This document shows, one piece after another, positions 1 through 64,000 of a stretch of 64,000 nucleotides of DNA. The position numbers and the translations under genes were made by a program. The notes below the pieces were generated by a model. It was not told the origin of the DNA. It made no database searches and saw nothing but the letters and a program-made list of their open reading frames with translations. Location of the stretch: assembly GCA_016871155.1 (NCBI GenBank), contig VFZO01000004.1:1-64000 (forward strand), given 5' to 3'. Origin of the DNA: Acidobacteriota bacterium (lineage in GTDB: Bacteria; Acidobacteriota; Terriglobia; Bryobacterales; Bryobacteraceae). Position 1 is the stretch's first letter. Each line of letters opens with the position of its first letter.

Positions 1-2246
1 AGATGGAGTAGGCCATGCCGAGCCGGGGAACGATGTTGTGCTGATTGGGCGCCGCGTACGGCGTGCCACCGTCCAACAGGTTGTTGAACTGGCCGCCGTC
101 GATCGCGGCGACACGGCCCTTGCCGGCGTCGGGGAACGACGAACCGGGAATTACGACGCCGTTAAACCGGTTGCCGGAAAGAACGTTGCCGGTTGCCCGG
201 TCGAGTACGGCGGCCTGTGCGGTGTTGTACTTGTCTGGCCGGAACATGGCGATATTGCCCCAGAGCGACTTCGCGTAACCGTTCATCCACGTGCCGCGGA
301 AGCCAAGTTCGAACTTCAACTTTTGATTCACGCGCCAGGAGTCTTGTCCAAAATACTCGAACATGTGGCTTCGGTAAGGCGTGTAAGCGCGCGGACCGAT
401 TTCGGCGTACGCCGAGAAGAGGCCGAGCGCTGCGTTGGTCAAGCCGGTGCCGGTGCCGGGCGCGCCGCCAGGCCGAACGTCGTTGAATTCGAAACGGCCG
501 TTCTGGTTGTTGGTGCCGCCGGGAACGCCCGAAACGTTGATCTGGTCGAAGTCGTTCTGGCCCGAGCGCTCCCAGATGCCTCCAAACTTAAACGTGTGGT
601 TGCCGGAGATCTTGGTGAAGTTATTCGAGATGTTGTAGATCGGACCCGACGAACTGGCCGGGTAGGGACCGCCGTCGATGCCGCCGACGTTCGGAATGAC
701 GATCGTCGGGATTTTGTCGAAGATCTCCTTGCGTTGCGGGAAGATGTACGGATAGTTGATGCCCGAACGGCTACGGAGGTAGCGTTCGCCGGTGCGGTCG
801 ATGCCGATCTTGACCACGTCGTTCGACGCGGCAACGAGGAATTCGTTAATCATCGTCGGCCCGAGGGTCCAGGTGTGAGCAAGGCTGGCCGTCTTGTTCG
901 GACGCGACCAATCGGTGATGGCGTAGTCGAAACCGCCGCGGAAGGTGTCGAGCGCGGTGTAGGTGTAGACGCTGCCACGGAAGCGGAAGACCTGATTCTG
1001 GGTTGGATTGTAATCGACCGAATAGGTGTCTTTACGCTGATTCTGCCAGCCACCACGCTGCTGGAAGAAATTGTTATTGCCGAAGCTGCCATTCGGCTGT
1101 GGATAGGTGCGCAGGAAAGCGATTCCGTTGGCGCTGAGCCGATTGGTGGGAATAATGTTGCCTGGGAACGGTGTGCCGCTTTGCGGATCGTTGATGATAC
1201 GCGGAGCGTTGTAGTAGATACTTGGCGCTAGCAGTTCGCTGAAATTACCCGTTCGCATCAAGGCCGTCGGAACGCGCTGCGACGAGGTGTCGACAAACCG
1301 GCGGCGAACGTACTCCTGTGCAAAGAGGAAGAACAGTTTTTCGCGGTTCTTGTTGAACTTGCCAGGTATCGTAACGGGCCCGCTGAGGTTGTAACCGAAC
1401 TGGTTGAACCTGAGGGCAGGTCTACGGTTGCCGATCACATTGTTGCCCCAGCTATTTGCATCGAGGGCGTTGTTGCGGAAGTACTCGTAGAAAGACCCGT
1501 GGAAGTCCTTGCCGCCGGACCGGGTGACGATGCGGATCTGGCCACCGCCCGAACGGCCATATTCGGCCGAGTAGTTGGCGGTCAAGACCTGCACTTCCTG
1601 AACGGTGTCGGCGTCGGCAGTGCCGACCGACGTTCCGTTCGCGCGAGTACGCACACCGACGGCGCCGTCAAAGGTAATCAATTGATCCTGCGAGCGGCCG
1701 CCGTTGATGCTGAATCCGCCCGAATCGAGACCGTAGCTAAAGCCGGTCATGGGCGAACCGCGGCGGACACCGGGCTTCAACATGGCAAGGAACAGCGGGT
1801 TGCGGCCGTTGAGCGCCAGGTTTTGAATCTGTTGTTGTTCGACCGTCTTGCCGACCGCGGCCGACTCGGTGTTGAGTTGCGCGATGTTGGCTTCGACGTT
1901 GACGACTTCCGTCACCGCGCCGACGGCGAGTTCGAAGTTGACGGCGAGCGGAAGGCCGGCGTCGAGCTTGTTCCGAGTGCGGGAGGCTTTCTTGAAGCCG
2001 GCGGCTTGGACCGACACCGTGTAATAGCCGGGCGAAATATTGGGAACCGTGAAGAATCCGGAATCGTTGGTTGTGGCTTGGCGCTCGAACGAGGTATCCT
2101 CGTTGCGAACCGTGACTTTGGCGTTGTTGACAACAGCGCCGCTGGGATCTTTAACGACGCCAGAGATGGCGGCGTTGTCCGACTGTGCGAACAATCCAAG
2201 CGACCCTAGGAGCAACAGGGCTCCTACCCTACAGACTTGGTGCATT
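1..2246 (-). CDS. TonB-dependent receptor, carboxypeptidase-regulatory type (3' end outside window)
   Basis: About 748 residues are visible and the frame is open to the window edge, so the C-terminal barrel is missing. The start ATG at 2246 gives a signal peptide (MHQVCRVGALLLLGSLGLFAQ) followed by a carboxypeptidase-regulatory/Cna-B-like domain (roughly residues 25-110, with the pattern GVVKDPSGAVVNNAKVTV) and a plug-like segment containing the NGRNPLFLAMLKPGV motif typical of acidobacterial receptors. Later aromatic-rich stretches fit outer-membrane beta strands. An AGGAG ribosome site precedes the start behind a hairpin. These proteins probably sit in the outer membrane and take up or bind polymers; the ligand is unknown. 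It is divergent from the ABC ATPase gene. Confidence 0.93.
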
Positions 2247-2261
2247 CTGATTTTTCTCCTG

Positions 2262-2279
2262 AAGCCTCGAAAGGCTTCC
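2262..2279 (-). promoter_or_regulatory. Hairpin with TTCG loop beside the receptor ribosome site
   Basis: Perfect 7-base arms (GAAGCCT / AGGCTTC) enclose a 4-base loop that reads TTCG on the minus strand. The hairpin ends directly before the AGGAG ribosome site of the receptor gene starting at 2246, so it would lie in the 5' leader. UUCG loops are often very stable. A role in translation control or mRNA stability is inference. Confidence 0.45.
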
Positions 2280-2308
2280 TCCCAGTATACGAGACTAAAT
2301 ACCTAGAC

Positions 2309-3097
2309 ATGAGTACAGATCAAACCTTCGTCGAATGGCGAAATGTAACCGTCTGCCGCGACGAGATCGTTGCGCTGGACGGAATCAACTTGGCTATCCA
2401 TCACGGTGAGAACGTGGCGATCCTGGGGCCGAACGGCTCGGGGAAGTCGACACTCATCAAGACGATCACGCGCGAGTGCTACACGCGCTGGCCTCCGCCG
2501 CGCTGCGAAATGAAGATTCTCGGCCAGCAGATCTGGAACATTTGGGAGCTGCGCAGTTGGATGGGGATCGTGACCAACGATCTCGTCGCGCAATGCACGC
2601 AGCCGTATTCGGTCTTTGAAACCGTGCTCAGCGGGTTTCATTCGAGCATCGGCATCTGGCCCTACCATCCGGTGACAGCGGAGATGGAAACCAAGGCCGA
2701 GGAGTTGATCGACTTCCTGGACCTCCGTCCGCTGCGGGACCGGTTGATGACGGAGATGTCCTCGGGCGAGGTCCGCCGCGCCGTCATCGCCCGCGCGCTG
2801 GCGCATTCGCCGAAGGCGCTGCTGCTGGACGAACCGTCGAATTCCCTGGATATCCGCGCCATGGCCGAACTGCGCGAGTCCATGCGGAAACTGGCGCAAA
2901 ACGGCGTGGCGATCATCCTGGTCACCCATCACCTGCCCGACATCATTCCGGAGATCGATCGCGTGATCTGCCTCCGCGACGGCACGTTGTACAGCGATGG
3001 GCCAAAAGCGGAACAGCTCACCGAGGCAAAGCTCGGTGAGCTGTTCCGGACTCCTGTGAGACTCACCGTCGAAGACGGCTACTATCACATGTGGTAA
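2309..3097 (+). CDS. ABC transporter ATP-binding protein, ModF/PhrA-like
   Basis: A stand-alone 262-residue ATPase of the ABC superfamily. Visible motifs in order are Walker A (GPNGSGKST, near residue 45), a degenerate signature (MSSGEVRRAVIARAL in place of LSGGQ), Walker B followed by the D-loop (LLLDEPSNSLD) and the H-loop histidine (LVTHH). The pattern resembles the COG1119 group (ModF/PhrA-like). I chose ATG 2309; the frame extends upstream to 2237, but those residues look non-coding. No permease or binding protein is nearby, so the substrate, or even a transport role, is open. The stop codon abuts the stop of the convergent receptor gene with no gap, and a 17-base inverted repeat lies within the last 90 bases. 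Confidence 0.88.
   Translation: MSTDQTFVEWRNVTVCRDEIVALDGINLAIHHGENVAILGPNGSGKSTLIKTITRECYTRWPPPRCEMKILGQQIWNIWELRSWMGIVTNDLVAQCTQPYSVFETVLSGFHSSIGIWPYHPVTAEMETKAEELIDFLDLRPLRDRLMTEMSSGEVRRAVIARALAHSPKALLLDEPSNSLDIRAMAELRESMRKLAQNGVAIILVTHHLPDIIPEIDRVICLRDGTLYSDGPKAEQLTEAKLGELFRTPVRLTVEDGYYHMW
3009..3048. repeat. Perfect 17-base inverted repeat inside a gene end
   Basis: Arms at 3009-3025 and 3032-3048 are exact reverse complements (CGGAACAGCTCACCGAG and its complement), separated by a 6-base loop. The repeat is inside the coding region of the ABC ATPase (residues LTEAKLGELF and neighbours) and 50 bases past the stop of the convergent receptor gene. There is no intergenic space for an ordinary terminator here, so it may serve as one for the receptor transcript. 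No run of T follows on either strand. Confidence 0.6.
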
Positions 3098-6000
3098 TCA
3101 GAACGACAGGCGCAGCGCGAACTGCATCTGCCGCGGCGTGCCGACAATGGAGCGGATAGTACCCGCCGCCGGATTGCCGACCGCCGTGTTCGGCAGGTCG
3201 AACTGCGCGTGGTTGAACACGTTGAACATCTCCGTGCGGAACTGGAGCTTGAACCTTTCGGTGAGCATGAAGTTCTTGAACACCGAGTAGTCGAAGTTCA
3301 CGCGGCCCGGCCCATAGAGCGGGTTGCGCGCGCCGTTGCCGAAGGTGAACTGCGCCGGGGTTCCCCAAGCCGCGCCGGAGGCCGCGGTGCCGAGCGAGGT
3401 GTCGAACCAACGATCGATCGTGGGGTTGGAGACCGTGCCGTCCTTGAACCGGTCCGGCCGGCTGCCGCCGGCGTTCGAGACGGAGTTGGCCAGAACCGGA
3501 GTGAAGGGCAGGCCGGTTTGGAAGGTGGCGATGAGGTTCATGTCCCATCCGCCGGCGATCAGGTCGGCCGCGCGGCTCATGCCGCCGCCGAGCTTCCGGC
3601 CTTTGCCGACCGGGAGTTCGTAGTTCATCGAGTGGACGAAACGATGCCGCATGTCGAAGCCGGAGCTGCCGCGATCGTTGCGCCGGAAACGGCGGTCCTG
3701 CGGAATGGGACCGTTGTCGCCGCCGCCAAACTGGTTGGCGACGTCGTCGATGGAGTGGGCCCAGGTGTAGGCGCTCAGGAAGCCGATTCCGTTGGCGAAC
3801 CGGCGTTCGATGGTCGATTGCAGCGAGTGATAGGCGGCGAGACCGTCGCTGACGTTAAACGTCGCTCCAATCACGCCCGGCGCGATGAAGCGCAGCGGCC
3901 GGCGCTGGGCCGGCGGCGCTGCGCCGGGTTCGGGCTGGTTGAAGTCGAAGGAGGTCTCTAGGCGGCGGCCCATGTTGCCGACGTAGGCGACCTTGAAAAC
4001 GAGATCCTTGGGCAGGCTCTGCTGGATTTGCAAGTTGTACTGCTGCGCGATGCCGTTGCGGAAGCGAGGGTCGATCGCGAGCATGCCGCCGACTGGGTTA
4101 TTGGCGACCACATTCGGATCGAGGTTCGGGATCGGGTCCAGGCCTTGCGTCACACGGCGCGGGTTGGCCACGAACTGATTGATATCGACCGTGCTGATGG
4201 GCCCGAAGGGCAACTGGCGGTGGCGGCGCATGAGGACGCTTTCGCTGCCGGCCGGGTTGTAGAAGATGCCGGCGCCGCCGCGGAGGACGGTGCCCGGCCG
4301 GAGCCGGTAGGCGAAACCGAAGCGGGGCGCCCAGTTGTTCTTGTCCGATACAACGCCGGTGGCCGAATCGGTATTGAAACCGGCGATAAGCAGTTTGCCG
4401 GTGACGACGTCGAAGTTGGTCCACTTGTTGTTGATTTCGCGCGTAGGAGTGTCGACCTCGTAGCGCAATCCGGCGTTGAGCGTCAACTTGTCGGTGACGC
4501 GCCAGTCGTCCTGCACGTAGAAATTCCATTCCCACTGGAGGATGCGGGGTTCGAACAGGGTGAAGTCCTGTTCGATGAAGCTGGCGGTGCCAAGCAGCAA
4601 CGCCGCCATCGCGTCGCCGGTGGCGGCGGCGTTGTTGGGGTTGTCGGTGAAGGTGCGGCCAAAGTTAAAGCGGCCATTGCCGCGGTTGGTCTGGTATTGC
4701 GTCAACCGGCGCTGGCGCCAGTCGGTGCCGTACTTGATGGTGTGTTTGCCGCGCAGATTGGTGAAGGCGAAGGCGGGATTGATCGTGTCCTCAAAACGGA
4801 TAATCGGGAGGGAACGCGTCTGGCCGATACCGGTGTAGCCGGCCGGGCTGAAGATGGGCAGACCGTCGGAATTGGGCCCCTGGTTGGCACGGGCGACGCC
4901 CAGTTTCTCGCCGAGCTTTGCGCCGGGCGCCGCGCCCTCCTGGAGGAAGACGAGATCGAAGCGGTTGAAGCCGAGCTTGGCTTCCATGACGAAGGTGGGC
5001 TTCCAGGTACGCACCCAGTTGATCACGCTGTGAAAAGCCTTCAGCGAAGAGTCGCCGGCGAACGTGTCTTCGTTGCCGAGTCCAAACTTCCCGTCGAGGC
5101 CCGGGATCGTCGAATTCACAAAGGTTGAGGGCCGGGTGGTGACCGTATTCTGCTGCGAGTAACGCGCGAACAGGTTGTTCTTCTCGTTGAGATTCCAATC
5201 GACGCGGCCATCGATTTGGTTCCATCGCTGCTTTTCCTTGGGCGACGAAGTGTGGTTATTCACGATGCCGGGGCGCGTGGGCTGCGGATACGCCTGAATC
5301 ATCCGGCCCATGACGGGGTCGAAGCGATTCGTGGGAATGGTGCGTCCCGGGAACGGATCGCGCGTAAAGCCGGAAGCGGTACCGGGAGCGGCGCGGAGCG
5401 TGTTCGGATCGAAGATGTCTCGCACTTCCGAGTAGTTGCCGGTGCGCATGAGCGGGGTGGGGACGCTATTGACGAATGCCCGCTCCTGCCGGCGCTGGAA
5501 GCCTTCATAGTTGGTGAAGAAGAAGACTTTGTCCTTGACGATTTTGCCGCCGAAGCTGGCACCGAACTGGTTCTGGCGCAGGGTCGGCTTGTTGGGCAGG
5601 AAGAAGTTGCGGGCGTCGGTCTTGTCGTTCCGGATGAACTCGTACGCGCTGCCGTGCCATTCGTTGGAGCCGGATTTGGAGATGACATTCACCGTGGCGC
5701 CGGAGTTGCGGCCTTGATCGGCGCTAAACAGGCTGGTTTGAATCTTGAACTCGCGGACGGCCTCGACGGAAGGACGAAGGACGATGGAGAGCGTTAGGCG
5801 TTCGTTGTTGTCGATCCCGTCGAACAGGAAGTTGTTCGAACCCTCGCGGTTGCCGTTGGCGAAGATCTCGCTGCCGGGCCGCAGATCGTCGGGCCGCGTG
5901 CCGCTCATGATCGTGCCGCGCGCGCCGAAGCCCACGCCGGTCACGCCCGGTCCAAGCGTCGCAAGCTGCACAAAGTTCCGGCCGTTCAGCGGGAGTTCCG

Positions 6001-6421
6001 CTACGGCCTTCTGCTCAATCACCTGGCCGATGGCCGAGTTGTCGCTCTCCAACAGCGGCGCCGAGGCTTTGACCTCGACAGTTTCGGTCACGGCGCCAAC
6101 TTCGAGTTGAAAATCGAAGCGCGCCGTCTGGTTGACTTCGAGCGAAACGCTCTCTTGCACGGCCTGGCGGAACCCCTGCTTCTGCACACTGACTTTGTAG
6201 CGGCCAGGCGGCAGCAGCGGCAAGGTGTAGAGGCCGCCTTCGTCGGCGGTGACCTCACGCGCAATCTGGGTGTCGAGATTTAACGCCGTGATTTTGGCGC
6301 CCGATGCGCCGGCGCCGGACTTATCGGAAACCAAACCGGTGATAGTTGCAAAGTTTTGCGCTTGCAACGGGGCAATGAGCAGCAACGCGAAGGTCGCGAG
6401 AAATCTGAAGTTCCTGAGCAT
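3098..6421 (-). CDS. TonB-dependent receptor, carboxypeptidase-regulatory type
   Basis: A 1107-residue outer-membrane receptor-like protein. From the ATG at 6421 it has a clear signal peptide (MLRNFRFLATFALLLIAPLQAQ), a carboxypeptidase-regulatory domain at about residues 25-110 (ITGLVSDKSGAGASGAKITA), a plug-like region with the LPLNGRNFVQLATLGPGV motif, and a long beta-barrel region ending in a terminal phenylalanine (FALRLSF), as expected for outer-membrane insertion. A start six codons upstream (6439) is possible but spoils the signal peptide. It is divergent from mutL with only 37 bases between starts, and convergent with the ABC ATPase. The ligand cannot be read from the sequence. Confidence 0.95.
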   Translation of the reverse strand: MLRNFRFLATFALLLIAPLQAQNFATITGLVSDKSGAGASGAKITALNLDTQIAREVTADEGGLYTLPLLPPGRYKVSVQKQGFRQAVQESVSLEVNQTARFDFQLEVGAVTETVEVKASAPLLESDNSAIGQVIEQKAVAELPLNGRNFVQLATLGPGVTGVGFGARGTIMSGTRPDDLRPGSEIFANGNREGSNNFLFDGIDNNERLTLSIVLRPSVEAVREFKIQTSLFSADQGRNSGATVNVISKSGSNEWHGSAYEFIRNDKTDARNFFLPNKPTLRQNQFGASFGGKIVKDKVFFFTNYEGFQRRQERAFVNSVPTPLMRTGNYSEVRDIFDPNTLRAAPGTASGFTRDPFPGRTIPTNRFDPVMGRMIQAYPQPTRPGIVNNHTSSPKEKQRWNQIDGRVDWNLNEKNNLFARYSQQNTVTTRPSTFVNSTIPGLDGKFGLGNEDTFAGDSSLKAFHSVINWVRTWKPTFVMEAKLGFNRFDLVFLQEGAAPGAKLGEKLGVARANQGPNSDGLPIFSPAGYTGIGQTRSLPIIRFEDTINPAFAFTNLRGKHTIKYGTDWRQRRLTQYQTNRGNGRFNFGRTFTDNPNNAAATGDAMAALLLGTASFIEQDFTLFEPRILQWEWNFYVQDDWRVTDKLTLNAGLRYEVDTPTREINNKWTNFDVVTGKLLIAGFNTDSATGVVSDKNNWAPRFGFAYRLRPGTVLRGGAGIFYNPAGSESVLMRRHRQLPFGPISTVDINQFVANPRRVTQGLDPIPNLDPNVVANNPVGGMLAIDPRFRNGIAQQYNLQIQQSLPKDLVFKVAYVGNMGRRLETSFDFNQPEPGAAPPAQRRPLRFIAPGVIGATFNVSDGLAAYHSLQSTIERRFANGIGFLSAYTWAHSIDDVANQFGGGDNGPIPQDRRFRRNDRGSSGFDMRHRFVHSMNYELPVGKGRKLGGGMSRAADLIAGGWDMNLIATFQTGLPFTPVLANSVSNAGGSRPDRFKDGTVSNPTIDRWFDTSLGTAASGAAWGTPAQFTFGNGARNPLYGPGRVNFDYSVFKNFMLTERFKLQFRTEMFNVFNHAQFDLPNTAVGNPAAGTIRSIVGTPRQMQFALRLSF

Positions 6422-6458
6422 TGGCCTTAATTTTACCACCCAAGTTACACTCGGATGA

Positions 6459-8372
6459 ATGGGCCGGATTCGCGTTCTCCCCGACGCCGTCGCAAATCAG
6501 ATCGCCGCCGGCGAGGTGGTGGAACGGCCCGCGTCGGTCGTCAAGGAACTGCTGGAGAACTCACTCGACGCCGGCGCCGCGGAGATTCGAATCGAAGTCG
6601 AGTCGGGCGGCCGGCGCCTGCTGCGTATCGCCGACGACGGCTGCGGGATGCTGCGCGACGATGCGATGCTGGCGTTTGAACGCCACGCCACGTCGAAACT
6701 CTCTAGCGTCAAAGACCTCTTTTCGATCGCCACACTCGGGTTCCGCGGCGAAGCGCTGCCGTCAATCGCCAGCGTTTCCCGGCTGACTCTCGAGACGCAC
6801 GCGGCCGAGGAGTCCACCGGCACGGTTGTCGAGATCCACGGCGGCAAGCTGATTCGCTGCGAAGAGGCGGCCCTGGCCAACGGAACGATCCTCACGGTCC
6901 GCGACCTATTCTTCAACGTACCGGCACGGAAGAAGTTCCTGCGTTCCGATCAAACCGAGCTGGCCCACGTGGCGTCGCTGGTGACGCACTACTCGCTGGC
7001 CCACCCGGACAAGGCCTTCGCGCTGCGCAGCGACAATCGCGAACTATTGAACGTAACGCCCGTGGAAACGCTGCGTGAACGGGTGTTTCAAGTCTTTGGC
7101 GATCAGACCCTGGAAGATCTGATCGACCTGGGCGGGCACGAGAAGGAGCTGCCGCTGCCGGAACCGGTGGACGGCGAGCGTTCGCGCGTCTTCCTGCTGC
7201 GCGGATTCGTCTCGCGCCCGCAGGTGCAGAAGTACAACCGCAACTCGATCTATCTGTTCGTCAACGGCCGGCTGATTCGCGACAAGCTGCTGCTGCACGC
7301 GCTGACGGCGGCCTATCACAACCTGATGCCTTCAGGCGCGTTTCCATTCGCGCTGCTGTTCTTAGATTGCGACGCCGAGGAGGTGGACGTGAACGTGCAC
7401 CCATCGAAGACCGAAGTGCGGTTCCGCCATGGAAGCTGGGTTCATGACTTCGTCCGCGACGCGATTCGCGACACGATCGTGCAGAGCCGCCCCGTGTCGT
7501 CGCTAGCGCTGCGCGCGGAGCCGCAGCCAGGGGCCCGGCTGCCATACTCCGAGTTCTCGCAACGCGTGGAGGACGCCGCCGTCCGGTTTTCCCTGCCCAT
7601 AGTTCGCGACGACGCACAGGGCGTGCAGGAGGCCGACCTGCCCATGTTTACGCTGCAAGCCGCGCCACCACCGCCGCAGCGGTTCGATTTTTCCGAACCC
7701 GCTCCGGCCGCGCCGAAATCTTCGAGGATCCCCGACACGCACTCGGCCATGCCGTCCGGTGTCGCGCTGGACAGTTTCGATTCGCTGGGCGCGTTGAAGG
7801 ACCTGCGGCCGCTGGGCCAGCTCCATGAGAGCTTCATCCTAGCGGCTGGCCGCGACGGCCTTTGGATCATCGATCAGCACGTGGCGCATGAACGGATTCT
7901 GTTCGAACAGGTGCTGCGCCAACGGGCCGCCGGCAGCGTGGAAAAGCAGCAACTGTTGCTGCCGATCGTCATAGAACTCACGGCGGCGCAGCAGATTCAA
8001 TACGCGGTAATCGCCGACGAACTCCGCCTATCCGGATTCGAGAGCGAGCCGTTTGGAAACCGGACGATTTCCATCGCGGCGGCACCGGCCGCCGTGGGCG
8101 CCGGCGAGATCGAGAAGATCCTGTTCGAGATTTTGGAGAACTCGGAAAAAGAACTTCGGGGCGCATCGCTCGATGAGGTGCGGCGAAACGTGTGCGCGAC
8201 GATCGCCTGCCGGGCCGCAATCAAGATCAACACCAAGCTGGATCAGCGAAAGATGGAGTGGCTTCTTGCCGAACTCGGGCAGTGCGAGCATCCGACCAAC
8301 TGCCCGCACGGCCGGCCGATCGCGCTTCGCTACTCCACGCGGGACATCCTGCGGGGATTTCATCGGATATAG
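6459..8372 (+). CDS. mutL: DNA mismatch repair protein MutL
   Basis: A 637-residue MutL that couples mismatch recognition by MutS to strand removal. The N-terminal GHKL ATPase domain shows VANQIAAGEVVERPASVVKE, the ENSLDAGA helix, DDGCGM and GFRGEALPSIASV. The C-terminal domain carries the nicking-endonuclease motifs: DQHVAHERILFE beginning at residue 472 (matching DQHA-x2-E-x4-E), CRAAIK, and CPHGRP near the end. This predicts an active endonuclease-type MutL, as in bacteria lacking MutH. A variable proline-rich linker (around residues 360-440) separates the domains. No mutS is seen in the window. The ribosome site is weak. Confidence 0.98.
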   Translation: MGRIRVLPDAVANQIAAGEVVERPASVVKELLENSLDAGAAEIRIEVESGGRRLLRIADDGCGMLRDDAMLAFERHATSKLSSVKDLFSIATLGFRGEALPSIASVSRLTLETHAAEESTGTVVEIHGGKLIRCEEAALANGTILTVRDLFFNVPARKKFLRSDQTELAHVASLVTHYSLAHPDKAFALRSDNRELLNVTPVETLRERVFQVFGDQTLEDLIDLGGHEKELPLPEPVDGERSRVFLLRGFVSRPQVQKYNRNSIYLFVNGRLIRDKLLLHALTAAYHNLMPSGAFPFALLFLDCDAEEVDVNVHPSKTEVRFRHGSWVHDFVRDAIRDTIVQSRPVSSLALRAEPQPGARLPYSEFSQRVEDAAVRFSLPIVRDDAQGVQEADLPMFTLQAAPPPPQRFDFSEPAPAAPKSSRIPDTHSAMPSGVALDSFDSLGALKDLRPLGQLHESFILAAGRDGLWIIDQHVAHERILFEQVLRQRAAGSVEKQQLLLPIVIELTAAQQIQYAVIADELRLSGFESEPFGNRTISIAAAPAAVGAGEIEKILFEILENSEKELRGASLDEVRRNVCATIACRAAIKINTKLDQRKMEWLLAELGQCEHPTNCPHGRPIALRYSTRDILRGFHRI

Positions 8373-8390
8373 TAGCGTCGAAGCGATCCT

Positions 8391-9404
8391 ATGAACCGCC
8401 GGAACTTCCTCCTATCCGCCTCCGCGCTGGCCGGCGCGAGCGACACGCCGGACTCGATCCTTGCAAAGGCCGTTGCCAGCGGCCAGTTGCGCGCCGCCGT
8501 GCTGCGCGTGGAGACGAAGGGCAAGGTCCACGAGCGCGCGTTCGGCGCAGCGAAGACCGATTCGCCCTTTCTGATCGCCTCCATTACCAAACCCATGACC
8601 GCGGCCGGCGTCATGGTGCTGGCCGACCGCGGTCAGTTGCGGCTGGAGGACCACGCGGCGAAGTATCTGCCTGGTTTGGACGGACGAATCACAATCCGGC
8701 ATCTGCTTTCGCACACATCCGGACTTCCGGACATGCTGCCGGACAACGAGGATCTGCGCAAACGCAACGCGCCGCTGAGCGGGTTCGTGGCCGGCGCCTT
8801 ACAGACGCCGCTGTTGTTTGATCCAGGCGTCAAGGTCAGCTATCAGAGCATGGGGATCCTGCTGGCCTCCGAGATTGTGCAGCGTATTACGAAGAAGCCG
8901 TTCCGGGATTTCCTCGCCAGCGAGATCTTTCAACCGCTCGGCATGGCACGGACCGCGCTGGGCATGGGCCGGTTCAGACCGGGAGAGGTGGTACCGAGCC
9001 AGGTGGAGCACGCCGACCCGAAGGGCGGTACTCTCGAAACCAAGCATTGGGATTGGAACAGCCCGTATTGGCGCAACCTTGGCGCGCCATGGGGCGGTGC
9101 GCACTCTACGGCGGCCGACATCGCCAAGTTCCTGCGCGCATTCCTGGCGCCGGCTGGGAAACCGCTGAAAGTGGAGACCGCGCGGCGGATGTTGACGGAC
9201 CAGACGGGCGGTAAGAAGCCCTCCTACGGCGTAGGCTGGGCGTTGCACCCCAAGCCGTTTGGCCATAGCGGTTCCACGGGAACGCTCTGCTGGGCCGATC
9301 CGGAGAAAGATACCGTGTTCGTGTTGCTGACTTCGCTGCCGGCGCGGGTTTCCAACAAGCTGGTAATCGATCCGGTTTCGAACGCCGTGCGAGGCGGATT
9401 ATAG
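8391..9404 (+). CDS. Beta-lactamase family serine hydrolase (class C-like fold)
   Basis: A 337-residue protein of the beta-lactamase/DD-peptidase superfamily. The nucleophile motif SITK has serine 64 and lysine 67. It is followed by the [10 protein letters not shown] stretch typical of this family, a Y-x-S version of the second motif (SYQSMG), and a late HSGSTG motif replacing KTG. The N-terminus has an arginine pair and a short hydrophobic run ([15 protein letters not shown]), so export is likely though the signal is short. The true substrate may be a peptide or ester rather than a beta-lactam. It begins 18 bases after mutL and heads a run of four plus-strand genes. Confidence 0.9.
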
Positions 9405-9439
9405 GATTGGAGGAGGGCTATAATGGCCTTCCATTCAAG

Positions 9440-10903
9440 ATGTCCACGATCCCAAATTTCATTGGCGGCGAATGGAGAACTTCCGCCGCCGAACGCCTGC
9501 CGATTCTGAACCCCGCGTCGGGCGAGGTGCTGGCCGAAGTTCCGCTTTCCAGCCGCGACGAAGTGGTTGCGGCAATTCAAGCCGCCTCGGCTGCGTTCCC
9601 CGGTTGGAGGCGCATGCCGGTGACGGACCGCATCCAGTTTCTATTCCGGCTCAAGGCGCGGATGGAGGACCAGTTCGAGGAACTGGCCCGGACCATTACG
9701 CTCGAGTGCGGCAAGACGCTGGCCGAGTCGAGAGGCGAGTTGCGCCGCGCAGTCGAAAACGTAGAGGTGGCCTGCGGCGCACCGATTCTCACGCAGGGTT
9801 ATGTGTCGGAAGACATCGCCGCGGGCATCGACGAACTGATGATCCGGCAGCCGCTGGGCGTGTGCGCCATCATTGCGCCATTCAATTTTCCGGGGATGAT
9901 TCCGTTCTGGTTTTTGCCCTACGCCATCGCGGCCGGCAACACAGTTGTGGTCAAGCCTTCCGAGCGTGTGCCAATGACGATGGCCAAGATCCTAACGATC
10001 CTCGAGGAGATTGGACTTCCGAAGGGTGTGGTGAACGGCGTGAACGGAGGGCGCGCCGCGGTGGATACGCTTCTCGATCACCCGGACGTGCAAGCCATCA
10101 GCTTTGTCGGTTCGTCCCAGGTGGCGCGGCACGTGTACGCCCGGGCGGCGGCGGCCGGTAAGCGCGTGCAGTGCCAGGGCGGCGCGAAGAATCCGATTGT
10201 GATCGCGCCGGATGCGGATGTGGAGACCACGACGGCGGTGGTGGCGGACTCCGCGTTTGGATGCGCGGGACAGCGGTGCTTGGCGGCGTCGATGGCCGTT
10301 CTGGTGGGAGGCGCGCGGGCATCGTTCCGCGAGAGTTTGCGTGAAGCGGCGGCATCGCGAGTTACCGGCTCAGGGCTGGACGCCGTGCAGATGGGGCCCG
10401 TGATTTCGGCGGCGAGCAAACAACGCGTGGAAGGGTTGATCGGCAGAGCGGAGGCCGACGGGGCGCGGGTGACGGTGGACGGCCGGGCGCCCGTCATCAC
10501 CAACTTCGAACGGGGGTTTTTCGTCCGGCCGACGATTCTGGAGCAACTGCCATGGGAGAGCGACGTCGCGCGCACGGAGATCTTTGGACCCGTGCTGAGC
10601 CTGCATGAGGCCGAGACTCTGGACGCCGCGCTGGAAATCATCAACCGGGGCGAGTACGGAAATATGGCCTGCCTGTTTACATCGAGCGGGGATCTGGCGC
10701 GGCGGTTCCGGTCCGAGGCCGATGTGGGCAACGTTGGAATCAACACCGGCGTCGCGGCGCCCATGGCCTTCTTCCCCTTCTCCGGGGCGCGCGGCAGTTT
10801 CTTCGGCGACCTGCACGGGCAGGGCCGCGACGCGTTTGAGTTCTTCACCAAAGAGAAAGTGATCGTCGAACGGTGGCCACGGGCCGTCTCGCGAATGTTT
10901 TAA
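9440..10903 (+). CDS. mmsA: CoA-acylating methylmalonate/malonate semialdehyde dehydrogenase
   Basis: A 487-residue aldehyde dehydrogenase that should oxidise (methyl)malonate semialdehyde to propionyl- or acetyl-CoA with NAD in the cytoplasm. The whole fold is recognisable: [21 protein letters not shown] with KPSERVP (NAD binding, characteristic of the MmsA branch), QGGAKN, and the catalytic cysteine 280 in GQRCLA. I took ATG 9440 because the upstream in-frame start is a TTG with extra residues that do not belong to the family. It is followed after 6 bases by a hydroxyacid-oxoacid transhydrogenase, suggesting joint handling of C3/C4 semialdehydes. Assignment within the aldehyde dehydrogenases is by motif memory, not by search. 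Confidence 0.92.
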
Positions 10904-10909
10904 ACAAAA

Positions 10910-12193
10910 ATGCCTCAAAACGATTTTGCCTTCGAAATGGCCACGAGCGCCATCCGGTTCGGCGCGGGCGTGACGCGTGAGATCGGCATGGACCTGAGCG
11001 AATTAGGCTTCCGGCACGTGCTGGTTGTCACCGATCCGTGGATGCGGAAGCTGCATCCAGTGACGGTCGTCGAGCAGTCGCTCAGCGACAACAAGGTTGC
11101 CTACACGCTTTACGACCGCGTTCGCGTGGAGCCGACAGACGTCTCGTTCCAGGACGCGATCGCTTTCGCGAAGGCCATCGAGTTCGACGCGATCGTCGCG
11201 GTGGGCGGCGGATCGGTGATCGACACGGCCAAGGCGGTGAACCTCTATATCTGCCATCCGCCCGAGGATTTCCTCGACTATGTGAACCCGCCGATCGGCA
11301 AGGGGAAACCGGTTCCGGGTCCAGTTAAGCCGCTGTTCGCGGTTCCAACCACTGCCGGCACCGGCAGCGAGACTACGGGTGTTGCGATTTTCGACTACTC
11401 GGTGATGCACGCGAAGACGGGAATCGCGCACCGGCGGCTGAAGCCAACGCTTGGATTTCTCGACCCGGACAATACTCGGACGATGCCGCCGCAGGTGGCT
11501 GCGTCGACAGGTCTGGACGTGCTTTGCCACGCCATCGAGTCCTATACGGCGATCCACTTCACGGAGCGGCCGTATCCGGAGAGGCCGATTTTGCGGCCGT
11601 CCTACCAGGGCAATAATCCCGTCTCCGACGTGTGGTCGCTGCAGGCGCTGCGCATGACGGGCCAGTACATTACGCGCGCGTTCGACGACCCCTCCGACGA
11701 CGAGGCCCGTGCGCAGATGATTCTCGCGTCGGCCTATGCGGGCGTCGGCTTTGGAAACTCCGGCGTCCATCTGCCGCATGGAATGTCGTACCCGGTTTCG
11801 GGCATGAACCGGCAGTATCATCAGGCCGGCTACCCGCAGGCGCACGCGCTGATCCCTCACGGATTTTCGGTGATTCTCAACGCTCCCGCCGTATTCCGTT
11901 TCACGGCGCCGGCGTGCCCGGAACGGCACCTGGAGGCGGCGGCCGCACTGGGCGTGGATGTGTCGGGAATTCAGCTCGCCGATGCCGGCAAGGTGTTGTC
12001 CGATACGCTGACTGCGCTGATGAACAGAGTGGGCGTTCCGAACGGCTTGAAGGCGCTGGGCTATAGCTCGAGCGAAATTCCCGCGCTAGTGGAGGGCACG
12101 CTGCCGCAGCACCGCGTGACAAAGCTTTCCCCGCGCCCGGCGTCGAAAGACGATCTGGCGGGACTCTTCGAACAGACGATGTCACTATACTGA
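10910..12193 (+). CDS. Hydroxyacid-oxoacid transhydrogenase (iron-containing ADH family)
   Basis: A 427-residue type III (iron-dependent) alcohol dehydrogenase. The GGGSVIDTAKAVN dinucleotide motif, the PTTAGTGSETTGVAIFDY stretch and the YVNPPIGKGKPVPGP segment closely match the ADHFE1/HOT branch, which transfers hydride between 4-hydroxybutyrate and 2-oxoglutarate, giving succinate semialdehyde. Metal-binding histidines are visible in DVLCHAIESY, GVHLPHGMSY and ALIPHG. It starts 6 bases after the semialdehyde dehydrogenase, so the two enzymes probably act in one pathway. Ordinary alcohol dehydrogenase activity is the alternative reading. Confidence 0.92.
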   Translation: MPQNDFAFEMATSAIRFGAGVTREIGMDLSELGFRHVLVVTDPWMRKLHPVTVVEQSLSDNKVAYTLYDRVRVEPTDVSFQDAIAFAKAIEFDAIVAVGGGSVIDTAKAVNLYICHPPEDFLDYVNPPIGKGKPVPGPVKPLFAVPTTAGTGSETTGVAIFDYSVMHAKTGIAHRRLKPTLGFLDPDNTRTMPPQVAASTGLDVLCHAIESYTAIHFTERPYPERPILRPSYQGNNPVSDVWSLQALRMTGQYITRAFDDPSDDEARAQMILASAYAGVGFGNSGVHLPHGMSYPVSGMNRQYHQAGYPQAHALIPHGFSVILNAPAVFRFTAPACPERHLEAAAALGVDVSGIQLADAGKVLSDTLTALMNRVGVPNGLKALGYSSSEIPALVEGTLPQHRVTKLSPRPASKDDLAGLFEQTMSLY

Positions 12194-12199
12194 TTCGGT

Positions 12200-12880
12200 A
12201 TGAAACCGCTTATAGCCGCGCTCGCGCTTACCGTTTCCGCTCAATCCTGGAAGCCGCTGTTTAACGGCAAGACACTGGATGGATGGGAGGTGGTTGGCGA
12301 CGGCCAATGGAGCGTGCTGGCCGATAGAACGATTCTGGCGCAGGCCACCTCCGGCGGCAAGACGCCATTCGGCGCGTGGCCGGTTGCGCTCCCCGAGAAG
12401 CAGTACGTGGACTGGCGCCAGACTCAGTCCTGGCTCTACACGAAGGCCGAGTATGGTGAATTCGATCTCCGGCTGGAGTACCGGTCGGCAAAGGGCGGGA
12501 ATAGCGGCGTGTCGATCCGCGACTCCACGCGCGGCAAGCATGCGATCGCACCCACGCCGGACTACACCAAGACGCCCGCGCATTGGGGCTACGAGATTCA
12601 GATTCTCAACGGAGTGAAGACGAAGTATCCGAGCGGCAGCATCTATCTGTTCGCTCCGGCCACGATGGGGTTCGAGAAAGAGAACGATTGGAACCAGTTG
12701 GAGATTCAGTCGCGCAACGACAAGATCACGGTGAAGATGAATGGCCGCGCGGTCGCGTCGCACGCGGGCGATCCGGCGCGGCCGAAGTCCGGTCCGATCG
12801 GCCTGCAACTGCACGACAGGTTTAGCCTGATGATGTTTCGCAACATCCAGATTCGCGAGCTACATTCCGCTCGCCGCTAG
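12200..12880 (+). CDS. DUF1080 (3-keto-disaccharide hydrolase-like) secreted protein
   Basis: A 226-residue exported protein with a short signal peptide (MKPLIAALALTVSAQ) and the concanavalin-like DUF1080 fold. Marker motifs are FNGKTLDGWE near the start, EFDLRLEYR, GGNSGVSIR in the middle and LQLHD/FRNIQIREL at the end. Some family members hydrolyse 3-keto-glycosides. It begins 6 bases after the transhydrogenase gene and its end overlaps the convergent oxidoreductase gene by 21 bases. Because the neighbouring minus-strand gene is a Gfo/Idh/MocA oxidoreductase, a 3-keto-sugar pathway is possible; this is inference. Confidence 0.88.
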   Translation: MKPLIAALALTVSAQSWKPLFNGKTLDGWEVVGDGQWSVLADRTILAQATSGGKTPFGAWPVALPEKQYVDWRQTQSWLYTKAEYGEFDLRLEYRSAKGGNSGVSIRDSTRGKHAIAPTPDYTKTPAHWGYEIQILNGVKTKYPSGSIYLFAPATMGFEKENDWNQLEIQSRNDKITVKMNGRAVASHAGDPARPKSGPIGLQLHDRFSLMMFRNIQIRELHSARR

Positions 12881-13843
12881 GACGGCGCTTTGCACGTTTA
12901 ACTCCTCTTCAAACGTAGCTGGCAGTTTCTTGCCGGTGCGAATGGCGGCGGCCAAGTCGATGAAATCGTCGACGTAGCGTTTGTAGGAGGGCATGGGAAC
13001 GGTCTGTTTTCCAGCGGCGTATGGGCCGGCGGCCTTGCCGAGTTCGACGAAGACGGCGGGCGGTTCGATTGGATTGACGACGATTGCGCCGTTCGTACCG
13101 TGCACTTCGAATGCGCGATAGCGACCGGAGTTTGGCTGGAGGTTCGAGCCGTGGACGATGGCCATCGCGCCGTCGAATTCCAGAATCGCGGCGGTATTGT
13201 CGGCCAGGCCGTCCTTTAGTCCGTCGCTTCGTAGAACCGGTGTGACCTTGGAAGGTTTACCGAGCAGGCGCACCACGGGGTCGATCACGTGACAGCCGAG
13301 TTCGAACATTACGCCGCCTTTGAAGGCCGCCCACTCGGGGCGGCGTTTGGGATCGAGCTGATTACCGATGGCCGCGCGCACCAGGTAGACCTTGCCCAAC
13401 CAGCCTTTCCGCGCGGCTTCGAGCGCAAGGTTGATGCCGGGATGGTAGCGCCACATGTAGCCAAGCTGCAGAAGCAGCCGTTTGCGCTTTGCGGTTTCGA
13501 CCACGCGAACGAAGTCCACCATGTTGGCCGCCGGAATCTTTTCGAGGTGCAGGTGTTTGCCGGCCTCCAGTACAGCGAGCGCGTCGCGCGCGTGATCCTT
13601 GTTCTCCGACTCGACGGCAACAACTTCGATTTCGGGATGGCGCAGCAGTTCCTCCCGTGTCAGCGAGGGCCAGGCGCTTTTCCCTTCGGTTACGCCGATC
13701 AGCTTGAACGCGGGATTGGCAAGCACGGTCTCCACCTTCGCCGGCCCGTGGGAGTGCGAGGTGCCGAGAAAGCCAATGCCAATGGGCTTCGCCTGGGCGT
13801 GGAGAAGCGCGGGTGCGAGGAATAGAGTGCGACGTGCGAACAT
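12860..13843 (-). CDS. Gfo/Idh/MocA family oxidoreductase
   Basis: A 327-residue NAD(P)-dependent oxidoreductase of the glucose-fructose oxidoreductase/inositol dehydrogenase family. The Rossmann start IGIGFLGTSHSHGPAKV comes after a short exported-looking leader (MFARRTLFLAPALLHAQ), as is common in acidobacterial members. The conserved EKP motif is altered to LEKIPAANM, and the C-terminal sheet domain contains FKGGVMFELGCHVIDPVVRLLGKP. The substrate is probably a sugar or cyclitol derivative. It is divergent from the sigma factor gene with overlapping upstream regions and convergent with the DUF1080 gene. A second, broken member of the family lies at 36071. Confidence 0.92.
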   Translation of the reverse strand: MFARRTLFLAPALLHAQAKPIGIGFLGTSHSHGPAKVETVLANPAFKLIGVTEGKSAWPSLTREELLRHPEIEVVAVESENKDHARDALAVLEAGKHLHLEKIPAANMVDFVRVVETAKRKRLLLQLGYMWRYHPGINLALEAARKGWLGKVYLVRAAIGNQLDPKRRPEWAAFKGGVMFELGCHVIDPVVRLLGKPSKVTPVLRSDGLKDGLADNTAAILEFDGAMAIVHGSNLQPNSGRYRAFEVHGTNGAIVVNPIEPPAVFVELGKAAGPYAAGKQTVPMPSYKRYVDDFIDLAAAIRTGKKLPATFEEELNVQSAVLAASGM

Positions 13844-13901
13844 GCGAAATATCGTGTCACAAAACGGCGCCGGCCGGCGTTTCTACTTTGTGCAAGCGGC
13901 G

Positions 13902-14396
13902 ATGGAACAAACGGCTGACCTGGAGAGCGTGTTCCGCGCTCATTATGCGCGCGTGGTGTCGTTGATCGGGCGCATTGTCCGGGATCCGGCCGGAGCCGAG
14001 GACATCGCGGTGGATGTCTTTCTGAAATGGGATACTTCGATCGGCGCGGAGGCAGCGCTCAGATGGCTGCTGCGGTCCGCGGCGCGCGCGGCGATCGACG
14101 AGTTGCGCCGGCGCAATAGGCGGCAACGCTACGAATCCGTACTCGGCCTGTTTCGCCGGGATCCGCCGACGCCTCTGGATACGGTGCTGGCGAACGATGA
14201 GGTAGCGCGTGTCCGCATAGTGCTGCTGGCGCTGCCGCCGCGGCAAGCCGAAATGCTGCTGCTGCGAGCGGATGGGCTGAGTTACAGCGAATTGGCGGCG
14301 GTGCTGGGGTCGCGGGCATCGTCGATTGGAACTCTGTTGGCGCGGGCGAACGAACGATTTCGAAAGGAGTACGAGAAGCGTTATGGACTGGGTTGA
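13902..14396 (+). CDS. ECF-type RNA polymerase sigma factor
   Basis: A 164-residue sigma-70 family factor of extracytoplasmic-function size. Region 2 (about residues 8-75) binds core polymerase and the -10 element (FRAHYARVVSLIGRIVRDPAGAEDIAVDVF). Region 4 (about 105-160) has the helix-turn-helix LPPRQAEMLLLRADGLSYSELAAVLG. The frame is open far upstream; I chose ATG 13902, which matches the normal family start, while GTG 13890 and ATG 13842 are alternatives. The last 14 bases overlap the thioredoxin-like gene, so the two are translationally coupled, the usual position for a cognate anti-sigma factor. Confidence 0.9.
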   Translation: MEQTADLESVFRAHYARVVSLIGRIVRDPAGAEDIAVDVFLKWDTSIGAEAALRWLLRSAARAAIDELRRRNRRQRYESVLGLFRRDPPTPLDTVLANDEVARVRIVLLALPPRQAEMLLLRADGLSYSELAAVLGSRASSIGTLLARANERFRKEYEKRYGLG

Positions 14397-14988
14397 AGAA
14401 AAACTAGCTGCGCTGAAACCGGCGGGATATGCCGATTCGCGGCGGGCGTGGGAACGGCTGCGCGCGCGGCAGCGAAGCCGGAGACAGCGGCTGATTGTGG
14501 CGGGCGGAGCCTTTACAGCAATAGCCGCGGCGTCTGCATTTCCACCGTCGCGCGCGATGGCCAAACGGTGCGTGGAGGCGTGCGGAGAGATATTGGGCCT
14601 GCGCGGGGACACGCCGCTGCGGAACCTTCAATCGGTGGACCTGCGCGCGTTGCGCGGGCAGGTGGTCCTGCTGAACTTCTGGGCCACGTGGTGCCCGCCA
14701 TGCGAGGCGGAGATTCCTTGGTTCGTGGAGATGCAGAAAGAGATGGGAGAGCGGGGCTTGACGGTGGTGGGTGTGTGTATGGACGAGAACGCAGAGGCGC
14801 TGCCGGCGTTTCTGCGGCGCAAGGGCGTGAACTACCGTGTGGTCCACGACAACCGGTTCGCGGGCGTGCAGGCGCTGCCGGCGACGTTCCTGCTGGATCG
14901 CGCCGGCAACGTTGCGTTTGTCCACGAGGGGCTGGTGGCGAAGGAGACCTATTTGCGCGAGGTCAACGAACGGCCAGTCGCGAAATAA
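14383..14988 (+). CDS. Membrane-anchored TlpA-type thioredoxin, possible redox anti-sigma factor
   Basis: A 201-residue protein with an unusual order of parts: a charged cytoplasmic N-terminal stretch (residues 1-35, MDWVEEKLAALKPAGYADSR at the start), one membrane segment (about 37-54), a short linker with cysteines 63 and 67, then a TlpA/ResA thioredoxin domain with the active site WCPPC (cysteines 104 and 107). ATG 14383 is well placed after AAGGAG; the longer frame start at 14326 lies deep in the sigma gene. The N-terminus resembles the cytoplasmic part of small anti-sigma factors that follow ECF genes, so a role as a periplasmic redox sensor controlling the sigma factor is attractive but unproven. 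The 3' end overlaps the convergent symporter gene by 26 bases. Confidence 0.85.
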   Translation: MDWVEEKLAALKPAGYADSRRAWERLRARQRSRRQRLIVAGGAFTAIAAASAFPPSRAMAKRCVEACGEILGLRGDTPLRNLQSVDLRALRGQVVLLNFWATWCPPCEAEIPWFVEMQKEMGERGLTVVGVCMDENAEALPAFLRRKGVNYRVVHDNRFAGVQALPATFLLDRAGNVAFVHEGLVAKETYLREVNERPVAK

Positions 14989-16588
14989 CAACACCGGTGG
15001 CGATGACGACCAGGCAGCCGGCGACGTTGTACCAAAGGAACGACGTAGCGCCGGTGAAGTGGAGGGTGAAGATGACGGCTTCCCCGGCGAGAACTCCCCA
15101 GAATGCGCCAGCCGCGCCCACGCGCGGGAAGTACATGGCGAGAGCGAAGACGCCAAGGATGCCGCCGTAGAACAGGGAGCCGAGCAGGTTAACGGCTTCG
15201 ACAAGCGAACCCATGTTCTTCGCAAAGCGCGCCGTGACCACCGCGTAAACGCCCCAGAACGCGGTGGCAAGACGCGAGACGAGCAGGTACCGTGCATCAG
15301 CGGCCTCCGTGTTGATCAGGCGTTTATAGATATCGATGACGGTGACAGTGGCAAGTGAGTTGATTTCACCGGAGATAGTCGACATAGCCGCGGCGAGAAT
15401 CGCGGCGATGATGAGGCCGACGATGCCCTCCGGCAGGTAGTTCGTGACGAAGTGAAGGAAGACGTAGTTCGTATCGTTGGACTTCGTCAGTGCGGCGGCC
15501 TGCTTGCGGGTTTCGTCGAGATCGGCCTGCGCTTTTTGAAACTCCTCCTTCGCGCCGCCGCCAGCCGCCAATCGCCGCGCCGCCGATTGGCGGGACTGGA
15601 ACGCGGCGTCGAATTTCTCCCGCAGCGCCGGGTACTCCGGCATGCGTGTGAGCTTCGCCATATCCTCTCGCTGGAAAAGCAGAGGCGGCTGAACAAACGT
15701 GAAGAACGCGAAAACGATGGCGCCCGTGAGCAGGATGAGAAACTGCATAGGAATCTTGGCCACGGCGTTAAATAAGAGGCTGAGACGGCTTTGCGCGACG
15801 GAACTGCCGGTCAGGTAGCGTTGTACCTGGCTCTGATCACAGCCGAAGTAGGCCAGCGCGAGAAACATTCCGCCAAAGAGGCCGCTCCAAAGGTTGTACC
15901 GGTCGCCCCAGGAGAAGTTCGTCGTCACCGGATTCAGTTTGCCCGCCGCCCCCGCGACAGTGAGTGCGGCACCGAAGCCGATGTTATCGGGGAGGAGATA
16001 GACGGCCATGACGAGCGACGCGGCGAGGCCGGCCATCATGATCAACATTTGCTGAAAGTCGGTCCAGGTGACCGCCTTGACGCCGCCAAGGGCCGTATAG
16101 GCGACTACGATGACGCCCATCAAAACGGTGGTCCAATCATCGGGCCAGCCGAGTATGACGGTCAGGACGATCGCCGGCGCCGAGAGCGCCAGGCCGACGG
16201 CGAGGCCGCGCTGAATCAGGAAAATGATGCTGACAAGCGTCCGCGTGCGAGAGTCGAAACGCTTCTCCAAATACTCGTAGGCCGTGTAGACGTTCGCCTT
16301 GTGGAACACGGGAACGGCGGTGACGGAGAGAATGACCATGGCCAGGGGCAAGCCGAAGTAAAACTGCACGAACCGCATGCCATCGACATAGCCCTGGCCG
16401 GTCGTAGAGATGAACGTGATGGCGGAGGCCTGCGTGGCCATGATCGAAAGGGCCATGGCGTACCAGGGCATTGTCCTGCCGGCGCGCAAATAGGCGTCGG
16501 TGGTATCGCTGCCGCGCGACCTCCACAAGCCGTAGGCGACGATGCCCACGACCGAGAGAATCATAACCATCCAATCGAGAAATCTCAC
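14963..16588 (-). CDS. Sodium:solute symporter (SSS family)
   Basis: A 541-residue inner-membrane transporter with about 13 membrane segments and the LeuT-like SSS fold, expected to move an organic solute with sodium. Recognisable parts are DAYLRAGRTMPWYAMALSIM at the N-terminus, ITFISTTGQGY, the GGVKAVTWTDFQQ loop and AAAMSTISGEINSLATV late in the protein. A charged, coiled-coil-like insertion lies around residues 320-370. I chose GTG 16588, which overlaps the stop of the upstream 39-residue gene as GTGA; TTG 16594 is the longest alternative. The partner genes point to a sugar or amino-sugar derivative as solute, but this is not shown by the sequence. Confidence 0.95.
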   Translation of the reverse strand: MRFLDWMVMILSVVGIVAYGLWRSRGSDTTDAYLRAGRTMPWYAMALSIMATQASAITFISTTGQGYVDGMRFVQFYFGLPLAMVILSVTAVPVFHKANVYTAYEYLEKRFDSRTRTLVSIIFLIQRGLAVGLALSAPAIVLTVILGWPDDWTTVLMGVIVVAYTALGGVKAVTWTDFQQMLIMMAGLAASLVMAVYLLPDNIGFGAALTVAGAAGKLNPVTTNFSWGDRYNLWSGLFGGMFLALAYFGCDQSQVQRYLTGSSVAQSRLSLLFNAVAKIPMQFLILLTGAIVFAFFTFVQPPLLFQREDMAKLTRMPEYPALREKFDAAFQSRQSAARRLAAGGGAKEEFQKAQADLDETRKQAAALTKSNDTNYVFLHFVTNYLPEGIVGLIIAAILAAAMSTISGEINSLATVTVIDIYKRLINTEAADARYLLVSRLATAFWGVYAVVTARFAKNMGSLVEAVNLLGSLFYGGILGVFALAMYFPRVGAAGAFWGVLAGEAVIFTLHFTGATSFLWYNVAGCLVVIATGVVISRLAVR

Positions 16589-16704
16589 CGCCAAGCCTTC
16601 GTGAACGCGTGGAAGCCAGCGATCAATACAGCCAGATAAAGAATTACGGCCGCGTAGAGACGATTCCAGGTACCGAAGAACGGCGGCGGCTCTTCGCGAT
16701 TCAT
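16585..16704 (-). CDS. 39-residue single-pass membrane protein upstream of symporter
   Basis: A short gene encoding MNREEPPPFFGTWNRLYAAV and 19 further residues. A polar proline-rich start is followed by one hydrophobic helix (LYAAVILYLAVLIAGFHAF) and a basic end. Both edges are 4-base overlaps: its ATG overlaps the stop of the PIG-L gene as ATGA, and its stop overlaps the symporter GTG as GTGA. Such tight packing argues for real translation. Several SSS transporters have small partner proteins encoded just upstream (for example the DUF997 and DUF3311 types); this one is shorter and I do not recognise its family. A role as a transporter subunit is inferred. Confidence 0.75.
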   Translation of the reverse strand: MNREEPPPFFGTWNRLYAAVILYLAVLIAGFHAFTKAWR

Positions 16705-19139
16705 CGTGCCTTGCCCGCGCTTAGGAAATTGGCGAAAATCCTGTAGGCGCCGGGTACGCCGGCCGGCAACTGGCGGAACCAGCTTAGCGGCGTAAAGATG
16801 TAGACGCCTTTTCCGTGGCGCGCGAATAGCGTGCCGCCCTCCAGGGGCTTTTCGGCGCGGTCGTGCATTCTAAACAGCGTCTCGTACTTTGGATCCCATT
16901 GCGCAGCGAAGTAGAGCCCGCGTTCCTGGACCCAGCCGTCGAAATCCTGTTTACCGATAGGGTTGGGTGCGGCAAGAAGCGGGTGCGTGGACTTGAACTC
17001 CACTTGCGCATCCTCCTCTGTCACGCGGCCCTGACTGAGCGTGATAGAGTACGGCCCCATGTTCGCCAGGATCTTCGGATCTCCACCGAAAAAGCCGCCT
17101 TCCATGACGTTGTATTGAACGATCACGGTGCCGCCGCCGGCCGCGTAGTCGAAGAGCCGTCTGGCGTTCGCACGGAGATCGGCACGCGTGTTGAACGCGC
17201 GTACGCCGGTGACAATGGCATCGAAACGGCTGAGGTTCGACTGGGCGAGTTCATCCTTACCAAGCAGCGTGACTTCGCAGCCCAACTGTTCCAACGCGCG
17301 CGGCACGTCATCGCCCGAGCCCATGATGTACCCGATGCGCCTGGACAGGATCTTGATGTCCGAACGAACCAGATTCGCTTCCGCCTCCGCGAACAACGCT
17401 TGCGGCGGAATGTGCGGATACTCAATCGCGATCATCGAAAGTGACGAAGATTTGCCGGCGGATTCCACAATGGCCTTGGCCTTGGCGGTTTGACCCGCGG
17501 CGGGCGGCGTCACCAGAAACGTCGCGGTCCACTGCTCGCCCGGCTCCTTCAGGACAATGTTGTGACTGCCGGGCGCGGCCACCCAGCCTTTGGGCAACTG
17601 CAAGCTCACGCGGCCGCTCCAACCGGCAGTCATGGATGCCACTTGCACGGCCAAGGGCCGCGGTTTCGCGTCGGGAAACAGTAGAGTTTTTTCGGGAAAA
17701 CGTACGGTAGCTTCCGGCACGGCGAGCAGCGGGCGCGTGAGTTCGCCGTAGATGCGATCGACATAACGATGGCGGACGGGAAGAGAAAATGCGAGGGTCT
17801 CCCCGGCGATGGTCAACTCGAGCGGGGCGATGAGCGAAGGCGGGCCATCGGGCGCATCGAGCAGAGCACGATCGCCGATCGAGTACATGGTCTCGCCCCG
17901 GGGCGCGGCGAGCCAGTAGGGCTGGGTGGGAGTGGAGGGCATTGGCACCGTTCGCAGGAGCGTCTCCGGGCGGCCCTTCTCCAGTGTTTTGCCGGTTTCC
18001 TTCAAAACGACCGGCACGTTCGAGCGATTCACAACATTCAGCCGTAGTTCGATGGGCTGGCCGGCGACGATGTGGAACTTCGGCGCGTTCGCCTCCATGA
18101 AGAGTCCGGCGCTGGCTGCGATCATTTCGTCGATCTCGACGCGCTTCTCGGCGGCCCAATCGCCGGAGAGTTTGAGAAGCTCGCGGCGCGCCGCGATCAA
18201 CGCGGGAATGGATTTTTCGGGTGCGCGGTCGTCAAACAGTGAGAGCGCCTCCCGGAGGTGACGCGCCACGCCGGCGGATTCGGGCACGCGTGCCCAGGTG
18301 GTGTCGACCCCTTCCATCAGATCCTTGGCGGCGGGTTCGCCCGCAACGACGATGAAGAAATTGCGCTGTGCGCCTTTGTCCTCGCGCCAGCCCATGGCCT
18401 GTGAGCGGTGAAGGCTGCGGCTCATGCCGGCGATCTCACCGAAGGAGTAGCCGAGGAGCGGGTCAAACTGCCCAAGGTCGAGTGTGATTTTCTGCGGAAG
18501 CGCTTCAGCTTCCTTCTCCATCGCGGGACTGAAGGAGGCTATGTTCAGGACCAAGCGCCTCGCCTTCCATGGCGGCAGGCCGGGAAAACGGACGGGGTCT
18601 GCGGCGGCCACGAACGCTTCCCTGCCAAGAATGGCCGAGGCCTGGTGCTGCCCGTGGCCATCGCGCGGCGTGCCGGAGAAGCGCAGCACGATGACGTCGG
18701 GCCGGAATTTTCGAATGTGCCAAACAACATCGCCGAGCACTTTTTCGCGATCCCACTTGGCGAGCGTCTCCTCGGCGGTCTTCGAAAAACCGAAATCGAT
18801 AGCGCGGGTGAAGCGTTGTTCGGCGCCGTCGATGCGGCGGGCGGCGAGCAACTCCTGGGTACGGATGACGCCCATCAACTCGCCCTGTTCGCTGCCGATC
18901 AAATTCTGACCGCCCTCGCCGCGCGTGAGGCTGAGATAGGCGGTTCGATATTTCCAACCTCGCGCCGAAAGGGCTAGCAGTGCAGTGTTTTCGTCGTCCG
19001 GGTGGGCCGCGATGTGGAGAACGCGCCCCAGAACCTGCAGGCGTTCCATAGAGACGCGAAGCTTTGCCGCCCCCGAAAAATCGCGCTGCGCCGGTGCGCA
19101 GAGAGACACCGCGAGCAGGGCGATCGCGAGCCGGCGCAT
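16701..19139 (-). CDS. Secreted PIG-L family deacetylase with large C-terminal region
   Basis: An 812-residue exported protein. After a signal peptide (MRRLAIALLAVSLCAPAQ) the N-terminal third is a PIG-L/LmbE zinc deacetylase with the metal motif AHPDDE at residues 45-50, the LTRGEGGQNLIG loop and the later HGQHQ motif. The remainder holds beta-rich segments and, near residues 580-800, a stretch resembling a glutamine-amidotransferase-like (ThuA-type) fold (GYIMGSGDDVPRALEQLGCEV, VQYNVMEGG). PIG-L enzymes remove acetyl groups from N-acetylglucosaminyl substrates. The gene begins 3 bases after the bacterioferritin stop and is coupled to the small membrane protein and symporter, suggesting hydrolysis followed by uptake of the product. 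Confidence 0.92.
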   Translation of the reverse strand: MRRLAIALLAVSLCAPAQRDFSGAAKLRVSMERLQVLGRVLHIAAHPDDENTALLALSARGWKYRTAYLSLTRGEGGQNLIGSEQGELMGVIRTQELLAARRIDGAEQRFTRAIDFGFSKTAEETLAKWDREKVLGDVVWHIRKFRPDVIVLRFSGTPRDGHGQHQASAILGREAFVAAADPVRFPGLPPWKARRLVLNIASFSPAMEKEAEALPQKITLDLGQFDPLLGYSFGEIAGMSRSLHRSQAMGWREDKGAQRNFFIVVAGEPAAKDLMEGVDTTWARVPESAGVARHLREALSLFDDRAPEKSIPALIAARRELLKLSGDWAAEKRVEIDEMIAASAGLFMEANAPKFHIVAGQPIELRLNVVNRSNVPVVLKETGKTLEKGRPETLLRTVPMPSTPTQPYWLAAPRGETMYSIGDRALLDAPDGPPSLIAPLELTIAGETLAFSLPVRHRYVDRIYGELTRPLLAVPEATVRFPEKTLLFPDAKPRPLAVQVASMTAGWSGRVSLQLPKGWVAAPGSHNIVLKEPGEQWTATFLVTPPAAGQTAKAKAIVESAGKSSSLSMIAIEYPHIPPQALFAEAEANLVRSDIKILSRRIGYIMGSGDDVPRALEQLGCEVTLLGKDELAQSNLSRFDAIVTGVRAFNTRADLRANARRLFDYAAGGGTVIVQYNVMEGGFFGGDPKILANMGPYSITLSQGRVTEEDAQVEFKSTHPLLAAPNPIGKQDFDGWVQERGLYFAAQWDPKYETLFRMHDRAEKPLEGGTLFARHGKGVYIFTPLSWFRQLPAGVPGAYRIFANFLSAGKAR

Positions 19140-19142
19140 ACG

Positions 19143-19619
19143 CTACTCTTCTTTGTGAATCTGCTGGGCGAGGTAGTTGGCCTCTCCCACTTCGGAGATC
19201 AAGTGGAGCTGGGCTTCCAGCCAATCGACGTGATGCTCTTCATCGACGAGGATTTTTTCGAAGAGTTCGCGCGATCCATTGTCCTTGCACTCCGTGGCCA
19301 CGCGAATGCCTTCGTTCAAACGGGGCAGCGCTTCGAGTTCTAGAGCCAAATCGTTGGTCAATTGCTCCTTCACTGTGCGGCCGATGCGCAGCGGAAACAA
19401 CTCCGCCATGGCGGGCAGCGCTTCGAGATAGAGAATTCGCTCCATCAACGCTTCGGCGTGGCGCATTTCGTCGATGGATTCTTTCTTGGTGTAGTTGGCC
19501 AGCTTCAGGTAGCCCCAGTTTTCCATCATTTCGGCGTGGAGGAAGTACTGATTGATCGCCGTCAATTCGGCTTTGAGTGCTTCGTTCAGAAGGGCTATGA
19601 CTTGGTCGTTACCGCGCAT
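19143..19619 (-). CDS. bfr: Bacterioferritin
   Basis: A 158-residue four-helix iron-storage protein with the full-length bacterioferritin pattern. The dinuclear ferroxidase ligands are in place (glutamate 18, glutamate 51, histidine 54, and the later DEEHHVDW motif), and methionine 52 matches the haem-coordinating methionine of the family. It should store iron in 24-subunit cages and protect against peroxide. It is the first gene of a minus-strand run: the PIG-L gene follows after 3 bases. Only 41 bases separate it from the divergent amidohydrolase, so both promoters must lie in or near that gap. Confidence 0.97.
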   Translation of the reverse strand: MRGNDQVIALLNEALKAELTAINQYFLHAEMMENWGYLKLANYTKKESIDEMRHAEALMERILYLEALPAMAELFPLRIGRTVKEQLTNDLALELEALPRLNEGIRVATECKDNGSRELFEKILVDEEHHVDWLEAQLHLISEVGEANYLAQQIHKEE

Positions 19620-19660
19620 ACGGCTATTGTAGCGCGGGATGCCGGATATACTGGCAAACT

Positions 19661-20596
19661 ATGATCACTCGTCGCTCTGCGCTAGCACAAGTAGTCGTAA
19701 CGGCGGCGGCACGCGCGAAGGCGCCCATGCCCGCCACCAAGCCCGGCTTCGCTATCCCGAAAGGGGCCTGCGACTGCCACACACACATTTTCGGGGACGC
19801 CGTGCGTTTTCCCTTCACGGAGAAACGCGCCTATACACCCGAACCCGCGCTGCCAGAGGATATGATGACGTTCCACCGAGCGCTCGGTCTGGAGCGCGTG
19901 GTGATCGTGACGCCCAGCGTCTACGGAACGGATAACTCGGCTACGGTTTGGGGCATAAAGGAGATCGGCAAAACGGCGCGCGGGGTCGCGGTGATCGACG
20001 AAGAGACGCCAGAGAAGGCTTTGGACGGAATGGCGAAGGCTGGCATTCGCGGCATCCGTCTAAATCTGGCGACGGCCGGTATCGAGGATCCAGCGGAAGG
20101 GCGGCGGCGATTTCTGAAGGCCGCCGAAAGGATGAAAGCACGCGGCTGGCACATCCAGATTTTCGCGTCCTTGAAAGTCATTTCGGCGTTGAAGGACGCG
20201 GTGCTGGAATCGCCGGTGCCGGTGGTGTTCGATCACTTCGGCGGCGCAAGGGCTGCGCTGGGCGTGGAGCAGCCCGGATTCGCGGATCTGCTGGCGCTGG
20301 TGAAGTCCGGCAAAGCGTACGTGAAGATTTCCGGCGCGTACCGGGCTTCCAGCAGCGGGCCGGAGTTCAAGGACGCCTCGCCGCTGGCCAAGGCGCTGAT
20401 CGCGGCGAACGCGGACCGGATCGTTTGGGGGACGGATTGGCCGCACCCGGATTCGGGCGCTGGCAAGGAACGGGTTTCGGCGCCGGTTCCGGTCGACGAC
20501 GGTCTGCTTCTGAATCAACTCCCGCTTTGGGCGCCGGACGCGCCAACTCGAAAGAAGATCCTGGTGGAGAATCCCGCCCGTCTGTACGCCTACTAA
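19661..20596 (+). CDS. Amidohydrolase, 2-pyrone-4,6-dicarboxylate lactonase-like
   Basis: A 311-residue metal-dependent hydrolase of the Amidohydrolase_2 family (TIM barrel). The first strand carries CDCHTHIFGD, the middle has FDHFGGARA, and the last conserved aspartate is in WGTDWPHP. The pattern is closest to the 2-pyrone-4,6-dicarboxylate lactonase (LigI) group, which opens lactone rings of aromatic-acid catabolism, but sugar-lactone substrates are also possible. An arginine-pair leader (MITRRSALAQVVVTAAA) suggests export or a vestigial twin-arginine signal. It is followed after 25 bases by the NtrC-type regulator, though a functional link is not evident. Confidence 0.9.
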   Translation: MITRRSALAQVVVTAAARAKAPMPATKPGFAIPKGACDCHTHIFGDAVRFPFTEKRAYTPEPALPEDMMTFHRALGLERVVIVTPSVYGTDNSATVWGIKEIGKTARGVAVIDEETPEKALDGMAKAGIRGIRLNLATAGIEDPAEGRRRFLKAAERMKARGWHIQIFASLKVISALKDAVLESPVPVVFDHFGGARAALGVEQPGFADLLALVKSGKAYVKISGAYRASSSGPEFKDASPLAKALIAANADRIVWGTDWPHPDSGAGKERVSAPVPVDDGLLLNQLPLWAPDAPTRKKILVENPARLYAY

Positions 20597-20621
20597 CAAG
20601 CGTCATGTCAAACTGATATCG

Positions 20622-22031
20622 ATGGCTATTTCGGCTGTGGTCCCTATTGCGCGTGTGTTGATTGCCGACGACGAAGAAGCGCAGCGCAACGGACTTGCGA
20701 GCATGATTCGCAGTTGGGGCTTCGCTGCCGACACGGCGGCCGACGGGCAGGACGCGCTGGATAAGTTGCTGGCCGAGTCCTACAACGTGCTAATCACAGA
20801 TCTAAAGATGCCGCGCATGGACGGCTTCGAGCTGCTGCGGCGGTTACCAGCGGAAAACATTCCGGTGCCCGCGATCGTACTGACAGCCTTCGGAAACATT
20901 GAAACAGCAGTATCGACGATGCATGAACTCGGCGCTTTTTGGTTCCTGGAAAAGCCGATTCAACCCAGCGTACTGCGCGTGCTGCTGGATCGTGCGATTA
21001 CCCACGCCCGGCTGGCGGAGGAGACGCAGCGGCTGCAACGGCAACTGAGCCAGCACGGCTCAATGGGGCAGATAGCGGGCCAATCACAAGTAATGCGGCG
21101 GGTGTTCGCGCTGATCGAGCAGGTGGCGCCGTCGAAGGCCGCGGTGCTGATCACGGGCGAATCGGGTACAGGCAAGGAGTTGGTGGCTCGCGCGCTGCAC
21201 TCACTGTCGCCCCGGCGGTCCGGCCCGTTCGTCGCGTTAAACTGCGCGGCGATGCCGGAGGCGTTGATTGAGAGTGAACTTTTCGGACACGAGAAAGGCG
21301 CGTTTACCGGGGCGGTGGAACGGCGGGCGGGCTGCTTCGAACTGGCGCAACAGGGCACGCTGCTGTTGGACGAGATCGGCGACATGCCGGTGAACACGCA
21401 GGCGAAATTGTTGCGGGTGCTGGAGGATTCGCGGGTACGGAGGCTGGGCGGAAAGTCGGAGATGCTGGTAGACGTGCGCGTGCTGGCGTCGACCAACAAG
21501 AATCTGGCCGACGCGATCAAGAAGGGCCAATTTCGTGAGGACCTGTTCTACCGCCTGAATGTTTTCGAACTCTCGCTGCCGGCGCTGCGGGAGCGGATGG
21601 AGGACATTCCAACTCTCTGCACGACGCTGTTGGAGGACTTAAATCGCAAACACTCCACGCAGGTGACCGATATAGCCAGCGACGCCATGGACCTGTTGAA
21701 GCGTCACACCTGGCCAGGAAACGTGCGGGAGTTGCGGAATGCGCTGGAGCGCGCCGTGGTACTGGCCGGCGAGGGGCCGGTGAACGCGCGGCACCTGCCG
21801 CCGTCGCTTTCGCCGGTGTCGATGATGCCGGCGCAAGCGCTGCCAGCGGCCGAAGAGTTCGTTGTGCTGCAACCCGGTACCACGATCGACGACGCGGAAC
21901 GCGCGCTGATTCTCCGGACCGTGCAAATGACGAAGGGGAACAAGACCCGGGCGGCCGAGATCCTGGGTATAACCCTTAAGACCTTAATGAACAAACTAAA
22001 CCGCTACGATGAAGGAAATCAGGCCAGTTAG
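20622..22031 (+). CDS. Sigma-54-dependent response regulator, NtrC family
   Basis: A 469-residue transcription activator. The receiver domain (residues 10-125) has phospho-acceptor aspartate 60 in LITDLKMPRMDG. The AAA+ domain contains Walker A GESGTGKE, the GAFTGA loop that contacts sigma-54, and Walker B LLLDEIGD. The Fis-type helix-turn-helix is at the C-terminus (NKTRAAEILGITLKTLMNKL). It should activate promoters of the -24/-12 type once phosphorylated by the histidine kinase encoded 45 bases downstream. I found no convincing -24/-12 element near these genes, so the regulon probably lies elsewhere. Confidence 0.97.
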   Translation: MAISAVVPIARVLIADDEEAQRNGLASMIRSWGFAADTAADGQDALDKLLAESYNVLITDLKMPRMDGFELLRRLPAENIPVPAIVLTAFGNIETAVSTMHELGAFWFLEKPIQPSVLRVLLDRAITHARLAEETQRLQRQLSQHGSMGQIAGQSQVMRRVFALIEQVAPSKAAVLITGESGTGKELVARALHSLSPRRSGPFVALNCAAMPEALIESELFGHEKGAFTGAVERRAGCFELAQQGTLLLDEIGDMPVNTQAKLLRVLEDSRVRRLGGKSEMLVDVRVLASTNKNLADAIKKGQFREDLFYRLNVFELSLPALRERMEDIPTLCTTLLEDLNRKHSTQVTDIASDAMDLLKRHTWPGNVRELRNALERAVVLAGEGPVNARHLPPSLSPVSMMPAQALPAAEEFVVLQPGTTIDDAERALILRTVQMTKGNKTRAAEILGITLKTLMNKLNRYDEGNQAS

Positions 22032-22076
22032 GCGATTGGCGATCTACGTGCAGTAAAGGAGGGTCAGTTACCGGCA

Positions 22077-23978
22077 ATGTTCCGCAGGTTATCGCTCAAG
22101 GCCCGGCTCCACTTGGCTACCGTCACCATGGTATTGTCACTGGTTTTTGTTCTGGCCGGGTTGAATCTGCACCGTGCGCTGGAACTGACGTTTCAAACCG
22201 TAGAAGACCGGGCACAGGCGAACGCCAACCAGTTGCGCGACCTGCTTATCCAGCGCATTGACGACCGCGCGGTGAATTTTCGGCCCAGGCCAAGCGATCT
22301 GGACGAAACCAAAGCGATGTGGACCAAGATATTGATCGACGATCCTTTGATCCCGCGAATGCTGCAGCAGTCTGGCGCCAATTCCCATTTGGTGGCCGAT
22401 ATTCTCATTACGGGCGCCGATTCGGTAGTACTTACCGCCTCGAATCCCGCGCACGCGGGTGCCAATGCCCCGAATCTGCCGGATTACCTGCAGTGGCAAA
22501 AAAGACCACTTTGGGACCGGGTAGTGGAAATTTTTTCCAAGAATCAGGACTATTCGATCCGAATCCCGTTGGGAGTGCCGGAAGAAGGGCAAGAAATTTT
22601 TTCCATACGGATTATCACGAGCTCTCCGCTGCTAAAGGATGCGGTACGCCCAGAACTACAAAGCGTAGCCTATCTCTCGGCACTGGCCATTGGGCTTTCG
22701 TTGGCCTACGCGTTTGTCTTTTCGAACCTGATGCTGCGGCCGCTGGCCCGGATCGGGGAGACGATCGACCGGATGGCGCAGGGGGAATACTCGGCCGATC
22801 CGCTGCGCCAAACGACCGAGCCGCATGAGTTCGCCGACCTCCAATCGAAGCTGGGCGTGCTGGGTAAACAGGTGCGGGGCGCAAGAGAGGATGCGGACCA
22901 ACTGCGCAGTAAGATCGACCAACTGCTGCAGCAGATGGAAGAGGTGGTGCTGCTGTTCGACGAAACGGAGCACCTGATCATGGCAGGCAGGCCGGCGGAG
23001 CGGTTGTTCCGCCTGACGCGCGACGAACTGATCGGGATGAATGTGCGGGAGCTTTTCCCGGACGACACGTCGATCGGCTCCTCCATTCGGACGGCGGTGC
23101 AGTTCCGCAAGCCGCTGACCGACATGCTGGTGCGCTACCGGATGCCACGCGGCGAAGAAGTGAATTTCCTTCTGAGCCTGGATTGGAACATGGACCAGAT
23201 GCTGGTGACGCTGCGCGACGCGGAGTCGCGAAAAGCACTGGCCTCGCATCTGGACCTGTCGTCGCGGCTCGCAGCCATTAGCCGGTTGACGGGCGGCGTG
23301 GCGCACGAGATCAAGAATCCGTTGAACGCCATAGCGATCAATCTGGAGGTGTTGAAGTCACGCCTAAGCGGTGATAACAGCCCGCTGCAGCAGGAGGTAG
23401 AGGTCATCTCTAAGGAGATCGCCCGCCTGGACCGCGTGGTGAAAACGTTCCTGAACTTCACGCGCCCCATTGAAGTGAAGCTGACAACGGTGGATGCGAC
23501 GGAGTTGCTGCGCGAGGCCGGGCAACTGGTCGAGGTGCAGGCGGCGCGGAACAATGTTGCAGTAACGGTGTTGGTACCGGAAGAGCGGCTGCACGCCTGG
23601 GCCGATACGGATCTGCTGAAACAAGCGCTCATGAATATCGTGATGAACGCCATCGAAGCGATGCCGCAGGGCGGACCTCTTTATCTGCGCCTGCTGCGCG
23701 AAGGTACTGAGGTGTTTCTGGAAGTGGAGGACCGCGGCGGGGGGATCCCGGAGGCGGTGCAGGAGAAGGTTTTTCAGCTGTACTTTACGACGAAGGAGGA
23801 GGGCAGCGGCATTGGCCTGGCCGTTGCTTATCAGGCCGTGCAGTTGATGGGCGGTCTGCTGATCATGCGTTCCCAGCCGGGTTTCGGCACCCTATTTCGA
23901 ATCGGACTTCCAGGAATCGATGTGGAGGAGGAAGTCCCCGACGAGGAACCGGAACCGATTTCGGAGCAAACCGGATGA
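22077..23978 (+). CDS. Sensor histidine kinase (HAMP-PAS-HisKA-HATPase)
   Basis: A 633-residue membrane sensor kinase. Two membrane helices (about 13-30 and 200-220) bracket a periplasmic sensor region of roughly 170 residues. A HAMP segment and coiled coil follow, then a PAS-like domain (around 280-370), a HisKA dimerisation domain with phospho-accepting histidine 410 in GGVAHEIKNPLNAI, and a catalytic ATPase domain with the N box (NIVMNAIEAM), G1 (EDRGGGIPE) and G2 (GSGIGLAV). An AAAGGAGGG sequence precedes the start at 22055-22063. It most probably phosphorylates the NtrC-type regulator just upstream. Its stop overlaps the lipoprotein start as ATGA. The signal sensed is unknown. Confidence 0.97.
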   Translation: MFRRLSLKARLHLATVTMVLSLVFVLAGLNLHRALELTFQTVEDRAQANANQLRDLLIQRIDDRAVNFRPRPSDLDETKAMWTKILIDDPLIPRMLQQSGANSHLVADILITGADSVVLTASNPAHAGANAPNLPDYLQWQKRPLWDRVVEIFSKNQDYSIRIPLGVPEEGQEIFSIRIITSSPLLKDAVRPELQSVAYLSALAIGLSLAYAFVFSNLMLRPLARIGETIDRMAQGEYSADPLRQTTEPHEFADLQSKLGVLGKQVRGAREDADQLRSKIDQLLQQMEEVVLLFDETEHLIMAGRPAERLFRLTRDELIGMNVRELFPDDTSIGSSIRTAVQFRKPLTDMLVRYRMPRGEEVNFLLSLDWNMDQMLVTLRDAESRKALASHLDLSSRLAAISRLTGGVAHEIKNPLNAIAINLEVLKSRLSGDNSPLQQEVEVISKEIARLDRVVKTFLNFTRPIEVKLTTVDATELLREAGQLVEVQAARNNVAVTVLVPEERLHAWADTDLLKQALMNIVMNAIEAMPQGGPLYLRLLREGTEVFLEVEDRGGGIPEAVQEKVFQLYFTTKEEGSGIGLAVAYQAVQLMGGLLIMRSQPGFGTLFRIGLPGIDVEEEVPDEEPEPISEQTG

Positions 23979-24567
23979 AGTATTTTGTTCTTGCCGCGAT
24001 CGTTTTGCTCAACATCGCCTGCGTCACACCCTTCCGTCGCGCGAAGGCGGCACCGCCGCCGCCGGGGCCCATGCCCGCGCGCATTCCCGACGTGATCACC
24101 ACGTCCGATTCACCACCGCCCCCGAGGAATTTGCCGCAGCCGCCTGCCGTCCCAATCACGGTTCCGGACCCGGCAACGGCGGAGGTGGTGACGGCCCAGG
24201 AGAGGCTGCCGCCCGCGCCGCCCCGGCCACGGCCCCGCCGGCGCGCGCAGCAGGTGGCATCCGCCAAGCCAGCTCCAATCGAAGTGGAAACGCCCGGACC
24301 GCCCCCGTTTCAATTGGGAGAAGTGACGACACCGGCGCGGCGCGAGGAGTTGCTGCGGCAGGCCGACGCGGCGCTGGCCATCTGCGCGAAGGCGCTGGCC
24401 GCCGTCGAAGGCAAGCGGCTGCGATCGGCGCAAATCAATATGGTCGCGAGGATCCGGCGGTTTTCCGAGGAGGCCCGTTCGCTGATCGAAAAAGATCCGG
24501 TCCGCGCACGGAACCTGGCCATTCGCGGCCGCGCCTTCGCCGACGCACTATTGGGCGAATTGAAGCC

Positions 24568-24571
<4 letters not shown>
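23975..24571 (+). CDS. Proline-rich lipoprotein linked to the two-component system
   Basis: A 198-residue protein I do not recognise. The N-terminus is a lipoprotein signal with a lipobox ending at cysteine 16 (LLNIAC). It is followed by about 85 residues very rich in proline and arginine ([15 protein letters not shown]), likely an extended wall- or periplasm-spanning stretch, and then an alpha-helical C-terminal domain (residues 110-198, [20 protein letters not shown] at its start). The ATG overlaps the kinase stop as ATGA, so it is translated with the kinase and may act as an accessory sensor or anchor. Its end overlaps convergent carB by 4 bases. Confidence 0.8.
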
Positions 24572-27807
<3,236 letters not shown>

Positions 27808-27810
27808 GGG

Positions 27811-28938
27811 CTACTTCTTCGACTCCTGAATCAATCGGGTGAAATCCTCGAACAGGTAGAGAGAGTCGTGCGGACCGGGCGCGGCCTCCGGGTGATACTG
27901 TACGCAGAAGACGGGCTCGCTCTTGTGTCGCAGGCCCTCGACGGTGTTGTCGTTCAGATTGATGTGGGTCACTTCGGCGACGGAATCGGCGATGGAATCG
28001 GGGTCGACTGCGAAGCCGTGATTCTGCGCTGTGATCTCCACTTTGTTGGTGCGCTTGTTCAATACGGGGTGGTTGCCGCCGCGATGGCCGAACTTCAGCT
28101 TGTAGGTCTTGCCGCCAAATGCGAGCCCCAGAATCTGATGCCCCAGGCAGATGCCAAATATCGGTTTTTTTCCGATTAGTTTTCGCACTTCGGCCGCCTG
28201 CGCTTCGAGAGGTTCGGGATCTCCCGGACCGTTCGAAAGGAAGATTCCATCGGGCTTCAAATCGAGAACGTCTTCGGCCTTCGTGCCGGCCGGCACGACC
28301 GTCACGCGGCATCCGCTGGTGACCAGACGCCGCAGAATATTGCGCTTAATGCCGAAATCGTAAGCGACGACATGGTGCGTCAGGGGCGCATTGCGAATGC
28401 GCTCACTCGGCGAGCAGGGTTCGACGGGGCTGGACCAATCGTAGCGGGACGTGGCCGAGACGCGCGTGGCGAGGTCCAGGCCGGCCATGGAGGGCGCCGC
28501 CTTGGCCTTTTCAATGAGCAGCTTGGCGTCCGTGGTGATCGACGACAAAACACCGCGCATGACGCCGCGGATCCGCAGATGGCGCACCAATTTCCGCGTG
28601 TCGATTGAGTCGATAATCGGGATGTTGTGGAGTTTGAGGAACTCGTCGGCCGCCTGCTCGCTCCGCCAACTGGACACGACAGGTGAGAAGTCGCGCACCA
28701 CGAGACCTTCGATAAAGGGCCGGATCGATTCGGAGTCGCCATCATTGGCGCCATAGTTTCCGATTTGGGGATAGGTGAGGACTACGATTTGGCCGGCGTA
28801 CGAAGGGTCTGTGAAAATCTCCTGGTAGCCGGTAATGGATGTATTGAAAACAACTTCACCGGATCGTTCCGTCAGCGCACCAAAGGCCCGGCCCTCGAAG
28901 ACTGTGCCGTCTTCCAAGGCGAGGATGGCTGGATTCAA
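27811..28938 (-). CDS. carA: Carbamoyl-phosphate synthase small subunit
   Basis: A 375-residue glutaminase subunit that supplies ammonia to CarB. The N-terminal domain has [15 protein letters not shown] and the class I glutamine amidotransferase domain has the nucleophile cysteine 264 in GICLGHQ, with the later [11 protein letters not shown] motif providing the catalytic histidine and glutamate. The start codon is TTG at 28938, chosen because it begins the conserved [10 protein letters not shown] stretch and has a strong GGAGGAG ribosome site (28947-28953) eight bases upstream. It is divergent from sdhC across 104 bases that must hold both promoters. Confidence 0.98.
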
Positions 28939-28946
28939 GGTGGGAG

Positions 28947-28953
28947 CTCCTCC
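28947..28953 (-). promoter_or_regulatory. Ribosome binding site fixing the TTG start of carA
   Basis: GGAGGAG on the minus strand with an 8-base spacer to TTG 28938. It supports the non-ATG start, since no ATG or GTG occurs at the conserved N-terminus. Confidence 0.75.
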
Positions 28954-29038
28954 AAAGGTGGGTTCTATCTATTGAAGCAAACGCGCGCAAGCGGATTCAA
29001 CTTAATTTTGCACTGTGTCCGCCGGGGTGCGCATCCCA

Positions 29039-29044
29039 TATAAT
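29039..29044 (+). promoter_or_regulatory. TATAAT element at the sdhC start
   Basis: A perfect TATAAT overlaps the first possible sdhC ATG (29043). If it is a true -10 element, transcription would begin near 29051 and translation at the next in-frame ATG, 29061. A TTGCAC at 29008-29013 is the only -35-like sequence, but the 25-base spacing is too long for a normal promoter, so the call is weak. Confidence 0.3.
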
Positions 29045-29753
29045 GAAAGTGATCTCTTCTATGAGTTCGTCGGCCTCCTCGCTGGCGCGTGCAGTCCAAT
29101 TCGTCGAAGCTCCCGTCGGAAAAAAAGCGGTGATGGCCCTTACGGGCATCGTGCTCCTCGGCTTCGTACTCGTGCACATGCTCGGCAATTTGCAGATTTT
29201 TCTGCCCCCCGGAAAAGACGGTGTGTATCCGATCGACGCCTACGGCGCGGCACTGCACGCCAATCAGCCGCTGTTGTGGATCGCGCGGCTGGTGCTGATA
29301 GCCAGTGCCGGCCTCCACATTTGGAGCGCCGTGCAGTTGGCGGTGTTACGCAACAACGCCCGCCCGTCACGCTATTTGTTTAACACCCCGGTCACCTCGA
29401 CTTACGCGTCGCGGACGATGTATTGGAGCGGACCGATTCTCGCCGCCTTCCTCATTTACCATCTATTGCATTTCACAACTGGTACGGCGCACCCGGACTT
29501 CCGGTTCTTGCACGTTCACGACAATGTAGTGAAAGGCTTTTCCGTGTGGTATATATCCGCGTTCTACATCGGAGCGATGTCAATGTTGTGCCTGCACCTT
29601 TATCACGGTGCGTGGTCGTTGTTTCAATCTCTGGGTTTCGCACACCCGCGATACACACCGCGCCTGCGATTGGGCGCGAAGGTGTTCGCCAGCCTGGTCG
29701 CGGCCGGTAACATATCGATTCCGGTGGCGATTTTGCTCGGATTGGTGAGGTAG
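29043..29753 (+). CDS. sdhC: Succinate dehydrogenase cytochrome b subunit
   Basis: A 236-residue inner-membrane subunit with five predicted helices, matching the type B (b558) family that carries two haems b and reduces or oxidises menaquinone. Candidate haem histidines are visible in [27 protein letters not shown] and [11 protein letters not shown]. It anchors the SdhA/SdhB dimer encoded immediately downstream (8-base gap). ATG 29043 gives the longest form; ATG 29061 ([12 protein letters not shown]) is an equally plausible start and agrees better with family N-termini. Confidence 0.95.
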
Positions 29754-29760
29754 GAACGCC

Positions 29761-31667
<1,907 letters not shown>

Positions 31668-31668
<1 letters not shown>

Positions 31669-32441
31669 TGAGACTCACGTTGAATATTTGGCGGCAACCG
31701 TCCCCGGCCAGCAACGGTGCGATGGTGCGGTATGAAATGACCGAAGTCAGCGAGCATATGTCGTTTTTGGAAATGCTCGACGTCCTGAACGAACGGCTGA
31801 CCGGCAGCGGCGAGGAGCCGGTGGCGTTCGACCACGATTGCCGCGAGGGCATCTGCGGCTCCTGCGGTTTCGTCATCAACGGCGTGGCCCACGGACCGCG
31901 CCGTGGCACCACGGTTTGCCAATTGCATATGCGCGAGTTCAGCGACGGGGACGAGTTGTTCCTGGAGCCGTGGCGCGCCGCCGCGTTCCTAGTCGTCAAG
32001 GACCTGGTTGTGAATCGCGCGGCCTTCGACCGCATTATCGCCGCGGGCGGATTCGTGAGCGTCTCGACCGGCTCGGCCCCCGACGGCAACGCCATTCCGG
32101 TGCCAAAGACCTCCGCAGACCGGGCCATGGCCGCGGCTACCTGCATCGGCTGCGGCGCTTGCGTGGCGGCGTGCCCAAACGCTTCGGCTTCGCTGTTCAC
32201 ATCGGCGAAGATCGCTCACCTGGGCCTGCTACCGCAGGGCCAAGTCGAGCGTTTCGACCGCGCCGTGAACATGGTGAATCAGGCCGCTTCCGAGGGTTTC
32301 GGCAATTGTACGAACATTGGCGAGTGCGAGGCGGTCTGTCCGAAGTCGATCGCGCTTGAGAACATAGCGCGGATGAACCGGGATTTCGTTGTTGGCGCCT
32401 TTACCTACCGGAAAGCGGCGGCTGAGGGCGGCGCGATATAG
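31668..32441 (+). CDS. sdhB: Succinate dehydrogenase iron-sulfur subunit
   Basis: A 257-residue electron-transfer subunit linking SdhA to the quinone site. The N-terminal ferredoxin-like domain has the [2Fe-2S] motif [10 protein letters not shown] with a later cysteine in TVCQLHM. The C-terminal domain has [12 protein letters not shown] and [12 protein letters not shown] for the [4Fe-4S] and [3Fe-4S] clusters. The ATG overlaps the sdhA stop; the longer open frame that begins at 31281 runs inside sdhA and is not real. A DUF1592 haem protein starts only 13 bases downstream in the same direction. Confidence 0.98.
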
Positions 32442-32454
32442 TAGCGCGTGAAAC

Positions 32455-34350
32455 ATGTTTACGCGGGTGATCGGCATCACGTTCACGGCCGCCGTCTGCG
32501 CAGCAGCACCGGCGTCGTTTGACGATGGGCAGGCCGCTTTAAGGAAGTACTGTCTCGCCTGCCACACGGACGCCTCGCCGCAGGGAGGGTTTCGCCTCTC
32601 GGCGGTTTCGACCCGCGAATCCTTAACCACGGAGGCCCGGAAGTGGACTACGGTGGCCAGCCGGCTCCGCGGTTTCGAGATGCCGCCCAAGGGCGCGCCG
32701 GGGCCGGGCTTGGACGAGCGCGAGGGGATCGCAAAATGGATTGACCAGGCTTTGCACGCGGAGGCCTGCGCCGCCGGGCCGGCGGCGGGACCGGCGCCGA
32801 TTCGGCGGTTGAATCGCGACGAATACGCGGCGACGCTGCGGGACCTTTTGGACATGCACTTGGATCTGGGCCGGCTGCTGCCGGCCGACGGCGGCGGTGG
32901 GGAGGGATTCGACAACGCGGCCGAGACATTGTCGCTGTCGCCGCTGCACACGGAAAAGTACATGGATGCGGCGAAGTTCGCGATGGAATTCGCGGCGCGC
33001 GAGTATAAGTCGCGGGTGAAGATCCTGGTGGCCACCCCAGGCAAAGGCGTCACGCCCACGCAAGCGGCGCGCCGGATTTTCGAGACCTTTCTGCCGCGCG
33101 CATTCCGCCGGCCGGTGACGGCGGCCGAAGTCCAGCCCTACGTCGAGCTGTTCCACACGGCGGGAGCGAAGGGGCTGTCGTTTGAGGAGTCGATCTTCTT
33201 TTCGCTGCGCGGCGCGTTGGTTTCGCCGCTGTTTCTATTCCGTTCGGAACCGCCCAACGCGACGGGCAAGGCCCGGCCCTTGGAATCCTACGCCATGGCG
33301 TCGCGGCTTTCGTATTTCTTGTGGGGATCGATGCCCGACGAGCTCCTCATGGACCTGGCGGCCGCGGGAAAGCTTCAGGACGCGGAGGTATTGCAGCAGC
33401 TTGTTAAGCGGATGCTGCGCAACGACAGGTCGCTCGGCTTCGCCCAACGGTTTACCGAGCAGTGGCTGCACATTCGCGACTTGAGCGGAGAGAAAACGCC
33501 CGACGCGAAGCTATTTCCAGAGTTCGCCAACGATGAGGAGCTTCGGTCCGATATTCGCTTGCAGCCGGCGTTTTTCTTTCGCGAAATGCTGGTACGGAAT
33601 ACGTCGATTCTCGATTTGATCGACTCCACGCACACCGTGGGCACCAGCAATCTGGAAAAGCACATGGGCACGAAATTGCCGCTGGATCCCGGCCGGCGGA
33701 AACAGCCGCAATGGATCGCGCTGCCCGAAGGCTCCAATCGCGGCGGAGTGCTTGGCATGCCGGCGGTGCTGGCGGTGTCGTCGTATCCCTACCGCACCAG
33801 TCCCGTTTTGCGCGGCGCGTGGATCCTGGAGTCCATGCTTGGCACGCCGCCCCCCCCGCCCCCGCCGGACGTGCCGGTGCTGGAGGAACCGCAGGCCGGC
33901 CATGCCAAAACCATGCGCGAACGGCTGTCGCAACATCGTTCGAACGCAGCGTGCAGCGGCTGCCACAGCCGAATCGACGGTCTCGGTTTCGCGCTTGAGA
34001 ACTACGACGTCATCGGCCGATGGCGGTCCGAGGACGCCGGCAAGCCCGTGGATGCGTCCGGCGAAATGAACGACGGCACGAAGCTGGAAGGTCCTGCCGG
34101 ATTGCGCCGGGCGCTGCTGGACCGCAAGGACCTTTTCCTGCGGCATTTGACTTCGAAAATGCTGGGTTACGCGCTAGGACGCGGCCTTACGCTGAAGGAC
34201 GGCTGCACGGTGGATGCAATCGTCAGCGAAGTGAAGCAGAATAGTTATAGTATCCATGCGCTTGTGAATGCGATCGTCCTGAGTCAACCGTTCCGGATGC
34301 AGTCGCCAACCGTAATGCCAGCCGCCGTGAAAGAGAAGGTAAAGCCGTGA
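32455..34350 (+). CDS. DUF1592-type multidomain cytochrome (module 1)
   Basis: A 631-residue exported protein of the Planctomycete/Acidobacterium DUF1592 group. After a signal peptide (MFTRVIGITFTAAVCAAAPA) it has a c-type haem site (CLACH, near residue 33), then DUF1587 (RRLNRDEYAATLRDLLDM), DUF1595 (ARRIFETFLPRAFRRPVT), DUF1592 (SLRGALVSPLFLFRSE), DUF1588 (SNRGGVLGMPAVLAVSSYPYRTSPVLRG) with a second haem site (CSGCH, near residue 503), and DUF1585 at the end. A run of seven prolines lies before the second haem. The biochemical role of the family is not established; periplasmic electron transfer during polymer or alcohol oxidation is plausible. The stop overlaps the next gene as GTGA. Confidence 0.92.
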   Translation: MFTRVIGITFTAAVCAAAPASFDDGQAALRKYCLACHTDASPQGGFRLSAVSTRESLTTEARKWTTVASRLRGFEMPPKGAPGPGLDEREGIAKWIDQALHAEACAAGPAAGPAPIRRLNRDEYAATLRDLLDMHLDLGRLLPADGGGGEGFDNAAETLSLSPLHTEKYMDAAKFAMEFAAREYKSRVKILVATPGKGVTPTQAARRIFETFLPRAFRRPVTAAEVQPYVELFHTAGAKGLSFEESIFFSLRGALVSPLFLFRSEPPNATGKARPLESYAMASRLSYFLWGSMPDELLMDLAAAGKLQDAEVLQQLVKRMLRNDRSLGFAQRFTEQWLHIRDLSGEKTPDAKLFPEFANDEELRSDIRLQPAFFFREMLVRNTSILDLIDSTHTVGTSNLEKHMGTKLPLDPGRRKQPQWIALPEGSNRGGVLGMPAVLAVSSYPYRTSPVLRGAWILESMLGTPPPPPPPDVPVLEEPQAGHAKTMRERLSQHRSNAACSGCHSRIDGLGFALENYDVIGRWRSEDAGKPVDASGEMNDGTKLEGPAGLRRALLDRKDLFLRHLTSKMLGYALGRGLTLKDGCTVDAIVSEVKQNSYSIHALVNAIVLSQPFRMQSPTVMPAAVKEKVKP

Positions 34351-35672
34351 TCTTGCGCCGTCCCCGTTTATCCCGCCGCACGTTATTGCGCGGCGCCGGT
34401 TGCGCAATCGGTCTTCCATGGATGGAAGCGATGGCCGCTCCGGCGAAGGCACCGGTACGCATGGCGTTTCTCTACATGCCGAACGGCGTGAACGTGGCGA
34501 ACTGGTTTCCTAAGGAGACGGGCCGGCAGTTCGAACTGCCGCTAACGCTCTCCCCGCTAGCTCCCGTGAAGAATGAGCTGACCGTGCTGTCGAACCTGTG
34601 GAACGCGAATTCCAAGGGTGGCGACGGCCACTACGTGAAGGAAGCCGCAATTCTCACATGCCAGACGATTCGCAAGACACAGGGCGCCGACTTGGCCAAC
34701 GGCGTCTCAGTGGATCAAGTGGGCGCGAAGGCGGTGAAGAACCAAACACCTCTTCCATCGTTGGAGCTGGGCGTAACTCCCGTGGCAATCGGCGTCGACG
34801 CCGTCGTCGGCTACACCCGTGTCTACGGTTCGCACATCGCCTGGAGCGACCCGATTACCCCGCTGGCCCGCGAGCTGAACCCGCGCTCCGTTTTCGAACG
34901 CCTGTATCGCGCCGCCTCCGGCACGCAAACCGATCAGGCGAAGATGGATACCCTGTTGATCGACCGTGTACTGGGCGACGCCAAGAGCCTGCGCTCGCGC
35001 ATCGGGGCCGCGGACCAGATCCGCCTGGACGAGTATCTGTCGCTCATGCGTTCGCTCGAGGATCGCGTGAAACGCGCTTCGGCCGGCGCGCAACGCGAAT
35101 GGAAGTCCCGCGCGCCGATCGACCCCAAATCCGCTCCAACCGGCCGGCCCGTAGACCATGCCGAGCACATCCGCCTGATGCTCGACATGATGGCGCTTGC
35201 GTTCCAGACCGACACGACACGCGTGAGCACCTTGATGTTTGGCAACTCAGTCTCCAACGTCAGCTTCCGCTTTTTGGAAGGCGTCAGCGCCGGCCACCAC
35301 GACGTGTCGCATCATCAGAACGATGCCGATAAGTTGCGCCAGTATCAGATCATCAACCAGTGGCACGTGGCGCAGTACGCCCACCTGCTGCAGCGGCTGA
35401 AGGCGATGCCGGAGGGCGACTCCAATGTCCTTGACAACTCGATGATCGTGTTCGCCTCGGCGCTGTGCGATGGGAACAAGCACGATCCGCACAAACTGCC
35501 GGTGCTGGTAGGCGGACGCGGCGGCGGACGCGTCGATTCCGGCCAGCATCTGGTCTACAGCGTGGATTCCCCGCTCTCGAATCTCTACGTGTCGATGCTC
35601 GACGCCTTTGGCGCGCCTGTGGAGCGGTTCGCCGATTCGACCGGACCACTCGCCGGCTTCCTAAAGGGATAG
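34347..35672 (+). CDS. DUF1552 twin-arginine exported protein (module 1)
   Basis: A 441-residue DUF1552 protein with a GTG start inside the stop of the DUF1592 gene. The N-terminus is a twin-arginine signal (LSRRTLLRGAGCAIGLPWME), indicating export in folded form, perhaps with a cofactor. Conserved stretches include FLYMPNGVNVANWFP, VLSNLWNANSKGGDGH and, late, ALCDGNKHDPHKLPVLVGG. DUF1552 genes regularly follow DUF1592 genes, so the two products probably work together, the haem protein taking electrons from this one. No catalytic residue assignment is possible from the sequence alone. Confidence 0.92.
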   Translation: MILRRPRLSRRTLLRGAGCAIGLPWMEAMAAPAKAPVRMAFLYMPNGVNVANWFPKETGRQFELPLTLSPLAPVKNELTVLSNLWNANSKGGDGHYVKEAAILTCQTIRKTQGADLANGVSVDQVGAKAVKNQTPLPSLELGVTPVAIGVDAVVGYTRVYGSHIAWSDPITPLARELNPRSVFERLYRAASGTQTDQAKMDTLLIDRVLGDAKSLRSRIGAADQIRLDEYLSLMRSLEDRVKRASAGAQREWKSRAPIDPKSAPTGRPVDHAEHIRLMLDMMALAFQTDTTRVSTLMFGNSVSNVSFRFLEGVSAGHHDVSHHQNDADKLRQYQIINQWHVAQYAHLLQRLKAMPEGDSNVLDNSMIVFASALCDGNKHDPHKLPVLVGGRGGGRVDSGQHLVYSVDSPLSNLYVSMLDAFGAPVERFADSTGPLAGFLKG

Positions 35673-35675
35673 CGT

Positions 35676-36074
35676 ATGCGGTGGCTCCTGTTCGCCGTTT
35701 CGCTGAGCGCCTCGGATTTCACCGGCATCTGGACCGGCCAGGTATCCACCGGCCGCAACAACGACACAGTAGATATCGCGTTCCAACTGCAGCAGAGCGG
35801 CGCGCGGATCTCCGGCAAACTCTACGGAGATTATTCAAGCAGCAGGATCGTGGAAGGGACCATCGCCGGAAAACTGGTGACGTTTGTTGTGGTGGTTCCT
35901 GAGCAGGCAGGCAACGAGATCAACGACACGCGGGTGCGATTCACCGGTACGATGCTTTCGAACGGCGAACTGGAACTGACCCGCGAGCGCGAGGCCTCCA
36001 CGCGCGCGGGAAGCGGAGCGGGCGCATTCATCCGGCCGGGCTCCAAGGCCACGTTCAGGCTGAAACGCCTATGA
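35676..36074 (+). CDS. Small exported beta-rich protein of unknown function
   Basis: A 132-residue product with a very short hydrophobic leader (MRWLLFAVSLSAS) and a beta-rich body (DFTGIWTGQVSTGRNNDTVD, ISGKLYGDYSS, ITRVRFTG-like strands) that resembles small lipocalin or barrel-type proteins, though I do not recognise a named family. It begins 3 bases after the DUF1552 stop, so it is probably the third product of that module. Its stop overlaps the ATG of a broken oxidoreductase gene as ATGA, showing that the pseudogene was once co-translated with it. Confidence 0.75.
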   Translation: MRWLLFAVSLSASDFTGIWTGQVSTGRNNDTVDIAFQLQQSGARISGKLYGDYSSSRIVEGTIAGKLVTFVVVVPEQAGNEINDTRVRFTGTMLSNGELELTREREASTRAGSGAGAFIRPGSKATFRLKRL

Positions 36075-37170
36075 ACGGGCGCGTCTTTCTGGCGGGCGCT
36101 TCGGCGTGGGCGGCCACGCCGAAGTATCGCGCCGCGCTGATCGGCCGCACCGGTCACGGCGGCTTCGGCCACTAGTGGGACGCAACCTTTGCCGGGTTTC
36201 CAGAGGTTGAGGCGCTGGCCGTGGCCGGCGCCGATGCCGCCGGCCCGGAATAGGCGCGTACCCGCGCGAAGGCGCCGCGCGGGTAGCGGACTACCGGGAA
36301 ATGATCGCAAAGGAGAAGCCCAACCTTGTGGCGATCTGCCCGCGATCGTTGGGGGAACGCCTTCCGACGTTCCGAGCCGCCGCCGACGCCGGCGCGCATA
36401 TCATGATGGAGAAGCCCTTCGCGAAGGACCTCCGCGACGCCGATGCCATGGTGACGCTGGCGGACCGGCATCGCATTCGCGTGCAAGTGGGCACACGGCG
36501 CGGCCTGCGCCTTTCACCCTGCGCGCCAAGGCCTATCTCGACAGCGGCGGAATCGGCGAGTTGATGGAGATCCGGTCGCGCGGCAAGGAGGGTCATCGCG
36601 CGGGCGGTGAGGACATGATGGTCCTCGGCACGCACCAGTTCGACCTGATGCGTTTTTTCGCCGTTTTGGTGCTCCGCGCACGTGACGCGCATGGAAGCGC
36701 GAGAGGCTACCGAGCCGCTGGGGAAAGTCGCCGGGCGGGAGATCGCCGCAACGTACTTTTTCAGCAGCGGCGTTCATGACTACTTCGCCACACGGTCCAA
36801 CGACGCGACCACGGGCGACAGATTCGGAATCACGCTCCTTGGTTCAAAGGGCGCGCTGTGCCTGCCCACCACGACCGTTCCTGGCGAGGCTCCGCTCGTG
36901 CTGCAGGGCCGCTCCTGGGCCGCGGGGAGCTGGCAAAGTATGCCGGAGGGATCGCAGGACCCCGCTACCTCCAGGCCGGCCGCGAACCACATGATCGTAG
37001 CCGATCTTCTGGATGCCGTCACGAAAAATCGCGCACCCGCGCGCAGTCACATCGACGGTGGTCGGGCCATTGAGACGGCGCTTGCGCCCTACCAATCGGA
37101 GAGAAAAGGAAGAGTGCGTACGGCGCTCCCCCTCCTCGGTCGTGATCACCCGTTAACTACTGGGCTCTGA
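36071..37170 (+). pseudogene. Decayed Gfo/Idh/MocA oxidoreductase
   Basis: Pieces of one oxidoreductase can be read in succession across two frames of the plus strand plus a third. The first piece (AALIGRTGHGGFGH) meets TAG at 36173 and again at 36251. The reading then shifts by about 36285 (MIAKEKPNLVAICPRSLGER, including the family motif MMEKPFAKD), shifts again near 36490 (LRAKAYLDSGGIGELMEI), and once more near 36660 (EATEPLGKVAGREIAATYFF to the end). Two nonsense codons and at least three frameshifts exclude a functional product. The neighbouring 60 kb show only one other frame problem, so general sequencing error is unlikely. The end overlaps the convergent DUF2911 gene. Confidence 0.88.
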
Positions 37171-37669
37171 CAGGCACGGTGGCGATGGTGTTTTCCCACT
37201 CCAGGCGAAGGCTGGCGGCCGATAGCGTCATCTTGTAACTCTCGATGGGCGCCGAAGCCTTTTCGAGCTTCATCTTCGTCCGGCCCAGATCGTTGGAAGC
37301 GTTGTAAACGGTGCCCCACTGGCCGGTCTGCTTATTGATGACCAACTGCCACTCTTTCTCCTCGGGCCACACATAGATCGTGTAGTCGCCGGCTGGGACC
37401 TTCAAATCGCCGATCGTCAAGTTGGCTTCGGTGTGCAGCGCCGTGGCGGAATTCGCGCCTGCGCGCCACACTTGGCCATAGGGAACCAGTCCGCCGAAGA
37501 TCTTTCTTCCACGCATGGACGGGGAGGCGTATTTGATGGAAACCGCCTTGCCGCCGATCATGGCGGAGGTCTCGGCGGCAGGGCTAAGCGGCGCCTTCTT
37601 TTTGGCTTCTTGCGCAACCAGCGTCAGGGCGATGGCCGCGAGAGAGATGGTGAGTAACTTCTTAGGCAT
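37157..37669 (-). CDS. DUF2911 exported protein
   Basis: A 170-residue product starting at ATG 37669 with a signal peptide (MPKKLLTISLAAIALTLVAQ). The DUF2911 pattern is clear: ISIKYASPSMRGRKIFGGLVPYGQ-type stretch (VSIKYASPSMRGRKIFGGL), RAGANSATALHT, and PAGDYTIYVWP, followed by beta strands to the C-terminus. The family is widespread in Bacteroidota and Acidobacteriota and its role is unknown. The longer frame from 37768 runs into the divergent dehydrogenase gene and is not used. Its 3' end overlaps the pseudogene by 14 bases. Confidence 0.88.
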   Translation of the reverse strand: MPKKLLTISLAAIALTLVAQEAKKKAPLSPAAETSAMIGGKAVSIKYASPSMRGRKIFGGLVPYGQVWRAGANSATALHTEANLTIGDLKVPAGDYTIYVWPEEKEWQLVINKQTGQWGTVYNASNDLGRTKMKLEKASAPIESYKMTLSAASLRLEWENTIATVPVRAQ

Positions 37670-37712
37670 GGTGGACGTTCCTTTTGATATTGTTCCACTA
37701 CGGAGTTTCACT

Positions 37713-39572
37713 TTGTCCAGTCCCGATCGTCGGAAATTCTTGCAGGCGGCCGCCGTGTCCGCCGCCACGCTTCCAGGCGCCCGCGCAAAAACTTTCGACC
37801 GCGCGAAGGAATGGAACCACTATGGCGGCGACGCGGGCGCCTCGCGCTACTCGCCGGCCAGCCGGATTACCAAGTCGAACGTGAAGAGCCTGAAGGTGGC
37901 GTGGACACACAAGACGGCAGACTCGAACGCCCGGCCCGCCACCTCGATCGAGTGCACGCCCATCGTCGTCGACGGCGTGCTGTATCTCACCACCGCCCGC
38001 GTGAAGGTACAGGCGCTGGACGCCGCTTCCGGAAAACTGTTGTGGACCTTCGACCCCGGTGAAGGCGTGGCCGCGCGCCGCGCGCCGGGTGTCAACCGCG
38101 GCGTCTGTTACTGGGAAGAGGGCGACGACAGGCGCATATTCGCCACCTATCGCGACCAGCTTTGGGCGATCAACGCCAAAACCGGAAAACCCGTGGAAGG
38201 CTTCGGCGCCAAGGGCATGCTGGATCTGAAGGAAAACTTTGATCACGACATGAAGGGCCTGACGTTTAAACACTCCTCGCCTGTTGTCGTGTTCAAGGAC
38301 GTCGTGATCACGGGCGGCGGAGGCGGCGAGGGCCCGTATCCGGAAGCGCCCGGCCACATCCGCGGCTGGGACGCCAAGACCGGCCAGCGCCGCTGGATCT
38401 TCCACACCATTCCCAAGCCCGGCGAGTTCGGCCATGAGACCTGGTCCGGCGATTCGTGGAAGTATACAGGCGGCACAAACAACTGGGGCGGCATGAGCGT
38501 CGACACCAAGCGCGGCCTCGTAATTGCCGGCATCGGCTCGCCGAGTTTCGACTACTGGGGAGGCAACCGGTCCGGAGACAATCTGTTCGGCAACTGCGTC
38601 CTGGCGATCGACGCGCTGACCGGCAAACGGAAATGGCATTACCAGATCGTCCGCCATGACATTTGGGACTACGACATGCCATGCCAGGCCGCCGTCATCA
38701 CCATGAAGTATGGCGGCAAGACCGTGGACGCCGTGGTGCAACCGACTAAGCAGGCGTTTCTGTTCTTCCTGGACCGCGAAACCGGCAAGCCGGTTTATCC
38801 GGTGGAGGAGCGCTCGATTCCCGGTTCGAAAATGCCGGGCGAGGTACTGGCAAAGTCGCAGCCGCATCCCCTAAAACCGCCGCCCGTGTCGCGCATCGGC
38901 TGGCAGGAGGATTGGATCACCGACATTAGCCCGGAGGCGCGCGCGCACGTGAAGGCGATTGTCGACAAATTGGAGCACGGCAAACTCTTCCATCCGGCTC
39001 CCATGAGCGGCGGCATTATTCATCCCGGCTTCAGAGGCGGCCCGTTGTGGGGCGGATGCAGTTTCGACCCGAAGCGGAATTGCGTCTTCATCAGCTCCGA
39101 TGAAACGACGAACTGGATTTCGTTCGAGGAGTCCAAGCCAGGAATGAACGTCAAATACGCTCTATCGAACCGGCGCGAACTACTGGATCACGAAGGTTAC
39201 CCGGGTATCAAGCCGCCGTGGGGCTACATGACGGCGATCGATCTGGAGAAGGGCGATTTCAAATGGCGTGTTGTGAACGGCGAGTTCAAGGAACTCACGC
39301 GGCGCGGCGTAAAGAAGACCGGAACACCTTCGCATGGCGGCTGCATCTGCACCGCGGGCGGAGTCGTCTTTATGGCTGGAACCTTCGACAAGATGATTCG
39401 CGCGTTCGACTCCGACACCGGTGAGGTATTGTGGCAGTATGAGTTGCCGGCGGGCGGATTCGCCACGCCGATGACCTACGAAGCCGGCGGCAAGCAGTAC
39501 GTTGTGATTGCCGCCGCAGGTGGAAAGAGCGGTTCCGAAGCCAACGATGAGTTTATTGCGTTTTCTCTGTAG
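37713..39572 (+). CDS. PQQ-dependent alcohol/sugar dehydrogenase
   Basis: A 619-residue quinoprotein with the eight-bladed beta-propeller fold. Repeated blade motifs are plain: ALDAASGKLLWTF, GWDAKTGQRRWIF, AIDALTGKRKWHY and AFDSDTGEVLWQYEL. It should oxidise an alcohol or sugar in the periplasm with pyrroloquinoline quinone. The N-terminus reads SSPDRRKFLQAAAVSAATLPG, a twin-arginine-like signal. I chose TTG 37713, which has GGAG 7 bases upstream and begins this signal; ATG 37668 is the in-frame alternative. There is no haem site in the protein itself, but a pentahaem cytochrome gene overlaps its end by 26 bases and is the likely electron acceptor. Confidence 0.93.
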   Translation: MSSPDRRKFLQAAAVSAATLPGARAKTFDRAKEWNHYGGDAGASRYSPASRITKSNVKSLKVAWTHKTADSNARPATSIECTPIVVDGVLYLTTARVKVQALDAASGKLLWTFDPGEGVAARRAPGVNRGVCYWEEGDDRRIFATYRDQLWAINAKTGKPVEGFGAKGMLDLKENFDHDMKGLTFKHSSPVVVFKDVVITGGGGGEGPYPEAPGHIRGWDAKTGQRRWIFHTIPKPGEFGHETWSGDSWKYTGGTNNWGGMSVDTKRGLVIAGIGSPSFDYWGGNRSGDNLFGNCVLAIDALTGKRKWHYQIVRHDIWDYDMPCQAAVITMKYGGKTVDAVVQPTKQAFLFFLDRETGKPVYPVEERSIPGSKMPGEVLAKSQPHPLKPPPVSRIGWQEDWITDISPEARAHVKAIVDKLEHGKLFHPAPMSGGIIHPGFRGGPLWGGCSFDPKRNCVFISSDETTNWISFEESKPGMNVKYALSNRRELLDHEGYPGIKPPWGYMTAIDLEKGDFKWRVVNGEFKELTRRGVKKTGTPSHGGCICTAGGVVFMAGTFDKMIRAFDSDTGEVLWQYELPAGGFATPMTYEAGGKQYVVIAAAGGKSGSEANDEFIAFSL

Positions 39573-40068
39573 CGCGGCGCTGCTCGCCGCCCAGGACAGG
39601 GAGTACAAGCCCAAGGAAGAGAAGATTCCGGGCCCGCCCATTGAGCAGCCTATCGCGTATAGTCACAAGGTGCATGCGGGGCGACTCGGCATAAAGTGCA
39701 CGATGTGCCACACCATACCCGCCGCGTCCGATGACGGCTTCCGGGCCACCTTCCCATCCGAGAGGACTTGCATGGGCTGCCACGCATCCATCAAGAAAGA
39801 TTCGCCCGCCATTCAGATACTGGCGGAGTTCGCGGCAAAGAAGGAGGCGGTGCCCTGGAAGCGCGTCTACCGCGTTCCCGACATCATCTGGTTCAGCCAC
39901 AGCGTTCATGTGAAGGAGGCGAAGGTGGAGTGCGCTACCTGCCATGGCGACGTGGCGCAGCGCGACGTGCTGTTTCAGGAAAAGTCCGTGGGAATGATGG
40001 CCTGCATGGCCTGCCACGCAGAACACAAGGCGCCGAACGGCTGCGATACTTGTCATTCCAGCCAATGA
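39547..40068 (+). CDS. Pentahaem c-type cytochrome
   Basis: A 173-residue exported protein with five CxxCH haem motifs: CTMCH, CMGCH, CATCH, CMACH and CDTCH. The signal peptide begins MSLLRFLCSAALLAAQ from ATG 39547; the frame is open a little further upstream but lies inside the dehydrogenase gene. The YSHKVHAG and FSHSVHV stretches provide histidines suited as distal haem ligands, as in cytochrome c7/c3-type proteins. By position it should carry electrons away from the PQQ dehydrogenase. Its stop overlaps the truA start as ATGA. Confidence 0.93.
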   Translation: MSLLRFLCSAALLAAQDREYKPKEEKIPGPPIEQPIAYSHKVHAGRLGIKCTMCHTIPAASDDGFRATFPSERTCMGCHASIKKDSPAIQILAEFAAKKEAVPWKRVYRVPDIIWFSHSVHVKEAKVECATCHGDVAQRDVLFQEKSVGMMACMACHAEHKAPNGCDTCHSSQ

Positions 40069-40814
40069 AGACATGGAAGCTGACGCTGGAGTACGACGGC
40101 ACGAAGTACAGCGGATGGCAGGAACAAACGAACGCACGCACCGTGGCCGGCTCGCTTCGCGCCGCGATTGAGGATCACCTCGGCGCCGGGATCGAGTTGA
40201 TGGGCGCGGGCCGGACCGACGCCGGCGTCCACGCGCTTGGCCAGGTGGCGCACGTGCGAGTGCACCGGCCCGGACGGCACGACACGCGAACGCTGCACCG
40301 CGCCTGGAATGAGCGCCTGCCATCGGACATCTCGATTCTCGAGATCGAGGACGCGCCACCCAAGTTCCACGCCCGCCACGATGCCACCGCTCGAACGTAT
40401 CTCTACCAAATTGCCACGCGCAAGACGGCGTTTCATAAGCGGCACGTCTGGTGGATCAGGGAGCCGCTGGATCTGGAGGCGATGCAGCGGTGCGCCGCGC
40501 TATTCACGGGCCGCCACAACTTCTCCCGCTTCGCCCAACGCGATCCGTCCCGTCCGGAGGAATCGCCCATCGTCGTGGTGAATCACGCTGAGGTTTTCGC
40601 CGACGACTTTTTGATCCTGTTCCGCGTCGACGCCTCACATTTCCTGTGGCGCATGGTACGACGGCTGGTGGGTGTAACGGTCAAGGCCGGCTTGGGCGAG
40701 TTGACGATCGCCGGCGTCGAGACGCTTGTGTCCGGCGCGCAGTCGTCCCACGACGTGGCTGCCTGGACCGCGCCGGCGGCGGGGCTGTTTTTGGAGTCGG
40801 TGCGGTACTCGTAA
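40065..40814 (+). CDS. truA: tRNA pseudouridine(38-40) synthase TruA
   Basis: A 249-residue enzyme that converts uridines 38-40 of the tRNA anticodon arm to pseudouridine. The catalytic aspartate 52 sits in GAGRTDAGVHA, preceded by the conserved opening LTLEYDGTKYSGWQ, and the C-terminal half has FHARHDATARTYLYQI and the FLWRMVRRLVG motif. The start was set at ATG 40065, where it overlaps the cytochrome stop; a longer frame begins inside that gene. Coupling of a tRNA-modifying enzyme to a periplasmic cytochrome is probably just dense packing. Confidence 0.98.
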   Translation: MKTWKLTLEYDGTKYSGWQEQTNARTVAGSLRAAIEDHLGAGIELMGAGRTDAGVHALGQVAHVRVHRPGRHDTRTLHRAWNERLPSDISILEIEDAPPKFHARHDATARTYLYQIATRKTAFHKRHVWWIREPLDLEAMQRCAALFTGRHNFSRFAQRDPSRPEESPIVVVNHAEVFADDFLILFRVDASHFLWRMVRRLVGVTVKAGLGELTIAGVETLVSGAQSSHDVAAWTAPAAGLFLESVRYS

Positions 40815-40891
40815 GGCTTTGTAGGAGGCACCCCCCTATCCTTCGTTTCGACAGAACGGTTGTTATCTCGAAAAAATGGGGCGGGGGCGGG

Positions 40892-41716
40892 TCAGCACGA
40901 TTTTTGCGGAGTTAAGCCGTTCGCGGGGGAACATGGCGCGGTGTCTGGGCGGGCGAAGTGGTTCACCGGTCCTTGCCCGTGGCCCAGGCCTGGGTTGGTG
41001 CGGATCGCTTCAGAGATGAATGCTTTGGCGCCGGCCAGGGCGTCGTGGAGAGCCAGGCCGCGGGCGAGGTTGGCCGTGATGGCCGCCGAATAGGTACAAC
41101 CGGTGCCATGGGTGTTCTGGGTGTCGATGCGTTCCGACTCGAACCAATGCACGGACTCGCGTGTGACCAGCAGATCCGCGGCGCGGCCCTCCAGGTGGCC
41201 GCCCTTCACCAGCACCGCGAACGGGCCATGGTCCAACAGGCGCAGGCCGGCCTCCAGCATCTGTTCGCGCGTCACCACTTCGATTTCCGCCAGCGCCGCT
41301 GCTTCGTGCAGGTTGGGCGTCACCAGCAGAGCTTTCGGAAGCAGCACGCGGCGGAGCGCACCGCGCGCATCGGCGTCGATCAGCGGCGCGCCGTGTTTCG
41401 AGATCATCACCGGATCGACGATCAAAGGGACGGTGCCAACGGTGGCAGCGACGGCCGCAATGATGCCGGCGTTACCCATGGCGCCAGTCTTGGCAGCGGC
41501 GGGCGGAATATCGGCGAGCACGGCTTCGATTTGCGCGGCAATCAGCGCGGGGTCCAGGCATTCGACGCGCGTGACGGCGCGAGTGTTCTGCACGGTAAGG
41601 AGCGTGACGACGGCCTCTCCGTACACACCGTGCTGATGAAACGTCTTGAGGTCGGCCTGGATCCCGGCGCCGCCGCTCGGATCCGAGCCGGCGATCGTGA
41701 GAGCCACCGGCGTCAT
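40892..41716 (-). CDS. thiD: Hydroxymethylpyrimidine/phosphomethylpyrimidine kinase
   Basis: A 274-residue ribokinase-fold kinase of thiamine synthesis that phosphorylates HMP twice. Recognisable parts are LTIAGSDPSGGAGIQADLKT at the start, VDPVMISKHGAPL, VTPNLHEAA and the catalytic loop NTHGTGCTYSAAI. It is the last gene of a long minus-strand run and its ATG overlaps the stop of the choice-of-anchor protein as ATGA, so it is translationally coupled to exported proteins with no evident link to thiamine. No TPP riboswitch or other thi gene is visible. The 77-base gap to convergent truA shows no clear terminator. Confidence 0.97.
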   Translation of the reverse strand: MTPVALTIAGSDPSGGAGIQADLKTFHQHGVYGEAVVTLLTVQNTRAVTRVECLDPALIAAQIEAVLADIPPAAAKTGAMGNAGIIAAVAATVGTVPLIVDPVMISKHGAPLIDADARGALRRVLLPKALLVTPNLHEAAALAEIEVVTREQMLEAGLRLLDHGPFAVLVKGGHLEGRAADLLVTRESVHWFESERIDTQNTHGTGCTYSAAITANLARGLALHDALAGAKAFISEAIRTNPGLGHGQGPVNHFARPDTAPCSPANGLTPQKSC

Positions 41717-43044
41717 GGAATGTTGATTCGCTGCAACTCGGTCCGGCCGATGTTGTTCGCCAACTCGATCAGTACCGAACCCACCATTGTCGCATCGCCC
41801 GTAACCGGGAAGACCGCGCGGAGGCGAAACGCGCCGCCGGCCGGATCGCCTGCGTAGTAAGCGCGGAACTCTTCCTCAAACCGGGCCGTGATGACGCCGC
41901 CGATGGGATTGCCGGCGCGATCGGCGAAGCGAAAGTTCGCCGAGCCGGCGGTGCGGGTGTTGTCGTAACCGGTGATGACGATAGCGATCGAAGAGCCCTC
42001 GCGGCTGGCTGTGACCTGATCGACGGCGATAATCGTACGTGGAAAGTTGATCGTGTCCACGCTCGCGCCGCCCTCGGTAGTTGCAGTGAGAGTCAGCCGG
42101 CCGGCAGTAGTGCCGGTCTGTAGTATGGCTTCGGGTTTCCCGTCGAACTCGGCCTGGATGGTTCCCGCCGGGACCAAAAAGGGGATTTCACGGGCGCCGT
42201 TATGAAACTGAATAGCCGGATCGGTAGAGCCTCCGGAGAACGTGACGGAAAGAGTTCCGGTGGCATCCATGGGCAGAGGCCGCTCAAGGTTCACGCGAAT
42301 GGGGAGTTGCTCGGCGTGTTTCGGAGTGGCCAGGCTGCGCTGAATGCGGGGCGGGCCGATCCGGGGCTGGGCGACGATGGCCATTAGAGGGAGCCGGCGC
42401 ACGCCCGCTTCCAGCGTTCCCCGAAAAGACCCTTCGGCAGTAGCCGTGTAGATTATGCGCACTTGAATGGAGGCGCCGGGAGCGAGGCTGGCGGAAGGTG
42501 GACCTTCGTAACGGAACCCCGCTCCGGTTACGCGCAAGGAGTCCAGCGGCATCGCGGCCGGGAGGGGATTCCGCAGGTTGAGTACATAGGAGAGAGTCTC
42601 GCCGACGAAGGCGTCAAAGGCCAAGCCGGAGGGCGGGATGGGGACGATCAGGACGCCGCGAATGAGCACCACCTCGGCGGCGACGGCGGCGGTTGCCCGC
42701 ACAATCGAAGTGAACGAACCGGCAACCAGGCTGGCGCTGTAGGAGCCCGGTGCGGTGGGCAAGAAACGGATGGCGAAGTCGTGGGTGGCCCCGGACTGCA
42801 AGGCGAAGGGGACGAAAGGCGCCGCCAGGGAAAAGCCCGCTCCACCGATGGAGAGATCGTTGATGGCAATTGGAGACGCGCCAAGGTTGGCGGCACGCAG
42901 GCGCGCTTCGAAGACCTCGCCGGAAGCGACCGTGCCGAGGTTCAGAGTGGCTCCGATGAGTTCGACGCCGGACTCCCGAACGATGCCGACCTGCAATTGC
43001 GCGGCCAAGGGCAATACCGAGAGACAAAAAAGGAGCGGCTTCAT
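41713..43044 (-). CDS. Exported choice-of-anchor/ASPM-like beta-sandwich protein
   Basis: A 443-residue exported protein with signal MKPLLFCLSVLPLAAQ from ATG 43044. It is made of immunoglobulin-like beta domains. The first (about residues 20-125) matches choice-of-anchor D/ASPM-SPD-2-like repeats (NLGTVASGEVFEARLRAANL, FLPTAPGSYSASLVAG). A second such unit follows at about 130-225 (LNLRNPLPAAMPLDSLRVTG) and further beta-rich units lie to the C-terminus. No enzyme motif is visible. Overlaps of 4 bases at both ends tie it to the preceding small exported protein and to thiD. Confidence 0.82.
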   Translation of the reverse strand: MKPLLFCLSVLPLAAQLQVGIVRESGVELIGATLNLGTVASGEVFEARLRAANLGASPIAINDLSIGGAGFSLAAPFVPFALQSGATHDFAIRFLPTAPGSYSASLVAGSFTSIVRATAAVAAEVVLIRGVLIVPIPPSGLAFDAFVGETLSYVLNLRNPLPAAMPLDSLRVTGAGFRYEGPPSASLAPGASIQVRIIYTATAEGSFRGTLEAGVRRLPLMAIVAQPRIGPPRIQRSLATPKHAEQLPIRVNLERPLPMDATGTLSVTFSGGSTDPAIQFHNGAREIPFLVPAGTIQAEFDGKPEAILQTGTTAGRLTLTATTEGGASVDTINFPRTIIAVDQVTASREGSSIAIVITGYDNTRTAGSANFRFADRAGNPIGGVITARFEEEFRAYYAGDPAGGAFRLRAVFPVTGDATMVGSVLIELANNIGRTELQRINIP

Positions 43045-43589
43045 GGCTGGCGGCTCCGGGCGGGCAGAATGTAGAGTGTCACGCGGTTGGGGGTTAGACG
43101 GAGCAGGTGCCCGTCGAAGTGCGCCCAGTCCTGGCCGGCCGCGGTCAGGGAGCCGGGAGGATTCGGGCAGTCGACGGATTCGGCCGTTCCATCGGGCTGG
43201 GTGACGGTCAGCGAGCCCGCGCGCCACTCGATGGCGCGGCCGGCGATGAGCAGGCCGGCCTCTTTGGCTTCGACGATCCGCTCACCGTTCCAGGCGACGG
43301 CGCGGGAATCAGGAAGAGTCGCGGTGCGGCCCCGAAAGACAGCGCTCTCGGCCTGCACGGCGAGAACATCCTGCACTGCGCCGTGGCGAACGAGGAGCCG
43401 GCCGGGCTCCAGGCGCCATTCGATTTCGCCGTCGAAGGAGTAAGCCAGCAGCCTTTCGCCGCTTTCGCCACGAAGAAAGTTGCCGGCTAAACCGTAGACC
43501 CGCGTGAGTTGCCCGCCGTCCAGAACGACTGCGACCGGAGGAGCTTCGACACCGAAGAGCCCAGCCAGGAGTAGTGCGGTGAACTTCAT
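43041..43589 (-). CDS. Small exported protein of unknown function
   Basis: A 182-residue product with a signal peptide (MKFTALLLAGLFGVEA) from ATG 43589; the longer open frame reaches into the upstream gene and is ignored. The body is beta-rich with repeated short strands that look like propeller or hairpin units (LAYSFDGEIEWRLEPGRLLV, AGRAIEWRAGSLTVTQPDG). I do not recognise the family. It overlaps both neighbours by 4 bases, so all three exported proteins of this cluster are made together. Absence of tryptophan-aspartate repeats argues against an ordinary WD40 propeller. Confidence 0.75.
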   Translation of the reverse strand: MKFTALLLAGLFGVEAPPVAVVLDGGQLTRVYGLAGNFLRGESGERLLAYSFDGEIEWRLEPGRLLVRHGAVQDVLAVQAESAVFRGRTATLPDSRAVAWNGERIVEAKEAGLLIAGRAIEWRAGSLTVTQPDGTAESVDCPNPPGSLTAAGQDWAHFDGHLLRLTPNRVTLYILPARSRQP

Positions 43590-44273
43590 GGCCGGCCTAT
43601 CGTAACGGTTGGATTTCCAATTCCGGCCGTGACTGCGGGCGGTGGGGATACGACGGCTGGAGGCGCGGCAGGAACCGGGGCGCGGCCGCCGTTTGTCACG
43701 GCAGCGACACCGCCGGCGGCGGCCGCGCCGACCAGCGCCGCGACCACGACCCACTTGCCGCGCGGAGCGGATTCGATTCTGCGGGGCGGGACGGCAGCAG
43801 GCGTGACGCCATTGGACGGGGCAGTCAGTTGGACGGTGGCCATGACGCCGGCGCGGGAGTCCCCCTTGCTGGCGGTGATGCGCAGCGAAACAGGCCCAAG
43901 GGTGCGGCCCCATTGAATTCCGCGAATTGAAACCCTGCCGTCAGGACCGGTAACTAATACCTCCGTCCGGAGACCGGAGGGGAACTGACCGGTTGCGCCC
44001 TCTTCCGGGAGCCGCACGCTCACGGCCGCGCGATCGACGGGTTCGCCGGACTCACCCGTCAGCAGCACGACGAGCGGTTGCGTGGAACGAGAACCGGCAG
44101 TGTGGACAGCGCCATCGCCGTCCACGACGCGAATTCGCAACATTGGGACCGTGGACGGGCCGGGATTCTGGACTTGCCCTCCGTCTTCCTCGGCGGGGGG
44201 GGACGGAGAAGGCGATTTGAGCCGCCAGCGCCAGCGCTAACACGTGGCGGGCGGCAAGCCGCCGGGAATACAT
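43586..44273 (-). CDS. Exported Ig-like protein with frameshift in a G8 tract
   Basis: The expected signal peptide (MYSRRLAARHVLALALAAQI) starts at ATG 44273, but its frame leaves the main frame at a run of eight G (44195-44202, C on the coding strand). Removing one base joins it to a long frame that continues through PAEEDGGQVQNPGPSTVP into MLRIRVVDGDGAVH. The shifted frame is closed just upstream by TAG, so the main part has no start of its own before ATG 44143. The body has an Ig/Big-1-like domain (about residues 60-140), a membrane helix (WVVVAALVGAAAAGGVAA) and a proline-rich tail. The gap to the PP2C gene is 3 bases. The shift could be phase variation, recoding or a sequence error. Confidence 0.72.
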
Positions 44274-44276
44274 GAA

Positions 44277-45050
44277 CTACTGTGTCTGTTCGACAGGCTC
44301 CTGGCCCGCGGTAACGCGAGCGTTATAGTCTTCGATGGGTTGAACAACCCGGAGAAGCACGGCGGTAATATTGTCAGGACCGCCGGCGGCACGGGCGCGA
44401 TCAATGAGATTGCGCCCCTTGGTTTCGAGCGTTTCCTCGTTGGCGAAGATTTCTTCAATGCCGTCATCGCCGACGACACCGTGCAGACCGTCGCTGCAGA
44501 GAAGGAACTCCATTCCTTCCGACAGCTCGACGACGTAGGAATTGATGCGCAACTGATCGCTGACGCCGATGGCCATGGTCAGCACGTGGCGCATGGGGTG
44601 GGTCTTCAGTTGGGCTTCTTCAATCCCGAGCTTGCGGCCCACTTCCTGCACCCAGGTCTGATCTTCTGTGATGACGATCAGTTGGCCCTGGTGGTAGATA
44701 TAGGCGCGGCTGTCGCCGACGCTAGCGATGTAGGCCTGCTTACCGGTGTCGAGGACAGCGGTGAGGGTGGTCCCCATGCCTTCGAGGTTGGTATCGGCGG
44801 ATGCGGCGTTCAGCACGCGCCGATTGGCCTCTTCAAGCGCGGTGATTAGCAGTTTCGGGTCATAATCACCCGCGTGCCAGACCACCTCGCCCACGGTTTC
44901 CGCGGCAAGTTGGGACGCACATTCGCCGGCTTGGGCACCGCCCATACCGTCTGCAACAAGGAATAGACCCAACGACGGCGCGAGGAGGTAATAATCCTCG
45001 TTGTTTGGCCGAACGCAACCAGGGTCAGATAGGCCGAAGGCTTCGAGCAT
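44277..45050 (-). CDS. PP2C-type serine/threonine phosphatase
   Basis: A 257-residue bacterial PPM phosphatase that would remove phosphate from serine and threonine, reversing Hanks-type kinases. Metal-binding motifs are intact: RPNNEDYY at the start, VADGMGG, SVGDSRAYIY, CSDGLHGVV and GGPDNITAVLL. It has no membrane segment and is cytoplasmic. No kinase gene lies in the window. The next gene starts 3 bases after its stop, followed by three more coupled genes, so this phosphatase may regulate the exported-protein cassette or simply share its transcript. A TATAAT lies just before its start. Confidence 0.95.
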   Translation of the reverse strand: MLEAFGLSDPGCVRPNNEDYYLLAPSLGLFLVADGMGGAQAGECASQLAAETVGEVVWHAGDYDPKLLITALEEANRRVLNAASADTNLEGMGTTLTAVLDTGKQAYIASVGDSRAYIYHQGQLIVITEDQTWVQEVGRKLGIEEAQLKTHPMRHVLTMAIGVSDQLRINSYVVELSEGMEFLLCSDGLHGVVGDDGIEEIFANEETLETKGRNLIDRARAAGGPDNITAVLLRVVQPIEDYNARVTAGQEPVEQTQ

Positions 45051-45060
45051 GAACTTTCCG

Positions 45061-45066
45061 ATTATA
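45061..45066 (-). promoter_or_regulatory. Possible -10 element before the PP2C gene
   Basis: TATAAT on the minus strand, 10 bases before ATG 45050, in the 45-base gap after the receptor gene. It would give a very short leader. No -35 consensus lies at the usual distance, so the element is only suggestive of a separate promoter for the PP2C-to-thiD genes. Confidence 0.35.
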
Positions 45067-45095
45067 CGTCACGGGGATGACCGGGATTGGTCACC

Positions 45096-47588
45096 CTAAA
45101 GGATAACGCGCAAACCGAGCTGAAAAACCCTCCCGTCATTCAAAGTATTTGTGATTTTTCCGAATGCGGGGGAGGTGAAGTTGCGTTGGGGCTCGTCGAA
45201 TTGGGGGGTATTGAAGCCGTTATAGGCCTCGCCGCGGAGCTGAATGGAGGCCTCGCGATGCAGAGGTAAACGCCAGTTTTTCTGTAAAGCCAGGTTCCAA
45301 TTCGCGATTCCACCCTTCCGCATGACGTTCCGGCCGAGGTTGCCGCGGACGCTGCCGACAGGAATCGTAGTAAACTTGTCGCGGCTGAGGATTAGAGGGG
45401 CGGCGTCCGGATGGCTTATGGTGCGGCCGAGAATCGAGGGGTCGAGGATGTTTGGCCGGTCGCCGCCGCTGCCATCCACGTTGCCGATACCCGGCGCATC
45501 GGCACCGATGTAGAGGGTGAAGGGCGTGCCGCTTCGGAAGTTGCTGACGCCTGACAATTGTAGTCCTTGCCAGGGGAGATCGTAGAGCCAGCGAAGGCCG
45601 AAGGCGTGGGTGGTGTCGAAGTTCGAGAGGCCTTTGCGGTCTCCGGTATTGTCGTATTGGTACTGCGCGCGGCCGTTGAGCATGTCGCGGTTGGCGGCCG
45701 TGGCGGTGAAGTCGACGCCGGTATCGATGGCTTTTCCGAACGTGTAGGTGACACCGAGCGAAAGGCCCTTGCGGTACGGCAGATCGTAGGCCGCCTGCCC
45801 GCCGTCATAGTAGGCGATGCCGTTGTTCTGAATGGTGCGGAGTTCGGAAAAATTCGGATCGGGGCGGCGCTGATTGATGGTGGCCGTGGTGTAGGGAAAC
45901 GCCGGGTTCGGCACGGCGCGATTCAGTACGATGCCGGTGAGAAGTTTTATGGACCGGCTGCCTGTGTAGCCGAAGCGCAGAGTACCGCGCGTGGCCGACT
46001 GGCGTTCGAAGGCGAGCGTGTAGAGATGGGCGTAGGGCGTGCGAAGATCGGGCGAGAGTACGCTGAGCGCGGGCTGGGAGTCGACCGGGTTCGCGGTGAG
46101 GTTGCGGAGGGGATCCAGAAGATCCGGATTGTTCAACGAGATGTAGGCGGCGTATGGAGGGTTCGAGCGAACCTGCTGGTACGTCACCGGCGGAATGGGC
46201 GAGAAGTTCAAGGCGTACAGGGTGCGCAGCGTCCACTTATCGCGGAACCGCCAGGCGATGCTGGCCCGGGGCGCAAGGTTATTGCAATCGCAGACATAGG
46301 GTACGTCGCCCCGGCCCGTGACTTCAAACGGCGAGCCGTCCGGGCTGTAGCGCAGGCCCAGGTAGACTTGCAGCAACGGGCGCAGGCGCAGGCGGGAAGC
46401 GAAGTAGAGGTTCCCGCTGGATTGCCGGAAGCCGCGGGTGAGATCGCCGAGGACGACCTCATACGTGGTGGGCAGGCCGGCACGGAAGTTCTCAATCGAA
46501 GTGCGGCCGAAATTGTTTTGGAATTGAAAGAGGCCGCGAAGATTGTTGGCCTCCAAACCGTTGACCTGTAATCGGGCGTAGTCGCCGCCCAGATAGATCT
46601 GCCGTTTGCCGCCGGCCAGACTGCGTGTGTAGCCGAAGCCGTTGCGAAAGGTGTTCTGGGTCCGATCGACCGGAAAATTCGAATCCGGTCCCAACTCCTC
46701 AATCTGAAAACCGAACCGGACGCGCGGGCCGACGGAGTTAGGCTCGGGAGTAAGCAGGGAGTGGGCCTGCTGGAATTGGGAATGGGCCTGAAGGCCGCCC
46801 TGGGTGAAAGAGAGGCGGCCAGTGTGGTTCCGCAAAGTGGTGTCCGGATTTTGCCCGGCCACGAGCTGAAACGCATCGATATACTGACGATTTGTGGCGT
46901 AGAAAAGGGCGAACGGTTTCCAGTCGTGACGGACATTGAAATCGCTCTCGTTGATTCGCTGCGGCGCGTTGGTGTTCAGAGCGCGGGGGTCGAAATCGGT
47001 GCGATTCGGTGGGGAGGCGGGAAAGGCGGCGAAGAACTTTTCGACCAAAGCACGGACCCGGGGATCCGTGGCGGTGGGCGAGCGCTCCTCAATGAGAGGC
47101 ACCAGGACATTACCGTTCACCATTCCACGAACTCTTCGCTGGCCGAGATTGACGGTGAGATACCCGGCTTTCCGGAGGCTGCCCGTGGTGCGGCCGCCGA
47201 AGGCATTTTGGCGGGCGGGCTGCACGCCCCCGACTTGAAAGAACGCACGGGCATTGAGGACGCTGTTCTGATGGCGATGATACATCTCGCCGTGCCAACC
47301 AGCCGGCTTTGAGGGGACGGCCATGCTGAAGCCGCCCGAGGCTGGGCGGCCCTGGTCCGCGGCGAAGTACTGGGCATCAGCGGGAGCTTCGGTAATGAGC
47401 GCGACCTGGCTACCCGCGCGAATGTTCGCTTCTTTGGCGGCGTTGGTATCGATGAGATACACGGCCACGTTCTCATTCCGCATGGCGTTGGAGCTGAGCC
47501 TCTGCGGTTTGGCCGGCGGCGGCGGCGGATTGCCTGGAGTTTGCGCAAGAAGCGTTGCCACGCTCAGCGCAAGACAAGATACCCTCAC
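45096..47588 (-). CDS. TonB-dependent receptor-like outer-membrane protein
   Basis: An 830-residue barrel-like protein with signal MRVSCLALSVATLLAQ (GTG start 47588). Unlike the two receptors at the window start it has no carboxypeptidase-regulatory domain; instead a proline run and a segment with RNENVAVYLIDTNAAKE precede short plug-like sequences (FFQVGGVQPARQNAFGGRT). The rest is aromatic-rich and strand-like, with typical phrases of acidobacterial receptors (AYGLRW-like FGLRWLYDLPWQG, GEAYNGFNTPQFDEPQ), ending RVFQLGLRVIL. It may be a porin-like relative. The start overlaps the stop of the upstream TPR gene as GTGA. Confidence 0.9.
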   Translation of the reverse strand: MRVSCLALSVATLLAQTPGNPPPPPAKPQRLSSNAMRNENVAVYLIDTNAAKEANIRAGSQVALITEAPADAQYFAADQGRPASGGFSMAVPSKPAGWHGEMYHRHQNSVLNARAFFQVGGVQPARQNAFGGRTTGSLRKAGYLTVNLGQRRVRGMVNGNVLVPLIEERSPTATDPRVRALVEKFFAAFPASPPNRTDFDPRALNTNAPQRINESDFNVRHDWKPFALFYATNRQYIDAFQLVAGQNPDTTLRNHTGRLSFTQGGLQAHSQFQQAHSLLTPEPNSVGPRVRFGFQIEELGPDSNFPVDRTQNTFRNGFGYTRSLAGGKRQIYLGGDYARLQVNGLEANNLRGLFQFQNNFGRTSIENFRAGLPTTYEVVLGDLTRGFRQSSGNLYFASRLRLRPLLQVYLGLRYSPDGSPFEVTGRGDVPYVCDCNNLAPRASIAWRFRDKWTLRTLYALNFSPIPPVTYQQVRSNPPYAAYISLNNPDLLDPLRNLTANPVDSQPALSVLSPDLRTPYAHLYTLAFERQSATRGTLRFGYTGSRSIKLLTGIVLNRAVPNPAFPYTTATINQRRPDPNFSELRTIQNNGIAYYDGGQAAYDLPYRKGLSLGVTYTFGKAIDTGVDFTATAANRDMLNGRAQYQYDNTGDRKGLSNFDTTHAFGLRWLYDLPWQGLQLSGVSNFRSGTPFTLYIGADAPGIGNVDGSGGDRPNILDPSILGRTISHPDAAPLILSRDKFTTIPVGSVRGNLGRNVMRKGGIANWNLALQKNWRLPLHREASIQLRGEAYNGFNTPQFDEPQRNFTSPAFGKITNTLNDGRVFQLGLRVIL

Positions 47589-48760
47589 TTTTTTTCGATC
47601 AGCGCTTTCAGCTGGCGGAACACCGTCTCTTCGTAGTCTTCCTTCATACGCTCCAATCCCTCGTACTTCGGATCACCGGATTTGGGGCCTTGGTTGCGAA
47701 GGCAGAGGCCCAACAGCGCTGTGGCGTCCTTGTCGTCCGGGATTCGTTCGAGCACGGCGCGAAATTCGGCCGCCGCATCGTCGAAACGCTTCGCGTGCCA
47801 CAGCGCGTAAGCAAGATCGAAGTGATAGTCCGGATCGGCCGGGTCCCCTTCAAGAGCCTTTTCAAAATTCGAAATAGCGGCATCCCACTTCGCTTGGCGA
47901 AGCTGGCTGGCCCCCAGGTTACAGAAGACCTCGTTGAGCGGCACATGGGAAAGGACGGTCAGAAACAGATGCTCAGCAGAGCCGTACTCGCCAAGATAGT
48001 GGCGGGAGATGGCCTGATAGTACATCGCTTCGAAGTAATGGGCATCGGCCCGGCCGACGCGCTCAAACCAGCGGGCGGCCTGCTGGTAGTCTTCGTTGTC
48101 CCAGTAATGGAGCCCAAGCTGGAAGCAGGGCTGCGAGTAGCTGGGGTCCAAACGGGCCGCTTGCGTAAAGTGGCGATGGCGGGCGAGCGTGTCCTTGGAT
48201 TGCAGGCCTCGAATGAAGTTCTCGATGGCATCAACGCGGACACGCGCCCGGCGTTCCAGGAACTCTGGCTCAGTGCCCGCGGCGTTCGGCGACACCGTAT
48301 TTAGGACCCGCCACGCCAGTCGGTCCTGCAAAACGGCAAGATCCTCGAGCAGGCCGCGCTCGACGATTTCCGGCGATTGGCGGAGGTACTTGCGGTCGAT
48401 CACGCGAGCGGTGAGCACGAGCTGGGCCTTGGAGCCGGGAGTGTTCTGGACCTCAAACTTGCCGAAAGCGGCGTGCGTGGCGTCCAGTTCGTCGGCGACG
48501 CGCAGGACCGATGCGCGGGTTAGGACGATGTTCGAGGGCAGACCGAGGCGATCCATCGCACCGGCTCGGTCGTTACGATCAATAGCGACCAGTCCAGCGG
48601 CGTGCACGGCGTCGAGAATATTCTCCGAGACCGCCTCCCCGAGCCACTCCACGCTGGTATCGCCGGAGGAGTTTATCAATGGAAGCGCTACGGTCGACTG
48701 GGCCCGGCAAAGGAAGGGCAGCAGAACGATCAAGAGCGCCGCAGGAGCGAAGCGCGGCAT
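47585..48760 (-). CDS. Exported TPR protein with CsgG/FlgO-like N-terminal domain
   Basis: A 391-residue protein with a signal peptide (MPRFAPAALLIVLLPFLCRA). Residues about 22-150 resemble the CsgG/FlgO/TolB-like domain that builds a score over two strands (STVALPLINSSGDTSVEWLG, VERGLLEDLAVLQ). From about residue 190 there are tetratricopeptide repeats (HFTQAARLDPSYSQPCFQLG, AISNFEKALEGDPADPDYHF, FDDAAAEFRAVLERIPDDKD). It is likely a periplasmic scaffold or assembly factor. Its stop overlaps the receptor gene as GTGA, suggesting it acts with that barrel. The domain name of the N-terminal part is tentative. Confidence 0.85.
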   Translation of the reverse strand: MPRFAPAALLIVLLPFLCRAQSTVALPLINSSGDTSVEWLGEAVSENILDAVHAAGLVAIDRNDRAGAMDRLGLPSNIVLTRASVLRVADELDATHAAFGKFEVQNTPGSKAQLVLTARVIDRKYLRQSPEIVERGLLEDLAVLQDRLAWRVLNTVSPNAAGTEPEFLERRARVRVDAIENFIRGLQSKDTLARHRHFTQAARLDPSYSQPCFQLGLHYWDNEDYQQAARWFERVGRADAHYFEAMYYQAISRHYLGEYGSAEHLFLTVLSHVPLNEVFCNLGASQLRQAKWDAAISNFEKALEGDPADPDYHFDLAYALWHAKRFDDAAAEFRAVLERIPDDKDATALLGLCLRNQGPKSGDPKYEGLERMKEDYEETVFRQLKALIEKK

Positions 48761-48787
48761 CTTTCCCTTATTCTACCGCCCGGCCGG

Positions 48788-49432
48788 TTACTTCAGCGGT
48801 TTCACGCGGATGTTGCGGTAGTAGATCGTCGAACCGGGGTCGTGCGCCTGCAGCGCGAAGGTGGCGCCGGCGCCGATGACGCGGCCTGGATTTCCTTGCG
48901 GACCCTTCCAATCGGCGGGCTGGGTCCAGTCCGTCACCTTCTTGCCGTTCACGATCACGGTGACCTGACCGCCCTTGACGATAATGTGCTCGGTAAACCA
49001 CTCGTTATCCTTGAACGGCTCCTTGTTGTCCTGCACGTTGTAGAGGCCGCCGGATTTCTTCCAATCCCGGTGCGAGTTGTTCACCTGCACCTCGAAACCC
49101 TTTTCGGGCCAATTGGTTTCCTGATACGCAGTGTGGAAGTAAATGCCGCCGTTGGAGTTTTCCTTGGTCATGACGTCCACTTTGAGCTCAAAGTTCTTGA
49201 AGGCAGGAGCCTTGCCTTTGAAGGGGCCGGTGAAGTAGAGGTGACTGCGCTTGCCATTGGCGACAATGGCGCCGTCCTTTACCTGGAACGCGTCTTCGTT
49301 CTCCTTGGCCTTGGTCCAGCCTGTCAGGTCCTTTCCGTTGAACAGAGCCGTGAAGCCCTTTTCGGGCTTGAGCGGCGGATCGGCGGCAAACAGAGCGCCG
49401 CAAACGAGGGAAGCGATGAAACCTATACGCAT
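48788..49432 (-). CDS. DUF1080 (3-keto-disaccharide hydrolase-like) secreted protein
   Basis: A 214-residue exported protein (signal MRIGFIASLVCGALFA) with the DUF1080 jelly-roll pattern: FNGKDLTGWTKAK, FELKVDVMTKENSNGGIYFH, GFEVQVNN, and the terminal STIYYRNIRVKPL. It is a paralogue of the protein at 12200 but shorter and only distantly similar. Family members can bind or cleave 3-keto-glycosides. It is divergent from the second DUF1592 gene with 27 bases between starts, and 27 bases upstream of the TPR gene in the same direction. Confidence 0.9.
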   Translation of the reverse strand: MRIGFIASLVCGALFAADPPLKPEKGFTALFNGKDLTGWTKAKENEDAFQVKDGAIVANGKRSHLYFTGPFKGKAPAFKNFELKVDVMTKENSNGGIYFHTAYQETNWPEKGFEVQVNNSHRDWKKSGGLYNVQDNKEPFKDNEWFTEHIIVKGGQVTVIVNGKKVTDWTQPADWKGPQGNPGRVIGAGATFALQAHDPGSTIYYRNIRVKPLK

Positions 49433-49459
49433 GATCTAAACTCTACCAATTCGTTGAGT

Positions 49460-51757
49460 ATGATGGGAACGATGCGCTGCGTTGTTGTTTTGTGTATTCT
49501 CCTTATGCCCGCATGGAGTCAGCCCAACGTACGGGCCATTCTCGACAAGTACTGCACCGGGTGCCACAACGCCTCTGGGCGGGCCGGCGGCTTGGCGCTG
49601 GACAGCGCTTCCGAGATTGGCGGATTGCACTGGGAACGGGTGCTGCGGCGGCTGCGCGCGCGGTCAATGCCGCCGGCCGGAACGCCCCGGCCTGCCGAGG
49701 CAGCCTACCAGTCGGCCGTGGCGTCGATCGAGGCGAAGCTGGATGCCGATTTCGCCGCGAAGCCGAATCCGGGCCGGACCGGCACCTTCCGGCGGCTGAA
49801 CCGCACAGAGTATCACAACGCGATCCGGGATCTGCTGGCGTTGGACGTGGACATCAACGCGTTGCTTCCGAGCGACGACGCTTCATACGGATTCGACAAC
49901 GTCACGGTTGGCGATCTGTCGCCCGCGCTGCTGGAGCGCTACCTGAATGCCGCGCGGCGGATCAGCCGGATCGCAATCGGCATTCCGGGGAAAGCACCCG
50001 GCGGCGAGACGGTTTTGGTTCCGCCGGATCTGACGCAGGAACAACACTTCGACGGGATGCCGCTAGGGACGCGCGGCGGACTGGCCGTGCCCTACACGTT
50101 CCCCGTGGACGGCGAGTATGAGTTCTCGGTTCGGCTGGCGCGCGATCGGAACGAACATGTTGAAGGACTTCGCGGGAAACACGAGGTCCTGCTGCTGCTG
50201 GATGGCGAGCCGCTGCAGACGTTTCCGGTCGCGGCGCCGCCCATCGGAAAGGACCATCAGCATGTCGACGCGCATTTAAAGCTAAAGGTCCACGTCAAGG
50301 CCGGGCCGCATACGGTCGCCGCGACTTTTCCGCGCAAGGCGTTTCCGGTGATCGAGACCGAGCGGCAGCCCTATGAGGCGCACTTCAATTTCTACAGGCA
50401 CCCGCGCATCCAGCCGGCCGTTTACTCGGTGACGGTGAACGGGCCGTTCACGGTGACAGGCGCTGGCGCGTCACCGAGCCGGAAACGAGTCCTGGTTTGC
50501 ACGCCAACCGGCGCCGCGGACGAAGAGACGTGCGCGAAGAAGATTGTCGCTGCACTTGCCCGGCACGCGTACCGGCGTCCAGTCACCGCTAAAGACTTGG
50601 CGGCTCCGCTGCGATTCTTTCGTGAGGGCCGTGCCGGCGGCGGCTTTGAGACCGGCGTTGAGATGGCTTTGCGTTCGGTGCTGGTGAGCCCGGACTTTCT
50701 CTTCCGTGTGGAGCAGGACCAGGGTCCCGGGGTGTATCGCGTATCCGCGCTGGAATTGGCTTCGCGCCTCTCCTTCTTTCTGTGGAGCAGCATTCCGGAC
50801 GACGAGTTACTGCGGTCCGCCGAGACCGGGGCGCTGCATCAACCAGCCATGCTCCAAAAACAGGTGCGGCGGATGCTGGCCGATTCGCGGGCGAAATCGC
50901 TCGTGACTAATTTCGCCGGGCAGTGGCTGTATCTGCGCAATTTGCAGCAGACGCTGCCGGATATGCGCCTTTTTACGGACTTCGACGACAATCTGCGGCA
51001 AGCGTTCCGCACCGAAACGGAGCTGTTCTTCGAGAGCATTTTGCGGGAAGACCGCAGCGTTCTGGATCTGTTGCGTTCGAACTATACCTATGTGAACGAG
51101 CGTCTGGCCAAGCACTACGGGATTCCGAACGTTTATGGAAGCCGTTTCCGGCGTGTGGACCTGCCGGCGGACTCAAACCGGGGCGGGTTGCTGCGGCAGG
51201 GCAGCATTTTGACCGTCACCTCCTACGCGACGCGCACCTCGCCCGTGATTCGCGGTAAGTGGATTCTCGACAACTTGCTGGGTGTGCCGCCGCCTGCGGC
51301 GCCTCCCAACGTTCCCGCCTTGAAGGAACGCGTGATCGGAAACAACCTGACGATGCGTGAGCGGCTGGCGGAGCATCGGAAGAATCCGGCGTGCTCAGGC
51401 TGCCACAACTTGATGGATCCGGTGGGCTTTGCGATGGAGAATTACGACGCCGTCGGCCGGTATCGAACGGCGGAAGAGAGTGGCCAGGCGATCGATAACT
51501 CGGGCGGCCTGCCGGATGGCAGCAAGTTCCGCGGTGTGGAGGGATTGGAGAACGCACTGCTGAAGTACAGCGATCTTTTCGCCGGGACGTTCGCCGAGAA
51601 AATGATGACCTACGGGATCGGGCGCGGCATGGAGCATTTCGACGGGCCGGCGGTGCGGAAGGTGGTGGCCTCGGCCAAGGCCCAAAATTACAAGTTTTCT
51701 TCCTTCATAATGGGAATCGTCGGAAGTACGCCGTTTCAGATGAGGAGAGGCCAATGA
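49460..51757 (+). CDS. DUF1592-type multidomain cytochrome (module 2)
   Basis: A 765-residue protein of the same family as the one at 32455. Starts at 49460, 49463 and 49472 are all in frame; the last gives the neatest signal peptide (MRCVVVLCILLMPAWSQ). The frame is open much further upstream but only antisense to the DUF1080 gene. Order: haem site CTGCH, DUF1587 (RRLNRTEYHNAIRDLLAL), an inserted beta-sandwich that module 1 lacks (about residues 190-320, AVPYTFPVDGEYEFSVRLAR), DUF1595, DUF1592, DUF1588 with haem site CSGCH, and DUF1585. The insert resembles carbohydrate-binding folds. The stop overlaps the DUF1552 gene as ATGA. Confidence 0.92.
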   Translation: MMGTMRCVVVLCILLMPAWSQPNVRAILDKYCTGCHNASGRAGGLALDSASEIGGLHWERVLRRLRARSMPPAGTPRPAEAAYQSAVASIEAKLDADFAAKPNPGRTGTFRRLNRTEYHNAIRDLLALDVDINALLPSDDASYGFDNVTVGDLSPALLERYLNAARRISRIAIGIPGKAPGGETVLVPPDLTQEQHFDGMPLGTRGGLAVPYTFPVDGEYEFSVRLARDRNEHVEGLRGKHEVLLLLDGEPLQTFPVAAPPIGKDHQHVDAHLKLKVHVKAGPHTVAATFPRKAFPVIETERQPYEAHFNFYRHPRIQPAVYSVTVNGPFTVTGAGASPSRKRVLVCTPTGAADEETCAKKIVAALARHAYRRPVTAKDLAAPLRFFREGRAGGGFETGVEMALRSVLVSPDFLFRVEQDQGPGVYRVSALELASRLSFFLWSSIPDDELLRSAETGALHQPAMLQKQVRRMLADSRAKSLVTNFAGQWLYLRNLQQTLPDMRLFTDFDDNLRQAFRTETELFFESILREDRSVLDLLRSNYTYVNERLAKHYGIPNVYGSRFRRVDLPADSNRGGLLRQGSILTVTSYATRTSPVIRGKWILDNLLGVPPPAAPPNVPALKERVIGNNLTMRERLAEHRKNPACSGCHNLMDPVGFAMENYDAVGRYRTAEESGQAIDNSGGLPDGSKFRGVEGLENALLKYSDLFAGTFAEKMMTYGIGRGMEHFDGPAVRKVVASAKAQNYKFSSFIMGIVGSTPFQMRRGQ

Positions 51758-53079
51758 TTATCACACGCAAGACCCTGGATCGCCGCACGCTGTTGCGTGG
51801 CGCGGGTTCGGCAATCGCATTGCCGTTGCTGGATGCCATGACGCCCGCGCTAAACGCGGCGAAGGCGGCCAAGCCCATCAAGCGCCTCGGCTATGTGTAT
51901 GTGCCGATGGGTTCGACGATCGCCGAGTGGACACCGGCGTGCCCGCACGGCAAGTTGACGGAGCTGTCTCCGACGCTGCAGTCGCTGGAAGCGATGCGCG
52001 ACCAGGTGACGGTAGTGACCAATATGGAGTTACGCAATTCCTATCCAGGTACGCACGCCACGTCGAATGCCGGGTTTCTCTCCGCGGCCACCGCCAAATG
52101 GACAGAGAGCACGGACTATTATTTAGGCACCACAGCGGACCAGGTGGCGGCGAAGACGCTGGGTAAGGACACGCGCCTGCCTTCGCTGGAGCTGGCCATG
52201 GACATGATGAGCATGGTGGGGCAGTGCGACAACGGCTACGCTTGTGTTTATCAGAACAACCTCTCCTGGTCGTCGCCGACATCGCCGCTTCCGGCCGAAG
52301 CACATCCGCGCGTGGCTTTCGAACGGCTGTTCGGCGAAGGCGGCAGTGCGGCCGACCGGCGCCGCGAAGCCAAACAAGACGCCAGCCTGTTGGATGCGGT
52401 CCGTGAGCGGATTGCCGAGCTGCAATCAAAGTTGGGACCCTCCGACAGAACTCGCGTGAGTATGTATTTGGACTCCGTTCGCGAGGTGGAGCGCCGGATT
52501 CAGAAGGCCGAAGCCGAAGCGGCGAACACGGCGCTGCCGGATTTGGACCGCCCCGTCGGCGTTCCGGCGGCATACGCCGATCACGCAAAGCTCATGTTCG
52601 ACCTGCAGCTGCTGGCGCTGCAGGGCGACGTGACCCGTGTGATCTCCTTCCAACTGGCGAGAGAGACATCGAACCGGACCTACCCGGAAGTTGGCGTGAC
52701 CGAAGCCCACCACCCGCTGACGCACCATGGCAACAACCCCGTGAAGATGCTGCGCGTCGCCAAGATCAACGCCTTCCACGTTTCGCTGTTCGCATATCTG
52801 TTAAAGCGGCTGAAGGAGACGCCGGACGGGGGCGGATCCCTGCTGGACAGCACACTGTATCTTTACGGAAGCGGTATGGGCAACCCTGACAAGCACGATC
52901 ACACGAACCTGCCGGTTCTGGTAGCGGGCGGACGCGGCGGGCGGCATGTTCGCTTTGACAAACCGGTTCCGATGGCCAATCTGCACCTGACGATGCTGGA
53001 ACGCGCTGGCGTCAACATCGACAAGTTCGCCGACAGCAACGGGCGAATCGTCGATCTCGGCGAACCCTTGGCGCTCTAA
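51754..53079 (+). CDS. DUF1552 twin-arginine exported protein (module 2)
   Basis: A 441-residue DUF1552 protein with a twin-arginine signal (LDRRTLLRGAGSAIALPLLD). It matches module 1 in length and in blocks such as YVPMGSTIAEWTP, SYPGTHATSNAGFLS and GSGMGNPDKHDHTNLPVLVAGG. Histidines in VTEAHHPLTHHGNN parallel the GHHDVSHHQND stretch of the first copy and are candidate ligands. The ATG overlaps the DUF1592 stop (ATGA) and the stop overlaps the ankyrin gene (TAATG), so three products are coupled. Confidence 0.92.
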   Translation: MIITRKTLDRRTLLRGAGSAIALPLLDAMTPALNAAKAAKPIKRLGYVYVPMGSTIAEWTPACPHGKLTELSPTLQSLEAMRDQVTVVTNMELRNSYPGTHATSNAGFLSAATAKWTESTDYYLGTTADQVAAKTLGKDTRLPSLELAMDMMSMVGQCDNGYACVYQNNLSWSSPTSPLPAEAHPRVAFERLFGEGGSAADRRREAKQDASLLDAVRERIAELQSKLGPSDRTRVSMYLDSVREVERRIQKAEAEAANTALPDLDRPVGVPAAYADHAKLMFDLQLLALQGDVTRVISFQLARETSNRTYPEVGVTEAHHPLTHHGNNPVKMLRVAKINAFHVSLFAYLLKRLKETPDGGGSLLDSTLYLYGSGMGNPDKHDHTNLPVLVAGGRGGRHVRFDKPVPMANLHLTMLERAGVNIDKFADSNGRIVDLGEPLAL

Positions 53080-54407
53080 TGCGCGCCGCGGCCCTAATTC
53101 TTACAGCCGGCCTGTGGGCCGCCACGGATGGAACGACTGCGCTGCACAAGGCGGCGCACGCCGACGATGCGGCGAAAGTGAAGGCTCTGCTGGCGCAGGG
53201 GCTGGACCCAAAAGCGGCGAACAGGTACGGCATGACGCCGTTGGCGCTGGGCTGCGAAAACGGCAACGCGGAAATCGTAGAACTGCTGCTGAAGGCCGGG
53301 GCGGACCCCAACGCGGCGCTGCCCGGCGGCGAAACGGCGCTGATGACCGCGGCCAGAACGGGAAAGACCGGCGCAATGAAGGCGTTGCTGAAAGCGGGCG
53401 CGAACGTCCACGCCAAGGACGACGGGCGGGGCCAGACCGCATTGGTTTGGGCCGCGGCCGAAGGCCACGCCGAGGCGGTGGCGCTGCTGATCGAGTTTGG
53501 CGCGGATTACAAGTTCCGGTTGCGTTCCGGATTTTCCACCTTCCTGCTGGCTGTGCGGAACGGCCGTACGGAAGTTGTGAATACGCTGTTGAAGGCGGGT
53601 GCAAATCCGAATGACGTGGTCAGCGAGCGCTCCGGCCCGGGCCCGCGGGAGGGCATTAGCGCCTTGACTCTGGCTGTCATCAACGGTCACTTCGACCTGG
53701 CGTCGCGGCTGCTGGACGCGGGAGCCGACCCTAACCATATGGGTTCGGGGTTCTCGGCGCTGCATGTCCTGACCGACGTTCGCAAGCCCGGCGTTGGCGA
53801 CAACGATCCCGGGCCGATTGGCTCCGGGCGGATGACGAGCCTGGAGCTAATCCGCAAGTTGAAGGAGAAGGGCGCGAACCTGAACGCGCGAATGACAAAG
53901 AAGGTGAACATCGGGGCGACAGGTCTGAATACCCTGGGCTCCACGCCGTTCCTGCTAGCGGCGCGGTCGGCCGATGTGGAAATGCTGAAATTGTTGGCCG
54001 AACTTGGCGCGAATACCAATGAGCCGAACGAGGACAAGTCCACGCCGTTAATCGTTTGCGCCGGCCTGGGCACGCGGTCGCCGGGTGAAGACGCGGGCAC
54101 GGAAGAAGAAGTGCTAGATGCTCTGAAGTTGCTGCTGGAGCTGGGCAACGACATCAACGCCGTGAACGCGAACGGAGAGACGGCGATGCATGGCGCGGCG
54201 TACAAGAACTATCCAAAGGTGGTTGAGTACCTGCATGAGCGGGGCGCCAATCCGGTGATTTGGAACCAGAAGAATAAGTTTGGCTGGACCCCTCTGCGAA
54301 TCGCCGAGGGGTACCGTTTCGGCAACTTCAAACCATCCCTGGTTACGGTGGAAGCGTTCCAACGGGTGATGAAGGCGGGCGGTATCGCGGCGATTCCGTA
54401 CAAGTAG
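53079..54407 (+). CDS. Exported ankyrin-repeat protein
   Basis: A 442-residue protein with a short leader (MRAAALILTAGLWA) and about eight ankyrin repeats. Clear units are GTTALHKAAHADDAAKVKAL, GMTPLALGCENGNAEIVELL, GETALMTAARTGKTGAMKAL, QTALVWAAAEGHAEAVALLI and, after a longer linker, STPLIVCAGLGT and GETAMHGAAYKNYPKVVEYL. Ankyrin repeats bind proteins; an exported member next to a DUF1592/DUF1552 pair suggests a scaffold for that complex in the periplasm. It is the third coupled gene of module 2. Confidence 0.92.
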   Translation: MRAAALILTAGLWAATDGTTALHKAAHADDAAKVKALLAQGLDPKAANRYGMTPLALGCENGNAEIVELLLKAGADPNAALPGGETALMTAARTGKTGAMKALLKAGANVHAKDDGRGQTALVWAAAEGHAEAVALLIEFGADYKFRLRSGFSTFLLAVRNGRTEVVNTLLKAGANPNDVVSERSGPGPREGISALTLAVINGHFDLASRLLDAGADPNHMGSGFSALHVLTDVRKPGVGDNDPGPIGSGRMTSLELIRKLKEKGANLNARMTKKVNIGATGLNTLGSTPFLLAARSADVEMLKLLAELGANTNEPNEDKSTPLIVCAGLGTRSPGEDAGTEEEVLDALKLLLELGNDINAVNANGETAMHGAAYKNYPKVVEYLHERGANPVIWNQKNKFGWTPLRIAEGYRFGNFKPSLVTVEAFQRVMKAGGIAAIPYK

Positions 54408-54450
54408 TCCAGGCTTGCAACATTTCGTCTTCCCGCGTAGTCTAGGCTTT

Positions 54451-54846
54451 GTGACACGTCGAAAAATTCTAATGTCCTCCGTTTGGCTGCCCGTTCTCGC
54501 GCAGGGAGACGGCAGGGCCCGCGCCGACGCGGAACAGTGGCTGGCGTTGGTGGATAACGGCAAGTACCGTGATTCGTGGAAAGAGGCGAGTAAGCCCTTC
54601 CGCACGCAGGTGACAGCGGAGGAGTGGGAGCGCCAGGTGCGCGCGGTCCGCGAGTCGATCGGCTCGCTCGCATCGCGTAAGCTAGCCTCGTCGAAGGCGG
54701 CCAAAACGCTGCCCGGCGCGCCGGACGGCGACTACGTGGTAATGATGTTCGAGGCAAAATTCACCAAGAAGGAAAGCGCCATCGAAACCGTGGTAGTGAG
54801 CCTGGAATCCGGCCATTGGCGGGTGGCCGGCTACTTCATTCGATAA
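54451..54846 (+). CDS. DUF4019-like small exported protein
   Basis: A 131-residue product if the GTG at 54451 is used, giving an export signal TRRKILMSSVWLPVLAQG; a TTG at 54415 and ATG 54472 are alternatives. The mature part (ADAEQWLALVDNGKYRDSWK, FRTQVTAEEWERQVRAVRES, and a C-terminal strand pair VVVSLESGHWRVAGYFIR) matches the DUF4019 pattern of small NTF2-like proteins of unknown role. It lies 43 bases after the ankyrin gene and is the last plus-strand gene before two hairpins and the convergent DUF1501 gene. Confidence 0.78.
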   Translation: MTRRKILMSSVWLPVLAQGDGRARADAEQWLALVDNGKYRDSWKEASKPFRTQVTAEEWERQVRAVRESIGSLASRKLASSKAAKTLPGAPDGDYVVMMFEAKFTKKESAIETVVVSLESGHWRVAGYFIR

Positions 54847-54850
54847 AATA

Positions 54851-54875
54851 CCCGGCGCCGCGATCCAGCGCCGGG
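54851..54875 (-). terminator. GC-rich hairpin, likely terminator
   Basis: Perfect 8-base arms CCCGGCGC (54851-54858) and GCGCCGGG (54868-54875) with a 9-base loop. On the minus strand the stem is followed by TATTTTATC, fitting an intrinsic terminator for the DUF1501/DUF1800 genes. On the plus strand, 5 bases after the DUF4019 stop, it is followed only by ATAAAAGG, so it is weaker in that direction. Confidence 0.6.
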
Positions 54876-54909
54876 ATAAAAGGATTTGCAAACGAAACCG
54901 TCGAGAACT

Positions 54910-54941
54910 TTCGCCGGCTAACCTCTGTGTTCGCCGGCGAA
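54910..54941. repeat. Second inverted repeat between convergent genes
   Basis: Arms TTCGCCGGC (54910-54918) and GCCGGCGAA (54933-54941) pair perfectly around a 14-base loop. No T-run follows. Together with the hairpin at 54851 it fills the 125-base convergent gap and may shape the 3' ends of both transcripts. Confidence 0.5.
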
Positions 54942-54971
54942 TCCCTCCGATGGCGCGGAGAGCTTGCCCGG

Positions 54972-56309
54972 TCAGCGCATGAATCCGATCGTCGGATTCG
55001 AGAAGTTGCGCAGATTCGGAAAGACTGTGTTGAGGTCTGCGGCCGAGAGACCGAACCAGGAAGCGAGCGTAGCGCCGTACTGGTCCAGCGCCGTTGTGGG
55101 AATCCAGAGGCCGCGGCTGCCAGCATCGTCGGGACCGCGCAGAGCGTGTGTGGGGAACGTGCCGAACGCCTCGCCGCCCCGGACCGCCGCCGGACCTCCT
55201 AGCACAAAGGCGTGGCTGCCCCAGGCGTGATCGCTGCCGTTGGAGCTGGATGGGTTGCCGGTGCGGCCGAACTCACTCTCGGTAAACGTGGTGACTTCGT
55301 TGGTGACGCCCATCTCGTCAGTGGCGGCAAGGAATGCGCCCAGCGCGGCGTCTACCTGGCCCATCAGGTTGTCGTGTGACGGCAGCAGGTCGCTATGATT
55401 GTCGAAGCCGCCCATGCCGCAGAAGTAGATCTGCCGGGACATCCCAAGCGCGGCGCGCACGCGAATGACCGCCGCCACCTGCTGCAACTGGCGGCCAAGG
55501 CCGGTTTGCGGGAAGACAGTGGCGATAGGCGGAGCGCTGTTCAGCGCCTGATTGATAGCGATGGAGCCGGCCACAGCGTTATTCATAACGCCGCTGGTGG
55601 AGCCTATAAGCTGCATGCCTGTGTCGAACGTCAGGATCTGTTGCATCGCCGCCTCCCGTGCGTTCATGGCGGTACCGTCGCCGAATCGTTCCAGACCGAG
55701 CGTGGAGCCGGGCATCAGGCTGATACCGCGGCTCACGGCGCCGTTCAGGAGAGCCGCGCCGCCGTTGACGGAGACGCCGAGCGGGAAGCCGGCCGGCGCT
55801 TGCGCCGACAGGATATCGGTGATGCGCCCGCCCCAGCCCGTTCCGCCGGAGATGGTTGGATTCGCTGTCTGCCATTGCTGGGTTTGATCGGAGTGCGAAT
55901 ATAGATTCCGCGGCAGAGTAACGGAGTTGAGATTGGCCTTGGTCGTCGGCGCGACAAGCGTGCCGACGTTGAATATCATCGCGGCCCGCTGCTCCGTGTA
56001 GAGGCGTTGCAGGTTGACGAGCCGGGGGTGGAGCCCATAGCTTGCGCCCTGCGCCGCAACGGGCCGAAGCACGTTCTGCGCCAGCGAGATGTTCGGCCGC
56101 ATGGTTTGATAGGCGGCGAAGCGGCCGTCGTTCGGCACGATGGTGTTGTTGCCATCGTTGCCGCCGAACAGGAAGACGCATACCAGCGCCTTATAGTTCG
56201 GCGCGGTCTGGGCCATCGCCGACATCTGGCCGAGCCGGAGCAATTGCGCTCCCGCGCCGGCGGCGGCTAGCGTGCCGCAGTGTTTAACGAATTCACGGCG
56301 TGTTCTCAT
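54972..56309 (-). CDS. DUF1501 exported protein
   Basis: A 445-residue DUF1501 protein of the alkaline-phosphatase/sulfatase-like superfamily, exported by a twin-arginine-like signal (MRTRREFVKHCGTLAAAGAG). Conserved parts are LVCVFLFGGNDGNNTIVPND at the N-terminus, the NLYSHSDQTQQWQT stretch, and late GFDNHSDLLPSHDNL, FTESEFGRTG and GSDHAWGSHAFVLGG with likely metal-binding residues. DUF1501 is almost always paired with DUF1800, as here: the partner gene ends 11 bases upstream. The reaction is not known. Confidence 0.93.
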   Translation of the reverse strand: MRTRREFVKHCGTLAAAGAGAQLLRLGQMSAMAQTAPNYKALVCVFLFGGNDGNNTIVPNDGRFAAYQTMRPNISLAQNVLRPVAAQGASYGLHPRLVNLQRLYTEQRAAMIFNVGTLVAPTTKANLNSVTLPRNLYSHSDQTQQWQTANPTISGGTGWGGRITDILSAQAPAGFPLGVSVNGGAALLNGAVSRGISLMPGSTLGLERFGDGTAMNAREAAMQQILTFDTGMQLIGSTSGVMNNAVAGSIAINQALNSAPPIATVFPQTGLGRQLQQVAAVIRVRAALGMSRQIYFCGMGGFDNHSDLLPSHDNLMGQVDAALGAFLAATDEMGVTNEVTTFTESEFGRTGNPSSSNGSDHAWGSHAFVLGGPAAVRGGEAFGTFPTHALRGPDDAGSRGLWIPTTALDQYGATLASWFGLSAADLNTVFPNLRNFSNPTIGFMR

Positions 56310-56320
56310 TGATTTTCTCC

Positions 56321-59300
56321 TTAGTGCTCGACCTGGAATTGCGAGGAGGTGAAGGCCAGATAGAAGGCGGTGCGGACTTTCTCTCTCGCGTTAGTGGGGG
56401 TAGCCTGAACGGCCGTGATGATTGCGTTTCGCATCTCCAGCGACATTGTGCCGGCAAAGGCGACCTTGTTGATCTGATTCACCAGCGCGCCGGCGTCGGC
56501 CGAAAGCGTCTCCCAAGCCGTCAGGTTCAGGTTTACGTTCGATCCGTATTGTCCCGATAGGAGACGGCCCGCGAAGTTGGCCCGGATCATCGCCGTGGCC
56601 GTAGTGTAGATTTGGAACTCCGGCGCCACCAGGTTGTTGCCGGAGAGCCGGAATCCCGGTGAGTAGTAGTTGAAGACCGACGGCGGGTGGTAGATACGCT
56701 GGCTCATCTCCGCGCTGATGTCGGACATGAAGGGCGTGTCGCTGACGGTGGCGCCTAGCGCGCGAATCTGCCGCGTGATGAACAGTGCGGGTTCGGCCAG
56801 CTTGCCCATGGACGGGCTGACCTGATTCGCTTCCGGATGGGTGAGTATCGCCCGTACGACGGCTCGCAGATCACCGCGAACGTTTTGCCCGTTGTTGTTG
56901 AACACGGCTGCGACGGCGCCTATGTAAGCCGGGCTCGGATTCGACTTCACCAGGCGTTGGATCAACTGCCGCGAGATAAAGGGCCCCACGTTCGGATGGT
57001 TGAAGATGATGCGCAGCGCGTTGTCCAGATCCTGCGCGGCGGTAAGGCCGGCCGGAACATCGGTGTTCAGGAAACGCTTTGCGCCGTTGTCGTGCAGGGA
57101 CTCAACCGGCTCCATGGGTCCCACATAGAAGGGCGGGTTGATGGCCGTGGGATTGCCGGCGCGCGTGTCGGGATAGGTCCATCCGGTGAAGATGCGCGAG
57201 AGTTCGAGAACATCGCTCTGGCCGTATGTAGGCACCTGCTGGCCGTTCACCAACCGCGGCGTGCCGTCCGGATTCAACTCGAACAGGCCGATCGTGAAGA
57301 GCTGTTTCACCTCGCGGGCGAAATTCTCGTTGGGCTCGATGCCGTTGGCGGCCTTCTTGTTGTTCACCATGTCGAGGTATTCGCCCATGGCCGGTGTAAG
57401 CGTGATGTTGCGCATCAGGTCGTAGAAGTTGCCAAAGGCGCCTTCGTCGAGCGTTCGAATATAGGGAAGTAGGGCTGAGGCGCGAGTGACTTCCACGCCG
57501 CTGACTACCCAGATTTGACTCAGCGCCCAGGCGACGCGCTGGCGCAGTTGATCGTTGCCCTGCAAAGCGCGGACGAAGAAATACTCCTCTGTCCATTCCA
57601 ACGATTGCGTTAGCAGCGTGTCCGGCCAGAACGTCGCCGGCGTATTGAACTGCTCGTTCAGCCAGGCGTCGATGCCGACCAGCTTTACGCGGTCGAAATC
57701 GGTCTGTGTGGGTCCCCAGGTGGCCCGTCGAAGCAGACGCCAGATCGCCTGGTCTTCGGCGGAGAGAGTCTCCGGCGGTGTGACCGGCGCCAGCGGCGTG
57801 GCCGAAGCTTCGTCCGAGCGCGGGCTCATTCCGGCTCCGTTGAGCGCAGTGACTTTATAGAAGTACTTCGTGCCGTTGGTGCGGCCCGTGTCGGTGAACG
57901 TGGTTGCGGTTAGGCCCGTCGCAACTGGGGAGGAGGACTGACCGCCGGCCGTCGTCCCGCGATAGACGTTGTAGGTTGCCGCCGTAGGCGCGGCCTGCCA
58001 ATTCAACGTGACGGATTGGTTGCCGGCAGTGGCGGTGAGGCCCGCGGGCGCCGGCGGAATGCCTACCGGTGTAGCCGCAGCCTCGCCGGAGAGCGCGCCG
58101 GCGCCGGCCGAGTTCACGGCCGCCACTTTGAAGAAGTAGGCCGTGTTGTTCACCAAACCCGTGCTGACGTAGGAAGCGGTGGTGACGCCTGTCGCGACCG
58201 GCGTGGTCCCTTGCATGTTCGACGCGGTGGCGCGGTAGATGTTGTAGCTGGCGGCGCCGGCCACCGGTTCCCATTTCAAAGTGACCTTGGCGTCACCGGC
58301 GGTAGCGGCGAGGCCGGCGGGCACCGCGGGCACGGCGTTCGGCGTGGCGCTGACTTCAGACGAGCGCGGGCCGATGCCGCCGCCGTTCACGGCGGAAAGT
58401 TTGTAGTAGTACTTGACGCCGTTGGTGAGACCGGTATCGGTGACCGTGGTAGCGGTCACATTCGACAGAACGGGTGTCGCCGACTGGCCTCCTGAGGCGG
58501 TCCCGCGATACACGTTGTAGCCGGTGGCGCCCGTGACGGCGTTCCAGGCCAGCTTAACGCTTTTGTCGCCGGGGACGGCTGTGAGGCCGCCGGGCCCGGT
58601 GGGCGGCGGAACGTTCGGAGTGGCGCTCGCCTCCGGAGAACGCGGCCCGATGCCGCTGGTATTGACGCCGGCAACTTTGTAGAAGTACTTTGTGCCGTTG
58701 GTCACCGTGGTGTCGACGAATCGCAATGACGTCAGACCCATGGCGATCGGCGCGGCCGCCTGGGCGTTCGAAACGGTTCCGCGATAGATGCTGTAGGTCG
58801 CCGCGCCGGTAGCAGCGGCCCATTCGAGTGTGACGCGGGCGTCGCCACCTGTGGCGGCCAGCGTACCCGGCGCGCCGGGAAGTCCCGGTGGAGGGGGCGG
58901 CGGTGTCACATCGGAGATGCGATACAGGCGCGCGCCGGCCCAGTCTGCGTGATCGTACCCGATGCCGTCGCCGCCGTCGAGGACCACGAGCTTCAGCGTC
59001 CGTACGCCTGTGACGTTCAAGTCCACACGGCGAGCCGCGTTGCCGCCAATCATTCGGACGCTCTCAAACATTTTGACTCCGTCGCCGAGAACCTGGAATA
59101 CTACCGAGCCCTTGCCCGCGGGCACTTCGTCGTCGACGCCGACGTCGGCCACGAATCGTTGAAAGCCCTTCGCGATATCGAAGACGATCTCCGACTGCGC
59201 GTGGACGCCCAAGCCGTAAGTGAATTTTCGGCCACCGATGGAGAGTTGTTTCCCATCGCGCGCCATCTGCTCACCGTTCGACATATCGCGCTCCACCGGG

Positions 59301-60346
59301 CCCCAGCCGGACGAGGCCGAAACCCATTTCAACTCGCTGAGATAGGGGTCAATATCCGGCGCGGGCGTGGGAGCCGGTCCGCCGGACTGCAGCACAAGAT
59401 GCGCGTCGGCCCAGCTAGCCATGTCGCCGGCCGCGCCGTCGCCGCCGTTTTTCACGACGAGGCGAAGCTGGTTGCGGCCAGTTACGTCGACCCGCGCGTA
59501 GCGGCCCGGCATGTTGCCCCGCATCAATGGACTGGTGAACTCCAAAACGTTGTCCACCCAGATCTCGAATACAACGCTGCCGGCGTTTCTACCCGCGCTA
59601 TCGTCCACGCCAACCGTGACGCGGAAGTCGTCGTAGAGCCGGTTCAGGTTATAGACCACTTCGCTTTCGGCTGCGACTCCAAGCCCCTTGGAGAACGGAA
59701 TCCCTTCGATCGCGATGGGCCGTCCGTCGCCTGCGTTCGCGCCGCCGTTGGACATGTCGCGCTCGACCGGTCCCATGCCGTTGCGAGAGGACGCCATGGG
59801 CAGGTCGCTCAAATAGTCGACGCGCTCGGGAACGTAGAGGCGTTCCTTGGGGATCACCTGCTCGGTCTGGCCTGGATACGACCACAGAAGCTTGGCCGCG
59901 GCGTTGCCGGTGTTTTCAAAGTAGTCGAAGCGGATGCTGTAGCGCCGGCCGGACTCAAGGCGGATCTTGGGTCCACGCTTGATTGTCATCGGGTGTACGT
60001 TCCAATCGTCGATCAGTTGCTTTCCGTTGACCCAGAGGCGCGCTCCATCGTCGGCGCCGGTGGAAAACTCGTAGTCGCCCGTCACGGGTGGCTCCACCTC
60101 ACCGGTCCAGCGAACAGCGAACGCGTCGACGGGGATCGCCGCGGCATACGGAGTGCCGAGACCCCAGAAAAAATCGACTTTCTGATCCGTGCGGCGCATC
60201 GTTGCGCCTCCGGAAAAGTCTTTTGTCGCGTAGTACTCGCCGTAGAGGCCAGTGCCTTTCGCGGTCTCGGGCGTTACAGCCCTAAGGTGGTCAGGTGCGA
60301 GAGCGCACACACTCAGTCCACACAGCAGCATCCGTGCAGCTTGCAA
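56321..60346 (-). CDS. Large exported DUF1800 protein with PA14, NPCBM and FN3 domains
   Basis: A 1341-residue secreted protein. After a signal sequence (MLLCGLSVCALAPDHLRA from residue 6) the order is PA14 (about 30-170, YGEYYATKDFSGG), two NPCBM carbohydrate-binding domains (about 179-325 and 337-480; both contain GPVERDMSNG and VGVDD), a proline run, four fibronectin type III repeats of about 92 residues (490-850, with YRGT- and TNGTKYFYKV-like phrases), and a C-terminal DUF1800 domain (864-1335, LLRRATWGPTQTDFDRV, NFAREVKQLFTIGLFELNPD). DUF1800 alone is usually about 500 residues, so the front half is an added sugar-binding arm. It is the first gene of a pair with DUF1501. Confidence 0.95.
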   Translation of the reverse strand: MQAARMLLCGLSVCALAPDHLRAVTPETAKGTGLYGEYYATKDFSGGATMRRTDQKVDFFWGLGTPYAAAIPVDAFAVRWTGEVEPPVTGDYEFSTGADDGARLWVNGKQLIDDWNVHPMTIKRGPKIRLESGRRYSIRFDYFENTGNAAAKLLWSYPGQTEQVIPKERLYVPERVDYLSDLPMASSRNGMGPVERDMSNGGANAGDGRPIAIEGIPFSKGLGVAAESEVVYNLNRLYDDFRVTVGVDDSAGRNAGSVVFEIWVDNVLEFTSPLMRGNMPGRYARVDVTGRNQLRLVVKNGGDGAAGDMASWADAHLVLQSGGPAPTPAPDIDPYLSELKWVSASSGWGPVERDMSNGEQMARDGKQLSIGGRKFTYGLGVHAQSEIVFDIAKGFQRFVADVGVDDEVPAGKGSVVFQVLGDGVKMFESVRMIGGNAARRVDLNVTGVRTLKLVVLDGGDGIGYDHADWAGARLYRISDVTPPPPPPGLPGAPGTLAATGGDARVTLEWAAATGAATYSIYRGTVSNAQAAAPIAMGLTSLRFVDTTVTNGTKYFYKVAGVNTSGIGPRSPEASATPNVPPPTGPGGLTAVPGDKSVKLAWNAVTGATGYNVYRGTASGGQSATPVLSNVTATTVTDTGLTNGVKYYYKLSAVNGGGIGPRSSEVSATPNAVPAVPAGLAATAGDAKVTLKWEPVAGAASYNIYRATASNMQGTTPVATGVTTASYVSTGLVNNTAYFFKVAAVNSAGAGALSGEAAATPVGIPPAPAGLTATAGNQSVTLNWQAAPTAATYNVYRGTTAGGQSSSPVATGLTATTFTDTGRTNGTKYFYKVTALNGAGMSPRSDEASATPLAPVTPPETLSAEDQAIWRLLRRATWGPTQTDFDRVKLVGIDAWLNEQFNTPATFWPDTLLTQSLEWTEEYFFVRALQGNDQLRQRVAWALSQIWVVSGVEVTRASALLPYIRTLDEGAFGNFYDLMRNITLTPAMGEYLDMVNNKKAANGIEPNENFAREVKQLFTIGLFELNPDGTPRLVNGQQVPTYGQSDVLELSRIFTGWTYPDTRAGNPTAINPPFYVGPMEPVESLHDNGAKRFLNTDVPAGLTAAQDLDNALRIIFNHPNVGPFISRQLIQRLVKSNPSPAYIGAVAAVFNNNGQNVRGDLRAVVRAILTHPEANQVSPSMGKLAEPALFITRQIRALGATVSDTPFMSDISAEMSQRIYHPPSVFNYYSPGFRLSGNNLVAPEFQIYTTATAMIRANFAGRLLSGQYGSNVNLNLTAWETLSADAGALVNQINKVAFAGTMSLEMRNAIITAVQATPTNAREKVRTAFYLAFTSSQFQVEH
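57780..58880 (-). repeat. Four tandem fibronectin type III repeats (about 275 bases each)
   Basis: Coding repeats inside the DUF1800 gene. Each unit has a T-x-GDxxVTLxW-type opening, a YNVYRGT- or YSIYRGT-like strand and an NGTKYFYKV-like strand, and ends SxEASATP. The copies are clearly related but diverged, indicating old duplications rather than recent expansion. Confidence 0.85.
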
Positions 60347-60433
60347 GTTATCCTCCCTGTCGGCGAAGGCCCGGCCCCCGCGGTTTGTGTTGGCGGCTCT
60401 ATCTAGGCAATTCTGTTGCCGTTGTTAATTGGC

Positions 60434-60448
60434 GGGACATTCTGTCCC
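60434..60448. promoter_or_regulatory. Operator-like palindrome GGGACA-TTC-TGTCCC
   Basis: Perfect 6-base arms around TTC, about 88 bases upstream of the DUF1800 start. The half-site GTGGGACA recurs at 60539-60546 and, reversed, at 60443-60450, which suggests binding by a dimeric regulator. The regulator is not identified. Confidence 0.5.
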
Positions 60449-60452
60449 ACGA

Positions 60453-60464
60453 GCCTTATAAGGC
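60453..60464. promoter_or_regulatory. 12-base palindrome GCCTTATAAGGC
   Basis: A perfect 12-base palindrome 4 bases from the preceding one, with a TATAA core that could also serve as part of a -10 element in either direction. Its position suggests it belongs to the control region of the DUF1800/DUF1501 genes. Confidence 0.4.
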
Positions 60465-60583
60465 GAATTTATAAGTGACTTCGTTTCTGTGCCTTGCGGA
60501 GGCGTGTGCCACTCTAGCTCATCTCGTCGCGGAGTACCGTGGGACATTTTTTCCACATTGAGCGACGCACTTTAGAAAAAAGT

Positions 60584-61375
60584 TCACACCTTACAAATGC
60601 GCCACGTGCCGGTATATACATTTGCAGTCTCGGACCTTAGGAAGCCGGCTAACGTGATGTTCGCCGCGCGCGCGGCTTCGACGCTCAACGTGGACGGCGC
60701 GCCGATCGCGGCGACGAAAGGGATGCCCGCGCGCGCGGCTTTTTGCAGCAGTTCGAACCCCGCGCGGCCGCTAAGCAGCAAGCCGCTCCGCGACAATTCC
60801 ACATGATCGCGTTTTAAACAGGAACCAATGATTTTGTCGACGGCGCTGTGACGGCCGATGTCTTCGCGGACGATTTCCAACTCGCCTTCCGCGTTGAACA
60901 GCGCGGCGGCGTGCAGCGCTCCGGTATCGGCGAATCCTTCTTGCGCGGCGCGCAGTCTTGCCGGGAGCGCGTGAAGGGTTTGAATGCCGATACGAAAACC
61001 GTTGTCGGGCAGCGGCTGGACCGATGGCAGGCCGGGCGCGCCGCAGAAGCCGCACGCCGCAGTGGCCAGGCGCTCACGGCCGGCATCGAAGTCGACGTGC
61101 GCGTGCAACGCGACGGTAATTTCGTCCGGGTTGGCGGATTCGACGCGCTCAACGTCCGCGGCGTTTTCGATGCGTCCCTCTGCGTACAGAAGGCCTAGAG
61201 CCAACTCTTCGTCGTGGCCCGGCGTGCGCAGCGTCACGCCCCAGCGCGTAGTGCGCCGCCGGTCCTTGAACCAGTGCGCAACCTGGATGGTGAGTGGCGA
61301 TTCCTCGGCTAGGAAATCGTTGCACGAAGACGGACCAGCGGGCGCCCAGCGCTCGATCGGAACGCTCCGCGGCAC
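60584..61375 (-). CDS. fdhD: Formate dehydrogenase accessory sulfurtransferase FdhD
   Basis: A 263-residue protein that passes sulfur from a cysteine desulfurase to the molybdenum cofactor of formate dehydrogenases. The key CGFCG motif is present with cysteines 108 and 111, and the later EDIGRHSAVDKIIG stretch is typical. The start is GTG 61375, directly after the stop of the upstream isomerase gene with no gap. No formate dehydrogenase or other molybdenum enzyme is seen in the window, so its client is encoded elsewhere. Confidence 0.96.
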   Translation of the reverse strand: MPRSVPIERWAPAGPSSCNDFLAEESPLTIQVAHWFKDRRRTTRWGVTLRTPGHDEELALGLLYAEGRIENAADVERVESANPDEITVALHAHVDFDAGRERLATAACGFCGAPGLPSVQPLPDNGFRIGIQTLHALPARLRAAQEGFADTGALHAAALFNAEGELEIVREDIGRHSAVDKIIGSCLKRDHVELSRSGLLLSGRAGFELLQKAARAGIPFVAAIGAPSTLSVEAARAANITLAGFLRSETANVYTGTWRICKV

Positions 61376-62239
61376 TTAGCCTCGCAGCGATTCGAGCAGG
61401 CTAACGGCAGCCTTAATGTCGTCGACGTGGGAGAGCTTGGCCTGGTGACGATCGTCCATGTCCTGATCGAGAGAGACTTCGCGCTCAATGGTCAACGCGC
61501 CCGTATAGCCGATTTCCTTAAGAGTATTGACGAAATTCGCCATACCCACCGAGCCCTGGCCGAGCGGCATTTCCGTGCCCAGCGTTCCGGGCTTCGATTT
61601 GTCGGGCCAGTTGCCGTCTTTCGCATGACAGGAGACGACGTGCTTGCCCACCAGGCGCAGCGCGCTGATCGGCTCGCTGGTGCCGTAGAGAATCAGGTTG
61701 GCCGGATCGAAGTTGATCTTCAGGTTTGGACGCGCGACGTCGTCGATGAAGTGCAGCAGCGATTCGGCGGGCTCCTGGCCGGTCTCGAGTGCAAAGACCA
61801 TTCCATGTTTCGCGCAGTGATCGCAGATCCGGCGGACCAGATCGCGCACAGGCGCGTAGACCGGATCGTTGTGATCGTCAGGAACGAAGCCAACGTGGCA
61901 AGCGAAAATCTTCACGCCAAGTGCGTTGGCCATATCGATCACTTCGTAAGTGCGCCGTTCGCGGGCCGCACGGGTGGCCGGCGGGATAAAGCCGACCGTA
62001 GCTTCAACCGTGGGAATGTCGGCATAGCTCTCACCGTCGTAGGCCGCGAACACGGCTGTGACCGTGAACTCCTCCTCGGCCAAAGCTTTTTTGTAGACTT
62101 CCGCCAACCCGGCGAAGTCCACGGCGCCGGTGAAGCCCAGGTGGCCGCACCGGATTCCCAGCGACTTCACGGCGCGAATCATCTTCAGCGGATCGTGGTC
62201 GCCCCAGAACATTAGCCCGACTTCAAGTGCACGCAGCAT
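61376..62239 (-). CDS. Sugar phosphate isomerase/epimerase (xylose isomerase-like TIM barrel)
   Basis: A 287-residue AP-endonuclease-2-family TIM barrel, the fold used by sugar epimerases and isomerases such as those acting on keto-sugars or inositols. Metal-ligand motifs are FALETGQEP, NFDPANLILYG, SCHAKDGNW and the terminal LTIEREV. It has no export signal and should act in the cytoplasm. It is placed between ogt (12-base gap) and fdhD (abutting). The exact substrate cannot be read; Gfo/Idh/MocA partners exist elsewhere in the window. Confidence 0.92.
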   Translation of the reverse strand: MLRALEVGLMFWGDHDPLKMIRAVKSLGIRCGHLGFTGAVDFAGLAEVYKKALAEEEFTVTAVFAAYDGESYADIPTVEATVGFIPPATRAARERRTYEVIDMANALGVKIFACHVGFVPDDHNDPVYAPVRDLVRRICDHCAKHGMVFALETGQEPAESLLHFIDDVARPNLKINFDPANLILYGTSEPISALRLVGKHVVSCHAKDGNWPDKSKPGTLGTEMPLGQGSVGMANFVNTLKEIGYTGALTIEREVSLDQDMDDRHQAKLSHVDDIKAAVSLLESLRG

Positions 62240-62251
62240 GGTTTTGCCATT

Positions 62252-62725
62252 TTACAGCATGACCAGTTGGCGGCTCTCCAGGCGGAGCAGCCGCTCCTTG
62301 GTTTCCAGGCCGCCGCCGAACCCGGTGAGCCGGCCGGTGGAGCCGATCACACGGTGGCAAGGGATGACGATGGGGATGGGATTCGCGCCGTTTGCCGCGC
62401 CAACCGCGCGCACCGCCGCGGGCTTGCCGATGCGTTTCGCGAGTTCGCCGTAGGAGGCCGTCTCGCCATACGGGATCTCCAGAAGCGCGCGCCAGACCAG
62501 CTGCTGAAACGGCGTGCCCGCGGGCCGAACGTCCAGCTCGAACAAGGTTCGCTCCCCAGCGAGATACCCCCGCAGTTGGCGTTCGGCTTCGCGGAACGGC
62601 GCCGGATCGTCGATCCACTCCGGATCGCGTAGGCCGTGAAACCGGATATGCGTAATGAAGCCTTCGCCTCCGGCAATGACGAGCGGACCAATGGGCGAGT
62701 CGATCTGGAGGCACTTGTGATTCAC
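62252..62725 (-). CDS. ogt: Methylated-DNA-[protein]-cysteine S-methyltransferase
   Basis: A 157-residue suicide repair protein that takes methyl groups from O6-methylguanine. The acceptor cysteine 123 is in IPCHRV, preceded by AVGAANGANP and followed by the GRLTGFGGGLETK stretch; the ASYGELA helix-turn-helix is also present. I chose GTG 62725 because the conserved N-terminal strand (CLQIDSPIGPLVIAGG) begins there; the longer frame to 62905 would run through the divergent gene. Only 9 bases then separate the two divergent starts, so the start may instead be slightly downstream. Confidence 0.95.
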   Translation of the reverse strand: MNHKCLQIDSPIGPLVIAGGEGFITHIRFHGLRDPEWIDDPAPFREAERQLRGYLAGERTLFELDVRPAGTPFQQLVWRALLEIPYGETASYGELAKRIGKPAAVRAVGAANGANPIPIVIPCHRVIGSTGRLTGFGGGLETKERLLRLESRQLVML

Positions 62726-62734
62726 TAGAACTCT

Positions 62735-63934
62735 ATGTTGCCACTCTCTCGACGCGCTGTCCTGGCCCTGCCGTTTACGGCGCGCGGCGCCACGGTCCGG
62801 CAGTTGACGCGCGGGCCGAAGTTCCACTGGTTCGGCTACTACGACAAGCTGGAGTTCGATCCCACGGGCCGCTATGTCCTGGCCAACGAAGTGTCCTTCG
62901 AACACCGCTCACCACGCGCGGACGACGAGATTCGCGTGGGCATGGTCGACACGGACGACAACGACCGGTGGATCGATCTGGGCTCCACGCGGGCGTGGAA
63001 CTGGCAGCAGGGTTGTATGTTGCAGTTCGTCCCGGGCTCCAAGGACGAAGTGGTTTGGAACGATCGGGTGGATGGCGAATTCGTCTGTCACGTGGTCAAC
63101 ATCAAGTCAGGGAAGAAGCGGACGCTCGGCTCGGCCATCTATACGCTCAGCCCGGACGGCAAGTGGGCCATCACCTGCGATTTCCGGCGATTGAATGACG
63201 TGCGGCCTGGCTATGGGTACGCCGGTGTTCCGGATCCGAATCACAGCAAGCGAATTCCGGACGGCGTTGGTATCTGGCGCGTCGACATGAGAACCGGCGC
63301 AAAAAAATTGCTGATTCCGGTCGAGGAGGCGGCGGGCGTGCCCTACCCGGGCGGCTACTCCAACAACGCGAAGCACTGGTTCAATCACCTGCTGATCGGT
63401 CCGGACGGAAAGCGGTTCATCTTCCTGCATCGCTGGCGCGGCGACAAGGAAGGCCGGAGTTTTTCCACGCGCCTTTTCACCGCCGATGCGCAAGGCAAGG
63501 ACCTGTACGTCACTGACCCGCATGGCAAGACGTCGCACTTCATCTGGCGCGACGCCCAGCATATTCTGGCCTGGGCGTGGCATCCGTCGAAGGGCGAGAA
63601 GTTCTATTTGTACAAGGACAAGACGGATCGCGTGGAAGCCGTGGGCCCGGAGGTCATGACGGTGAACGGGCACTGCACGTACCTGAACCGGACCGGCAAC
63701 CGTTGGATTTTGAACGACACCTATCCCGACAAGAGCCGCAACCAGAACGTGTTTCTCTTCGACACGCAAACCGGCGAGCGCCGGGCGCTGGGCAGCTTCC
63801 ACGCGCCTCCGGAGTATACGGGCGAATGGCGCTGCGACATGCATCCGCGCTCCAGCCCGGACGGAAAGAAGATCGCGATCGACTCCGCGCACAACAGCGG
63901 CAGGCAGGTGTATCTAATCGAGAGCGGCCTTTAG
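62735..63934 (+). CDS. Exported beta-propeller protein (TolB/oligogalacturonate lyase-like)
   Basis: A 399-residue protein with a short twin-arginine-like leader (LSRRAVLALPFTARG) and repeated propeller strands of the TolB/WD40-like type (IYTLSPDGKWAITCDF, LLIGPDGKRFIFLHRWRGD, MHPRSSPDGKKIAIDSAHNS). The YYDKLEFDPTGRYVL opening and histidine-rich middle (GYSNNAKHWFNHLLIGPDG) recall oligogalacturonate lyase-like enzymes, but the catalytic residues cannot be confirmed by eye. It is divergent from ogt, and its end overlaps the tail of a minus-strand gene. Confidence 0.85.
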   Translation: MLPLSRRAVLALPFTARGATVRQLTRGPKFHWFGYYDKLEFDPTGRYVLANEVSFEHRSPRADDEIRVGMVDTDDNDRWIDLGSTRAWNWQQGCMLQFVPGSKDEVVWNDRVDGEFVCHVVNIKSGKKRTLGSAIYTLSPDGKWAITCDFRRLNDVRPGYGYAGVPDPNHSKRIPDGVGIWRVDMRTGAKKLLIPVEEAAGVPYPGGYSNNAKHWFNHLLIGPDGKRFIFLHRWRGDKEGRSFSTRLFTADAQGKDLYVTDPHGKTSHFIWRDAQHILAWAWHPSKGEKFYLYKDKTDRVEAVGPEVMTVNGHCTYLNRTGNRWILNDTYPDKSRNQNVFLFDTQTGERRALGSFHAPPEYTGEWRCDMHPRSSPDGKKIAIDSAHNSGRQVYLIESGL

Positions 63935-64000
63935 CAGCGCGATGCGCTGGGCGATTTCGCCGCGAGGCACATCGCGGTACTGGCTGGGCAGAAGGCTGCG
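63914..64000 (-). CDS. C-terminal end of an unidentified minus-strand gene (partial)
   Basis: An open minus-strand frame enters from the right edge and stops at TAG (63914-63916). Its last residues, SLLPSQYRDVPRGEIAQRIA then LLKAALD, look like a natural helical protein end. Only 28 codons are visible, so neither the family nor the reality of the gene is certain. It overlaps the end of the convergent propeller gene by 21 bases. Confidence 0.45.
   Translation of the reverse strand, partial: RSLLPSQYRDVPRGEIAQRIALLKAALD

Follow-up and report, generated by a model that had tools for sequence, protein, structure and literature searches.

In RsgI proteins, one common cytoplasmic domain is joined to different outer domains. 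The RsgI proteins of Clostridium thermocellum have been described as one family of membrane anti-sigma factors sensing different substrates (PMC12203970). CnrY, which belongs to the class II system CnrH-CnrY-CnrX, embraces sigma2 and sigma4 with two helices (PMC7406223, PMC4598750) and relies on a separate sensor with a periplasmic domain, CnrX (PMC4598750); anti-sigma domains of under 50 residues have been set aside as possible class II domains (PMC7406223). In RsrA, the zinc anti-sigma domain itself forms a disulfide, and a separate thioredoxin helps to reset RsrA (PMC4598750). ECF41 sigma factors carry a large C-terminal extension, and their published promoter is TGTCACA-n16-CGTC (PMC3426412).

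Here we analyze a locus in a window (the whole stretch of DNA under study) of 64,000 nucleotides from an Acidobacteriota bacterium of the Bryobacteraceae (positions 1 to 64,000 of contig VFZO01000004.1, assembly GCA_016871155.1). According to the original prediction, made from the sequence of the window, an ECF sigma factor gene has a 14-base overlap with a gene for a membrane thioredoxin, termed the partner below, which sits where the anti-sigma factor should be. The overlap is exact: the sigma ORF as first read (ATG 13902 to the stop at 14396, 164 aa) and the co-directional partner ORF (ATG 14383 to the stop at 14988, 201 aa) share the 14 bases 14383-14396. Translation, Pfam and hydropathy also recovered every predicted part of the partner, namely a basic segment, one membrane helix, a C-x3-C pair and a WCPPC thioredoxin domain. 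The features of the locus are as follows.

13855..13881, plus strand, ECF-type promoter-like site TGTCACAA-N15-CGTT, conserved upstream of homologues
13890..14396, plus strand, ECF sigma factor gene with probable GTG start, 168 aa (Pfam, conserved GTG)
14383..14988, plus strand, partner gene (translation, Pfam, AF2 model, Foldseek)
14383..14490, plus strand, N-terminal segment of the partner, residues 1-36, proposed minimal anti-sigma domain (HMM profile, model helices)
14491..14547, plus strand, membrane helix, about residues 37-55 (hydropathy scan, model)
14569..14583, plus strand, juxtamembrane C63-x3-C67 pair (sequence; low-confidence modelled helix 57-70)
14614..14967, plus strand, ResA-like thioredoxin domain, residues 78-195 (alignment, Foldseek)
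14692-14703, plus strand, active site C104-P-P-C107 (alignment)
12860-13843, minus strand, GFO/IDH/MocA oxidoreductase gene, neighbour of the pair (Pfam)
14963-16594, minus strand, sodium:solute symporter gene, neighbour of the pair (Pfam)

Since both neighbours are on the minus strand, the sigma/partner pair stands alone. A separate anti-sigma gene serving this sigma factor would have spoken against the prediction; at the locus itself none adjoins the pair, as Pfam assigns the two neighbours to an oxidoreductase and a symporter. The symporter gene converges on the pair and, read from its stop, shares 26 bases with the 3' end of the partner gene. In homologous loci, the position of the partner gene directly behind the sigma gene is conserved.

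The sigma protein matches the Pfam families Sigma70_r2 (residues 11-74, 31.9 bits) and Sigma70_r4_2 (residues 108-149, 33.7 bits), both over the cut-off, and consists in the 164-aa reading of regions 2 and 4 only, with no long insert or extension. While its identification as an ECF sigma factor was therefore confirmed, the predicted start at ATG 13902 lies four codons inside the probable gene. The evidence for this comes from the promoter-like site. The exact word pair CACAA-N15-CGTT is present upstream of 30 of 49 homologous sigma genes, compared to at most 4 for any word pair in five shuffled sets. With spacers of 14-16 allowed, the best TGTCACAA-N15-CGTT site scored at least 10/12 in 43 of the 49 upstream regions (1.1% of 980 mononucleotide shuffles) and at least 11/12 in 37 of them (0.1% of the shuffles). 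These counts are for 49 of 61 rows with non-zinc partners (see below), leaving out L065, L076, L077, L078, L081, L085, L086, L087, L090, L125, L143 and L160. Among 45 homologues with a site, 43 have an in-frame GTG 8 or 9 nt behind the -10 element, and in the window GTG 13890 is in frame, 8 nt past the site. Because this arrangement is kept, the sigma gene probably begins at GTG 13890 rather than at ATG 13902, and would then extend over 13890-14396 and encode 168 aa. The sigma transcript is probably leaderless, and the conserved site is probably the autoregulated promoter of the sigma/partner pair.

The published ECF41 promoter is nearly the same as this motif. However, ECF41 sigma factors have their C-terminal extension after region 4, whereas the window sigma factor, at 164-168 aa, ends shortly past region 4. 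Membership in ECF41 was ruled out due to the missing extension.

The outer domain of the partner fits a ResA/TlpA thioredoxin in fold, W-C-x-x-C motif, cis-Pro and N-terminal membrane anchor. Pfam reports Redoxin, a Redoxin/AhpC-TSA domain, at residues 80-183 (70.9 bits), and no Pfam match reaches into the first 79 residues. The basic residues 1-36 are followed by the best 19-residue window of a hydropathy scan, which starts at residue 37 (mean 1.56), then by C63-V-E-A-C67 and, in the outer domain, by W103-C104-P-P-C107. An AF2 model based on 26 family rows (mean pLDDT 84) comprises a helix 2-9, a helix 19-52 running from the segment through the membrane stretch, a helix 57-70 and a thioredoxin fold, with pLDDT values of 72-85 over residues 1-40 and of 57-60 over residues 51-80, which include the Cys pair. 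Foldseek with this model returned ResA-type structures first (4nmu, E 4.3e-14), and a sequence comparison put thioredoxin-family and ResA proteins at the top among solved structures. W103, C104, C107 and P166, the last of which we take to be the cis-Pro of the thioredoxin active site, do not vary across the 26 ResA-type rows of the alignment. The charge of the segment and the outer thioredoxin suggest that the N-terminus is cytoplasmic and the thioredoxin on the outer side. The partner shares outer-domain fold and active site with the ResA, TlpA and CcmG membrane thioredoxins, but no counterpart of its N-terminal segment turned up in 28 other ResA-like loci.

The pair was then compared with its homologues. 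With the sigma protein as query, 90 of 150 genomes of the order gave matches at E<=1e-10. With the partner as query, the thioredoxin part matched in 150/150 genomes, and among the matches listed only those of the window itself and of genome G057 had alignments starting within the first ten residues. From 70 loci that were read, L089 had no sigma gene, L099 ran off its end, 17 loci were dropped for a weaker sigma match (E above 1e-19; L091-L098, L100-L108), with L090, also weaker, kept, and no partner could be read at L059 and L072. A further 88 loci were read, with L148, L158, L159 and L161 giving no pair. The 133 rows were condensed to 105 distinct ones, and exclusion of L162, L163, L165 and L166 as not of the family left 101; among these, L190 received its zinc-type label manually, and the truncated L145 was kept separate.

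Partner types were labelled by short motifs, and in seven examples by Pfam. The 101 distinct pairs comprise 40 zinc-finger (ZAS-like) partners, whose motif is close to the N-terminus, 30 ResA-type, 7 DsbA-type and 23 C-type partners, the C-type being a third kind of outer domain that lacks a thioredoxin motif, and the truncated one. Among the seven examples, Pfam found zf-HC2 over the cut-off in three zinc-type partners, Thioredoxin_4 in the DsbA-type and AhpC-TSA in the ResA-type partner, and nothing over the cut-off in two C-type partners. A model of the C-type head (pLDDT 71.5) had no fold match in the PDB at E<=0.001; L118:2973-3881 is an example of a C-type partner without a Pfam match over the cut-off or a confident fold match. 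The protein at L080 has a zinc-finger N-terminus and, by eye, a C-type-like outer domain, with a weak DUF4367 match (E 0.19). At L073, a protein with a zinc-finger motif behind a related sigma gene also has a TonB C-terminal domain (Pfam), and L088 is alike by eye; each looks like another head joined to an anti-sigma domain.

By title, 53 of 58 named loci in a contig scan are of Acidobacteria type, including Bryobacterales and Vicinamibacterales, and the rest are L135 and four weak strays. L135, in a metagenome-assembled genome record titled Bordetella parapertussis, has the same pair as G003, a genome of the same family, so that the title is apparently a mislabel. A search of the phylum with the sigma protein gave matches in 61 of 396 genomes at E<=1e-20, and 25 of 30 fetched loci were of the zinc type.

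The N-terminal segment is common to partners with different outer domains. Its consensus in ResA-type, DsbA-type and most C-type partners is about WVxERLAxLxPxxxWxPDxxRALARL. A segment profile was built from 25 non-ResA partners (7 DsbA-type and 18 C-type; 18 of the 25 rows are without any thioredoxin motif) and searched against 7,714 six-frame ORFs from the fetched loci and the window. Using 52-residue N-termini, the profile found the window partner at E 9.9e-8 and 29/30 ResA-type partners at E<=0.011, with the first unrelated ORF at E 0.81. When cut before the membrane helix, it still found the window partner at E 1.7e-6 and 27/30 ResA-type partners at E<=0.015, with the first unrelated ORF at E 0.39. 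The ResA-type partner at L169 was missed (absent at E<=10 with the 52-residue profile, E 7.7 with the cut profile), and L053 and L149 had E-values of 0.11 and 0.3 with the cut profile. At L053 (G141:C126:2198-2323) the segment is present but broken by a TAG codon, which may reflect either a pseudogene or a sequence error. Deep C-type members scored weakly or not at all with the 52-residue profile (L085 0.017, L081 0.031, L090 2.8; L065 and L087 absent).

Chance similarity of the segment was ruled out, because a profile without any ResA-type row finds it and no unrelated ORF falls below E 0.39. A role as signal anchor only was also ruled out, since 28 other ResA-like loci (L011-L038) lack the segment (best E of any ORF 4.9 with the segment profiles) and confident matches follow a sigma gene.

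For the latter point, a whole-genome profile of 22 segment rows was searched against the 150 genomes, giving 48 matches at E<=0.01. For all 29 matches at E<=4.8e-4, a co-directional sigma gene immediately precedes the segment (coordinates compared by eye), and the other 19, with E-values of 5.5e-4 and weaker, are not by any sigma gene found with the sigma query. As the profile was built from sigma-linked genes, some of them the very genes that it then matched, the test counts mainly through the lack of good matches elsewhere. The predicted conservation of the segment in homologues, and its pairing with this ECF family, is thus borne out by the survey (29/29 best whole-genome matches after a sigma ortholog).

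These data bear on the view that the partner is a membrane-tethered thiol-disulfide oxidoreductase, co-transcribed as a target of the sigma factor, with the segment serving for anchoring or for docking to another protein. The invariant thioredoxin active site (26/26 rows) and the abundance of ResA-like proteins (150/150 genomes) would suit such an effector, as would a promoter-like site before a TlpA-like lipoprotein gene in another genome (see below). Yet the segment is common to partners without a ResA-type thioredoxin, including the 18 of 25 profile rows that have no thioredoxin motif, its confident matches in 150 genomes occur only after this sigma gene, and zinc-finger anti-sigma genes are in the same place in related lineages. 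We regard this explanation as quite unlikely.

The type of partner follows the phylogeny of the sigma factors. In a quick tree, partner type needs 6 changes, compared to a mean of 50.4 after shuffling (0/200 shuffles as low), and in a careful tree of the 60 non-zinc rows and 6 chosen from the 40 zinc rows it needs 4 (shuffled mean 30.0). In the quick tree, many forks of which are weakly supported, most zinc-type partners are in surrounding lineages, and the non-zinc partners do not form one clade, because five deep C-type rows are joined by four zinc-type ones. A clade of 50 rows (SH-aLRT 99) contains 30 ResA-type, 7 DsbA-type and 12 C-type partners and the truncated one. Sigma factor and segment thus share their descent, whereas the head changes. 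The segment occupies the position of the zinc anti-sigma domain in related sigma lineages. Different types can be found within one genome: G048 has a ResA-type (L044), a DsbA-type (L069) and a zinc-type pair (L074), and G074 has a ResA-type (L055) and a C-type pair (L070).

The partner is therefore probably the membrane-bound anti-sigma factor dedicated to this ECF sigma factor, given the homology of the segment across heads, the strict pairing, the zinc-finger anti-sigma genes in the same position and the conserved promoter-like site. The original prediction is supported by comparison in these respects (position, segment homology, pairing), and as a whole reading partly so.

FecR-type regulators have the same gene order and membrane topology as the sigma/partner pair. 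The partner could accordingly be a positive regulator needed for sigma activity, with FecR-like pro-sigma behaviour, or have both roles, and the sign of control in our reading is one that we infer. We consider a positive role very unlikely, however, in view of the zinc-finger anti-sigma genes that occupy the same position in related lineages.

As an anti-sigma domain, the segment would not be of the zinc type. Class I or zinc anti-sigma domains (ZAS, zf-HC2) were ruled out, as the window's 36-residue segment has no zf-HC2 match, no HxxxCxxC motif and no H or C residue at all. Descent from a zinc anti-sigma domain that has lost its zinc is unsupported by any Pfam match; the segment of the window member matches 0 Pfam families. 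The class II layout, a short membrane-proximal segment made of two helices, is seen in the AF2 single-chain model. With this short and presumably cytoplasmic segment, and in being paired with an ECF sigma factor, the partner resembles CnrY, but the likeness is in layout only, as the segment profile found no match among PDB sequences (best E 0.14). CnrY also depends on the separate sensor CnrX, whereas the partner has an outer thioredoxin on the same chain. With RsgI, the partner family shares a modular membrane plan, as far as the general domain plan of RsgI is concerned. RsgI heads are described as substrate sensors, while the heads of the partner family are thiol-disulfide folds or the C-type domain, which has no assignment. 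RsrA and other redox-sensitive zinc anti-sigma factors control sigma factors by thiol chemistry, as is proposed here for the partner. However, RsrA is described as forming the disulfide in its zinc domain and as having a separate thioredoxin, whereas the window segment is cysteine-free and the thioredoxin, presumably on the outer side, is built in.

The juxtamembrane Cys pair is relevant for the question of what the head does. It is present in 21/30 ResA-type, 5/7 DsbA-type (6 by eye) and 0/22 C-type partners, a count that omits L145 and L111; the pair of L086, seen by eye, was cut through by the script. The association with head type has a Fisher p of 3.5e-8 if descent is ignored, but the tree provides only 1-2 independent contrasts, and the link between Cys pair and thioredoxin-type heads is for this reason only suggestive. 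The pair is missing in a six-row ResA-type clade (L112, L131, L143, L146, L157, L160), three members of which are titled Vicinamibacterales, and in the group of L053, L056 and L058. Since 9/30 ResA-type partners are without it, the architecture does not require the pair. A built-in redox sensor in the partner, as originally suggested, is plausible.

The genome of the window encodes one DsbD_TM-type protein, a possible electron source for the partner, and has four matches to M50 (site-2-type) proteases. A disulfide relay and regulated proteolysis are therefore both possible. Sigma binding, the direction of control, membrane topology, the redox signal and its route across the membrane are all inferred in the following scheme. 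The 36-residue cytoplasmic segment with its two short helices would tether the sigma factor to the membrane, which the chain would cross as a single helix, and the outer part would be one of several interchangeable heads, in the window a ResA-type thioredoxin with a conserved active site, preceded by the C-x3-C pair. The CPPC site would read the state of the outer thiol/disulfide pool and relay it to the juxtamembrane C-x3-C pair, which would change the membrane helix or how readily that helix is proteolysed, such that the sigma factor is released. Once free, the sigma factor would use TGTCACAA-N15-CGTT to transcribe the operon that encodes it and probably few further genes.

A variant of this scheme, whose likelihood overlaps with that of the scheme itself, keeps the anti-sigma factor and replaces the signal: the outer domain would be a folded plug or a protease substrate in regulated intramembrane proteolysis, and thiol chemistry would not be involved. 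The C-type heads, which occur in the same place in close relatives and have neither a thioredoxin nor a Cys pair, agree with this variant, as do the M50 protease matches in the genome. On the other hand, the invariance of W103, C104, C107 and P166 in the ResA-type rows argues that activity is kept, and many partners with thioredoxin heads carry the Cys pair beside the membrane, while it is missing from the C-type ones. The variant is in our view somewhat unlikely.

The promoter motif was also used to look for a regulon. In the genome of the window, the exact 12-base site occurs twice, once at the pair. The second occurrence, at C332:2185, is probably due to chance, because it is followed by no convincing gene start and is near the 3' end of an ORF on the opposite strand; by eye, this ORF resembles glycerol kinase. 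Sites with one mismatch number 17, versus 6 for a reversed-pattern control, and no clear target was seen among those inspected in this genome. In 38 other genomes there are 23 exact sites, 12 at sigma genes and 11 elsewhere, versus 5 for the reversed pattern. Separated by origin, 14 related genomes with the sigma factor have 15 exact sites (nine at sigma genes, six elsewhere; reversed pattern 1), and 24 further genomes, 12 of them without a strong match to the window sigma factor, have 8 (three at sigma genes, five elsewhere; reversed pattern 4). Given the control counts of 1 and 4, we treat the 11 sites outside sigma loci as leads and not as a regulon. One of them is the site already mentioned, in G032, 38 bases before the start of the TlpA-like lipoprotein gene (L218), and sites in G122 and G093 are right before genes of the TIGR03435 family (L237, L238); these three genes are possible regulon members. 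A search of the window's own genome turned up no TIGR03435 protein, although the control of that search was silent too. As so few exact sites lie apart from sigma genes, hardly more than in the control, regulon content lends the redox role little support.

In the open full-text literature, judged by titles and the openings of abstracts, no anti-sigma factor with a thioredoxin domain was found among the matches listed, the main ECF re-classification being outside this scope. The available part of the review PMC8103513 mentions thioredoxin three times, in no case with regard to an anti-sigma domain. A thioredoxin linked to AlgU is a separate regulon member and not an anti-sigma factor, according to the available text of PMC12830090, and what was available of the Solibacter genome paper contains nothing on the sigma/partner system. 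A minimal anti-sigma-like segment with interchangeable heads is thus apparently undescribed, even though an ECF group name or description for the window sigma factor may already exist.

In its widest form, our proposal is that the segment represents a new minimal anti-sigma domain family, linked through a single membrane helix to a variety of outer heads, working thiol-disulfide enzymes among them, and that outer thioredoxin flux, rather than a dedicated ligand, switches transcription. We put this forward tentatively, at somewhat less than even chances. With its ResA-type, DsbA-type, C-type and zinc-finger members, all linked to homologous sigma factors, the family forms a natural domain-swap series in which sigma binding and signal input should be separable experimentally, and TGTCACAA-N15-CGTT is a promoter sequence ready for use in a reporter. 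For the little-studied Acidobacteriota, the analysis offers a first likely function for an unnamed protein segment. If the proposal is true, an extracytoplasmic thiol enzyme would report its own redox state to RNA polymerase via one polypeptide.
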